Below are positions 1 to 64,000 of a stretch of DNA of 64,000 nucleotides, piece by piece; position 1 is the stretch's first letter, and the number at the start of each line of letters is the position of its first letter. The position numbers and the translations under genes are program-made. The notes under the pieces are model-generated. The model was not told the DNA's origin and did not search any database. It saw nothing but the letters and a program-made list of their open reading frames with translations. Source of the stretch: Rhodamnia argentea (taxonomy: Eukaryota; Streptophyta; Magnoliopsida; Myrtales; Myrtaceae); the NCBI RefSeq assembly GCF_020921035.1, contig NC_063158.1:26391962-26455961 (forward strand). Reading direction: 5' to 3'.

Positions 1-443
1 ACGAACACAGGAGTGGTTTCTCTTACGCTTCTACTCCTACTGAAAGTCCTTCTCACAAGGTGACTTTTTTTCCTCAAATGCAGAGCTCAACTCAAGTAAA
101 TGTCGTGACCGATACAGAAATGAATGTTCGCTAGCTTGATGTACTTTCATGTGATGTCCCATTCCTTGATCTTTAACACAAGTCTCCGATCACTTGTAAA
201 CCTCGGTGGTTCTTGTTTTCTTTTTTCCAGAATTGTCCCGTGTGCTTGTGGAGTAAGAAGGATCTTGCATTTGGATGCGGGCATCAGGTAAAAGAACACC
301 AGATTTATTTGCTGTTACGTCTCTACAGGATCCGTAACATCTCAGTGTCACTTTTGCAGACCTGCTATGAGTGCGGAACGGACTTGACCTCGTGTCCGAT
401 CTGTCGCACATTCATAACTACCAGGATAAAGCTTTACGACTGA
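1..443 (+). CDS. 3' end of an RGLG-type RING E3 ubiquitin ligase (partial)
   Basis: Last exons of a gene entering from the left. Readable exons are 1-59, 231-287 and 360-443, joined by GT-AG introns in phase 0. The peptide ends in a C3HC4 RING: CPVCLWSKKDLAFGCGHQ, then TCYECGTDL, then SCPICR, finishing TRIKLYD. A C-terminal RING ending in IKLY is typical of plant RGLG1/RGLG2-like ligases, which carry a copine/vWA domain further upstream (outside this window) and attach ubiquitin at membranes. The preceding Ser/Thr/Pro-rich stretch (about residues 1-19) matches the usual linker. A 12-nt in-frame segment at 84-95 with flanking AG and GT could be a micro-exon; I did not count it. The family call rests on the RING and C-terminus only. 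Confidence 0.7.
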
Positions 444-1066
444 ACATCGGAACCAAGTAGATGGATAAAGCGGTAGATGAGTTTCGTGATTTACTGGTGG
501 ATTCTTTTGGCTCCGGTACGGGTCTCTTCGAGTTTGTGAGCCTTTGCGGACATGTAGTTGACATATGTTGTTTGCTGTAACCAGTTCTGTTTTCGGTTTC
601 TTCGCTCTTTGTTTTGCTATTTGCCGTTGATGTAAATTCTACCTCTGTTCTGCCTTGTTTACATCATACTCCAACATTCTACAACACCATCTAACTACTT
701 ACAGGTTCTTTTTGGCACGAAAGGTTGGATGCAATCACTCCATAATTTTACTTTGAATCTTACTGCATTGTGCAATCGCCCCACAATTTCGCACATCGAG
801 ATGTTCTTTTTATTGAAAGCACGATGTTCAAGCAAATTTCTGGTACGGAAATCTTAAGGACATAATCATAAGATATACTATGCCAATGTCAATGTAATAA
901 TCAATGGTTCTCAACTCACTACATAACTTCACTCTCTCTGACAACTACAAAGGGCCTACATATGCTAAGATAATCCTGCGTATGTCTAAGTATAGTGACC
1001 TGACTTCTATGACTATCGGTTTCACTTTCAGAAGAGGGGAGCAACAAAAACCCCAAGTAAGAAATT
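444..1066. other. Convergent 3' flank, no gene seen
   Basis: AT-rich DNA between the stop of the RING ligase (+) and the stop of the glucanase (-). It should hold both 3' UTRs. No conserved ORF or repeat was recognised. Confidence 0.5.
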
Positions 1067-3184
1067 TCACACTTCAAACACCCAGACACCCCACAAAACC
1101 AAAACCCAAACAAGGACCCCTCTCCAATGTGTCCCAATTGCAGCAGAACTAGCATCAGTTACCCCGACCAGAAACCTACATTCACCGACCGACGGATCCA
1201 GGAAAGTAACCATCCCTAGCCCATCGAATTCACAGCTCTGTGATTTCTGCTTCTGCAATTGATAGTAACTGTTGAATGCATATGAGATGTTTCCCTTTGC
1301 TCCTAGACTGTTGCACGATCCACCGTAGTTGAGCGTAGTGCAATCCGCAACACTACAAGCAAGCTTCATGTGATTCGTGACGGCTGAAAGATCCTTTGAT
1401 GGGTCCACCACACACCACCTAGACGGGAGATACTGCACACTCCTCGCGTTCCTTAGCAACCTGTTGCCCATACCGAGATTCAAGGCATATTTAGCCTGGC
1501 CGTCAAAAGAGAAAATTCCCCAGTGCCTCTCAAAGTTCCCAGGAAGTACACTCTTGGCGCCTTCATCGAGTAGACTGAAGAGATACACATCCATTGGAGG
1601 GACTCCAGGTCTCAACGGAGTTCCTCTGTTGCTAAGTACATGATTAATAAGGCCTTGATTAAATGCCCGAGCAGCAGTGAGATTCGCACTCACAGCTCCG
1701 TCTGTTGGCCAGCCCACCTCCCCGATAACTATGGGCATCTGACCATAACCTAATTTGGTAAGTGCTGCAACTAAAGTATCAAAATTCCCATCGAATGCAT
1801 TAGTGTATACATTGACCCCATCTGTCACAGCATGAGTAGTTCCCTCAAAAAATGCATAGTCTTGAGGAAAATCCGAGCTCCCATACAGGCTTAGGAATGG
1901 ATAAATGTTCACTACAAAAGGGGAACCATTCGAATTCAGGAAAGAGACGAGTTGCGTCATGATTTCTGTAAGTTCAGGACGAAATGCCCCTTGAGAAGGA
2001 AGGTCCGCTTCATATGCATCAGCATTGCAAGGGACCACCAGCTTCACGTAGCCAGCAAGATTGGCTTTGGCCAATGACTGCTGCAGATTGAGGAGGGCTG
2101 GCATAACATAGTTCTGAAACTGACCCGCATAGCTTGAGAGGAAGGGCTCATTGCCTACCGCAACATACCTGTCATTTTGTCATTTGATAGTCAAGAAGAA
2201 TTGAATCTACACATCGACACGTTAAAGTTCATTGCCATGTCATAACCCACAGATGCAGAATGAAGAAACTTCTTGGGAAGCAGGCATAATGATATTTAAG
2301 CAGGAAAGGACACTGGCAGGGCCTTAGGAGTTAACCGTTACGCATATATCTTCCGTTGCTAGATATATACTAAAGAAACATCGAGTCTAGACTAGTTTTG
2401 GTCCTTCTGATTACTAGAGACAGGTTTAAGTAAGCCATAAACTTCCCTCTCACCCGCTGTATTGAGATGAGAAGAGATCCTCCACCCTGTGTAAGACTAT
2501 AATCGGCCATACAACCACCTCCCCACCATCTCAAACCAATGACTTGGGACGATTCAATTAAAAGGTGCTACATTTAAGTTACTCTCTCTACTTCAAATAT
2601 AATGTGAAGGAGGGAATGCCAGAAAAAAGGCCGTATCTCCACTCTTCCACTTTAGAGAAGTGTCCAACTTAATCTCACTAGCTCCCACTTTAGATTCATC
2701 TAACAACCAAAGATTATCATCCGACAAGAAAGCAAAATTTAGCTCTCAATCAAGCAATTAATCAATCAATCGTGCACAAACCAAACCCCAGACAAAGGGA
2801 AAAAAAAATGCAAAAACAAGAACCTGTTACATCATACCTGATGGCAACACCGCCTTTACCCACAAAACTAGACACATTCTGGCGAACCCAGAGATCAGAG
2901 GCAACACTCGAAGATCCCAACACGGCCAGCATCTCATTGGGTATCCCCAACATCACCTCAATCCCGCTCCCTTCGAGAGCCCTGAGCGAGCCCGGGTCCG
3001 CATCGAACAGCTTCACCTTCTGTACCTTGTTCTGCTGCAAGAGATCCACCACCGCGGATGGCCTCAGCCTGTGGAAGGAGATAGTGCCCCAGTTCACTCC
3101 AATGGCGGATTCCGTGGCCGGGAGCGAGGGCGAGAGCACCAAGAAGAGCGAAAAGATTGCAACATTGGTCCTGGGTTGCAACAT
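1067..3184 (-). CDS. Glucan endo-1,3-beta-glucosidase, GH17 with X8 domain and GPI signal
   Basis: Two exons on the minus strand: 3184-2838 and 2168-1067. The donor reads CAG|GTATGA and the acceptor TGACAG|G; together they encode about 482 aa, normal for GPI-anchored plant glucanases. Residues 1-27 look like a signal peptide. GH17 begins at AIGVNWGT. The acid/base Glu lies in VGNEPF at the start of exon 2 and the nucleophile in IVIGEVGWPTDG. A cysteine-rich X8/CBM43 module follows (WCVVDPSKD onward, ending GECRF), and the C-terminus is a hydrophobic GPI-attachment tail (RGVLVWVLVLWG). The enzyme is expected at the plasma membrane or plasmodesmata, hydrolysing callose. The reading frame is intact. 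The 668-bp intron contains a repeat fragment at about 2650-2690. Confidence 0.88.
2648..2694. repeat. Repeat fragment in glucanase intron, inverted copy at about 4039-4078
   Basis: The segment containing GTGTCCAACTTAATCTCAC and then CTCCCACTTTAGA reappears as its reverse complement at about 4039-4078, inside the foldback element upstream of the same gene. It marks a dispersed repeat that landed in the intron. Confidence 0.55.
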
Positions 3185-3740
3185 TTCCGGGTTTCAAGAT
3201 TGGTCATTCAGGTGAGAGATGGGTAGGAGCTCCTGATCGCATAAAGGAGTGATTTTTAGTGCTCTGGAGGGGCAAGGCGGTGGTGGGTCGATTCGGATTG
3301 GAGCTGCCAAGGAGCAGCAGTGTGTGTAACCGTCTATAAAGAAGAAGGGCCGACGAAAGAAGAGAGGTTGCAGAAGCTGCCAGTGCCAGTGACGGAGATC
3401 TTTTTGGTTCATTTTTGCTTATTCTTTTGAGCTGCTTATTAGCGCGTGGCAAGTGGAGATTATCGAGTCCCGCTTGGTAATCTTGCTGGGGCCCTCCTCT
3501 TAGACGTCCATAATTTAGTTCGACAGACAGAAGGAAAGAACGGAAGGAAAACCATCCTTCTGTCATTATTTGGAGGATGGAGGCCATGGGGGTCCTTCTG
3601 CAAATGATGTGACCGAACAACTAAGATCATGATTAGAATGTATGAAAATACTCTACAAGCTCATGAAATTATACGTATTTCGTTTACCCTTTAATCCAAC
3701 AATCATGTGCCATTAGCAGCGTTTGTGAGTTTATTTCAAA
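3185..3740 (-). promoter_or_regulatory. 5' flank and presumed promoter of the glucanase gene
   Basis: GC-richer sequence directly upstream of the glucanase ATG, then AT-rich DNA. ORFs here are shadows. No clear TATA box was identified, so promoter status is inferred from position only. Confidence 0.35.
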
Positions 3741-4350
3741 GGGTTTAATATCATGAATGATGCATTTGATAAATTTATCTCGAATTAATTTTTTTACCAC
3801 AAAAAATCCCAAACCGATGAGACTTGGGATAAATTTACCTCAAAATAATTTTTTGACACCAAAAACCTCAAATTGATACAATTGTGACGAATTTACCTTC
3901 CGTTAAACTAAATTAATAATACGAAAAATCCAAAATCGATACACATGTGACAAACGAAGGGTAAAAATTTAAACTTGTACACACGTCAGCTACCATATGA
4001 CATCTCTTCTCAATACGTGGGAATACAACCTTTTTTATGTCTAAAGTGGGAGCTGGTGAGATTAAGTTGGACACAGAACTACGATTTTACCTAATTGGCT
4101 ATGTAATCTCCCAAAAACTCTTTGGATTCAAGTCCTTTGTATTCGAACTCTTTGAGTTAGTTTATGAATATCATACTTTTCTGACAAAAAAAAAACTATC
4201 ACGTAACATCCAAGAGTAAAAATTAACATAAATTAACAGAGGGTTGATTTGTCACAAACGTATTAGCTTTGAATTTTTTTATGATTAAAAATTAATTCGA
4301 GATAAATTTATCATATTTGTACTAGTTTAAAATTTTCATGATATTAATCC
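3741..4350. repeat. Foldback element, family A, copy 1
   Basis: The left end (GGGTTTAATATCATGAA) returns as its inverse at the right end (TTCATGATATTAATCC), and the sub-terminal ATAAATTTATCTCGAATTAA is also mirrored. The left arm holds several units of about 45 bp with the core AATCCCAAACCGAT followed by GTGACAAATTTACCT. The same architecture recurs at 16999-17393 and 52204-52684. This suggests a non-autonomous foldback or MITE-like family. No transposase is present. Confidence 0.6.
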
Positions 4351-6444
4351 TATTTCAAAATGAAAAGCTTTACACCGGTCATTTAAACGATACTCCAATG
4401 TATGCAGAAAACCTTTGTCATGAGTGTCAGAAAACGAACTGGAGAACATTAATGAGAGAGATGAAGCCTTTGCAGAGGCCGTGTGTGGCTGCAGACACCA
4501 ACGAGTGGCGCCTGATAAAACTCAATTGGTTAGAAGCCCTGAGTCCTGATGTTGTCCTTTTGCTTGAGCAGTTTTGATAGCACTACCGAGTTTCACGTGA
4601 AGATGAGATTTCTTGTCCTATCCATCTCATCGCAATGCGTCTATTTTATTAGGAAAGGAAAAACTGACAAGAAAAATACTCTTATGCCCCAGGCAGATTC
4701 TGCCATTGATCTTTCGGCAGCTTAGCCCTGAAAAATTCAAACTTTGCTGCACATAAACCAGGACAGGGACATAACTATTTTGTGACTGAACCGAGCCTGA
4801 GTTCGAGCGTTTCTTTCGTGAGCCTTTTCAGATGAGTATTTGAATAACCACCGTTCGATTTCGGAAATATAGGTTATGTTCGCCCATCCTACTAATCTCC
4901 ATATTCGACCAAACATATTCTTCATAATTTTTTCAAATTGTTCAATCTCGTCTCCGTCCTTTTTTTTTTTTATAGCAAACATGATCCTTGAACCATGCTT
5001 CTTTTTATTTAAGTTAGTCTTCTGTCAACAATGCAAACGAAAGCATTAATGCTTCTTCTTCTTTTTTTTTTTTTGGTTAGTGACCTCGCCAAGTCTTCAC
5101 CGGGGTCAACTCGGCCCCGATCGCCGCCAAACTGTGGCCATCGCTGCAGAAAGTAGCATTGATGCTTATAGGGTTGCAATCTATTTTTTTTTCAAACCGG
5201 TGCCATTATCCTGAAAATCCATCATTCAGACAAAATTCCTAAGTTGTTCAAAATAGGAACTCAAATCTCTTTTCAATCGGCTGCATATACAATTCTGATC
5301 AACTATTGTCGGTTGCTATGGAGTAGAGACCAAAAAAGGAGAAAGTTTTACCATGCTTCTTCATAAGAAGCAATCACGCGATCTTGAACACCGATTAAAA
5401 CATGCCATTCTAACTTGTCTGGAATCTACTGAATGATTTAAAAAGAACACCCCAGAAAAATGAGCACCAACCAGGGTACTACTTTTTGGGTATTTTCCCA
5501 TTTCTAACATCGGATGAAAGCTGACAAAGTATTCCCTCAGGACATATGTTCGACTCAAAGTGACTGGCAAACGACAAAATTCACATGCGACGAAGCAGAC
5601 TAGGACAGTTGTAACATTCCAAGCACTTCTTTTTCCGATGGTAACATGTGTGGGAAGCTGGTTTGGCACCTAAATTGCACAAAAAAAAGTCCACCTTATG
5701 ATTCCATGGGCTCGGTTCATGAGCTTTTGCGTTTTTCCTTAAATCTGTCTTTGGGCAGTCGTTCCCCTTGGAGACTTTGCTTTGTATGCTGATAAGGTTT
5801 TGTAGCTTTCGGGAAAGTTGCATTCCCCAAAAGTTGCGATTCTCATTCTCATCTTTTACTTTTGAGAAAGAACCACGAAAGCATCGCCAATTCTCTCCCA
5901 AAACAAAGAAAAATTGGCTATTTAGGGACCCGAAAACAGAGCTTGTCTGAAACTTTTCATGTGAACATTACATCTTCAGTGCTCAATCACAACGCATCTT
6001 TTCACTTTGCGGTTTTGCAAAGATTTCACAAAGGCCAGATGAGACATATTGGCCCCACATTCCATTCCCGCATTCCAAAGCAAAAGACCAAAGAAAGAAA
6101 ACACACGATTGTCCACAAATAATTGCACCTAAACTTTGTCAAACAACAAAGAAAGTAGAGAAAGGGGAAACCCACGACCGACATAAATTTCACAACACCA
6201 TCAAAGCTAAGACAACTTCGAATACCATGAAATACGTACCAGCTGATTTATGTTTCCAAGTTCTTGTTTTGGCCAAAAAAACAAAAAATGTGTGTACTTC
6301 AACTGATTCTAAAGCACATTAATCAGCACTTTTATTCACTACCATATCGGGCGACTCCGACGTTTCCAATCACCCCGGAATGCGAAGCTGATAGGATCAC
6401 AGGATGCTCATAAAACGAGCACCGCAAAATTTGGCATCAGACAT
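4351..6444. other. Intergenic, no gene seen
   Basis: AT-rich DNA with homopolymer runs. A GC-rich scrap at about 5075-5150 (CCTCGCC and GATCGCCG motifs) resembles filler found in other repeats of this window. The last few hundred bases should contain the 3' UTR of the phosphofructokinase. ORFs of up to 106 codons overlap on both strands and match nothing I recognise. Confidence 0.45.
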
Positions 6445-7463
6445 CTAGCTCCTCACAAAATCAGGCTGATTGGTTACCGACCTGACCCACGCCCACTTAT
6501 GGTCCCGCGTGTTGACCACGTTCTTGGCCTTGGCCACATCGTCGAGAGGTATGTACGCGTAGGTTCCATTTATAGGACCGCAGACGAAGCCAGTATAACC
6601 TGCCATGACTCCGTGAATTCCTGAGTGAGCCAAAAGAGTGCAGTACAGATTGTCGGTGGCGTTCGCCGTGACTGCCCGGATCATATAGGTAGGATCGATA
6701 TACTTGACTGTGAACAGCTCGTTCGGATGATCCCGGTCCCACCATTTCTTCAGCTCTGACTTCAACCACCCACCAACGTCCAAGAACACGGGATTTCCCG
6801 ATTCATCCCTCTCTTCCTTCTGTGATTCGGTTCGCGGTATAATAGACTGTCCTGCGCCCTCAGCAACCACTAGCACCGCATGTCCATTCTCTTTCAATCT
6901 CCTGTCAAGAAACTCGAGCAGTCCACCTTTCCCTTCCAAGAAGAACTCGACTTCAGGAATCAAGCAGCAGTCGACATCACGATTACTGAGCGTTGCATGA
7001 AGAGCAATGTGGCCCGTACTTCGGCCCATCAGTTTCACAAGCCCAATTCCATTAACTGCACTTTCAGCCTCCACAAGCGCAGCATTGATTGCTTGTTGCG
7101 CCATTTCGACCGCCGTCTGGAAGCCAAATGACCTATCAATAATGCCAATGTCGTTATCAACAGTTTTGGGAATTCCAACTACAGCAATTTTTAATTTCCG
7201 GCGACGTATTTCCTCAAATATCTTTACTGCGCCCCTCATTGTGCCGTCGCCACCAATGATGTACACCTGCACTGTACTAAAATTAGATATCGAGCAAACA
7301 GTATAAAATTAGCAGCAATCTTCAAACTAGAATGGTGATGGCAGAAAAGGTCCCAATAAAAAAAAAAATGCACATTATAATAACCACTCTTTGAATCCAT
7401 GGCCTAAGTCCACGGTATTTAATATTGGACTTGAATGGTCAAGTTCTTCAAGATCAATAAACT

Positions 7464-7512
<49 letters not shown>

Positions 7513-9773
7513 ACTTCATACAAGTTCTCCTTTATGAACATCTTACCTGAGCTTATCAGATCCAAAAGTTTTGGAAACAACTTCCTCACTGTACGTTAGT
7601 AAAGGCGTGTCGACGAGTAGTCAGTCCATATACCTGTAATTACCCCCCTTATTGTGCTTGCTTAGCTCCCCAAGCAAGCCTCGAGAATAAGGTCATTTTT
7701 GGCATAATTACACCATTCAGATGTTCACCTCATACCTAAAGCCAGTCCAAGATAAGATCACAGTTTCAAACTTGACAATTGCAAACGAAAACTCCATAAA
7801 CAACGAAGGATGCTCACGACCCTGTCCCTGTACTCTATGACAAACATCACCCCAATCTTCTTTGGCTAGTCAAAAACTCAACATCATAACAGAGAGAAAA
7901 GCACATGTACTTGCTAAAGTGCTTCAGACTGTGGTTTTCTAGAGATAGGTTACTGAATGCCAATTTGGTAATACAGCACAAACTTTAGATGAACATAATA
8001 GGTTAAGCTATCTAGATAAAACAGAAAATTCATTTGATGCAGTAGCAAAGGAAAACGCAGGACTCATCTTAAGTCAATAAACATTTACAAGTATGCTAAG
8101 CTAAGAAGTCGGTCTTCGAATGACGTTTTTTTGGCTTACCGGATCTCAGAAACAGGAAGAAATTCCTCTTTTCAGCTCAGATTCTTATCAAGAAAAGTTC
8201 AAAGTTCATCAAGCAGCATTGAGTTTTTGAAAAGATTAACCACGTTGAAATTGACTATTAGCAGAACTTCTATTTAAAACCAACTCTGCAACCCAAATTT
8301 CCCAAAGATAAAGTGTAGTCAAGTAGTATGTCCCATATTAATACGGTTAAGCCCAGAGTTCATGCATGATTTCATTGAACAAACTGCATGGTGGGGACAG
8401 CCCCAGAAATTGATAACTCTCGTCATACCATAAAATGACCAGGTTGTGTGAATGTACAAACTATTAAGAAGCATGGGCAACACAACTAAGACTCCATATG
8501 AAATCATAGGCAAAGACCAGCACCACCTCATCCAATTGAGAGCCACTTCAACCAACAACAGCTGACCTTTCAGCAACATGAGGACAGTCAGCCGTAAATC
8601 AAACTCATATTGACATATCACAGATGAAAAGTTAAGGTAAAATTAATGTTAAACCAGATCCAGTCAGAACTCCACTACTAATATGGCAAATTAGTGCATC
8701 CTAAGTAAAAGAGACCAAGATTGGACTATATCTGGTTCATCACCGACTTGCTAGAAAATGAGCAAGCTAATGTCCTGCTCACAATCTAATCCCCAACGCT
8801 ACAACAGAAGAGAATCGCTAAAATACGAACCTGATTAAACCCCTTCTCTTCAATAGCATTGACAATCTTTTCGAGATCAAAGCCACCCCTTGAGGTCTCG
8901 AGTGCGGTGCCGCCCCTCTTGTGCCACCCGTGCACCATCTTGGGACCCAACTTCACAGGCTCACACGAGTAAAACCCTCTGTACCCTGCCGTAATCCCAT
9001 ATATCTCACGGACGTCATACAACTCCCACAGCCCCACTACAAGCTCTCTGATCACTGTGTTCAGCCCCGGGCACAGCCCTCCGCATGTGACGATTGCCGC
9101 CCGTACTTCAGAGGGCTCAAAGAACACGCGCTCGCGCGGGCCTGCCCTGTGGTAGGCCAGGTGTGGTGCCGGCGGAGAAAACATACCTGTCCCAAAAGAT
9201 TACATACCCAAAAGCTCGAATTAACACACTGTTAACAGACTGTGTCACGATTTCACAACTTTGGAAGGCACCTATTATAATATCCATTCCACGAGAGCTC
9301 AAAATACGAAGTTACTAGCTTAGAAAGTAACATAATACTAGATTAACAGAATAAGACTGCTAAATTTGAGCTGAATTTCAAGGAGAATCACCAAACTCGC
9401 ATTGATCAGTATTCAAGAAACCAGTAATCATGCACTGCCCACATGTAAAAAAAAAGAGAGAGAGAACTTTCAGACATGAATAAGACTAAGGAGTACCAGA
9501 GAGATCATAGACGATCTGACGGAGGATGACGTCGCAGGGGTAGATGTAGAAGCCGTCGATCGGATGGAAGAAGCGGTTGCTATCGAGCGGGTTGGGCAGA
9601 GTTTGGAGGTTCTGGAGGTAATCGGCGAGGTGGGGGAGTCTCTGGAGGCTCACTGGAGCGAATGAGAAGGTGTCGAGCGACTGATCTTGCCGCTGCCGTT
9701 GCTGTTCGCTCGGTGACTGTGTGTCGGCAGAAGTGGTGAGGTTGGCGGTGACTTCTGGGCATGAGACCGCCAT
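6445..9773 (-). CDS. PFK2: ATP-dependent 6-phosphofructokinase, plant PFK2-like
   Basis: Three exons on the minus strand: 9773-9497, 9186-8831 and 7266-6445, totalling 1455 nt and 484 aa. It phosphorylates fructose 6-phosphate to fructose 1,6-bisphosphate in glycolysis. Seen directly: the ATP-site loop [14 protein letters not shown], the catalytic [16 protein letters not shown] (where many PFKs have GRxSGF), and the substrate-side PEVEFFLEG and [10 protein letters not shown]. The N-terminal [10 protein letters not shown] and NPLDSN motifs fit cytosolic plant PFKs. I chose the ATG at 9773 because MAVSCPE begins a plausible short leader; an in-frame ATG at 10025 would add 84 low-complexity residues. 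The frame is intact. PFK2 rather than another isoform is a judgement from the N-terminus, not tested. Confidence 0.87.
7467..7508. repeat. (TC)n microsatellite in PFK intron 2
   Basis: Uninterrupted TC dinucleotides, about 21 units, inside the 1.56-kb second intron of the phosphofructokinase gene. Confidence 0.9.
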
Positions 9774-11133
9774 CTCCGACGACGAAGAGGACGGTGAGGT
9801 GATGATACGAGCGAGAGGGACGAGGGGTTTCTGCTCCGGGCGAGAACTTTCCCGGGAAGGGAGGGAGTTGCAGAGGATTGTGGGTTCTTCGAGAGCTCCT
9901 GGATGCTGACACGATTGACGAGTTATTGGGTGATGCAGAGGATCTGTGGAGGACGACACGTGTGCTTGGACGCCTGCCTGCTTGGGAGCACAAGATGATG
10001 AAACTTCACGCAACCATTTGTCCACCGGACCGCTCTGTTTTTTGCGGTTCTTTCGCAGTTAATAACCATGGAATCGTCGAAACTGTCGTAAAATAATTTT
10101 ATGTGATGCGATATGCCTTAATATTGTACGATATATTTAAGATACTGTAGAAAATGCCAAGAGAATATAGGTCTAGTAGAGAGCCCCGGGATTAAAAGTG
10201 AATTTTTTTTTTTCTAAATCCAACAAAATATGACAACTTTAATGGTCAATGAAGAACAAGCAAACAAGGATAAATTTTTTATATCGGCTTGTGCACTGAT
10301 AACGGGTGTGATCTACAAAAATCGTATTTTGAAAGCGCTCAAAAATCTTTGTACGCATAAAAATCATCTCCTTCAAATTTAAAGGGTCTAATAGAAAAAT
10401 TGGCATCAATCGGATGGTTTCGTAATTAGCATATTAAAGTCAATATCCTTTGGTTATTCTTTGTTCTGGAAGAAAAAAAGAAAGGAACTATTCTTTGTTC
10501 ATTCTTTTCCTTTTTGAGAAAATGTAGACCCCAGCCAATCAAGGCCAAGAATCAAAGACATCAATCAGAACAGACTTTAAGTGAAAATGTAAAACACTAT
10601 TAGGTAAAGTTTAATGTTTGACTGGTCCTGAAACACGAATGTTCAGGGATGGTTTTGACCGTAAAAAAACACAGAGCTTTCTAACATTTGACCGGTCCCG
10701 GAACACGAATTTTCAGGAATGCTCGATTTAGGCAGGATGAAGTCAAAGGTGAGAAAAAAAAAAAAAAACAGATCGCAAAATGTCAGGATGCGGAAGGTCG
10801 CAAGACGGCCTTTTTATGGAACTTGAGACCTGTACACGTACGCATCGCACACTTGTACCCCCCGCGCATGTCCGCACCCCGAACAAAGACGCGCTGAGTG
10901 GACCGCGTGATATACCCTTTCCCCTTTGCTAGATCGCGGAAGAGAGAGAAAGAGAAAGGACACTCCTTTGACTCTCTTCCCCTTCTTTCCCTTGTGAAGG
11001 CGAAAGCCTCCCTCTCTTTTTGAGATTTCGATCGGTTTCTGTCCGATTTCGTCGGCGCGTTCTTCGCTAAGGGACGAACCGAATCGGAACCGGATCGAAT
11101 CTCTGTCCCGTCGTGTCCAGTTTCGATCGGAGG
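9774..11133. promoter_or_regulatory. Divergent intergenic region between PFK (-) and RABB1 (+)
   Basis: The two start codons are 1.36 kb apart and point away from each other, so both promoters lie here. Near-direct repeats at about 10620-10652 and 10688-10720 share GACYGGTCCYG and AACACGAAT followed by TTCAGG. The stretch from 10840 to 11133 is GC-richer and is probably the RABB1 promoter and 5' UTR (CT- and GA-rich at 10930-11010). No TATA box can be assigned firmly. Confidence 0.4.
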
Positions 11134-13531
<2,398 letters not shown>

Positions 13532-14185
13532 ACCTGAAGTGGATCTTCACTTCCCTCAAGATACTTTGACTTTGCTTTATCTCTTATTTGCAGTCTGAAT
13601 TGTGAGTTATTATTTGTAAGTGAAAAAATTCTACACTTGACATGCCTGGACTTCTTTTGGTGATCTTGATTGTAAAGTCAGCAGTGTGTTCAGTTTCATC
13701 TGTAAGTGGTCTGGGAACAATCACAAGTTGTTGGAATACAAGGAAAAGAGGCCATTCTTTTTGTATGTCCTATTGACTTTTTCTGTACTCAAAAGTCCAT
13801 CCTGTCTCTGGATGACTCGGGCCAATTCAAGATGGTTGAACTAGATATAAGTTCATTGTACCTCGTCAGCCTATGTAGACACGCACCGTCATATTATGGG
13901 AATCTAATGAGAAGTTGTTAGCAGATTTCTTGCGAATGTTTCTTCTGTGTTCATCGAACTTAGTTGGCACTATATGTCAGGCAATGGTTTTTCCTGTTCT
14001 TGGTATTAGGGAACATCAGTAGTACTTCAGAGTTTCAGCTACGTTATGAAAGGAAGCGTAGAAATCTGATTTCTGGTTAGAACCGCCGCCCTGCTCTGAA
14101 ACTTGGAAAATCAGATTGGACAACCACTTACAAAACAATGATGAGCCAAAAAGAAAACATGGTTTTGATGTCCATACTGTCGTAG
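13532..14185. other. Convergent 3' flank between RABB1 and the J-protein gene
   Basis: Contains the 3' UTRs of the two converging genes. No additional gene is supported. Confidence 0.5.
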
Positions 14186-14596
14186 CTACCAGCATTGATC
14201 TGTTTCCCATCTTCTGTTTGACCGGGGCGCCATGCTCGAGCATCTAGAACTACAATGTAACCGCATGGACAGATCATAGCGAGCTCTGGCTGTTGGATCA
14301 GATAACATGGCGTAGGCATTATGAATTTCGATGAAGTCGCCCTCGTCTCCATTTGTCAAAGCCGAGTCCGGGTGGTAGAGCTTCGCCAATCTACGGTAAG
14401 CGGCCTTGATCTCTGCCTGCGAAGCAGAAGGCTTGACGCGGAGCACTTGGTACGGCGTGGCTGACGAATCTCTGACAATCGGGACAGCCTCAACAGTAGC
14501 CGTGGCAGCTGCCGAGATAACATTGAACTTCTTGGGATGTGATTTTCCGAAACTGGAAGGAAGATGTGGGAGCGGAAGAGACAGGAGTTTCGACAT
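14186..14596 (-). CDS. Chaperone protein DnaJ 11-like, chloroplastic
   Basis: Single-exon gene of 136 aa. Residues 1-40 are Ser/Leu/Pro/Ala-rich and resemble a plastid transit peptide ([16 protein letters not shown]). The J-domain follows from about residue 47 ([14 protein letters not shown]) with the HPD tripeptide in AKLYHPDS, which stimulates Hsp70 ATPase activity. The C-terminus RRWETDQCW is the signature ending of the plant DnaJ 11/J11 family, which supports this being the true end. The ATG at 14596 was chosen over an in-frame upstream one at 14881 because the transit peptide starts here. It is convergent with RABB1. Confidence 0.85.
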
Positions 14597-15470
14597 ATCG
14601 CGGAAGAGAGACAATACAAAGGTGAGTTGAAAGGCAAAGAGCTTCTCAGCTGTCAAGGACTGATCGTGTGGGAAGAGAGGAATTGTGTGCGGAGGATGGA
14701 GGATGTGGCGATGGGTGTTAAATGAGTTGCAGGAGAAGGGATGCAGTGGGCGCCAACCATTTTCTTGAAATGGTGTGTTTCGGCAGTTTTTTTTGCTGTT
14801 CCTGGTTTGTTTTTGCACATGGTTCGATGAAAGTGTCTTTTGCTTCATTTGGAGATCATCAACGGCCAGCCAGCAATCCACGTCACGCTCTTGTATTCCA
14901 GGAAAACGGCTTGTGTTAACTTAGAAAAAAGGGGATCGTCACGTGGACGATGCCACCTTAAGCATTCCTGATCACAGACAAAGTAGTGGCATCACGCACA
15001 AAGCGGAAACTGCCGAGGCCTGTCCGGAAGAGCTGAGTTTTCTATGGACGCGTCAAACTGCGGCTCGGACGTCACTGCTCATCGCGTCATGGAGCCGAGG
15101 GCTAGAGGTCAATTGAAGTGGGAATTAGACACGGTGATGAACCCGACCGTCCGGGTACACAGTGTAACAGACCAAATATATTCGGACAAACGGATTGGAA
15201 TTCGGTATAACATGATTGACTTGCCGTGGCACATCCTTTCGAATGCCAAAAACACGCTGATTAGAGATTAGTGATTTCAAGTTCCATACATGTTCCACCT
15301 AAAACTTGAAACTTACTTGTCGGAACGCATTTCTTATTTTTTGGAATTTAGAACCTATGTAGGTTCCAAGGTCAATACGAAGGTCTACCCGGGTTCTATT
15401 GTTTTGGCTAAGCCTAATACATATAGGGAGCGAATAGGTGTTTTTAATTTAACTCAGATAAATAATGCAG
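14597..15470. other. Intergenic, no gene seen
   Basis: 5' flank of the J-protein gene followed by low-complexity DNA. Short ORFs in several frames match no family I recognise. From about 15280 there are motifs (ACTTGAAAC, TTGGAATTTAGAACC) that resemble those near 16675-16800, suggesting repeat-derived DNA. Confidence 0.4.
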
Positions 15471-16830
15471 AATTAAAATAATCAAGAATCTTGTAATGCT
15501 TATACTAAATAGTAAATATAGGTGAGTAGATAGTAGAAGACAATGCACAAGAAATTATAGTGGTTTGGGTTTTTAGTAAGCCTACGTCCACTCTCCCACA
15601 CTAGCAACCTACTAGTTGTATTCTATTAAGTAATCGATGAGAGATTACGGAAAAAATGTGATCGCTTAATCATAAACACTTCCAAATGAAGGGAGTTGTG
15701 CTGGTCATCTCACTCTACACATTTAATCCTGTATCATACCTCTCATAAGATTTCAAGTAAACGCTTAAGTAGACAATTTTATCAAATAAAACTCTCTTGG
15801 AATAAGGATAATGAATTCTTGATCTCTCTTATCGGTTTTCGAGCTTTGTGCTCTTTACACTCCTCATCTTTCATAGCTCCCACTGGACGGAACCACTCCG
15901 AGGATCAACATCCAAAAACTAGCCGTTGGTTGATTGATAAAAATCACGAACCGTTAAGGTGAGAACAATCAGAATTTTGAGATGATTTGTTCACCCATAC
16001 AAATAAATCCTAGAATCCTTAAACTAAGCATCTAATAAATATAATTGTCTAACAAGTGGTTGCCAATCAATCAAGACTCATTGAATGGATAGTCTCAAGA
16101 ATATCTTTGAGATTGATTAGTCAATCAATTTAACTTAGGAACGCAATCCTAACTAGATAATTGACCATTAGCGGGGAAATTTAATCTGCTAAAATAAGCA
16201 AGAATAAGATTGATTAAACAATGAGGATAAAATTAGGGATCAAAATATATCTCGTCATGATTCTCGTATCGATGTCGTCCTTCACAAATCCCCGCTTCTA
16301 TCGGAATAGAAGCATTAGGCAAATTAAGTCTTTAAAGACATTGAGATATATTCAAAGAGAATCCTAAAAGCATAAATCAAAATCTTTTCAACAGAGTGTG
16401 GTAATTTTGTTTCCTTCAAAATTAAACTTCCCGATAGGTTTGTCCTATATTTTTAATTGAACGATTGTAGTGAATTATCACTTTTAATGACCATCAATGG
16501 TCATTACAATCTATTGATCATAATTCATATTTAAACACATGAATAAATATGAAATATTAATAAAGTAAAAGTCGCTATCATAAATATCGCTAGAAAAGGA
16601 AGCTCAAATTAGTGGTATCGAATCATGCACTCATCATCGGACATCATGGAATACGGCAAGATTGTCGGAAATGGAACTTGAAACCTATTTGTGGAAACAG
16701 ATTCCTCAATTTTTGAAATATAAAACTACCTTATATATCTTGAAACCTATAACCGGACCGATTCTCCATCGGCCCGATTCCAGGTTCCAGGGTTATTAGA
16801 GCCATGCTCACACCTAACACTAATATTTTT
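15471..16830. repeat. Degenerate repeat block, probably LTR-retrotransposon derived
   Basis: AT-rich DNA containing, at about 15545-15610, TATAGTGGTTTGGG followed by CCTACGTCCACTCTCC, a phrase common in plant copia LTRs; a related phrase (TTACGTGGTTCGA) occurs in the solo LTR near 45140. Near 16740-16810 the motif CCGGACCGATTC and then GAGCCATGCTCACA resembles, inverted, the GTGAGCATGGTTC block near 25660. No coding domain was found and ends could not be defined. Confidence 0.4.
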
Positions 16831-16998
16831 GTTGTGCGATAGCCCGCAGAAATGTAAGGGTAAACGTTACATTTAGGAAAAAGCATTCAGGGAATTACCT
16901 TGGAAAGCACCATAGTATGAAGGTCGCCAACCATGGTGAGGGGCTCACCCAGATCTGGGGGAGGGTGTTGACCCTCGCCCGCCATAGCTATAAAAAAA

Positions 16999-17393
16999 AA
17001 GGGGGGGAAAAGCCACTAAAAACCCTAAACTATGCTCATTGTGACACATTTACCCCAAACTTATGCTCGTGTGACACATTTACCCCAAACTTTTTGTTGT
17101 GACACTAAAAACTCCAAACTTATATTCTTGTGACACATTTACCTCAAAATTTTGAGGTAAATGTGTTACACTAATATAAGTTTAGGATTTTTTATGTCAC
17201 AAAAAAATATTTTGGGGTAAATATGTCACACGGGTATAAGTTTAGGGTTTTCAATGTCACAAGAAAAAGTTTGGGGTAAATGTGTCTCATGAGTAAAAAT
17301 TTGGGATTTTTGGTGTCACAAAAAAAAGTTTAGGGTAAATGTGTCACGGTTGGCATAGTTAAGGGTTTTTGGTAGTTTTTCCCCCAAAAAAAA
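16999..17393. repeat. Foldback element, family A, copy 2 (tandem units in both arms)
   Basis: Large imperfect palindrome. The left end GGGGGAAAAGCCACTAAAAA mirrors the right end TTTTGGTAGTTTTTCCCCC. The centre is the exact dyad ACCTCAAAA|TTTTGAGGT at 17141-17158. Both arms consist of 30-45-bp units with the core GTGACACATTTACCCCAAAC, facing one way on the left and the other way on the right. The right arm has about two more units than the left. A transcript would form a long hairpin. Confidence 0.75.
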
Positions 17394-17973
17394 AGGAAAA
17401 AACAAAATAGAAAATTTCAAAAAATTGTTAATTTTTTTTTTAAAAAAAATTGCTCACTCGAGCATTGGTCGTGTCACGAAGAATGACCAACATCTACAAC
17501 AGCAATTTCAGGCCAAAATTAACCGAATGGACTCAATTGGTAAAACGTGAAAATGTTTAAAACTCAATTGTCACGATTAAAAGATCTAGGACTAAATTAA
17601 CAAAATTGCAATAGATTTACGACTTTTTAGACATTTTTTCCATTTATTCTTTATATGTTCTTCCCTAATTAGTTCAAGAACTAATTCTTCTAAATAATCA
17701 ATCAGGAGAAATTGCATGGCCTTGAGAAATTAGTTAAATCATCGCTTAAAAGAATTCATGTATTTCGATTTTTTTTTTCTTTTCTTTTTTTTGGGTCAAA
17801 ATATTTAGATTTCTTCAATTTGCATTACTTTTGGAGTCTACAGAATTAGTTGACCCATAAATGTCAACGTTATGGTGATATAATTCTTGTAGCCTGCGCA
17901 ATCAAACAGAAACTGGGCAAGACATAAAGCCGAGCCGACGCCATATCGGGTTGATACGGTCGCATCCAATTCC
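17394..17973. other. AT-rich intergenic DNA with repeat scraps
   Basis: Poly-A/T tracts and, at 17520-17640, a sequence of the type TCAATTGGTAAAACG and GGACTAAATTAACAAAATTG, similar to blocks near 27430 and 47165. The 5' flank of the PPR gene begins here. No gene was recognised. Confidence 0.4.
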
Positions 17974-19987
17974 ATGTTCCCTCGGTGCGTTCTTTGCCTT
18001 CTCGTGATGAAGATGCAAACTTGGTGTCGCAAAACTGTTTCCTTCGCTTGTAACAAGTACGTGATTGCTGGATCAGTCGTCTCAAGGCCCGTTACCTCCT
18101 CCGCGACTCATGCAGCCGTCTCGGACCCAGATGCGTCAGAACCTGAGAGCTCGAATGAACCTTGTGTCATACAATCCAAGGACCTTCTTCGCAGAAGCTC
18201 AGGTCCTGGGACTGGGCTTCACGTCCTCGACTTATTCGATCGCGGTATGTTGCAGCCTGATCGAGCTCTTTACAACAGCATGCTCAGGAGATGTACCCAG
18301 TTGAAGAAGCTCAAAGAGGGGAAGTTGGTCAGTGCCCACGTTCTCAAGTCGATATTCAAGCATGATAGGCTGCTCCATAATACAATCCTCAATATGTATG
18401 CCAAGTGCGGCCTCATGGATGAAGCTCGGCAGTTGTTCGATGAAATGCCCGTGAGGGATGTGGTTACTTGGACTACTATGATAACTGGGTATTCCCAGAA
18501 CAACCAGTCTGATGGGGCGGTTGCTTTGTTTCCGCAGATGCTTTGGATGGGTTTGCAGCCAAATGAGTTTACATTGTCAAGCCTTCTCAAGGCTCTTGGG
18601 TTCTGGCCTAGCGATGAGTGCGGTAGGCAGCTTCATGCCTATTGTTTGAAATATGGATATTGCTCGAATCTTTATGTTGGTAGTGCTTTGGTTGACATGT
18701 ATGTTAGGCATGACCGGATTGACAAAGCCCAGTCAATTTTCTGTCTGCTAGTGAACAAGAATGAGGTATCGTGGAATGCTTTGATTGCTGGATATGCTAG
18801 GAAAGGCGAGGGCGAGCGCGCTCTTTTTATGCTCCAGGAGATGCTGAGGGCTGGTTTCGAACCCACTCATTTCACGTACTCCAGTGCGTTTGGTGCCTTA
18901 TCGGCTACCGGATCTTTGGAGCAGGGAAAATGGGTTCATGCACATATGATCAAATCAGGGGGGTCAGCTTATTGAATTTGTGGGAAATGCTCTCCTCGAC
19001 ATGTATGCGAAGTCCGGTAGCATTGAGGATGCTGAAAAAGTTTTTATAGGTTGTTGAGACAGGATTTAGTTTCTTGGAATTCACTGCTCACTGGATATGC
19101 TAAACATGGGCGTGGGAGGGAATGTGTGAGCAAATTTGAAGAAATGCGGAGGGATAGGAATTCAACCGAATAACATAACCTTCCTCTGTGTTCTGAATGC
19201 TTGTAGTCATGCTGGACTTTTGGACGAAGGGCAGTACTATTTCCATTTGATGAAGAAATATAATGTGGAGGCACGCATTGTGCATCATGTGACGATAGTT
19301 GATCTTCTGGGTCGAGCGGGTCTTTTGGATCGAGCGAAAAAGTTCATAGAGGAGATGCCTATTGAGCCTACTGCGGAAATTTGGGGGCATTGCTTGGTGC
19401 TTGTAGGATGCATAAAGACATGAAGTTGGGTGCATATGCGGCGGAGCGGGTTTTCGAGCTCAATCCCAATGATTCGGGGCCCCTCGTGTTGTTGTCTAAC
19501 ATATATGCCTCAGCGGGTAGATGGGGCGATGTGGTTAAAGTGAGAAGGATGATGCAGAAGAGTGGGGTGAAAAAGGAGCCCGCATGTAGTTGGGTGGATA
19601 TTGAGAACAAGGTCCATATGTTTGTGGCTAATGATGATTCTCATCCACATGGAAAAGAAATCCGAAAGATGTGGGAAGAAGTCAGTGCAAAGATCAAGGA
19701 GATGGGTTATGTTCCAGACACTAGCCATGTGCTTTTTCTTTGCGGACGAACAAGAGAGGGAATCGAGATTGCAACACCATAGTGAGAAGCTTGCTCTGGC
19801 ATTTGCAATTCTAAGTACACCCCCTGGATCTACCATCCGGATCAAGAAGAACATCAGAGTTTGTGGTGATTGTCACTCAGCATTTAAGTTGGCATCTAAG
19901 GTGTTGGATAGAGAAATCATCCTTAGAGATACCAATAGATTTCATCATTTCCATGATGGCTCCTGTTCTTGTGGGGACTATTGGTAA
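17974..19987 (+). pseudogene. PPR protein of the PLS-DYW class, broken by five frameshifts
   Basis: Reads as a complete DYW-class pentatricopeptide repeat protein, similar to the At3g24000 type: N-terminal presequence, DLLRRSSGPGTGLHVLDLF, PPR units (for example ARQLFDEMPVRDVVTWTTMI), E motifs, and a DYW deaminase-like domain with [18 protein letters not shown] and a terminal CGDYW. Such proteins bind organellar RNA and often direct C-to-U editing. The frame breaks by one base near 18963 (extra G in a G run), 19045 (missing T in a T run), 19109 (extra A), 19385 (missing G in a G run) and 19741 (extra base in a T-rich run). Each break returns to the conserved frame and there are no other disablements. 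Either a young pseudogene or uncorrected sequence error. Confidence 0.85.
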
Positions 19988-22002
19988 TGCAAGCTAGAAT
20001 GCATAACCCTATAAGGTTGACTGGTTATTAGTGATTCTATTGCTTACTTACCTGCTGCTTTCATCGGCCATAAATTCGAATCAATGGCTTCGCCTGCTTG
20101 GCGCGCCCCAAGCAGGTGTTTTGCCCTGCAATAGTTGTAATGAAGGGTCTGGGGAGTTGGTGGAATAAGAGAGCCCCCTTAGGCAGCTCCAAAAAAGAAG
20201 GTCGGCATGTGGAAATGTTGGATTTTTAAGGACCAAGGCTATGGTGAATCTTGGAAAGCCAGAGAGTAGAGTTTTTGCGATTGTGGTAATCAATCAGCCC
20301 ACCAACTATTTATTGAGCTTTGTGATATGGCAGCAAAGAAAAGGATTATCAGCCTGGTTGCATGGTATGTTGATTGTCATCTTGGATCAAGCGATAGTCC
20401 ATTTTGCATCAATATCTAAGGGATTCTTTGGTTTGGGCCGATGAAGCTTCAACAGGAAACACACAAGGTTAGGATGGTATCCCGATTGATGGTTTGCATG
20501 CTCATTGCAGATACAAAAGTTATAGCTTGTGCATGCTCATACCGAACTTAGATTTTATACGTCTGGATTGACTTGAATCTCAGTTGAGAGCCTATTCTTT
20601 TGTTAATTTTTGTTCACTCAGACAAGGCGATCAAGTGGTGAAGCTTGATATGAAGCAGAAGACGATTCTCATGCTAGAAAAGCATGGTCTTTTCTATCAA
20701 AGGCATGAATCAATCCAAAGGAAATCATAAGTGAAGATTGGGTTGAAAGCGGATAACAAGGAAGCAAGGAGCAACCTTCTGAGGTTGGCCAGACGTATGC
20801 CCATTTAGTTGCCATTAGAATTAGCAACTCTTTTTTGTTAATTGCCCATGTCAAATGGACAGCTTTCCCATGTCAATGGACAGTGTTCACGCATATCACA
20901 GAGTAGGCATTCAAATGTCGAATTTGACGGAACTGAGGCCTCGCAAGCTGCATGTTGTTTCAAGGTTCAAGGTTGAACGGTACTGAATCTCCCTAGGTCA
21001 AATTTAGGTGCCCGATAGGAAATGTGTCTTCTGCATCATGTGAGACAGTGGGTGATGTATCTTGTATCTCGTTCAGTTTCAATTTTGATCCGCTTCATTG
21101 TTCAGCAGTGTAAAACCATAGAATCAATTATTTGCAATTTCGTATCTCTCCTCCTCCTCCCTGATCTCTTCATTTAAGCATAGCTTCCCTGTGTTTCGCC
21201 ATGGTTTCATTTACATAGGCTTGGTACCGAGGGCCGAATGGCGGCAAAATGAGGGTGAATTTAAAGAGGTAAAATTCACATCATTTAGTTCTTGATTCTC
21301 ATCTTTCTGTCTTTTACTGGAGTCATTTTCAAGGGTCTTGGACATTGTCCGTATAGTTGCCCAAATTCGGACATTTCATAACAATTAAAACGCATACACA
21401 GTAGTATGTTTCATGCCTTGCTGTTGCATGAAAAGTGCCAGATACAGGGTTTGTTGGTAAATCGGCTTTTTCTCCTTTCTCCCTCTTACAAAGTGAAGAA
21501 AAAGACAAATGGACAAAGGCGGTTTCGCACCCGAAAAAGCTCGTCTCTCGCTCATCATCCGGCCATGAATTAACAATGAATTGACAGAGAGATTAAGGAC
21601 AAAAGGTTGAGCTTTAAACTAGGGCTTTTCGAGTGATGGTTACGTTGGATTTACCTAGACAAGTCAATCATCAAGCTCTTTCTTAACCCCCCAAAACTGT
21701 TCCAAAGGCTGTGCTCTCAAGGCATGCCTTTCCTCCAACGGCTAACTTGACGGGAACTTGCTTTCCTAAAGAGATTTCTTTTGATATAAATTCAGTGAAA
21801 GCTCTCGTACCATATCGATCGGTCAGGCTACGAAAACATGCACCTGACATTACATAGCATGTTAGAAGATTGAATCTTGCATTGGAATGTTCAAATTTAC
21901 ATTCATCCTAGGGAAATGAAGGGTTATGGTTGACGATGAAAAAAAAAAAAAGGAAAATACAAAAAGAAGTTTCAGGTGAGGTTGTGTGTGGGTGTGGCTG
22001 TA
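19988..22002. other. Intergenic, no gene seen
   Basis: 3' flank of the PPR locus and AT-rich DNA. Scattered short ORFs only; no repeat family or RNA gene was identified. The last part is the upstream region of the gene at 22.8 kb. Confidence 0.45.
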
Positions 22003-22005
22003 GGG

Positions 22006-22041
<36 letters not shown>

Positions 22042-22049
22042 GAGAGAAG
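22003..22049. repeat. (GA)n microsatellite
   Basis: GA dinucleotides with a single GGG interruption. A-rich tracts follow at 22206-22224 and 22312-22346. Such tracts are common in plant 5' UTRs and this one precedes the gene at 22765. Confidence 0.85.
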
Positions 22050-22764
22050 AAGGAGGTGACCCTTGGCAACTGCGTGGCAAGAAAAGAGCAGAAGGTGTGC
22101 CTTGGTGGACTGCGAGGCAACCAAGGGAACGAGAAACGCTCTTGCATGGTGGTGTCTTCACCTTCACTAATTTTAGTCCCCCCCTCTCAAAAAACACCAA
22201 CACCAACAAAAAAAAAAAAAAAAAGATTTAAGCAGCTTCAGGCGTTTCAAATCCCCCCCGCAAAAACAGCAACCACCTTCACCTTCTCCTTCATCCTTCC
22301 TTGCTGCACCCAAAAAAAAAAAAAGGAAAAAAAAAAGAAAAAAAAGTTTATATAAAGGTACGTGTGTTAGCTGTACATCTATGTCTCTCTGTTGAGATAA
22401 CAATTCAAGTTGGAGCTGGTGACGAAGGAAGAGCAACTGCTGCATTGACAGGTTTGGCTACAAAAAAGCCTGAATCTTGTTCATCTGAATTCTGGGTCTT
22501 GTTTGTTTATCCATCTTTTTTCTGCCCACTCGAGTAATGTTGTCCACTGGTTTGAAGTTGTGTAAATTCTTTCTTTTGCCATTCATGGTTGTGCAAGAAT
22601 CATGTTTTGGCTTGCAATGATTTGCTTTCTACCTTCACAAATTTCACTGCCAACTCATTCTATGCATATCCATACCAGATCAATGTTCTTTTGATGGGTC
22701 TCATCTTGCATGGATTTTGATTGGGTGCCGGTAAATTGTTTTCTTGACAGAAAGCTGAGTGAAA

Positions 22765-23154
22765 ATGATGGAGCCGCAGAGCAGGAAAAGAGGGAGGGAA
22801 GGAGATATGGAAGACAAGAAGATTGACACCTCAGACAACTCCTCGAGGAGGCAATTAGGTGGTGTTAGTTATGAGCACAGCAACAATCACGAGGATCACA
22901 GAGACAAAAAGCTAGAGGATAAGAGTAATTGCCATGATGAAGCTTTGGACGAGTGGGATTATTGCATGTCCTCCTTGGGAGTGTTTGATTTCCCATGGCT
23001 GAGGGAAGGCGATGGCATGATCTTCGGGTCGGAGGAGGACGGCGAGAGCAGAGTCGAGGACGCGTTCGCGTTCTCGCTCTCGCTGTCTTTCACGGCTGAC
23101 CATGGCATGGAGTTCTGCGAGCCATTGTCGTGCCAGAACTCGGCCTTTTGCTAG
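22765..23154 (+). CDS. Unrecognised small acidic plant protein
   Basis: I do not recognise this gene. The first ATG, at 22765, follows a good acceptor (TTCTTGACAG ending 22750); the donor AAG|GTACG at about 22357 suggests a 5'-UTR intron of about 394 bp. The 130-aa product begins MMEPQSRKRGREGDMEDKK (basic then acidic) and contains DEWDYCMSSLGVFDFPW and an alanine/serine stretch. It stops at 23154. A different frame stays open from about 23100 to 23300 and encodes a plausible acidic continuation (SPGDDHDMSSPEQQ, then GLDCIWSSVLNQPL), so the true C-terminus may be reached by a one-base shift or an unseen intron. No function is proposed. Confidence 0.45.
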   Translation: MMEPQSRKRGREGDMEDKKIDTSDNSSRRQLGGVSYEHSNNHEDHRDKKLEDKSNCHDEALDEWDYCMSSLGVFDFPWLREGDGMIFGSEEDGESRVEDAFAFSLSLSFTADHGMEFCEPLSCQNSAFC

Positions 23155-23300
23155 ATTCACCTGGCGACTCACCGGGCGACGATCATGACATGTCATCCCC
23201 GGAACAACAACAGATATCGGCGCAAGGCGGTGATGATTTGGAGGGGCTGGATTGCATTTGGAGCTCCGTCCTCAATCAGCCGCTTCAAGGAGGGTTCTGA

Positions 23301-23634
23301 ATCAACTCGACATTGCAATCCTCGACATATATCATCCAATTTTCACTTTTCATATAGTCTTCTTTTTCCCTTTGTTTGCTTGTTCTTGTTTACATTAATA
23401 CTCCATCTGCATAGTTAACAAATGGACTTTTCAATAGTTCTTCAAGAAAAAACGTGACAATTCTCAAATTTGTCAGAAGTTAAATCAGTTTTGAGAGGAG
23501 TCTAATTGACAGTCTTCAATATGGACCGACAATTCATGTTGTGAATCTCACCAGAGAAGGAAGCCAATTAATGCTTGATATAGTTCCAAGGACAATGACT
23601 ATGAGCAACTACATCTGGAGTAGAACTTTATTCA
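23301..23634. other. 3' flank of the acidic-protein gene
   Basis: AT-rich DNA with no ORF of note, ending at the left edge of the Harbinger-like element. Confidence 0.4.
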
Positions 23635-24597
23635 GGCTCCATTTATTTCATAAAAATATTTTTTTGAGAATATATTTTTATTTTTCGGCATTTGTATCGA
23701 TGGAATTTTTTTTTAGTGAATATTAAAATTTTTCCTACCAAAGCTTAAATTTTGACAAATAATTTTCTCTTTAAAAAATCGGAAATCATTATTTAGACTT
23801 AAACTAAAAACCCTGCGTTTGAGCACGGAAACCTCAACGCTCATTCTTGAGCTCTTGGCAACTGGGGCTGATTTCTCGTCACTTGGGCTCGGGTCTATCG
23901 AGGCTGGACCGGGGACTTTGGCACCCTAGTTCGGGTCCATCTAGGCTCTTGTCGAGACCCCGCCATCGCACCTTGGGTCCATTGAGGTCAAGCCCAAGAA
24001 ACTAGTGTCCATACTAGAGACGCTAGACCCGATAATATCGAGGCCAAGCCCTAGTCCTTGAGCTCATTCCCAGATCCATTGAGGTCAAATTTTTTGTAAA
24101 TTGTTTAAATTTTTGAATGGTTTATTTTTATTTTCTTTATTTCTTTTCCTTTTTCATTCTTCCTCGTCCGATTGCTAAGCTTAGCAACCAGCCACAAACA
24201 CAAGTTGGAGAGCTCGAGCTCGCCGGATCCCGATGAGGTCGGCCCTCGCCTATGGCCTATCACCTGCCGTCGCCAAGGCCGATGACCAATGGAGGAAAGA
24301 GGAAAAGGGAAAAAAAAGGAAAAGAAATTTCAAAACCTCAATTTAAAAAAAATTAGAAAATTATTCACATTAGCGCTGGTTGTGCCATGTAAGAATGCTA
24401 GGTCAATATCAGCGATTTCCGACCAAACCACAAAGAAAAAAATTAAATGAAAATTTTCTTATCAAATGATAAAAAAATATTTTTCTCTTCATTTTCAAAT
24501 CTTAGCCAAATACTGAAAAATATTATCATTTTTCTGAAAAATAATTTTCAAAAATAATTTCCAAAAAAGTCATAATTTTCACAAAATAAATGGAGCC
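23635..24597. mobile_element. Non-autonomous Harbinger-like element, copy 1
   Basis: Terminal inverted repeats GGCTCCATTTATTT and AAATAAATGGAGCC match across 14 bp. They are flanked by TCA on the left and TAA on the right, a decayed 3-bp target duplication of the TWA type. Outer parts are AT-rich; the core (23810-24300) is GC-rich with repeated GGGTCCATCGAGGC-like phrases. No transposase. A related element at 46233 has an exact TTA duplication, supporting a PIF/Harbinger (Tourist-like) assignment. Confidence 0.55.
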
Positions 24598-27500
24598 TAA
24601 AGATTACATGAGCATATGATTAAATGTAAAGTCATTTTCCTAAAACTTTGTGTATAGAGTGAGGGTTTTTTTTTTTCTTTCTATAGACTGAGCTTGCTAG
24701 TCCCAACGTATACCGATTTAAGATTTTGGGCCTCCTTTTCAAGTTGGGCTCGATTTAGGCCTCCAAGCTTAAAAGGCCAACCTTACCTACTATAAAGATT
24801 TTGATCTACTGTTACCATCTATGTTTTGATTTTCTTGTAGATGCTATTTGTGACTGAAATTTTTAAGAATCTTCATCCCTATTATGTTTTTGTACTGGTG
24901 ATTGCATTAGCATATGATTGGGATTTGCAGGTTTTGATCTTAAAAAGTAAGATATATCACTTAATTTAGGAGGTGAATCTTTTTTTTGAAAACTCGATCC
25001 TAACCAAACCAAACCAAACCAAACGGAACAATTTTCCCATGATCCAAGACGAGCTTCCTCATCAAGTTCCGAGGCTTTGGATCCACTAAGTTTGGGCTGG
25101 GCCTAAACTTTGAACTTGCCTGTCTCATGGTTCCTGTTTAGATCCCAATCACACGGCATTTCTCAGCAAAAGACTTCAAACCAACTAAACTAAACATCTC
25201 CTCCATGTGTCCCACCCCCACATGTTGAAAATGCCATTTGCAGATACCATAATGCTGATGACATCCATTCTGGTTTGCAAACTTGATTTTTAAAGTAATA
25301 TATCTGACCAAAAAAAAAAAACTTGATTTTTTAAGTAACATGACGAGTTCTTATTCAGTATCGCATATGACTTCAGGATTCGACTAACAGTTACGATAAA
25401 CTGAATTTGTAAACGTGCAAAATAAAGTGAGAAAAAGAAAAGGGAACGACGAGGTGAATATAGTCCGATGCGTTGAATACTGAACTTGTGTTGGTTTCGA
25501 GAAAAATTTCACAATAAAGGAAAATACTTTTCAAAAAAAATATTTTTTAGGAAAATGTTTTTGCTTCTTAAAGTTTGGGAATTCTTTTTTTCTTTCATTG
25601 TGAATAATTTTTAGTTGAGTGATCATTTTTAACAAACCAAATATGTCAAAATTAAGAGTGAGCATGGTTCTATGATAGCACCGTGAACCGAAGAATCGAA
25701 CAAGTAGAAACAAGATAGGTTTCGGGTTCGAAATATTGGGGAATCAATTTTAATAGGCGAGGTTACTAGATTTGTTGAAACCTAGAACAAGTCTTTATGT
25801 TTTTTTTTTTTATTTAGGAAAATGCTTCATTGATGATCTTGTCAATTATTTTCGACCATAGATCCACACATCATCACCGCGTATTTTGCATAAAACACTC
25901 ACTAATTGAAAGATCGAGATTAGAAATAATGACGAGTACTATCATATTATCGGTGAATCATTAGTCCGAGCTTTTATTTCGGGCGATATTCATAGCTAAG
26001 ACTTTTACTTTGCTAATGTTTCATATTCTTCGTGTATCTAAATATGAGTTGCGGTAAGTGGATTGCAACATCAAACGATAGTCATTAAAGGTGATACTTG
26101 GCTGCAATCGTTCAATTAAAAAAACACGTGAAACCTAGATAGACTTTGGAATCAACCTTAAAACCTGTGATACGATAGGTTCATAATTCCAATAAACGGG
26201 GAACCACTTCCGACCGATAAGTTTCATGTTCCGGGTGAAATCTAAAAAAAAAAACAAAAAACCTGAAATCGTTCTCCCTCGGTGAAAGTTCATGGTACTA
26301 TTTCGCAGAGGATTCTTTCATTCAAATAAGACCCCTGGAAACAATTCTCGCTAAAGGACATGAGTAATATAGGCACAGAGGAGAGCAACTCCAATGGTGA
26401 CTGACTGCTCAGTGCTCACCCTAAGAGAGAGAGAGAGAGAGAGAGAACTAACAAGCATGATGTGATTTAATGTTTGTGGGGTTTTGGTTTTGGGGGGTGG
26501 GCTTTTCCTCAACGGCATTGCACGAACAGACAGCCTCTGCCACACAGCCGTTGTGCCGACACTATCGGTCCTAGCGCCCTTCTCCTTCATTATCATTCCC
26601 TATTCCTTCTCAACAATTATTTTATTCTTCATTTTTTAAATAATAATTTATTAGTTTAATTTTTTTGCTAAAAGAGGGTGTCAATTTAGAAAAAAAGAAG
26701 AAGAAAAAAAAAGAAACGGGGTCTTGTCCTATAAACGACTGGTCGTTTTCTAATTATGCAGGCTTCCAATCCAGATGCCTAGGGTTGGTTGGGAGAATGC
26801 ATGCATGCATTAGTCCCTATCTTAGTTGCCATATACTCGACAAATATAATAATGTAGTTCGTTAAAATTTTTATTTTTGTCTCTATAGAGTGCTAGTTTC
26901 AGCTTTGCCTATGTCCTAAGTTAACACTAATATGGCTGTTGGACCATGTGGGGATACATCATTTGAGCACTTAGTTCAGGTGCCCTAGGCTTTTGAATTG
27001 ATCTCTTGCCCTCGCCACATTCAAAGATTGACGTGAATGTTGCCAAGACGGTGCCGTTTTGAGTCTTAATAAAAACCACAATGCCTATGATCTGATATAC
27101 ATCAATTGCCACAGTGCTTTTTTTTTTTTTTTTTTTAAGTTTTAGGAGTTAAATAATCGCTCAAGAAGTTATATGATCAAAGCATCTTGGAATAATATGA
27201 AAAAATAATATGTGTAAAAGAACAAATATTTTCAAATGGACACGAAACACGGCGCGTCGGTACGCTCTAAGCTAACGTTGGAAGACAATAAGAAATTTCA
27301 TAATGCTTGTGTTGTTATACAATGATTGAATTGCTCATTTATCTTTTGGATCGAGAAACTAAAAACCTTAAATTCCTTAGTTCATTTACTGTTCACAAAT
27401 AGGCATTTATCACGATCGCTATCTTTCATTTGTATTATGGGAAAATTACCAAAAAAAGTTATAAGCTTATTAGACTCGTACCAATTCAATCATAAACCTT

Positions 27501-28440
27501 TTAATTGTGCCAATTTTTCTTGATCGAAAATTGTGTCAATTGAACTACAAGCGTTTTCACATTTTTTTCAATTGAGTTAATCTGACCAATTTTGATCGAA
27601 AATCACCGACGTGAAAAACGTTGTAAATGAACAATTAGCATAATTAAAAGGTATAAGATCAAATTGGACTTCTTTAGTAATTGTCCCTCTATATTAGGGG
27701 CAAGAAATTTTTTAAGTTGGCAGCTGGTGAGCAATTTCACTGTAGCAGAAAACCCTGTAAAATGAACCCTTTGCAAAGCATGGAAAGATAGGAGTTCCGT
27801 TGCTGCTATTCTAGAAAGAGACCCAAACAAAATAGACCGCTTGCAAAAGAAGAAAAGCTCCAAACGCCACAAGCCACTTGGGCATTGGCAGCAAGTAAAA
27901 AAAAAATAATGCTGGGGATTAGTTACAAGGGTTAACATTATTAGAAATCTTAAATCGATATCTTATCACACATTTTCTCAAAATCAATATTCGTCTCATA
28001 AAAAATCCCAAATCAGTACTCTTACGACACATTTATCTCCGAATAACATTTCGTCTGTTTCTTGGAAAATTTTAAACGGTGCTTCATAAAATGTTTATCA
28101 CTAATTAACACTGAAATTCTCAACTGGAGGTGGATTCCTACATGATAGATAGATTATGAAATAAAGTGACAACCTTTTATTACTCATAAGATAGATTTCG
28201 CTAGTGTTATGGTGATATTTTTCCTTTCTAAGCAAAAATAAAATAAAATGAAATCACAAAATGACAAACTTTCCATTTTTCATTTTTTGAGCAGTGTGTT
28301 CATTCAACGCGCGTGCTTCTCACTCGTGAACTTATCGCGTCTTTTCCGCGTAATATTCCTTTCCCGTTTTTCATTTTCTTTATCCCTTTTGGTGGTTCAT
28401 CGAAAGAGATGATAATATCAGCAACACGAAAAGCTTTGAA
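24598..28440. other. Repeat-rich intergenic region
   Basis: No coding gene. It holds a GTGAGCATGGTTC-type block (about 25650-26300) with CGGGTTCGAAAT and TTCCGGGTGAAATC motifs. A (GA)n tract lies at 26424-26447 and a T run at 27118-27136. A GGGAAAATTACCAAAAAAAG block (27438-27690) is related to those at 17.5 and 47.2 kb, and a degenerate piece of foldback family A (27945-28110) carries AAAAAATCCCAAATCAGTAC. The exact ends of these blocks are uncertain. Confidence 0.45.
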
Positions 28441-28792
28441 AATGGTGGAATATTGAAAAACCCACAATCAAGAATCCATCTCTCTCTCTCTCTCTTCCTA
28501 GCCATTATCAACGCCTCGCTTTACTTTCCCAGTTACATAAAGCAGAGAACCAGACACGCCCTCTCGCGCGAGAATTCTCGATCCCAACAGCAAGCCAGTG
28601 CTTTTTACATGGCGTTTCTTCAATGTGACTTCAGATTCGAGTTTTCAAGAGCTTAGCTTCGAGAAGCCGTCATCTGGGTCTTTGCGCTAGACCTCAAGGA
28701 AGGAGCTTTTTGGGTTTTTTCCTTCCTTTCCTTTTCGTTTGCGATTCTGGGTTTGGAAAATTCTTGGGTTGCGAAAGGGACGAAAGGGAAAG
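28441..28792 (+). promoter_or_regulatory. 5' leader of the GAUT gene
   Basis: CT-rich tract at 28479-28496, then GC-richer sequence leading to the ATG at 28793. Composition suggests promoter and 5' UTR. No TATA box was assigned. Confidence 0.4.
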
Positions 28793-31700
28793 ATGTTGGT
28801 GAGGAATGTGGTGGTGTTGATGCTGTTGGTGACGGTTGTTGCTCGATTATTCTCTACACTGATAGAATCGGCACTTTCAAATCTGCCTCTTGTAAGTTTC
28901 CTTTTAGCTTTTTTATGATTTCTTACGCAAGTTCTTTCAAGAAATGAATCTTGCCTCGAAATGTCAGATTGATTGATTCCTCTCTCTCTCCATCTCTCTC
29001 ACTCTCTGTCTTACGTGTATTGGTTTTTTGCCTCTTTGTCTATTTCTTGCAGCTAGGAATGAATTCATAGAGGAAGGCACATCCTTTGTACGTTTTTTCC
29101 ACTTATAGATTTATTTCACGAGCACCCAAGACGATTAATTACTGATTTTTGGTGATTTTGCTTGGTGTTGATACTCAGACTTTTAGTGGTGATACAGGGC
29201 GTTTGAACGTGCTTCCACAGGTATGTTTAGTCCTGGGTTTTAATTGTTTCTTCTATTGCTTTTTTTTTTCTCTTTTTCTGTGGTTGTTTTTGCTGTTAAC
29301 TGAGATCTCGCTCTCACCCCCCTTGTTTTGAATGCAGGAATCATCAGCAACTCTTAAAGAGCCGATTGGATTAGTGTACACAGATAATACAACTAAAGGT
29401 GCTCTTTTTGGATCGATTTATCTGTTTGATTTGTTTTTGGATTTGCTTTTGCTGTTTCCGCTCCACATCAAATTGTACGGTACAAGTCGTGAATCTCATC
29501 CCAGAAAAAAATGGTCAATCGGTGGAAATTTTTGTTGATTTTTTTTTTTGTAATTTATTCAATTTTTATTTTGTTGATATTGTAAATTAGATTTGCAAAA
29601 ACAAGAGGGAATAGAGCATAAATCTGCAAGAGTATTGTCAGCAACGGCTGATGACGGTCAAGCTCAAAAGGAGAACCCCATCAGACAGGTAACTGATGGG
29701 AAAAATCAAGAAATGCAGAGTGGAATTTCGGGAAAGTCTACTGTGGCAGGGGACAATGAAGTTAGGAGAGAAGGGAAAATTCCCAAGGACAAGGATGGGA
29801 AAGCTAAAGTTTCCAGGCGGTCATCATCAGATAATGTTGCACAGAATGTGGTAAATTCATCTCGACCTTGACTAGTTTTCATGTGGCGGGTTGGCTTATT
29901 AAATCTCTTAGTTGTTGGAAATATGGTGCAGTAAAGGCTTGTTTCGTGCTTTTGTTCTTGGTCCTAAATTAATACAACTTGCAGGCAGGTCTTGTGTTGA
30001 AATTGATGGTAAGGAGTTCCTTTAGTTGCTTTTAGTGATTTTTTACAAGGGTCGGAGTAATTTTCATAATGCATATAGAGTTGGGTATTGGTTGTGACTT
30101 TAGAATTTGACAATCAAACTTAATTGCTTATGAGAATCTTCTTTTGTCCTTCCTTTCTTATTTGTCAAGGTAGAGAACACAGTCGACTGATTGATTTTAT
30201 CCATCAGTTGTGTTGTTTAGGTCCCCAACTTGTATGCACATTTTTTGGTTGATTTCTTGAATGTTTCAATTGAATTTGACAATCCATGAGAAATGAATGA
30301 ACTTTTAGGTCTCAGAGAGTGTAATTCGACTCCATATAATTAGGATTTCACAATTCTTCTTCAGGAAGTGAAAGCCGAAGACCGGTCTCCTAAGACTCCT
30401 GTCATCCGTGGAAAACAAGAGACTGCAAAATCTGTGGAGGGACAGAATGAGCAAACGGCAATGCCCGATGCTCGTGTCCGGCAGCTTAAAGATCAGTTGA
30501 TCAGGGCCAAAGTTTACTTATCTCTACCAGCCACTAAGAACAATCCTCATTTTACTAGAGAGCTTCGACAGCGGATCAAGGAAGTTCAACGAGTGGTTGG
30601 GGCAGCAGTTAAAGATTCCGATCTGCCGAGGAAGTAAGTTCATGTGTCTCTACTGCTAAGATCACAAGTTGCATACTCTCATATGCATGTGAGTCTATAT
30701 TAATATCTTGATTGGCACATACAGACGTATGGTCGTAAATGTGATTCATTTTCTCATCTTGTTTAGCTATGAGAACTGACAGAGAGTGCCATAAAATGTG
30801 CAGCTCAAATGACCGGTTGAAAGCTATGGAGCAAACATTGGCCAAAGGCAAGCAAATTCAAGATGACTGCGCTGCTATTGTACGGAAACTTAGGGCTATG
30901 CTCCATTCGACAGAAGAGCAGCTTCGAGTGCACAAGAAGCAGACGCTGTTCTTGACACAGTTGACTGCAAAAACCCTTCCAAAGGGTCTTCATTGTCTTC
31001 CTTTACGCCTTACTAGCGAGTACTATGCCCTGAATTCTACCCAACAGCACTTCCCAAACCAAGAGAAATTGGAGGACCCCCGGCTGTTCCATTATGCACT
31101 GTTCTCTGACAACGTGTTGGCAGCAGCTGTTGTCGTGAACTCAACAATCACCCATGCGAAGGTATCTTTGTTTGCCTGTAAAGATTAACTCTATTGAGAT
31201 TGGCTTCTAAGAAGAAAGTAAATGGTCGAAAACTTAGTGACTAGGGAAAATGATAATGTTGTGATGCTTCTGCTTTTCTTTTTGGCTTGACTTCTTGTTT
31301 ATTTCTTTCGGGATCATGGACAGGAACCCTCGAAACACGTCTTCCACGTTGTTACAGACCGGCTCAACTATGCAGCAATGAGGATGTGGTTCTTAGTAAA
31401 TCCTCTGGGGAAAGCCACTATTCAAGTTCAGAACATAGAAGAATATACCTGGTTAAACTCGAGTTACAGTCCAGTGCTCAAGCAGTTGGGTTCTCCATCC
31501 ATGATTGATTATTACTTCAGGACTCATCGTGCGAATTCTGATTCAAGTCTGAAGTACAGGAACCCTAAGTACTTATCTATTTTGAACCATCTTCGATTTT
31601 ACCTACCGGAGATCTTCCCCAAGCTGGATAAGGTGCTGTTTTTAGATGATGATATAGTGGTACAAAAGGACCTCACTGGTCTGTGGTCCCTAAATTTGAA

Positions 31701-32501
31701 GGGAAAGGTCAATGGTGCTGTGGAGACTTGTGGGGAAAGCTTCCATCGCTTTGATCGCTATCTCAATTTCTCTAATCCTCTCATCTCAAAGAATTTCAAT
31801 CCCCATGCTTGTGGCTGGGCCTATGGCATGAACGTCTTTGACTTGAAGGAATGGAAGAAGCAAAACATCACTGGAGTGTACCACAATTGGCAGAAACTTG
31901 TAAGTAGTCATTGGGACGTTCTTATATTCAGTTCAACACATCTTTCATTGTTTGGTCATACAGTCTATTTAGTACAAGTGAAGCTACATGTTTTAAAGCA
32001 TGAATAGAATGCCGAACTTACTTATATACCCCACCATGGTGGACGGATTTGGAACTAAAGTATCAGGTGGTCAATGCTTTTTGAACTCAACTATTGTGCT
32101 TATCTCATGATACTATTTTAAAGCAATAGCCTCAGGCAGAAAATTTCATTGTCCGATCAGTCAATTTAAATCATGTCCACGAGGCCTGAAATGCTTAAAT
32201 CACTGAAAAGCATTTGTTTTTGCAGAATCATGATAGACAACTGTGGAAGTTGGGGACCCTGCCACCTGGCTTGATTACATTCTGGAATCGTACTTATCCA
32301 CTTGATCGGTCGTGGCATGTGCTGGGACTAGGTTATAATCCTAATGTCAACCAGAGGGAGATAGAGCGGGCTGCCGTCATTCACTACAACGGCAACATGA
32401 AACCGTGGCTTGAGATTGGCATGCCCAAGTACCGGAACTATTGGACAAAGTATGTTGATTACGATCATGTCTATCTGCGGGAGTGCAACATTAATCCATA
32501 A
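28793..32501 (+). CDS. GAUT4: GAUT4-like alpha-1,4-galacturonosyltransferase (GT8), exon-1 frameshift
   Basis: Type II Golgi glycosyltransferase family that builds homogalacturonan. Exons: 28793-28881, 29053-29087, 29179-29220, 29338-29398, 29591-29850, 30365-30633, 30804-31161, 31324-31899 and 32226-32501. Domain order: membrane anchor (MLVRNVVVLMLLVTVVAR), variable stem with SARVLSATADDG, coiled-coil-like LKAMEQTLAKGKQ, then GT8 with the metal-binding LFLDDDIVVQKDL, GAVETCGESFHRFDRY, CGWAYGMNVFDL, HYNGNMKPWLEIG and the C-terminus YLRECNINP. From about 28834 the start-codon frame leaves the family frame and hits a stop in exon 2, whereas one frame over reads ILYTDRIGTFKS and splices correctly. 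One base is therefore missing in exon 1, or the sequence has an error. Everything downstream is intact. Confidence 0.88.
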
Positions 32502-34379
32502 ACCAACTCTGGATTCGCCCGTCGGTGACTTTCCCCGAGCATCAAGATACCTATTCTTACAGGTCCACATCACTCTCCATGTAGGCACTTGTTTTTTGTC
32601 AGGAATTAACGCTCTCCGATTCTTTCTGTACACATTTCAGTTTTCCCCTTTCTTTTCTTTTTTCTTGGTTCATTTTTGGGCATAGTAGATTTGGTTCGAG
32701 AATGAGTTATGCAATGCTCTGTTCCTTATAGCAAAATTTGCAGGTGAATTTGTAAATGAATGAAGCTAGCAGTTTTTTTTTTTCCCTTTGCCGGCCGTGT
32801 CATTAGAATCAATGTCAATCTTTTAAGAGCGTGATTCTCCTCTCCTTGACATTCGACTCGTTTGCTCATGCCAATGGACTTATTGCCTGAACGTGTAGGG
32901 TTTTCTATTTGAGTTCCTGACCATAACATTTTGTTCACCTACGGATGAAGGGTTGTTCTGGTGCCCATTTTGGGTGAATGTTCTAAACGGGGAGCTTACT
33001 GTCAGACATATTCCTTCTTTCAAAAGGACAAAGAAAGAGGGTTGTGAATCTTTTACATTGTCCAACCAAAGTAAAGCCGGTGTGGATCATTTGTCCTTTG
33101 TTGTTGCCCACTGCCGACCATTAGTGAAATATATAGCAAAGTATTGATTTTTGAGTAGCTTTTGTTTGGGACTTTGTTGGAGTTTCCTTCTTCTGCTCTT
33201 TTGTATTTGTTCTATATATGTGTGTGTGTGTGTAATACGATGTTAGGTAAGGATGATGATGAAAGGTGTGAGCTTTGCTGTGAAGTTGGGAAGGGAAATA
33301 GCTGTCAAATGTGGGTATGCAGTGATGATGCTCTGAGAGTGAGATCTGGGTGAGGCCAGTGCGCAACCCCACATGTGGTTGGTCGAGTATGAAATATTAA
33401 TTGGTTGAGACTTGTCACATGCAAACCTGTTCTTGGTGTTTGAAAAAAATTGCATGTTTGGTATTCTATTATTCATTATTTATCATCTGGGAGTCATTTG
33501 CCCTTCAATTACGGTTGGAGATGGAGATGAGTGAATGAGGGTGGTGGTGGTGGTTGTCAAAGCAAATCATTTGGGTCCTCCCCCCACCTTTCGGCCAGTT
33601 CTTTTAGTGGGGGTTGGCCCCCATGCCTTTCTCCTTTTGAATTGTATTCTCGCTTTATGTGGAGAAGGAAAATTTAAGTGGACTGATGAACGTTCGGTGA
33701 GTGGGGTGCTAATCTGGAGCGTTGGTTTGGTGGGGGCAGTGTACATCTGTCATCATTTTGGTGAATTTTGCTATTGAATTATTGAATCTATTTGAAATTA
33801 ATGCACCGGAATCGCACCAATTTCAATGACCTAAAGTCCACTAACTGTGTTAATACTTAAATGGAAAGACGACAAAGGGCCACGTCGGGTGCTCTTTGAA
33901 GTAAACTCATACACTTGACCATAGAAGAAGATTACTGCGTATACATATCTGGGTAAAAATGCCCTGTTGCACTTTTTAAGTTACGTTAATGTCAGGCTTG
34001 AAATTTTGAATGGCAAGGAAAAATTGAGTATATGCAACTTACTAAGATATAAATGACCGGAACAAGCGGGATGTGCCTATACAGTCGCACTGCCCGTGCC
34101 GCCGGATTGTCCGGAACATTAGCTCCTCTGGTCGTGACAATTGGATCTCTTTGTCGTTCGGGAAGTTGTGAAGGATTGCTGGTTTGGTTTGGTCATTTGG
34201 TGAATGGTCTTTGATAGCTTCCGTTGTACGCATGGGGGATTGTTTCTTCATTAACTTTGCATCTGCATGGTTGGTTGCCTCATATTCGGGCTGATTGAAG
34301 CAAGCTGCAAAGCTCTTGCACATGTCGTTCATGGCATGTCGTCTTTGTCGCTGTACACTCGGGTATCTTTAAAATAACC
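32502..34379. other. 3' flank of GAUT and intergenic DNA
   Basis: 3' UTR, a short (TG)n at 33219-33232, and unremarkable AT-rich DNA. ORFs are short and unsupported. The boundary with the PMEI repeat array is approximate. Confidence 0.4.
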
Positions 34380-35859
34380 TCCTCCTTGTCATAGAGGTTT
34401 AGTCGCATGCAGGGACGTAATCTCTATGCTCACTTGCACATTTGTCTTGACTCCTACACAAACCTCGGAGCGTTTTAATGATCCCGCCGTGGCCTGCATC
34501 GGTCCGGACATGGAAGTAATCACAAAGAAATGGACTACGTGAGTTCATGACCATTTCTGGGAGCGGAGTGAAGTATCGTACGGCACGGATATGGTTTTGC
34601 TGCATTACAAGTGAAGTGGGGCTTTGACGAAGACATGTCTCCTGAGGAAATTTTTGGCATTTTTCCTACGGTGGCTTGTTCTCCAAGGGTTCATTCATAT
34701 GTCTTGTCAGAGAGATTATGCTGGTGCATCGCCTATTTCACAATCCAACATTGTAACAAGATACAGAGATTGACAAAATATGCAGAGTTCTAGCAGTTTG
34801 AAAATTTCACGACACGTTTTGAGTCCTCCAATCTATTTTGACGATCTTGCAAGCAAGAATTGCTATCTAGAGTGGTTCGGTCCCTTTTCTCGAGTAATTC
34901 CAGTTCCGTTTGTGCGGCGTGCTAATCTGGACTTGACAGGAGCTGCTTGCGGGGCATCAGGTCTAGTGCACTGGCGCTTATGACGCCCTTTGACAGAAGC
35001 TGTTCATTCCAGATTCAAGACGTGGACATCTTCTAGTTTATCTGGTCGATCACCTTAGAGCCATCTGGGTAGTCGTTGCAACATGATGCTCCATGCCTAA
35101 ATGTGTGAGAGCTATCGTACATATGGCTTGGCATAGTGCCTACTATTATTCGACTCTTTTCGTGATCCATCTGAAAGTTCAGATAATGCATTCTAGTATG
35201 TGACTTTGAAAGAGTGTAATGCCGAAATGAGCTTGCTTTGATTTCTCTCTTTTTGTTTTCCCATCACTGAAGAGATGCTTATCAAATTATCAATGTAATG
35301 AATACCGTTACCATCAAGTCATGTGAAGTCTTCTTCTTGTTTCCTCTGTGACATATGACATGATTTCCATCTTGAGTAAGTCTGTCTGATCTTGTCCACG
35401 AATCCTTTCATCATTACGCTCATTAATCTATATTTTGTCCTGGCCAATTCCGCTGTATATGGTACGGTCAGATTTTAGTGTTTCAATGCTTCATAAATTT
35501 TTAAGGGAAAGCAAAAACCGGCGTATTTGCCCCGTCGCACTTCATTGCACATTGGATCATTCTGATTTCCAATGAATGTCACTTTCGATCTTGTTCACCT
35601 TTTATGGCCAGGTTGGCTTTCATTTCCAGAGGTTGCTTCTCGATTGTTTTCCCAGCATTGGATGATCACTCTTCATCATTTCCAGTGTGCTCGTAGTTGT
35701 TACTGAATCGGACAATAGGTGTCTTAAGAGTTAGAAATGTCTGCTGTAGCACTTGAAGGGTGAAAGACAGGAGAGAGTATCATAGTAAGACAGTTGCAGC
35801 ATGTTTATCCCTTGTATGAATTGCATTGCTGAGCACGAAGGACAGGTTACTGGATTTGA

Positions 35860-36010
35860 TAAAATGAGGTAACTTTGAGCCGACTTGTCGATGATTACTG
35901 GTAAGGGCCCGGCGATTGCAAACCAGCCTCCAGTAGAACGCCTTCATCAGTGTCCTATGAGAATAGGGATCTTTACGGCCTCTCGGAAACATGTGTTGCT
36001 GTTGGTCCAT
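35860..36010 (+). pseudogene. 3' scrap of an older PMEI-like gene (unit A)
   Basis: Resembles the 3' half of the relic at 44304: ACTTGTCGATGATTACTGG, GCGATTGCAAACCAG and AAACATGTGTTGC align with it. A similar scrap lies at 40030-40180. No start codon or continuous frame remains. Confidence 0.45.
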
Positions 36011-36074
36011 CACTTTAGGCGCATGCGATGATGACTAAACCAATAGCCTATGATTGGCGTTCTTCGTCACAACT

Positions 36075-36816
36075 AGAGGTGTCAAACGGGTGGAGCGGGT
36101 CGAATATGATCCAACTCATATTGACCCATTTCATCCATTTTGATCCATTTTTATTCAGTGCAAATCTAACGGTCCATACCCGACTCAACCCATTTCGACC
36201 CGACTCGTATTACTTAAGAACTTTTATATTTGACCGAATCATGGAATATTTATTTCTTATAATTTGTTAAGAAAGATGATATTGCTAAAACACTTTAATG
36301 CAATATAAATATAGTAAACTTTTTCTTGAATTTTTTGTTCAAAAAATTATTTTTTATTTTATTTTTTGTTATGTTTTCTTTTCCTTTTTTTACTATTTTA
36401 TTTGTTAAAAACAATTTTATTTTATACTTTCTTTTCATTTTTTCCCTTTGAAATCCGATGGGGGCGACCGGCGGCGGACGGCAGCTGGCGACCTCCCACC
36501 TCTTGACGGTTCTTATATTTTTTAACTCTATTTTTCTTTCTTTCTTTTACTTATGAAAAATAGAAATTAAAAATAAAAAAAATATAAACTAATGTACTTG
36601 AGGCCCATTTACAACAGGTGCTTGCGAAAGCCGCAGGTCACGCCCATTTTTGATGGGTTGAAAATGGTTTCAAATGTGTAATCCATTTTTCATCCTTCCA
36701 ATTCAATTTCAACTTTTTGGGCTCATTTTCACTCCGCCCTTTAAAAACTTATGATCCGTATAGATCCCATTTGTACAAAATATGAGTCAGCTCAAATACT
36801 CATATTGACAGCGCTA
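36075..36816. mobile_element. hAT-like non-autonomous element, copy 1
   Basis: 742 bp with termini TAGAGGTGTCAA and TTGACAGCGCTA (inverted, 10 of 12 matching) flanked by the perfect 8-bp duplication GTCACAAC at 36067-36074 and 36817-36824. The TIR form and the 8-bp duplication are hAT hallmarks. The interior is AT-rich with a GC-rich scrap at 36450-36510. No transposase. Confidence 0.8.
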
Positions 36817-37191
36817 GTCACAACGGAATCAACTCGAGCTCGTATAATTGATGAATTGGCTTTACCATATAAATGTGCTTAGATAGCAATTGATTATGGT
36901 CTTGCTATAGATCGACTAGATGACAAAAGGCTAGCTGATGTGCACCTAAATCTTCCTTCCTTGACTAATACCTTAATTAAGCGATGCTAATGAGTATAGT
37001 ACAGATAAAGTAAACAATATCTTGCCAGCTCATTTTGGTACTAAAATCAGGATCCCATTCATTTACTATAGTGGGAATCCATTTCTATCCTTTCCATTTA
37101 AATTTATGTTGCAGAATCCTCCATGTCGCAAAATAAAGCTGCAATTAATTGATACATTCCTGTTAAACCTGGGAATTTTACATCTCTCGTT

Positions 37192-37202
37192 CCTACTTAA
37201 GC
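37192..37202 (+). promoter_or_regulatory. TATA-like element of PMEI copy 1
   Basis: CCTACTTAAGC lies 70-80 bp upstream of the ATG inside a block (TTTACATCTCTCGTTCC) conserved in every copy. Equivalents are at 41423, 45922, 48985 and 54113; copy 4 has the better CCTATTTAAG. Confidence 0.45.
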
Positions 37203-37271
37203 AGAGATTAACTAGGCTCCTATAAGCATGATTCAACCATTCCTCCAAGTTCAGATAGAGGAAAGAAAACG

Positions 37272-37823
37272 ATGGCGACATCTTATGCTCTTCGTCTCTT
37301 CTGCAATCTCACATTCTTCACCTGTCTTGCATCGATCATGATTGGATCCTCGGTCATCACCGCCGATTCCGACCTAGTCGAGCGAATGTGCGGCCGGAGC
37401 TGCAGCCGGGCAACGTCCTCTGACAAGTTTTGCAAGGACGCTCTCAACTCTGATTGGCGCACACCGGGTGCTGATGCGACTATACTAGCCTATGTGGCCT
37501 TCGGTTTGGCGCATCGCAACGCTTCGAGCACCCAAGACCAGATAACTTCGCTGCTAAGTAACTCTACTGGTCCGGTGCGCCAGCACCTCGAGCAATGCCT
37601 CCTAGATTATGCAACAGCCTTAAATAACACTGAAGAGGCTTTAACCGACTTGGATTGGGAGGAATTTGGCAGATTGACCTCCTTTGCTGCTACGACATGG
37701 GAGCAAGCGAAGAACTGCGAATCGGCCTTTAATGGAACAAAATCTCCATTGACTGATAACAACAACAATCTGTTCGGGCTTTCAGAGATTTGTGTTTGTA
37801 TTTCGTATCAGCTCATTGTCTGA
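37272..37823 (+). CDS. Secreted invertase/pectin methylesterase inhibitor-like protein, copy 1
   Basis: Intronless, 183 aa. Residues 1-31 form a signal peptide (MATSYALRLFCNLTFF onward). The mature four-helix-bundle PMEI domain carries the usual cysteines: a first pair in ERMCGRSCSR and DKFCKDAL, and a second in EQCLLDYATA and AKNCESAF. A C-terminal SEICVCI follows. The closest style is the plane-pollen 'putative invertase inhibitor' (Pla a 1-like) group, which acts in the apoplast. Copy 1 has extra residues near CGRSCSRATSS and a divergent C-terminus (SYQLIV rather than AKWLNV). It heads the tandem array and shares a promoter block with the other copies. Whether it inhibits invertase or pectin methylesterase cannot be told from sequence. 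Confidence 0.82.
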   Translation: MATSYALRLFCNLTFFTCLASIMIGSSVITADSDLVERMCGRSCSRATSSDKFCKDALNSDWRTPGADATILAYVAFGLAHRNASSTQDQITSLLSNSTGPVRQHLEQCLLDYATALNNTEEALTDLDWEEFGRLTSFAATTWEQAKNCESAFNGTKSPLTDNNNNLFGLSEICVCISYQLIV

Positions 37824-38759
37824 CCTAGAATTTTTGTACCTAAAAATTGCATAATTTCACTAATAAAACATTTGTCTATCAAGTTGTCATGTTGTTTGTT
37901 CTTGGAGCATGGAGATTCGAGTCCTCTTCAAAGCATAATATTGAGATACCATGGTTTGATTTTTTATGGGTATGAAATTTTTTTTTTCCCTTTTTTGGTA
38001 AAAGAGGCTTCAAAGCGGTTTCGGCCTTAGAATCGCGAATGGAACTATCCTCGGGCAGATTCTATGTCTGCGGACTCGGAAATAGTAGCAGTTTCCCAAA
38101 ATAGGTTAAATCTAGTTCTCGGATTGAACCAGAGGCAATGCTCGCCCCTATAGTCAGTGCTGTAGTTTGTTCTCATTTATCGCGAGTTTCGCTTCGATCT
38201 CTCGATCCGATTCACATTCCAAAAGTGACGCATGGACCAAGTTTCGTCGCACGGGTATGTTTGGATCTCGAATGCATTTAATGAAAAGAAACTAACATCT
38301 GGCTCACTAGCTCAGATTCAGGACTGATTTCCTGCCTCTGAACAGCTGCTACGAAAATTCAACAGGTGATGCAAGCATTTAGTGTCGGCATCATGCGTCA
38401 ACTCCATTTGGCTTTGGTCGGGAAAAAGCATATAACATTCACTTAAAGAGAGTTTTGTGAAAACACATCCAAAGCATCGGAATAAAATAAATCCCAAAAA
38501 GACTGGAGGGGATAAAGGTTCCGATTGCTAGGTAGGTTTCTTTTTCTTTGGGCCTTTGCAACCGAATTTGCAACTTTGTAAGTCTCTCTATTGCAATGAG
38601 CCAACTTTGTATCCATCTACTTTGTGCAATCGATGCACCAAGCAACTTTGTATCCATCTACTTCAAAAACACTAGTAACTGAAGCTTGCACCTCTGCGAT
38701 ACTCTTTATCAATTAACATAGAGTAACAGCAATAGTAGTAGCACAGAAAGTATGCTTCT

Positions 38760-39430
38760 CTCTATTTACTACTTTGGTAAACATATCAGTTGGATTCTTC
38801 GATCATCAATCTTATGTAGCTTTAACTCATTATTTTTTAATTCTAGCTCGATGAAGTAATAACGTTTCTTGATATGTCTAATCATTGCGTGATAAGCTGC
38901 ATTCTTTGCTAAGTGCATTGCACTTTGACTATCACTCCATAGTGTGCTCACTAACTGTTTTTTATGTTGCTCCTCCATGAAATCTTGTGAACACATGATT
39001 TCCTTGGAGGCTTCTGTGATCGCAATGTACTTCGCTTCTATTGTCATAGAGCCACGACTTTCTATAGTTGAGATATCCAACTCACTGATGTACATGCAAC
39101 TGTAAAAACATATCCAGCGGTGCTCTTACCACTATCTCAATCACTTGAGTGATCTACATCTACATAACCTTGCAACTCTATAGATGTACCTCCATAACAA
39201 AGAGAGTAATTTGATGTACCTGCAAGATATCTTAATATCCATTATACTTGATTCCAATGCTCTCTTCTCGGGTTCTGCAAATATCGACTCACAACTTCCA
39301 CTGCTTATGCAATGTTTGGTCTCGTGCCCACCATGTCATATATCAAACTTCGCACTGCTAATGCATATGAAACTAATGCCATCTCATCTTTCAAAGCTTG
39401 AATACTCTGACACATAAACTTGGATAGTTT
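38760..39430 (-). mobile_element. Ty1/copia fragment: end of RT and RNase H
   Basis: Minus-strand reading shows the end of copia reverse transcriptase (NPRREHWNQV, WILRYLAGTSNYSLCYGG) followed by RNase H (STIESRGSMTIEAKYIAITE, then LWSDSQSAMHLAKN, then HIKKRYYFI). Frame changes between these parts show decay. It sits between the flank of PMEI copy 1 and the next unit. No LTR was found. Confidence 0.8.
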
Positions 39431-40029
39431 GAAGTGACTCAAGAGATGCTTATCAAATTATCAATGTAAGGAACACCGTTACCATCAAGTCAAGTGAAGT
39501 CATCTTCTTGTTTCCTCAGCAACATATCTCATGGTTTTCATAATAAGCAAGTCTGTCTGATCTTATCCGCGAATCCTTCATCATTATGCTCATTCATCTA
39601 TATTCTGTCATGCCCAATTCTGCTGTCAATGGTACGGTTAGATTTTGGTGTTTCAATGCTTCAAGAAATTCTAAGAAAAAGCAAAAACCGGTACGTTTGC
39701 CCGTCGCACTTCATTGCACATTGGATCACTCTGATTCCCAATGAATTTCGCTTTCGTTCTTGTTCACCTTTGGTTGACGATTTCTGTTTTCATTTCCAGA
39801 GGGTGCTTCTCGATTTCTTTCCACGCATTGGATGATCACTCTAATTATCATTTCCAGTGTGCCCATAGTTGTTACCGAATCGGACAATAAGTATGTTAAG
39901 AGTTGCGATGGAGAAATGTCTGGTTGTAGCACCTGAAGGGTGAAAGACAGAGAAGATAGTAAGACAATTGCAGCATGTTTGTCCCTTGTATGAATTGCAT
40001 TGCTGAGAACGAATATCAGGTGACTGGAT

Positions 40030-40180
40030 TTGATAAAATGTGGTAGCTTAGAGCTGACTTGGCCACGATTGCTGGTAAGGGCACGGCGATCGCAAATCAG
40101 CCTTGAGGAGAACGCCTTTATTAATTTCCGATAATCACAGGGATCTCTACTGCCTCTCGGAAACATGTTTTGCTGTCGCT
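40030..40180 (+). pseudogene. 3' scrap of an older PMEI-like gene (unit B)
   Basis: Parallel to 35860-36010 and to the 3' half of 44304-44830 (ACTTGGCCACGATTGCTGG, GCGATCGCAAATCAG, GGAAACATGTTTTGC). Non-functional. Confidence 0.45.
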
Positions 40181-40280
40181 AACTTCTTTCCTACACAAGA
40201 TTGATCACTGTCGGTCCATCACTTTAGGCATGCGATGCTGACTAGACCAATAGTCTATTGTCGGTGTTCTTCGTCATAGC

Positions 40281-41046
40281 TAGAGGTGTCAAACAGGTTA
40301 AATGAGTTGAATATGGTCTGACCCGTATTGACTCATTTTCATACTGTACAAATCTAACAACCTATACCCGACCCGAACCGTATTACTTAAACATGTCTAT
40401 ACTTAACCAAATCATGAAATTTTTGTTTCTTATAATTTGTAAAGAAAAATGATTTGCTAAAACACTTTAATGCAATACAAATGTGGGGAATTTTTTTTTA
40501 AATTTGTTTGTTAAAAGATTATTTTAAAATAATACTTTCTATTTTATATTTATTTTACATTTTATTTTCCTTTTTTCCCTTCGAAATTTGGTGGCGGCGT
40601 TCGGCGGCAAATGATGGCGAGGTGGTGGTCGAGGCGGCGGATGGAGGCAATCGGGGCTGCGTGGTGGCGACGATGGATGGAGGCGATGAGGGGGCTGCTA
40701 GCGGAGGCGGCTAACTGCGGTCGGCAACATTCCATTCCATCTCTTGAATAGTTATATTTTTAGCTTTATTTTTCTTTCTTGTAATTATGAAAAATAAAAA
40801 TTAAAAAATAAAAGACATAAACTAATATACTCGAGGCACATTTACAACTGGTGCTTGTGAAAGCTTCAGGCCACGCCCATTTATGATGGCTCGAAAATGA
40901 GTTCAATAGCGGTAACCCATTTTTCACCTATCTGATTCAGTTTTAACTTTGCAGCCCCATTTTCACTCTGCCCTTTAGAAACTTATAACCCATTTGTCCA
41001 AAACATGGGTCAGAAAATGGGTCATGGATCCATATTGATGGCTTTA
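40281..41046. mobile_element. hAT-like non-autonomous element, copy 2
   Basis: Same element and same site as 36075-36816, starting TAGAGGTGTCAA and flanked by GTCATAGC (40273-40280) and GTCCCAAC (41047-41054), diverged remnants of the same 8-bp duplication. The GC-rich interior scrap is expanded here (40590-40720). It was inherited by duplication of the unit, not inserted independently. Confidence 0.75.
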
Positions 41047-41504
41047 GTCCCAACGGAATCGACTCCCCGCTCGTGTAATTTATGAATTGGCTTTATCATA
41101 TAATGTGCTTAGATAGCAACTGACTATGGTCTAACTATAGATCGAGTAGATGGCAAAAGACTCGTTGATATGCACCAAAATATTCCTTCCATGACTAATA
41201 CCTTAATTAGGTGATGCTGATGAGAATAGGACAGATATAATAAACAACATCTTGCCAGCTCATTTTGGTACTAAAATCAGGATCCCATTCATTTACTATA
41301 ATGGGAATCTATTTCTATCCTTTCCATTTAAATTTATGTAGCAGAAGCCTCCATGTCGCAAAAATAAAGCTGCAATTAATTGATACATTCCTGTTAAACC
41401 TGGGAATTTTACATCTCTCGTTCCTACTTAAGCAGAGATTAACAGGGCTCCTGTAGGCACGATCCAACAACCATCCCCCAAAATTCAGACGAGAAAAGAG
41501 AAGG

Positions 41505-42044
41505 ATGGCAACATCTTATGCTCTTCTTCTCTTCTGCAATCTCACATTCTTCGCCTTTCTTGCGTCAATCACCACTGGATCTTCATTCGTCGCCGCCGAT
41601 TCCGAGCTAGTCGATCGGATCTGCAACCAAACAACACCCTATTACAAGTTTTGCTAGGACGCTCTCAACTCTGATCCGCGCACACCGGGCATTGATGGGG
41701 CCAAACTAGCCTATGTCGCCTTCAGTTTGGCGAATCGCAACGCTTCGAGCACCCGAGACCAGATAACTGCGCTACAAAGTAACTCGACCGGTCCAGTGCA
41801 CCTGCACCTCGAGCAATGCTGCCTAGATTATGCAACGGCCATTGTGAAAACTACACTGGCTTTAACCGACTTGGATTGGAAGACATATGGCAGATTGACC
41901 TACTTTGCTTCTATGACACGCGACCAAGCGAAGGACTGCGAATTGGCCTTTAGGGGAACCAAATCTCCGTTGACTGATAACAACAACAATCTTTACGGGC
42001 TTTCAGTGATTTGTGTTGCTCTTGCAAAGTGGCTCAATGTCTAA
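41505..42044 (+). pseudogene. PMEI-like protein, copy 2, nonsense codon at residue 51
   Basis: Alignable end to end with copies 1 and 4 (180 codons). The signal peptide MATSYALLLFCNLTFFAFLA and first cysteine pair are intact up to KFC. Codon 51 (41655-41657) is then TAG where other copies have AAG in FCKDAL. The rest, from DALNSDPRTPG to AKWLNV, stays open. A single substitution therefore truncates the product before the inhibitory bundle is complete. Promoter block and TATA-like sequence (41423-41432) are preserved, so it may still be transcribed. Confidence 0.85.
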
Positions 42045-44303
42045 CCATATCTTTATAATAATATCTCAAAATTGCACAATTTCACTAATAAAACATTTGT
42101 CTGTGGAGCTGTTAAGTTGTTTGTTCATGGAGACCATGGTTTGATTTCTATGGGTACAAAAATTGTTTTTTTATTTCCTTTTTTGGTAAAAGAGGCTTCA
42201 AATGCCGTTTCGGCCTTAGAATTGGGAATGGACCTATCATGTGGGCAGATTCTAGGTTGGCGGACTCGGAAACGGTGCCACTTGTCCCAAATAGGTTCGA
42301 TCTGGTTCTCGGATTGAACCAGAGGCGATGCTCACCCATATAGTGCACGCTTGACTTTGTTCTCATTTTATCGCGAGGTTCACTTTGATATCTCGATCCG
42401 CCTCACATTCCAAGAGCGATGCAAGGACCAGGTTTCAATGAAAAGAAACTAACATCTAGCTCACTAGCTTAGATTCAAAACAGATTTCCTACCTCTGAGT
42501 AGCTGCTACGAAAATTCAACAGGTGATGCCTCATCCTGTTAAACATCATTGAAAGGCTGGATCTTTTGCTTTTGGGTTCAAGCATTTATTGCCGGCATCA
42601 TGCGTCAACTCCATTTGTTTTTTGGTCGGAAAAAGCAGATAAAATTCACTTAACAGAGTTTTGTGAATACACATCCAAAGCATCGGTAAAATAAATCGCA
42701 ACTTTGTTGATCTCTCTACTGCAATGGGTCAACTTCAGGTTTGAAAATAACTTCTCCTCCTCCTCCTTCTTCTTGTCATTGGTTGCTGTCACGTTCATTG
42801 ACTATGCAAAATTCGCCATGGTTAATGTCGTGAAAAGGTAGTGACGCTATCACGGGGGCATAGTCTCTATGTTCATATGCACATTTGTTTCAACTCCTAC
42901 ACAAACCTTGGAGTTTTTTTTAATGATTTCGGCATATGCCTGCATTGGCCCAGACAAAGAAAGAATCGCAGAGATATGGACTCTATGAGTTCACAGAAAT
43001 TTTTGCGAGCAAACTGAATTATTGCGTGACATCGATGTAGTTTGCTGCATTATAAGTGGAAGTGGGGCTTTGACAAAGACATGTCTCCTGTGAGTTTTTG
43101 ATACTTTTCCTACTGTGGCTTGTTCTCCAAAGCTTCATATATCTTGTCACAGAGATTATGCTGGTCCATCACCTATTTCATAGTCCAACAGTGTAACAAG
43201 ATACAGAGATCGACAAAATATGCCAAGTTTTAGCAGTTTGGAAATTTCTCAACACTTTTTGAGCCCTCATATCTATTTGGACAAATTAGCGAGAAAGAAT
43301 TGCAACCTGGGCAGATTGTCTCTTTGTTAAGTAATTGCAGTTCCGTTTAAGTGATGTTCTGATCTGGGCTCGACAGGAGCTGCTTGCAGGGTACAAGTCT
43401 AGTGAACTGGTGCTCATGATGCCCTTTGACAGAAGTTCATTTTGGAAGTAAACGTGGACATCTCCTAGTTTTCTGGCTTGGCATGATGCCCTTTCCTGAT
43501 CCACCTGAATGGTCCAATGATGCATTCTAGCATGTTGATTCTAAAAAAGCCTAACAACAAAATGAGCTTGCTTTAATATCTCTTTTTCTTGATTCCCCTA
43601 TCAACCAAGAGATGCTTATCCAATTAACAATGTAAGGAATACCATGACCATCAAGTCAAGTATAGGTCATCTTCTTGTTTGCACAGTGAAATCTCACATG
43701 AATTTTTCTTTTGAAGTAAGGCTGTCTGATCTTGTCCACCAATACCATCTGGATTTCACTCAATGATATACATTTTTCCTGTCCAATTCTGCTGTCTATG
43801 GTGCAGTCAGGTTTCGGTGTTTCAATGCTTTATTAAATACTAAGAAAAAGCAGGAACCCAGCATATTTCACTTACGATCCTGTCCACCTATTTTATTTTT
43901 TTTGCCAGCTTTAGTTTTCATTCCACGGAGGTTGCTTCTTGATTGTTTTCCCCACATTGGATGATCACTCTATTAATCCTTTCCAGTGTGCTCGTAGTTG
44001 TTACTGAATCGGACAATTAGTTCGTCATAAGTTACGGCGTGGTAATGTCTTATAGAACTTGAAGAGTGTGAGAAATAGAAGATAGTGTGGTAGTTACAGC
44101 ATATTTGTCCCGTATTGATTGAGAACATAACGCCGAAAGCCTTGTGCAATCTAGCTTCAAATGATTCGTCTTAACGTGTTAGCACTGTGAATTTCATTTC
44201 TCTCAGTTTCCAAACATTTTGGCAGAGGTGATTCTGCTCGTATTTGTTCAAGTTAGAAAAGCAGATCTCAGCCATCTTCATAATCCAAAAGCAACATAAG
44301 ACG

Positions 44304-44830
44304 ATGACAGCATCTTGTTCATGTCACATTCTGTCTCCTTTGCGCTTGTCATCCGTCAGTCTGCTCGTGATGGCCATGTCCGAGCTAGTCAACAACGTCG
44401 GCAAGCAAGCAACCAACTACACATTCTGCACTGCGAAGCACGAACCTCTGTATTCCGGTCTGCGGGCACCTGATGCTAATGACTACACACTGGCCTGCAT
44501 TGTCTGTGGCTTGGTTTATCATACATCTTTGATCGCCCAAGATTGTGTAATCTTCGATGCTAACTAACATCACCGGTCCGGGCAAGGACCCGTCAGTCCA
44601 TCAGCACATCCAGCAGTGTCGAAACGTTTGTAAGACCGGTTCTATGGAAACTTGAAGAGGCACTAGCTGACTTGGTCTCCAAGAGCCTCTTTGGATTGGC
44701 TGACTTGGCGATGATTGCTAGTAAGGCACGGACAATTGCAAACAGGCCTTCAGGAGACGGCCTTCATCATTGTCCGACACTCATAGGGTTCTTGAAGGCC
44801 TCTTGGGAACATGTGTTGCAGTCAATAAGG
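44304..44830 (+). pseudogene. Diverged, frameshifted PMEI-like relic, copy 3
   Basis: Begins MTASCSCHILSPLRLSS, a plausible leader, then a PMEI-like start (MSELVNNVGKQATNYTFC) and ANDYTLACIVCGLVYH, equivalent to VTLAYVAFGLAY in the young copies. It stops at 44567. Further homology continues in other frames: HQHIQQC-like sequence near 44600, EEALADL near 44655 and DNCKQAFRR near 44730. At least two frameshifts are required. It is much older than the other copies and is probably the same gene type as the scraps at 35.9 and 40.1 kb. Confidence 0.6.
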
Positions 44831-45096
44831 TCCTTGCTACACAAGATAAATCACTGTCATTCCATCACTTTAGGTGCATGCGATGATGATTGAACTAATC
44901 GCCTATGGTTGACCTTTTTCGTCATAACGGAATCCACTCGAGGTCCTTCAAATGATGAGTTGCTTTGTCGTGTTAAGGTGCTTAGATAACAACTGACCAT
45001 CGTCTTAACGCAGATGGATTTGTTGGCAAAAGACTAGCTGATATGCACCTAAAATCTTCCTTCGTGGACTGATTACCTTAACCAAGCGATGCTGAT

Positions 45097-45551
45097 TGTT
45101 CTAACAAATGCAAAAAGTAAACACAGAACACAAGGATTTACGTGGTTCGATTAAGGTGACCTATGTCCACAAGCGAGGCAAAACAAGATTCCACTATAAT
45201 CAAAGAGAGTACAGATTACAAAAGTCGATCTTATCGAACGAACAAAAGCACATGGCTTACAAGTCTCTCATGTAAGAAAAATCCTCAATCTAAACGAAAA
45301 AACCCTAGCTGCAGTATAAATAGAGCCCAAAAAAATTTTCTCGAGAGCGTTGCCCCCGAACCCCCATAGAGATCTGTTCATACTGCTATAGAGATTTGTT
45401 CGCTTGCTCCGAGTTGGATCTATCGGCCCAACTCTTCGCTTCATAAACTAAATCTCAATTTTTTTTTCTTCACTTTTGAGCCGCACAAAAATATATGTCG
45501 GGTTAGGTGATGAACCAAACCGAGTACATAAAATTCAAGACATATTTAACA
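45097..45551 (+). mobile_element. Solo LTR, copia-like
   Basis: 455 bp beginning TGTTCTAACA and ending TTTAACA, with inverted TGTT/AACA tips. It is flanked by CTGAT (45092-45096) and CTAAT (45552-45556), a 5-bp target duplication with one mismatch. It contains TATAAATAG at 45315-45323 and the phrase TTACGTGGTTCGA typical of plant copia LTRs. Other PMEI units lack it. No internal domain lies beside it, so it is a solo LTR left by recombination. Confidence 0.7.
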
Positions 45552-45849
45552 CTAATCAACATAGGACAGGTGTAGCAACTAGCATATTCGTAGCTCATTT
45601 TTGGTACTAAAATCAGGATCATAACAATTTGTGTTGAATCGCTGGGATTATATATAATGGTGATTTATTCAAATCCTTTAGAAAGATTTTTAACCATACG
45701 ATCTTTCAATCAATGATTGCTTTATGTAAAACACGCGATGATGGTGTGTGAATCTACGATTGAGATTGTACCGTCCCCGACAATCTTGTCGGAGAAGCAT
45801 TTTCCAATCCCTTACATCCAAAATAATGTGGCATGTTCCTCCTTGGAAA

Positions 45850-46010
45850 TCAAGATGTTCCAAATAAAGCTGCAATTAGTTGATGCAACACTGATAATCC
45901 TGGAAATTTACATCTCTTGTTCCTATTTAAGCAGAGATTAATTGTGCCCTTCTTCTCTTACTGCAATCTCGCATTTTTGTTTTTTTTGTCTTTTACTGCT
46001 TCATGAAATC
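45850..46010 (+). pseudogene. PMEI promoter and leader remnant, copy 3b
   Basis: Carries the conserved AATAAAGCTGCAATTA..GATGCA block, TTCCTATTTAAGCAGAGATTA, and then a leader-like CTTCTTCTCTTACTGCAATC that in intact copies encodes LLLFCNL. After about 30 nt it jumps to sequence that in other units lies upstream of the gene (GCTTCATGAAAT, then GGGAAAAGCAAAAACCG). The ATG and the mature protein are deleted. Confidence 0.65.
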
Positions 46011-46232
46011 CCAGGGAAAAGCAAAAACCGAGATTCTTGCCCTTTGCACTTCATTCAACACGCATTGGATCATTCCGATTCCAAAAGAACTTCACTCTCG
46101 ATCTTATTCCCCTTTTTCTTGCCAGGTTTGGTTGTATTTTCCAGAGAAGTTACTTCTTAATTTTTTTTCCCTCGTATTGGATTATCACTCTATTAATCGT
46201 TTACAGTGTGCTCGTAGTTGTTACGACACTTA

Positions 46233-46989
46233 ACTCCGTTCATTTGACGGAAAATGAGGTGTTTTTGGAAAATATTTTTCGGGAAGTTGACAATATTTTC
46301 CGGTGTTTAAATCCTGCAAATATCTGGGGAAAAAAAAAACAAACCTTGAAAATGAATATTTGCACTGTTCAGTATGGAAAATCATTCGCCTATGCACTCC
46401 TTTTTAATAATTTTGTATTTTGTATTTTTATTTGTTTTTATTTTGTTTTTAATTTTTTATTTAATTTTTTATGTTTTTATTTTTTTCTCTTTTAATTTTA
46501 GTAATTTCTTGCTTTTTTTTTTTTTTCCTTTTACCTTTTTCTTCTATCGTCGGACCACAGTTGAGCTTGAGCCTCGCCGACCTTAAGTGAGCTTGACCTC
46601 ATCGGAATTAGCAAGTTGAAGCCTTGCTTGAGGCCGAGGAGACTCAATGTCGTGCCTTGCTCGTGGCCGATTGCCGGCCGTCGCCATGGCCGGGGACGGA
46701 CGGAAGAAGAAACACAATAAAAAAAAAGTAAAAATTAAAAAAATGAAAGAAAAGAAATGAAAAATAAACAAATAATTATAAAGAAAAGGAATATGAAGGA
46801 GTGGACGGAGAAAAGATGAGGAAAAATATTTTTCTCTTTTCAAAAAGAGGAAATCATTTTCTTCACTATTCAAAATGTTTTTCTATAGGTAGAAAAATTT
46901 TTTATTAACTCATTTATTTTCGTGAGCCGAACTCCAAAAAATTCGAAAAATATTTTCTTGAAAGTTGTTTTTGCGAAATGAACGGAGCC
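46233..46989. mobile_element. Non-autonomous Harbinger-like element, copy 2
   Basis: 757 bp, TIRs ACTCCGTTCATTT and AAATGAACGGAGCC, flanked by TTA on both sides (46230-46232 and 46990-46992). It interrupts a sequence present uninterrupted in other units (near 35710, 39885 and 44010). AT-rich arms surround a GC-rich core at 46550-46690. No transposase. TIRs match the element at 23635. Confidence 0.65.
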
Positions 46990-47535
46990 TTAGTTTATCA
47001 CAAGATACGGTGTGGAAATGTCTTCCATAGCACTTAGAAGAGTGAAGGAAAAAGAGGCTGGTGAGAAAGTAACAGCACGTTTGTCCCTCGTATGAATTAC
47101 CCTGCTGAGGATAAAATGCTAGTTACTGAATTTGATAAAATGTGGTATATTTGATAGTTGGGAAAATTATCAAAAAACTCCTAAATTTATTTTAATTATG
47201 TCAATGCATCATAAATCTTTTACATTTGTGTCAATTCAGTTCATTTGACCCGCTGATACTGACATGGCAAAATTTTAATAATATTTAGTATTTTATTTTT
47301 TTTAAAACTAAATCACATTGAAAAAATAAACAAATAAATAAATAAAGTTGAAAAAAGGAAAAGAAAATGGCAACGTTGGAACTGCAAGGGCTTGCACAGC
47401 CCAAGCCGCCCACCTACCACCGCTGGCAATGGCCGGCGTGGCTCGTCCAGCCCCGGCCAGTGGCCGGCGTGCCCCGCCAACCGCTGGCAAGGGTCACAAG
47501 CCAGGTGATAAATCATTGCAAGACAGCAATCTCAG

Positions 47536-47800
47536 TCATTGCCAGAAGAACTCTTTATAAAAAAATTCGACACATCTAACCCTCGCCCAGTTTGGCATTG
47601 GAAGCATACCCATTACTTGCGCCGTAACCCCTCCGGATTGTGCCGTAATGAGGTCATACAAGACCGAGAATAACACTGCTGTTTGGGACACGAAATTGAA
47701 GACCTTGGCTGCTCCATAGATGATGGAGTTCCCAACAGAGAACACGAATTTCATCCCGCGGACCGCCACTGCCGGTTGAACCCCACCAGTCGATGCTTCT
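47536..47800 (-). pseudogene. Captured fragment of a TMEM245-like transmembrane protein gene
   Basis: Minus-strand peptide with [39 protein letters not shown] and [14 protein letters not shown]. The SGGVT..MLP phrase and the flanking hydrophobic segments are characteristic of plant homologues of TMEM245 (the At5g55960 type), multi-pass membrane proteins of unclear role. Only about 75 codons are present and both ends run into unrelated DNA, so this is a gene scrap, not a gene. Confidence 0.55.
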
Positions 47801-47842
47801 TCCCATCTCCGCTTCGCTTCTCGCGTGCGCGTTTCTTGCGGC

Positions 47843-47890
47843 TCTCCATTTATTCAGCTCGCGCGCCAAGTGTTCGACGAAATGCCTAAA
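47843..47890 (+). pseudogene. Possible PPR gene scrap
   Basis: The plus strand reads [17 protein letters not shown], whose ARQVFDEMP core is a classic PPR-motif end. Only about 16 codons are convincing, and it continues into proline/serine-rich filler. It is adjacent to, and opposite in strand from, the TMEM245-like scrap. Confidence 0.4.
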
Positions 47891-48984
47891 CCATGCTCTA
47901 CTTCAATCCGATTTCTACCCACTTCGTCATCAAGCCCGCCAGCAGCAGCCTTCGACCAGACCTGGGCAAGGGCCGACGACCCTCTCCAAATCTAGGCAAG
48001 GGCCTATAGGCCCTCGCCTGCAGTCCGCAGGGGTGGTCGGCCATCCCCCACCCTCTACAAGGCTTCCATTTTCTTTTCTCTTTTTTAACTTTTTCTATTT
48101 TTTTAGCCTTTTTTAAATTTTATTAATTTGTAAATATTTTTTTAACTTTTAGCTTTGTTTTTTTATTACTGATTAGGATTTTTCGACGGGCCACGTAGGA
48201 TTATATTATTAATAAAACATTGCTACTTAAGATTTCTGACAAAGCTCACATAAGTTTGCACTCAAATAATAGTTTTTCAAAAAAATTGACATCAAAGTGA
48301 GTGTCTTACATAAACTTTCGCAATTCCGATGTCCTTCGTAAAAAAAAAAAAATCATAAATATATTGTAATTATGTCAATTCAATCTTAAATCTTTTGTAT
48401 TTGTATCAATCAAATTTTAATTGGAAATTCTTGTAGTGGTGTCACCGATGCTGCTTTGCTAATTTTTAATAATATTTTAATATATTTTCAATTTATATAT
48501 TAATATTTCCTTTTTGTTTCCTTTTGTTCCTTCTTCCTCCTGCCAGTAATAATGAGGATCTTAAAGGTCTCCCGAAAACATGAGTAGGTGTCGCTAACTC
48601 GTGTGCTACACCGGATGAATCACTGTCGGTCCACCACTTTAGGTGCATGCGATGATGTCTAAACGAATATAACCTATGGTTTCGCAAGCCTTTGTCATTG
48701 TCGGTCAACTAAGTAGGAAGGTAAGCTGTCTAGGATTCCAATCCGGTTAGGTCGTATAATTGATGAATTTGCTTTTATCAAATTAATGTGAAAAGGCTGG
48801 CCGATATGCACCCAAATCTTCCTTCCTTAATTGATACAGTAAATGATATAGGACCCTATTCATTTACCATAATGGGGATCTATTTCTATTCTTTCATTAT
48901 GTTGCAGAACCTCCATGTCGCAATATAAAGCTGCAATTAATTAATGCAATCCTGTTAATCCTGAAAAATTTTACTTCTCTGGTT

Positions 48985-48994
48985 CCTATTTAAG
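48985..48994 (+). promoter_or_regulatory. TATA-like element of PMEI copy 4
   Basis: CCTATTTAAG, 75-84 bp upstream of the ATG, in the promoter block shared by all copies. Confidence 0.45.
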
Positions 48995-49068
48995 CGGGGA
49001 TTAACTGGGCTCCTGTAGGCACGATTCAACAACCATCCCCCAAAATTCAGATAAGAGAAAAGAGAAGG

Positions 49069-49623
49069 ATGGCAACATCATATGCTCTTCTTCTCTTCTG
49101 CAATCTCACATTCTTCGCCTTTCTTGCGTCAATCACCATTGGATCTTCGTTCGTCGCCACTGATTCCGAGCTAGTCGAGCGGATCTGCAACCAAACAGCA
49201 CCCTATTACAAGTTTTGCAAGGATGTTCTCAACTCTGATCCGCGCACACCGGGCGCTGATGGGGCCACACTAGCCTATGTGGCCTTCGAATTGGCAAATC
49301 GCAATGCTTCGAGCACCCAAGACCAGATAACTTTGCTGCTCAGTAACTCCACCGGTCTGTTGCACCAGCACCTCGAGCAATGCCACCTAGATTACGCAAC
49401 AGCCATCGTGAAAACTTTTCTGGCTTTAACTGACCTGGATCAGAAGACATATGGCAGATTGACCTACGGCAGATTGACCTACTTTGCTTCTATGACAGGC
49501 GAACAAGCGAAGGACTGCGAATCGGCCTTTGATGGAACAAAATCTCCGTTGGCTAATAACAACAACGATCTTTACGGCCTTTCAGTGATTTGTGTTGCTC
49601 TTGCAAAGTGGCTCAATGTCTGA
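49069..49623 (+). CDS. Secreted invertase/pectin methylesterase inhibitor-like protein, copy 4
   Basis: Intact intronless gene, 184 aa. Signal peptide MATSYALLLFCNLTFFAFLA, cysteine pair in ERICNQTAPYYKFCKDVL, second pair in EQCHLDYATA and AKDCESAF, ending CVALAKWLNV. A 15-bp tandem duplication repeats YGRLT (YGRLTYGRLTYFAS), adding five residues in the loop before the last helices, absent from copies 1, 2 and 5. It is closest to copy 2 in sequence. Expected to be apoplastic; target enzyme unknown. The promoter block is conserved, and a flank with AAAAGAGGCTTCAAA lies about 150 bp past the stop. Confidence 0.83.
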   Translation: MATSYALLLFCNLTFFAFLASITIGSSFVATDSELVERICNQTAPYYKFCKDVLNSDPRTPGADGATLAYVAFELANRNASSTQDQITLLLSNSTGLLHQHLEQCHLDYATAIVKTFLALTDLDQKTYGRLTYGRLTYFASMTGEQAKDCESAFDGTKSPLANNNNDLYGLSVICVALAKWLNV

Positions 49624-51129
49624 CCATATCTTATAATAATCTCTCAAAATTGCACAATTTCACTAATAAAACATTTGTTTGTGGAGCTGTTAAGTTGTTT
49701 CTTCATGGAGACCAAGGTTTGATTTCTATGGGTACAAAAAAAAAAAATTCTTTCCTTTTTTGGTAAAAGAGGCTTCAAATGCTGTTTCGGCCTTAGAATT
49801 GGGAATGGAACTATCATGCAGGTAGATTCTAGGTTGGCAGACTCGGAAACGGTACCACTTGTCCCAAATAGGTTCGATCTGATTTTCGGATTGAACCAGA
49901 GGCGATGCTCACCCATACAGTGCACGCTTGACTTTGTTCTCATTTTATCGCGAGGTTCACTTTGATATCTGGATCCGCTTCACATTCCGAGAGGGATGCA
50001 CGGATCAGGTTTCATTGAATGGGTATGCTTGGATCTCGAATGCATTTAATAAAAAAAACTAACATCTGCCTCACTAGCTTAAATTAATGACTGGTCTCTA
50101 CTGCAGTGGGTGGGCCAACCTCGGGTTTGAAAATAGCCTCCTCCTTTTTCTTTTCATTGGTTGAAGTCGCGTTCAATGACTATGCAAAGTTGGCCATGGT
50201 TAATGTCGTGAAAAGGTGGTAACACCAGGGCGGGGACATAATCTTTCTGTTAACATGCACATTTGTTTTAACTCTTATACAAACCTTGGAGTTTTTTTTT
50301 CTGATTTCGGCATAGGCCTGCATCAGTCCGGAAATAGAAAGAATCGCAGAGATATGGACAATATGAGTTCATGCAAATTTCTGTGAGCGAACTGAATTAT
50401 TGCACGACATAGATGTAGTTTGCTGCATATAAGTGGAAGTGGGGCTTTGACAAAGACATGTCGCCAGTGAGTTTTTTGATATTTTTCCTACTGTGGCTTG
50501 TTCTCCAAAGCTTCATACGTCTTGTCGGTGAGATTATGCTGGGCCATAACCTATTTCATAATCCAACAGTGCAACAAGATACAGAGATTGATGAAATATG
50601 CTCAGTTTTAGCAGTTTGGATATTTCTCAACACATTTTGGGCCTTCCAATCTATTTGGACAAATTCGTGAGAAAGGATTGCAACTGGGGAGATTCTTTCT
50701 CAAGTAATTGCAGTTCCGTTTATGCAACGTTATGATCTGGGCTCGACAGTAGCTTCTTGCTGGGAACCAGATCTAGTGAACCGGTGCTCGTGATGCCCTT
50801 TGACAGAAGTCGTTCATTTTGGAATCAAAACGTGGATATCTCCTAGTTTTTTAGATCGATAAACTTAGAGCCATTTGTGGAATCATTGCAACACAATGCT
50901 CCATTCCTAAGGGTAGGAGAGATATTTATTGCTCGGCATAATGCCTAACATTCTTTAACTTCTTTCCTGATCCATGTGAATGATCCGATGATGCATTCTA
51001 GCACGTTGATTCTAAAAGAGCATAACGACGGAACAAGCTGCTTTAATATCTCTTCTTCTTAATCCCCTATCAACCAAGAGATGCTTATCCAGTTAACAAT
51101 GTAATGAATACCATGACCATCAAGTCAAG

Positions 51130-53970
51130 TGTATGTCGTGAGTGGATGAATCCTATGCTTTACCTTCTTCTTGTGTTGTTGATTCTTCACGTGTAGGTGG
51201 TATGTCAAGTAAGGCAGCATAATTAATCTAGATCTTCTAGTCCTTCAAGTTCCAAGCAGCATTCGAACTCGACACCTCAATGGATCATGAGCTTCTTAGT
51301 TCTTAGGTTGTAGATGCGATGGCCTTTTGATTGGTTGCGGTAGCTGATGAATATTCCATTTTCTGTCTTTTCAACTAGCTTGCTCCTCTTTTGAGTAGGG
51401 TTGTAGACATAGCATATATAGCTGAGCACCTTGAGGTGCTTCACCGAAGGCTTTCGTTTGCTCCATGTTTCGACAAGAGTTTTATTTTGAATAGCTCTAG
51501 TTGGACACCTGTTTAAGATATATAAAGTTGTGAAGACTGCTTTTGCCTAGAACAAATTTGAAAGTCCTTTCTCCTTTAACACAGATTGACATCTCCATGA
51601 GGGTTCTATTCTTTCTTTCAGCTACTCTATTTTGCTCAGGGGTGTAACCGACAATGAATTGATGATGAACTCCTTCGTCTTAACGGAACTTGTTGAACTC
51701 CCTTGAATTTTATTTTGTGCATCTGTCGCTCCTTAGGACTTTGATTCTACAGCCACTTTGATTCTTGACGTGGATCTTGAATTTTCTCAAAATAGATAAA
51801 AATCTCTAATCTTTCGCGAAAAAGTAGGCCCATGTCATTCTCGTGTCAATGAATTGAATTAAAAATCTATTCTGATTGGCTTTAGTCGTCATTGGACCTT
51901 AGACATCCGTACGAACTAGTTCCAATGGCTTTTCAGCTCTCCATGCACCTTTAGATGGGAAGGACCGCCTTTGTTGTTTTTCAAAGAGGCAGCCTTAACA
52001 AACATTTGAAATTTTCAAAATGGCTAGAAAATCTATCATTGTGTATTTCTGATTGAGAATTTTTATCCCAACAAAATTGAAGTGGCCAAATCTTCGATGT
52101 CATAGCCATGACTCATCAAGATAAGCTTTCATGGCCATATTCCTAATATACTTCCATCGAATAGGAAAGTTCCTATTCTCCATTTTAATAGAGGCAATAA
52201 TATTTTGGGTCAATACCATGAAAAATCCCAAACCTGTATATCTATGACAAATTTATCCTAAACTATTTTTTGACCATGAAAAATCCTAAACCGATACACC
52301 TGTGATAAATTTATTCCAAAGTAATTTTTTGACCAAATAAAACTCCAAATTGGTACTCTTGTGACAAAATTTACCCCTAAACTAATTTTTTACCACAAAA
52401 ATTCTTAAACTGGTACAATTGTGACAAATTTACCATTCGTTAGGTTTCATTAAGTTAGGTTAATACATTGAATAATCCCAAAGCGATGCACTTATGACAA
52501 ACAGAAGGTAAAAATCCCAAACTAATATACTCGTCAATTGCCACTTATCATCGAAATCAATAATTTGACGACAAAATTTAACAGAAACTAATAGAAGGTA
52601 AATTTATCACGAGTATACTAGTTTGAGGTAAATTTATCACGAGTGTACCAATTTGAAATTTTTTGTGGTATTATTCCTAATATTTTTATATTAATAATGC
52701 AGGCATCTCCACTAAAATATAAAGAATATCCACTTTGCATAATTTGGCCCACACTCGAGATTTTGTGTAAGAATGGGGACTAAATATGCATTGTGAATAT
52801 AGTTTAGGCCTTTATTTGTTTCAACAACGGTAGTGCTTTTTCCTTTCACGTCGACTATTAGGCCGTTGCCCATTTTACTTGGGATTTCATCGATTTATCA
52901 ATATCGGGGAATATAGATTCAGCCCATGTCATATGATGGCTACAACCTATCAATGTACCAAGTGTCATTTTTCTTATCATTCGCCGTTTGGCCTGCATAA
53001 AATATATTATCTTTTTTTTCCTTTTCTTTATTATAGTTCTTGGCAATTTGTTTTCAAGCGACAATCTTTCTATACGTGGCCATATCTTTTACAAAAGCGA
53101 AATTGTGATTTACTTCTAAATCGGTAATCTTTCCCTAAATGATTAGTTTTCTTGCAAAAACCATAAAGTGGACATTTTTCCTTTTGTGAAATTTCTCCTC
53201 CTCTTTTATTTTTCCATGAGCTCTTTCCATTACTTTTAGATAGATGAGAGCGAATGTTTATTTTAGACTGAAATGCACGTTCAACTAAATCTTCATCTTG
53301 TGCCATTGGTCTTTTCTCGTGTGCTTCGAGAGAGCCAATTAATTCACTTACTGATAGAGTCTTTAAATCCTTAGTTGCTCTATGGTTGTAACAATAGGAC
53401 TGTATTTTCTATTAAGTGACACTCTTATTTTTCATACGACCCTCTGACTAGTGATTTAATATCCACATGATCTCATTTGATTAACTAGTTCTTTTAATTT
53501 TCCACAGTATTCTTGAACATTTTCATTTACTTTTATTTTAGAATTCTCAAATTCTGTTCTAAGAGTTTGAAGCCGAATAGTGCCTACCTTTTACGATCCT
53601 TGAAATTCTTCTCGTAGTATCTCCCAAGCCTAATTCGCCATATTTAACAGTTGCACCGTCTCACGGAGCCTCATAACCTTTCTCCATGATGTCCCATAAA
53701 TCTTGGGCCATCAGGAACATAGTTATTTTAATAAGCCAATAGTCGTAATCATTCCCATTGATAATGGGAATGAGAAATGAGGATGAAGCAGGTTTGCCAT
53801 GGATGTGGTGTCGGAAAATTTGGATGGGTAATTTAGTAACAGGTGGGTAGGAAAAACACCCAATAGTAACCAAAGACCTGATTCTGACACCACCGTTTGT
53901 TTCTGCAGAAGGGTAGGTTGGCTTTTGGAGAGTGTGTGCAAGAGTATATGCGTGAGTTGTTCCCGCTACT
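51130..53970 (-). mobile_element. Degenerate Ty1/copia element with a nested foldback
   Basis: Read on the minus strand the order is gag then pol. Gag N-terminus (NGNDYDYWLIKITMFLMAQD) is near 53700-53800. A zinc-knuckle region (CPLYGFCKKTNHLGKDYRF, then FCKRYGH) is near 53075-53190. A protease remnant GCSHHMTWAES, with the catalytic Asp region lost, is near 52925. Integrase core (VGYTPEQNRVAERKNRTLME) is near 51600-51650 and integrase C-terminal sequence runs to about 51200. Multiple stops and frameshifts occur and no LTRs were found. It is inserted in the PMEI array between units 4 and 5, after a shared ACCATCAAGTCAAGTGTA. Confidence 0.75.
52204..52684. repeat. Foldback element, family A, copy 3, nested in copia
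   Basis: The left arm has four units of about 45 bp (GACCATGAAAAATCCTAAAC, then GTGACAAATTTACC types) and the right arm holds two inverted units (GGTAAATTTATCACGAGT). Outer ends TCAATACCATGAAAAATCCC and TTTTTTGTGGTATTATTCC mirror each other. It splits the copia protease from its integrase, so it arrived after that element. Confidence 0.7.
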
Positions 53971-54193
53971 TCAATCTAATGAGTAACAATAAGGCAAATG
54001 AACAAAGATTGACATGAATTTGCAAGGAAATGAAGGCTCAAGGGAAATGTTTATTAATAGTTTTTGGATCACTTCTTTCACTGTTAATCGTGGGAATTTT
54101 ACATCTCTCGTTGCTACTTAAGCAGAGATTTTGCTGGGCTCCTGTAAGCACGATTCAACCATTCCCCAAAGTTCAGTTAGAGGAAAGAGAACG

Positions 54194-54778
54194 ATGGTAA
54201 CATCTTATGCTCTTCTTCTCTTCTGCAATCTCACATTGTTCGCCTTTCTTGCGTCAATCATCATTGAATCCTCAATCGTCAGTGCCGATTCCAGGCTAGT
54301 CGAGGAGCTCTGCAACCAAACACAAGATTACAAATTTTGTAAGGATGCTCTTGACTCTGATCTGCGCACACCGGGTGCTGATGTGGTCACACTTGCCTAT
54401 GTAGCCTTCGGCTTGGCGTATAGCAACGCTTCGAGCACCCAAGACCATATAACTTCCCTGCTAAGTAATTCGACCGGTCCAGTGCACCAGCACCTCGAGC
54501 AATGCCAAGGAGATTATTTTACGGCCATCGCGGCAATTCAAGATGCTTTAACCGACTTGGACTCGGAGAAGTATGGCAGCTTGACCTACTTTTCTTCTAC
54601 GATAGGCAACCAAGCGGAGGACTGTGAATCGGCCTTTAAGGGTACAAAATCTCCGTTGACCGATAGCAACAACGATCTTAACAGGCTTTCGGTGATTTGT
54701 GTTGCTATTGCAGAATGGCTCGCAGCTCGACCTAGAACAAGGTGTATCGGTTTTAGAGTCGGTCGGTTCCTGGCCTAG
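54194..54778 (+). CDS. PMEI-like protein, copy 5, with stop-loss C-terminal extension
   Basis: Intronless, 194 aa from the ATG at 54194, which matches the start of the other copies (MVTSYALLLFCNLTLFAFLA). Signal peptide, both cysteine pairs (EELCNQTQDYKFCKDAL; EQCQGDYFTA and AEDCESAF) and the final helix CVAIAEWLA are intact. Where copy 1 ends with TGA followed by CCTAGAA, this copy has CGA CCTAGAA: the stop became arginine and translation runs 16 residues into a GGTTCC-rich repeat insert (about 54740-54866), ending GRFLA. It is the last copy before the gypsy element. Folding of the bundle is probably unaffected; the tail is new. Confidence 0.82.
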   Translation: MVTSYALLLFCNLTLFAFLASIIIESSIVSADSRLVEELCNQTQDYKFCKDALDSDLRTPGADVVTLAYVAFGLAYSNASSTQDHITSLLSNSTGPVHQHLEQCQGDYFTAIAAIQDALTDLDSEKYGSLTYFSSTIGNQAEDCESAFKGTKSPLTDSNNDLNRLSVICVAIAEWLAARPRTRCIGFRVGRFLA

Positions 54779-55005
54779 AACTGGGAACCGGACGGATCAT
54801 TCTAGAACCATTGGCTCTAGTCCAGTTCACGGTTCTACTAGGGAACCGGCTGATTTTAATAACTAAAAATCACACAATTTCACTAATAAAACAGTTTTTT
54901 TATCAAGTTGTTATGTTCTTTGTTCATGGAGACCCCGGTTTGATTTTTTATGGTTGGAAAAGTGTTTTTTTTTCTCCTTCTTTTCGTAAAAGAGGCTTCA
55001 AAACC

Positions 55006-57954
55006 TGTCACGCCCCGACTCTCGAGCTCGCGACATCCCTACCTTACTCGCCTCGGGTCATGAATGATAGCATCCCGGGTAGGCTATCGACCTACGAAAA
55101 ATTTCGGCGCATGCGGAACGTGCAACTCCCAAACAAACAAAATCAGCGGGGATAGTTCGGTAGGAAAACACCACAGTCAATTCACAAAAGACAATTTCAT
55201 TAAACGGTCAAAGTGACGAATCTTAACACTACTGAGCTACAGTAAATATGTACAACCCCATTCTTCGGGGCGGCTCACTAAGACCTCAAAAAGACACAAG
55301 GTCGGGTAAGGTTAATCCTTCGTCTACTCCCAAAAATCCTACCACAATCCTCTCGGTTTAACGTCCACGGCCTTCAAGATCGCTTCGAAAATTGTTAACC
55401 ACGACGGGGTGAGAAATTAATCTCGGTGAGCCAACGCCTAAGCTCGGTTAGGACGTTGATTCGCTCAGACACCCTAATAAGCAGCCACATCAACACAGAA
55501 TAGATATTTCAACTACATGCAAGCTTACCCTCCCGGGCCACATAATGCAATGCGGACTTGACTTAGCATCCCAACCAACCAAACCGATTCAACACCAACC
55601 GAAAAGCATTACAGCACTTGCATGCACAGGACACCACACGTAGTCCATTTATTAATCGGTGACCCACGCGACGGGCGTGGTTGGCGCACACGACCGGTGT
55701 GGCCCCAACACTACGACCGGCGGTGTCTACCGGCGGGACCGGGCATCGTCCCTTACTTCCGGCGACGGCGAGCGAAAGCTATGTATCTGTGCGTAAGCGG
55801 CACGGCATAGCAGACAGGCATTCCAAAAGGAGCGCCGGTCCGTCACAAGCTGCGACCGGCATCCGACAATTCGTGTGATCCGTACGGCGCACGGGCACGA
55901 ATTGACGTGCTTCGACAAGTCGTGTGGTTCCGTACGACCGGCACAGTACTAACTTGTCGGGATCCCGTACGGCGGCACGGTTTACACCCATCATATGACC
56001 ACTCAAGCACATCCGACAACCAGCCAGTTCATTTCTTGGATTTAGGTCGAATGCTCATACTCACATGTTCAAATGCTTGGCCCAAGGCCGTTTTCGTGCA
56101 AAAACATGCAATTTTATCTCATACGTGGTCACATGAATGCGCAATTTAAATCGATTGTCACACCAGGCAATTTGGGGCGACTAACTTCTAATCGGACCCC
56201 TACGGCAATCAACAACCAAAGCGGCACTCACGGCCAATAATTCAATAATTAAATTAATCAATTGCAGCGAGTCGATTATCAATCCCAATTTCAATTCCAA
56301 TTGCGCACTCGTCTCTGACCTATCGCTCGCTCGCGATCAATCAATGCAAACAATCGGATCAATCAATCAATCTAATATAATTAGACATAGAATCCTAACT
56401 AATTAGACCAACTTAACCAATTAGGACCATTGAACCTAAACCAAATTTCTAACCTAAACCGGCCCTAATTGAGCTACCTAAACACCTAATAATCTAATTA
56501 AACTAATCCGAACGCAATTAGCGTCCTAACCAAGAGTTAGGGGCTAACTCACAATTTTAAAAGCTCGGGCGGTCTCAACTCGAGCGGCGGCGACGCGAAC
56601 TCGGCCCGGCCCGACGGCGACGACGAAACACGGCCCGATCCACTTAACTCCGGGGCTTCTAATTTGGTTAAAGGCGGGCCAAAGACTTGGCGACACCTCG
56701 GGACGACGGCGGGGCTCGGGGTTAGCGGCCGGTTCTGGAGCCGGCCGGGCAATGACCGGCCGGCGTGAACAATGCCGGGCGGAAAAAGGGCAGCAAGTAA
56801 CAACGGGGGAAACGGGCTGTTCCGAGGGGGTTCCAGGCGTCCAAAGTTGGGGAAAAGCTTAGCCAACGTCGGGGGTCTCCGGGGAGGGCTGTAGGTGGCG
56901 GGTGGCAGGCGATAGGTGGCCGGAGGCGGCGGTTCCAAGCTGCCCTGAGAACCGGTGCAAGTAAAACGGGCGGTTTCAAAAAATAAGGGAGGTGATCTCC
57001 GGGCTGTTCGGAGCTCTACGGGCTGCGACCAACCTCCGGTGGCCTTGGGGGAAGATGTGGGGTCGAGGTGGTCGTTCGGGGTGGTTTGGGGTGGCGGAAT
57101 CGGCGGAGGGCGCTGGAACGTGAGGCGGTGGTTGGGCGACACAAAAACGGGCGGGTGGGTCGCCGGGGCTGTTGCGGGGCTGAATCGCGGCTCTGCGGCG
57201 GCTCACGGCGGTGGGGTGGCTTCACGGAGGTAGAGAGGGAGATGGGATGGTGGTAGGTGGCGGTCGGAAGCGGCTCGGGGCGGCCGGCACAGCTCGGGCA
57301 GCCCTGAACCCGAAACAGCGAGGGGACAGGGGCTTCTGGCCGCTGCTCGGCGGCGAACAACGGCCGAAGCGGAGGCGGAGCGGCGGCGGAGGGTGGGCTG
57401 GAGGTGCGTGGTGGTGGTTGGGGTGTTGGTCGCACAAAAATGACCAAGGAAGAAGAGGATGTCTTTGGTTCTCGGAGGGGGTCGTGCACAACACGGAGGA
57501 GAGAGAGGCGGACGGGAAAGAGAGGAGGGGAGGGAGAGAGAGAGAGAAAAGTCACGTGGGTTTGACTAGGGGCTGATCGGGTTTGAATGGGTGGGGCCCA
57601 CAGGTCACTCAAAATTAATGGTTTTTGGCTTATATGTATAATATCCAAGGGCGGTTACGTATTTTGACAAATCGGAATTTGGTTGGATTTTTGGCTCAAT
57701 CGATTAGGACTGAAATTTGGATTTTCACGGGCTAGGTTCGGTCCGGAAAATTTTAGGCGCGAGGATTAAAAATCCTAAGTCGCGGCGACCACCGGTTTCG
57801 AGACCCAATCGAAACCGAACGACATTTCGGGACTCGTCCAAATTTGTCGTTTACGTCCTTGCGATCCAAAAATTTGCACCGACTAAAATTCAATTCTCTC
57901 CCTTTTTATTGAATTCGGGCAAATTTACATAGGCCAAATTTCCCGGGCGTCACA
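55006..57954 (-). repeat. 3' LTR of the gypsy element (2949 bp)
   Basis: On the plus strand it starts TGTCACGCCCCGACTC and ends GCGTCACA, so in element sense it runs TGTGACGC..GCGTGACA. About 440 bp at its left end repeat at 61906 with some 13-16 differences. It includes a GC-rich stretch (56550-57560) full of proline-rich pseudo-ORFs. A minus-strand TATA candidate (ATTATACATATAAGCC) lies near 57620-57640, ahead of a CT-rich leader. Confidence 0.88.
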
Positions 57955-57970
57955 ACTCTCCCCACCTTAG
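57955..57970 (-). other. Polypurine tract of the gypsy element
   Basis: Minus strand reads TAAGGTGGGGAGAGTT immediately before the LTR start TGTGACG, the normal position for priming plus-strand DNA synthesis. Confidence 0.8.
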
Positions 57971-57999
57971 GAAATTTCGTCCCCGAAATTCAAGTACGA

Positions 58000-58380
58000 T
58001 TACAACTCTTCAAAAAGATATAGATAGCTACTCTTCATAACTTCTTCGTTCTCCCATGTAGCTCCTTCGGTTCCATGGTGTTGCCAAACCACTTTGACTA
58101 GCGGAATAGTCTTACTCCGGAGCACTTGTTCTTTCCTATCCATGATCCCGATTGGGTATTCCACGTACCCAGCTCGCTCATCTAGCTCAATTTCCTCATA
58201 ACTCAGCACATGAGCAAGGTCTGGTTCATACTTTCTTAACATTGACACGTGTAATACCTTATGTACTTGAGCCAGTCTTGACGGCGGTGCAAAACGACAT
58301 GCCAGATTTCCAATCCACTCCAAAATCTCGAAAGGCCCAATATACCTAGGGCTCAACTTTCCTTTCTCGTTCCACGTATG
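58000..58380 (-). CDS. Gypsy integrase C-terminal domain with chromodomain-like tail (remnant)
   Basis: Starts within KLSPRYIGPFEILEWIGN and includes HVSMLRKYEPD, HVLSYEEIELD, IMDRKEQVLRSKTIPLVKV and WQHHGTEGATWENEE, the standard end of chromovirus integrases. Upstream of the KLSPRYIGPF start the frame and homology end abruptly, marking a deletion breakpoint that removed the rest of pol. Confidence 0.85.
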   Translation of the reverse strand, partial: HTWNEKGKLSPRYIGPFEILEWIGNLACRFAPPSRLAQVHKVLHVSMLRKYEPDLAHVLSYEEIELDERAGYVEYPIGIMDRKEQVLRSKTIPLVKVVWQHHGTEGATWENEEVMKSSYLYLFEEL

Positions 58381-59394
58381 CCAATTTCAATCAACACTAA
58401 TGGTAATTTGAGCATTCTATTTAAATGGGCAAGGTCAAATACTAATTGGTTCTTTCTTAACACTCCAAGATTGGAACTATCACTGGCAACCATTGGGATA
58501 TTCATAGAATCATTGACTTCAGGTACCCATTTGAACTAGGGTCGGACCACTCATTCCGCCATGACAGTTCGGCTCACGGACAATCGACGAGTCGAGGGCC
58601 ACCTTGATTATCTCGATTTAGGGTTGGAATCACCCGTTCCTAGACCGATGGTAAAGTCAAGTACTATCGAGATCACCTCTCATGACCAATTCAAATTGAT
58701 GCGGGATTGGTTCGTCTCGACCCGTATTCTTCCAACACGCGTCACTCGATCCGGGGTGATCAGTCCTTGACCCGTCCGCGGCTGGTACGGGGTTCTAGTA
58801 CAATTCGTCCCTCACTGGATCAATGGCCTACTTGTCTGTCAATCAATGTTAGCTCGTAGCTCACACCACAGATCAATCCCTAGTGACTTCGGGGTGATCC
58901 TATGGGTGACTTACAGCTAAACAAGATTAACTCAAATCGATCCATGCACGATTCAAGGTCGTCACACAGTCGAACCTCAATCAACGGCGCAACCGACTAG
59001 CACATTAAGCCATGATCCATGCCGAAGGTGACTTCTAACCTCTCGGTGGCCTCCCTCACTCTTGGTCGTCACTCGTGAATGGTCCGAGTGTATAGCAAAA
59101 CTCTTGTAATCATCATCTCGTTCAGCTCCATGGTTTCACCTGACTTTCGCTACGTATTCCAATCGGTTGTCTTCCTGAATTGCCACATCTCGCAATCTTA
59201 ACCTTTTATCAAGTTGGCACCGATCCTAACGACTTATAGAGCTAGTTGGCAAATCTCATCCTACCGTCAACTCATAACTTGCCATTACGAACCTTTCCCG
59301 TTCGTTTCTACAATTTCTCATTCCTCATATTGCCCGAGGCTCCATTAGTTAAGGCATGCCAGTAAAGCGGTTTGCAACATCTATAAAGCATAAG
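58381..59394 (-). other. Non-coding spacer inside the gypsy element
   Basis: Moderate GC content; no recognisable gag-pol or host protein on either strand. It may be filler typical of non-autonomous derivatives. The region from about 59280 to 59394 could be a decayed extension of the NRPE1 fragment, but I could not confirm homology. Confidence 0.4.
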
Positions 59395-60060
59395 AAATAT
59401 TTTCTCTTCAGCGACAACGGGGAATCGGTTACTAGTTGCAGACTTAGATTGTCACCATGTGAGCTCAAGACTCGCATTTCTTCTTGAAAAGAGTTTTACT
59501 ATCTCGGCCTTTGCGGGTGCCGACTTGGGATAGAACGGGTGGATACAATCGCCGTCGAAGTCAGTACTAAGAGGTGTACGGACCAAGGGATTTATCTTCA
59601 CGGTATGATCATCGTGTACATAAACCAATATTGCTTGTAAAATGTACTTATGTGTAGCTGGCGGCCTATTGATAAACACGATGTTCCCATCCATAATCCC
59701 GCAATGGATGACTTAGCCAAGCCTCAAAGAGGTATGCCCTTTGGAATCCTCTCTAAGTGGATACATAGTTGAACCATCTTTGTGTGCTCGACATAGCTTC
59801 TTGTTGGCCAGATTCTGCATATAATTCATGTTACAAATAGTGACCTTCTCCTCAAATGTCATTCTCTGCGCCATCTTAGTAAGAACGCCTACTTCATTGA
59901 CCTTCTTAAGGGCGTCACTAATGACCACTGCGAGAGAAAATCCTGAGCCTTCTCACGATCAATAGCGTCCTCATTTGTCAAGCCCCGCTATGGTAGCGTA
60001 GTTATTAGCTCATTACCAATCCTATAACGTGTATCGATATCTCGAGATGCCTCTGCACTA
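59395..60060 (-). pseudogene. NRPE1: Captured fragment of NRPE1 (RNA polymerase V largest subunit)
   Basis: Element-sense reading shows, in order, ASRDIDTRYRIG; MRTLLIVRR and FSRSG in one frame; VVISDALKKVNEVGVLTKMA; QRMTFEEKVTICN; LANKKLCRAHKDGS; DSKGHTSLRLG; MDGNIVFINRPPATHKY; VYVHDDHTVKINPL; STDFDGDCIHPFYPKS; AKAEIVKLFS; then, after a frameshift, SSHGDNLSLQLVTDSPLSLK. DFDGD is the catalytic magnesium motif of the largest RNA polymerase subunit, and the following FYP phrase fits Pol V rather than Pol II or Pol IV. Disabled by a stop at the RLG|VIH junction and at least two frameshifts. No intron interrupts the segment. Pol V acts in RNA-directed DNA methylation of transposons. Confidence 0.85.
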
Positions 60061-60659
60061 CTTACCTCATCAATCGAGGCTATCAACCAAAATCAATAAC
60101 TTAAACTTATGGAGATGCCGCACCAATTTCGGACTCATACTCTACGAGTATCAGTTACTCCAATTCCATATCCATAATCCCTTCAAATGGGATACTCATT
60201 GATTCCCACGACTCAAGCTGAATCTTTGCCTTCCGAGGCTTGATCTATAACAACCCAAAATTTCAATCATAAAGTCCCGCTATTTTCCCATCCTTAAAAG
60301 AACTGTTCATCCCACTACTTCTATCAGCTTTAATTCAAGCTTAAAACTTCATGATTCTCGCTAGCTTTCTTGCGTAGCTTAATCATTTTACCAACCAGAA
60401 GTATTGACGGAAGTTGATAGTTGAAACCATCAAGATACAGCACGAGTTCAAACTTTCGTAATCCATAAAAGTACCAGTCACCTTATTACAACTCATATGC
60501 GTAAGTCGAGTTTAACAAAAGTTCTTCTTATCTCGACTAGTCCTAGCTAACCTATAGCCAGGATATTCTACCACGAACGTCATCCTATCTCTATGCTTGG
60601 GACCGATTCTGAAGATCCCGTGATACGTTTTCCTCCAGGCTGTTTCCCTTGTGGCCTAT
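60061..60659 (-). other. Non-coding spacer between gag and the NRPE1 fragment
   Basis: AT-richer than gag, with no recognisable protein on either strand. This is where protease and reverse transcriptase would be expected in a full element. Confidence 0.45.
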
Positions 60660-61699
60660 TCCGCTGTCTCTGCGGGCAGTCTCTCACTTGATGACCAAAC
60701 TGGCCACATCCAAAACATGCCCCTCCTCTAAACGGGCACGGACCGGGTCCATGCCTTTAGCGGCATAAGTGACATGCTCCATCTTGGCGGAACATCGGCT
60801 AACGATCGCCCCTCTTCTGTTGGGCGGGATGTGGTGTCTACCACTAGGCATCGGCCTCTTTCCTTGCCGAATGTCCCTTCTGTACGAAGGTACAAACCAC
60901 GATCCAGTTGCGGCAGCCCTTTTAGCGAGATCACGTTCTACCATCTGCGCCTTCTCATACAGGTCGTCATAATCCTTCGGGTTGAGCGGCACCAACACGC
61001 TCTTGATCTCCGGTTTCAGCCCATCCCTGAATCTTCTTGCCCTATCCACGGGGTCCTCTATCATTCTTGGGGCATACTTTGACAAATCAGCAAATCTCGC
61101 CTCATATTCATCCATTGACAGTGATTCGACGCGGGCGAAGGAACTCAACCATCTTCCTGTTCCCTCGCAATTACGAGAAGTACTTTCAGTTAAAGGTCTC
61201 CACGAAGGCATTCCACGCCGGAACCGTACCTTCGGGAAAGACTCGCTCCTTAGAAGCTCTCCACCATGTACTCGCATTCCCCCGCAATTGATAAACGGCC
61301 AAAGTGACCTTATCCTCCTCGGTACACCTCACAGGCAAACGCCTTCTCTAACTCCTCGATCCACGAGGTAGCAGGCTTCGTGGTCTCCGCTCCCGGAGAA
61401 CTTGGGCGGCTTCAATTTCGGAAATTGTTCCACTAACTTATGTGCTTGATGTCCAACATTTGCTGCTCCAATTGGCACGTTTCCTCGTGGTGGTGCCAGG
61501 ACGGTAGCATTCGGTTTCTTACTTGCTGCCCCATAAGGTCTCCAATGGCTCCCAGTGCTTGGAGAATCCCAGCCATAGTCGACTCTTGCCCAACCGGCTC
61601 TGCAGCGCGCGGCGCTCTTTCTTCCTCTAGAATCTCCCCTATCGGCTCGACGGGCCGGTCCGAGGTCCCTCGGGGTGCTCTTCTACCACGTGCGCTCAT
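60660..61699 (-). CDS. Degenerate gypsy gag
   Basis: N-terminal part from 61699 (MSARGRRAPRGTSDRPVEPI, later MAGILQALGAIGDLMGQQV). The capsid-like part lies at 60684-61277 (LSMDEYEARFADLSKYAPRM, RARRFRDGLKPEIKSVL, DYDDLYEKAQMVERDLAKR). A CCHC zinc knuckle, CGQFGHQVRDC with its preceding CFG, lies near 60677-60718 in a shifted frame. At least two frameshifts separate these parts, so no full Gag is made. Gag domains rather than pol are the best-kept coding sequence in the element. Confidence 0.8.
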
Positions 61700-61878
61700 T
61701 TTGCAGGCAAATTACGGAGTCCCGCATACCCGAGGAGCAAAGCGCGGTCGAAGGCGGCCCCACAACTTAAATCCCGTAAATCAACAAATACATGCACAAC
61801 GTTTATTAACCCACTAACTATCCCAATCTCAATCGCTCCTTATCACCCGAGCCAATGACCGGATGGATCGGGGCGACC

Positions 61879-61892
61879 TTGCTCTGATACCA
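61879..61892 (-). other. tRNA-Met-type primer binding site
   Basis: Minus strand reads TGGTATCAGAGCAA, matching the usual plant initiator-Met PBS core TGGTATCAGAGC, 13 bp inside the end of the 5' LTR. Confidence 0.85.
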
Positions 61893-61905
61893 CCTTGGGC
61901 GGGGA

Positions 61906-62477
61906 TGTCACGCTCCGACTCTCGAGCTCGCGACATCCCTACCTTACTCGCCTCGGGTCATGAATGATAGCATCCCAGGTAGGCTATCGACCTACGAAAA
62001 ACTTCGGCGCATGCGGAACGTGCAACTCGCAAACAAACAAAATCAGCATGGATAGTTCGGTAGGAAAACACCACGGTCAATTCACAAAAGACAATTTCAT
62101 TAAACGGTCAAAGCGGACGAATCTTAACCCTACTGAGCTACAGTAAATATGTACAACCCCATTCTTCGGGGCGGCTCACTAAGACCTCAAAAAGACACAA
62201 GGTCGGGTAAGGTTAATCATTCGTCTACTCCCAAAAATCCTACCACAATCCTCTCGGTTTAACGTCCACGGCCTTCAGCATTGCTCGAAAATTGTTAACC
62301 ACGACGGGGTGAGAAATTAATCTCGGTGAGCCAACGCCTAATGCAATGCAGACTTGACTTAATCGTCAACCAACCAAACCGATTCAACACTCTGCAAAGC
62401 ATTACAGCACTTGCATGCACAGGACACCACACGTAGTCCATTTATTAATCGGTGACCCACGCGATCGGCGTGGTTGG
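61906..62477 (-). repeat. Truncated 5' LTR of the gypsy element
   Basis: Starts TGTCACGCTCCGACTC and follows the 3' LTR closely. About 100 bp present at 55448-55548 are missing here (junction CGCCTAATGCAATG). Homology ends at GGCGTGGTTGG; in the intact LTR this point is near 55685, so about 2.3 kb of LTR is absent or displaced to the right. Confidence 0.85.
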
Positions 62478-62667
62478 TGTTGACGCCTAAATTTTGACTA
62501 ATCTATTTTTTGCATAAAAATTAGAATTAATTTTAGTTCTAAATAAAAATCATCTCACATATTTATTTTTAGCGTACATTGCATTGGCATATAATTGGGC
62601 AAGCGGAACACTTAATTTAGCATGCGTCTAGACTAGGCACTGGATGGAAAAATACACTGAGAAGATT

Positions 62668-62756
62668 TGAAACTTCAGGGACCGTATTGCAAATACTTAA
62701 AACTCGGGACTGTATTGCAAATACTTGAAACCTTCGGGGACCGCATTGCAAATACC
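62668..62756. repeat. Three tandem ~30-bp units
   Basis: The core GGGACCGTATTGCAAATAC occurs three times with small changes (GGGACTGTATTGCAAATAC, GGGACCGCATTGCAAATAC), each preceded by AAACTT/AAACTC/AAACCTT. Confidence 0.8.
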
Positions 62757-63016
62757 AAAAGAAGATGGAGAAGGGAAGATGGTGAAGGGAAGATAATGAA
62801 AGGAAGATGGTGAAGGGAAGATAATGAAAGGAAGATGGTGAAGAGAAGATAAAGAAGGGAAGATAATGAAAGGAAGATGGTGAAGAGAAGATGAATATGA
62901 AGAAGGGAAGATGAAAATGGAAGGTGGAGAAATGAAGATGAAGAAGAGAAGATGAAGATGAAGAAGAGAAGATGAAAATGGAAGGTGGAGAAATGAAGAT
63001 GAAGAATGAAGGATGA
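62757..63016. repeat. Purine-rich tandem tract
   Basis: Nearly all A and G, with repeated GGAAGATGGTGAAGGGAAG, GAAGATAATGAAAG and GAAGATGAAGAAG units, some as longer direct repeats (about 62900-62960 and 62965-63010). It could form triplex or H-DNA and lies just upstream of the TATA box. Confidence 0.75.
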
Positions 63017-63026
63017 AGAACTTTGC

Positions 63027-63035
63027 CTATAAAAG
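63027..63035 (+). promoter_or_regulatory. TATA box of the second LTR, facing the telomeric array
   Basis: CTATAAAAG followed by an AG-rich leader. Initiation 25-35 bp downstream would transcribe rightwards into the CCCTAAA array about 195 bp from the box. Activity is inferred. Confidence 0.5.
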
Positions 63036-63230
63036 AGGAAGAGAATTGAGAGAGTTTTTTGGGGAGTGAAAGAGAATTGAGAGAGTTTTAGAGTGGAAGA
63101 GAATTGAGAGAATTTGTGAGAGAAATTCTTTAGAGAGGAAAAAAGAGAGTTCTTGAGAAAAGTTGGAAGAGAAAATTTGAGAGTGAAGAAAAGAGTTTTA
63201 GTCGAGCATCATCTTTGCTAAACTCCTAAA

Positions 63231-64000
63231 CCCTAAACCCTAAACCCTAAACCCTAAACCCTAAACCCTAAACCCTAAACCCTAAACCCTAAACCCTAAA
63301 CCCTAAACCCTAAACCCTAAACCCTAAACCCTAAACCCTAAACCCTAAACCCTAAACCCTAAACCCTAAACCCTAAACCCTAAACCCTAAACCCTAAACC
63401 CTAAACCCTAAACCCTAAACCCTAAACCCTAAACCCTAAACCCTAAACCCTAAACCCTAAACCCTAAACCCTAAACCCTAAACCCTAAACCCTAAACCCT
63501 AAACCCTAAACCCTAAACCCTAAACCCTAAACCCTAAACCCTAAACCCTAAACCCTAAACCCTAAACCCTAAACCCTAAACCCTAAACCCTAAACCCTAA
63601 ACCCTAAACCCTAAACCCTAAACCCTAAACCCTAAACCCTAAACCCTAAACCCTAAACCCTAAACCCTAAACCCTAAACCCTAAACCCTAAACCCTAAAC
63701 CCTAAACCCTAAACCCTAAACCCTAAACCCTAAACCCTAAACCCTAAACCCTAAACCCTAAACCCTAAACCCTAAACCCTAAACCCTAAACCCTAAACCC
63801 TAAACCCTAAACCCTAAACCCTAAACCCTAAACCCTAAACCCTAAACCCTAAACCCTAAACCCTAAACCCTAAACCCTAAACCCTAAACCCTAAACCCTA
63901 AACCCTAAACCCTAAACCCTAAACCCTAAACCCTAAACCCTAAACCCTAAACCCTAAACCCTAAACCCTAAACCCTAAACCCTAAACCCTAAACCCTAAA
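63231..64000. repeat. Telomeric-type (CCCTAAA)n array, 110 perfect units to the window edge
   Basis: 770 bp with a constant 7-bp period and no variant unit that I could find. The join is TTTGCTAAACTCCTAAACCC: a TCCTAAA near-unit precedes the first perfect one. On the plus strand a right-hand chromosome end should read TTTAGGG, so this array is inverted relative to a terminus lying to the right. Confidence 0.95.

Follow-up and report, generated by a model that had tools for sequence, protein, structure and literature searches.

Pol V is a polymerase that helps to silence transposons and recruits methylation to them. The question raised by this locus is how a piece of NRPE1, the gene for the largest Pol V subunit, came to lie inside a retrotransposon, and whether the element makes any use of it. 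From the letters of one stretch of Rhodamnia argentea DNA (the window; 64,000 nucleotides, C9:26391962-26455961), an original prediction had put such a fragment at 59395..60060. We find a decayed fragment of the Pol V largest subunit on the minus strand at 59347-60061; the prediction was thus right about position and somewhat short on extent. Among solved structures, its peptide scores highest with the Pol V largest subunit (8hyj, E 7.1e-59, 201 bits); Pol IV subunit 1 reaches 66 bits, Pol III 58 and Pol II no more than 48. Pfam assigns the peptide to RNA_pol_Rpb1_2 (E 4.6e-22). At the DNA level the piece matches the host NRPE1 gene in a main block (window 60061-59405, 81.6% over 662 columns) and again past a deletion (window 59380-59347, 34 bases, 82%). 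Together, the 201-bit score and the DNA match rule out a chance peptide match and bear out the predicted identity, and no better match to another polymerase or to an unrelated protein emerged. One stop and several frameshifts break the window piece, as the prediction had also stated. A second apparent NRPE1 patch, a 20-base perfect match to positions 3247-3266 of the host stretch L022, was rejected: two relatives of the element that are free of NRPE1 (L040 and L041) match the host in that region too, so the patch is backbone similarity.

The piece sits between a broken gag and the integrase C-terminus, in the transcriptional sense of the element, whose internal part measures 3951 bases. Along the window, the features are as follows:

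55006..57954, minus strand: 3' LTR of 2949 bases with TG...CA ends, a direct repeat of 61906-62477; five siblings have the same limits and 5-bp duplications.
57955..57968, minus strand: polypurine tract AAGGTGGGGAGAGT in the element sense, read by eye, adjoining the LTR.
58000..58386, minus strand: integrase C-terminal open frame with an SH3-like domain (PF24626, E 1.1e-15).
58390..59345, minus strand: element backbone without a recognised domain (no Pfam match in three sense frames at E 0.1), present in further members of the family and in part also in NRPE1-free relatives.
59347..60061, minus strand: captured NRPE1 piece with stop, frameshifts and internal deletion, 81.6% identical in DNA to the host exon.
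60062..60600, minus strand: backbone upstream of the piece without a recognised domain (no Pfam match), 98-99% identical in the four closest siblings; parts of it occur in NRPE1-free relatives.
60659..61699, minus strand: broken gag with a zinc knuckle (zf-CCHC, PF00098) and a weak Retrotrans_gag match.
61881..61892, minus strand: primer binding site TGGTATCAGAGC, read by eye.
61906..62477, minus strand: inner end of the 5' LTR, cut at 62477, a direct repeat of the left LTR (K2P 0.043 over 571 bases).

The gag zinc knuckle scores 23.2 bits against a cut-off of 20.8, and the Retrotrans_gag match lies below its cut-off (17.7 vs 24.1). The tail of the integrase frame, as we see it, resembles a chromodomain, and the primer binding site is presumably of the initiator-Met tRNA type. 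With gag knuckle and PF24626 both on the minus strand, this arrangement agrees with the predicted placement inside a gypsy element, between gag and integrase on the sense strand, and with the predicted surround of two LTRs, polypurine tract and primer binding site. A Pfam search between the gag knuckle and the integrase C-terminus (six pieces with X at stops, three sense frames, NRPE1 stretch excluded) returned no match to reverse transcriptase, RNase H, protease or integrase core, so we take the element to be a probably non-autonomous Ty3/gypsy member. Rfam gave no match in the window. Past the cut end of the 5' LTR lies unrelated sequence with a GA-rich repeat of ~14 bases (62478-63000), then a telomere-type AAACCCT array at the window end (63228-63997) that runs into an N stretch. 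This lies ~687 kb before the contig end; either the array is interstitial and borders an assembly gap, or the contig is misjoined there.

We searched the genome (346.7 Mb, 74 contigs) at the DNA level with 59395-60060. All 22 candidates were scored and gave 23 rows; two loci accounted for two rows each, which leaves 21 loci: a single host NRPE1 gene and 20 that belong to the element, the one in the window among them. The 20 carriers are a lower bound because the search scores only the best candidates and skips very common words. The sole non-element locus among the 21, at C8:20826671 (L022), resembles the element nowhere outside the captured stretch. Its long open exon matches Pol V with 864 bits and Pol IV with 215, and the host stretch downstream (L034) contains a 593-residue open frame rich in GW/WG, which we take to be expected for NRPE1. 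Judged by its sequence, this locus represents the donor gene as it stands today. The captured segments (L022 4671-5330, 81.6%, and, after a gap, 5459-5492) lie entirely within one host exon, the open frame L022 4505-6448. The prediction had pointed out that no intron interrupts the piece; this holds, and its value as evidence is nil, because with a source inside a single host exon a missing intron says nothing about a processed or RNA origin. As for marks of capture at the RNA level, neither an intron boundary nor poly-A identifies the template of the piece as RNA, all of the piece coming from that one exon.

Five of the 19 other carriers (C2:12.08, C6:16.54, C6:16.33, C5:25.47 and C4:11.91) were fetched at both ends. 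All five have an LTR-internal-LTR structure flanked by perfect 5-bp target-site duplications (AATAG, AGAAC, CGGAT, ATATA and TTATC, respectively). The C6:16.54 copy lacks the first T of one LTR and otherwise has TG...CA ends, and the C4:11.91 copy holds ~2.6 kb of foreign DNA within its 3' LTR. Since these complete siblings have their own LTR pairs and duplications, the piece travels with the element. Siblings with the same NRPE1 junctions, which had been proposed as a check, thus exist. A separate later insertion into one element was considered and rejected: the siblings share the edges of the piece, each with its own target-site duplication. K2P distances between LTRs are 0.020 (C2:12.08), 0.0145 (C6:16.54), 0.026 (C6:16.33) and 0.037 (C5:25.47). 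At an assumed rate of 1.3e-8 substitutions per site per year the recent insertions would be, as a matter of scale only, roughly 0.5-1.7 million years old. LTR identity in older carriers is 92.9% (L023), 94.5% (L009), 85.7% (L010) and 83.7% (L015); in the stretch examined, L011 has no LTR pair.

The limits of the piece are defined by elements that lack it. A search with 60070-60600 returned 34 rows, 16 of them at 13 loci outside the NRPE1 hits, and three of these 13 loci (L039, L040 and L041) were fetched. Their match to the window backbone breaks off at 60061, 60066 and 60089, respectively, and resumes at 59344, 59323 and 59351; in between, these loci have ~440-570 other bases. From these breakpoints it follows that the piece took the place of backbone and extends over 60061-59347. 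GCAA is common to host ACTGCAAAGGC and backbone ATCGCAAGAC at the 5' edge. In L017-L020 the piece ends earlier, at a GAAGTT common to host and backbone, and L014 has a third, different 3' end. These short junction matches, read from backbone alignments of modest identity, fit a putative template switch.

Was the piece captured once? Its 5' edge aligns in 18 of the 20 loci, with a short duplication at the edge in L014; L013 is without the 5' end of the piece, and L021, outside this alignment, is collinear with the window across the edge. An internal deletion of ~102 bases (host ~5355-5457) is found in 13 of the 13 loci that reach it, the other seven ending earlier. The deletion was considered as a spliced cryptic intron and rejected: it starts with GTAAGT, but no AG is seen at its other end. 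The common 5' junction and the common deletion point to one old capture. Over 12 loci, distances in the piece correlate with those in the backbone upstream (Mantel r 0.93; 0 of 2000 permutations) and less closely with those in the backbone downstream (r 0.65; 1 of 2000). In the NRPE1 tree, the host branches off amid the older carriers, with a weak support of 0.589. Distances and tree are consistent with one capture followed by spread. Because L017-L020 retain backbone lost by the main lineage, recombination probably took part. Repeated capture, or renewed capture from NRPE1, in separate lineages of the family is unlikely in our estimate: the three different 3' ends (L017-L020, L014 and the main lineage) and the position of the host inside a star of carriers speak for it, and the single 5' edge and single internal deletion speak against it.

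We next consider whether the captured exon still encodes anything. In the five youngest copies, the three codon positions of the piece differ about equally often (98/2206, 78/2216 and 93/2201; pooled pairwise counts, which are not independent). Pooled change in these copies, again from pairwise counts that are not independent and not corrected for base composition, is 0.042 in the piece, 0.010 upstream and 0.020 and 0.041 downstream, with the integrase C-terminus (0.045) and gag (0.056) slightly above the piece. In the older subfamilies the corresponding values, with L015 left out of the pool for the piece, are 0.219 for the piece and 0.188, 0.172 and 0.153 for the flanks; gag, in L009 only, reaches 0.336. 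The piece therefore has no codon-position constraint among recent copies and, in the pooled comparison, changes at least as much as the non-coding flanks. Taken singly, it is no less conserved than the downstream flank in L014 (74% vs 69-71%) and L015 (82% vs 76-80%). Codon-position counts of L017-L020 against the host include backbone bases aligned to host and were set aside.

An intact, constrained NRPE1 frame is thus absent, given the stop, the frameshifts and the even codon positions. It could still be asked whether the element makes a chimeric protein that includes the piece, since the peptide identity of the piece remains high in places, the DFDGD motif included. We regard this as extremely improbable in view of the even spread of differences in recent copies, the stops or frameshifts within the piece in the copies translated, the ~102-base deletion that runs through the family and an upstream backbone that, in the window copy, is full of stops. 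The integrase C-terminal frame (58000-58386) has an excess of third-position differences in the five recent copies (pooled 49, 37 and 93 for positions 1, 2 and 3), an excess absent from gag and from the NRPE1 piece; this frame may have lost a coding constraint only recently, or may have recombined in from a helper element. The domain-less backbone (58390-59395 and 60070-60600) is better conserved than gag between most subfamilies (in L009, 86-87% and 83% vs 68%), an indication that it acts in cis or has been exchanged among elements.

A piece that encodes nothing could still act through its similarity to the gene it came from. Of the host 24-mers of the stretch, 78/799 are perfectly matched by any of the 20 copies. 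In a permutation control that covered 13 of the 19 element rows (all but L013 and L016-L020), the longest perfect run of the window copy to the host is 26 nt, as expected by chance (P 0.39), and the window and its four closest siblings are all at chance (longest run P 0.37-0.68). Special preservation of identity to the host was rejected for these five copies. L011 and L012 lie near the threshold (0.05-0.09). L014 and L015 exceed their shuffles in longest run (P 0.006 and 0.002) and in number of 24-mers (0.003 and 0 of 1000), an excess on which we do not rely because the insertions and deletions of these copies enter as mismatches and inflate the test. Given chance-level tracts and a rate of change at least that of the flanks, nothing suggests that identity to NRPE1 is being maintained.

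In one of the 20 loci, L017 (4286-5866; C2, ~24.214 Mb), we observed a 1590-base palindrome of 84.7% identity whose arms each comprise backbone upstream of the piece and ~85 bases of NRPE1; it could give rise to a hairpin RNA. The check used a threshold of 150 bases and handled the overlapping stretches of four siblings separately, and the host stretch L022 also showed a palindrome, of 219 bases.

The carriers might supply small RNAs on host NRPE1 that dampen or tune Pol V and so favour the family. Such a role is suggested by the sense orientation of the piece in a family with recent insertions (LTR K2P 0.0145-0.043), by the perfectly matched host 24-mers and by the L017 palindrome with NRPE1 in its arms; maize elements, moreover, are described in passages of PMC13317346 as siRNA reservoirs acting on donor genes. 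We nevertheless consider it very unlikely: chance alone would give perfect tracts as long as those of the window lineage, and in the pooled data the flanks change no faster than the piece. A more specific version, in which the transcribed piece would be kept across subfamilies and small RNAs derived from its RNAs, above all those of L017, would target the NRPE1 exon and reduce Pol V, is more doubtful still. If this version is true, the family would encode in its sequence a brake on RNA-directed DNA methylation: to silence the element would be to weaken the silencer.

The piece is most likely passive cargo, one of the two options that the prediction had left side by side; the even codon positions, a rate of change at least that of the flanks and the chance-level tracts of the window lineage all favour it. 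Our overall explanation sets out from what we observe directly, a host gene with a matching exon, breakpoints, 20 carrier loci and five complete siblings with duplications. An ancestral element would have captured ~0.8 kb of one NRPE1 exon in its own transcriptional sense and, in doing so, replaced roughly 440-570 bases of its backbone. Short stretches common to element RNA and NRPE1 mRNA would have let reverse transcriptase switch from one template to the other, copies would have been moved by proteins from other elements, and the piece would have been tolerated as passive cargo since that part of the element need not code. We consider it highly probable that all of these parts (a non-autonomous Ty3/gypsy family, an ancestral exon capture, template switching, movement by helper proteins and passive cargo) hold jointly.

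Gene capture by LTR elements is already known and often ends in decay. One case is Bs1 of maize, which we assume to belong to another superfamily branch than the element here. Bs1 is described in passages of PMC13317346 as an LTR retroelement with pieces of three host genes; both are non-autonomous LTR derivatives with host gene pieces inside, and in our complete siblings, too, the host piece lies within the LTRs and is copied with the element. The Bs1 chimeric gene, in the same passages, is reported to be transcribed and translated, whereas here there is one donor and no coding constraint. In rice and sorghum, according to the abstract of PMC3726574, LTR elements have captured many host genes, many of which are now neutral pseudogenes and some of which are matched by small RNAs. 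That abstract does not name NRPE1; in our case, one capture is traced through several subfamilies together with its donor and NRPE1-free relatives. The maize siRNA reservoirs resemble our family in that captured donor sequence is repeated in transposons; small RNAs and methylation were measured there, as far as the passages in PMC13317346 go, and here the likeness lies in shared sequence. Those passages also present VANC and KIU as anti-silencing genes of Vandal elements, again transposon cargo linked to escape from silencing, but Vandals are DNA transposons with functional proteins and our carriers keep no protein. Template switching is among the subjects of PMC1950507. In the open-access literature searched, we found no capture of NRPE1 or Pol V by a retrotransposon or Pack-MULE.

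The capture is real and well defined: a non-autonomous gypsy family carries part of an NRPE1 exon in many copies and has been copying this decaying piece for a long time. NRPE1 is itself part of the machinery for silencing such elements. A silencing conflict is an attractive idea, one that the available sequence evidence does not favour. The donor, relatives free of NRPE1 and 20 carriers all occur in a single genome, so that the family is a clean natural case, suited to asking whether captured pieces of silencing genes alter silencing. Small RNAs on NRPE1, if found, would point to a direct conflict between element and host.
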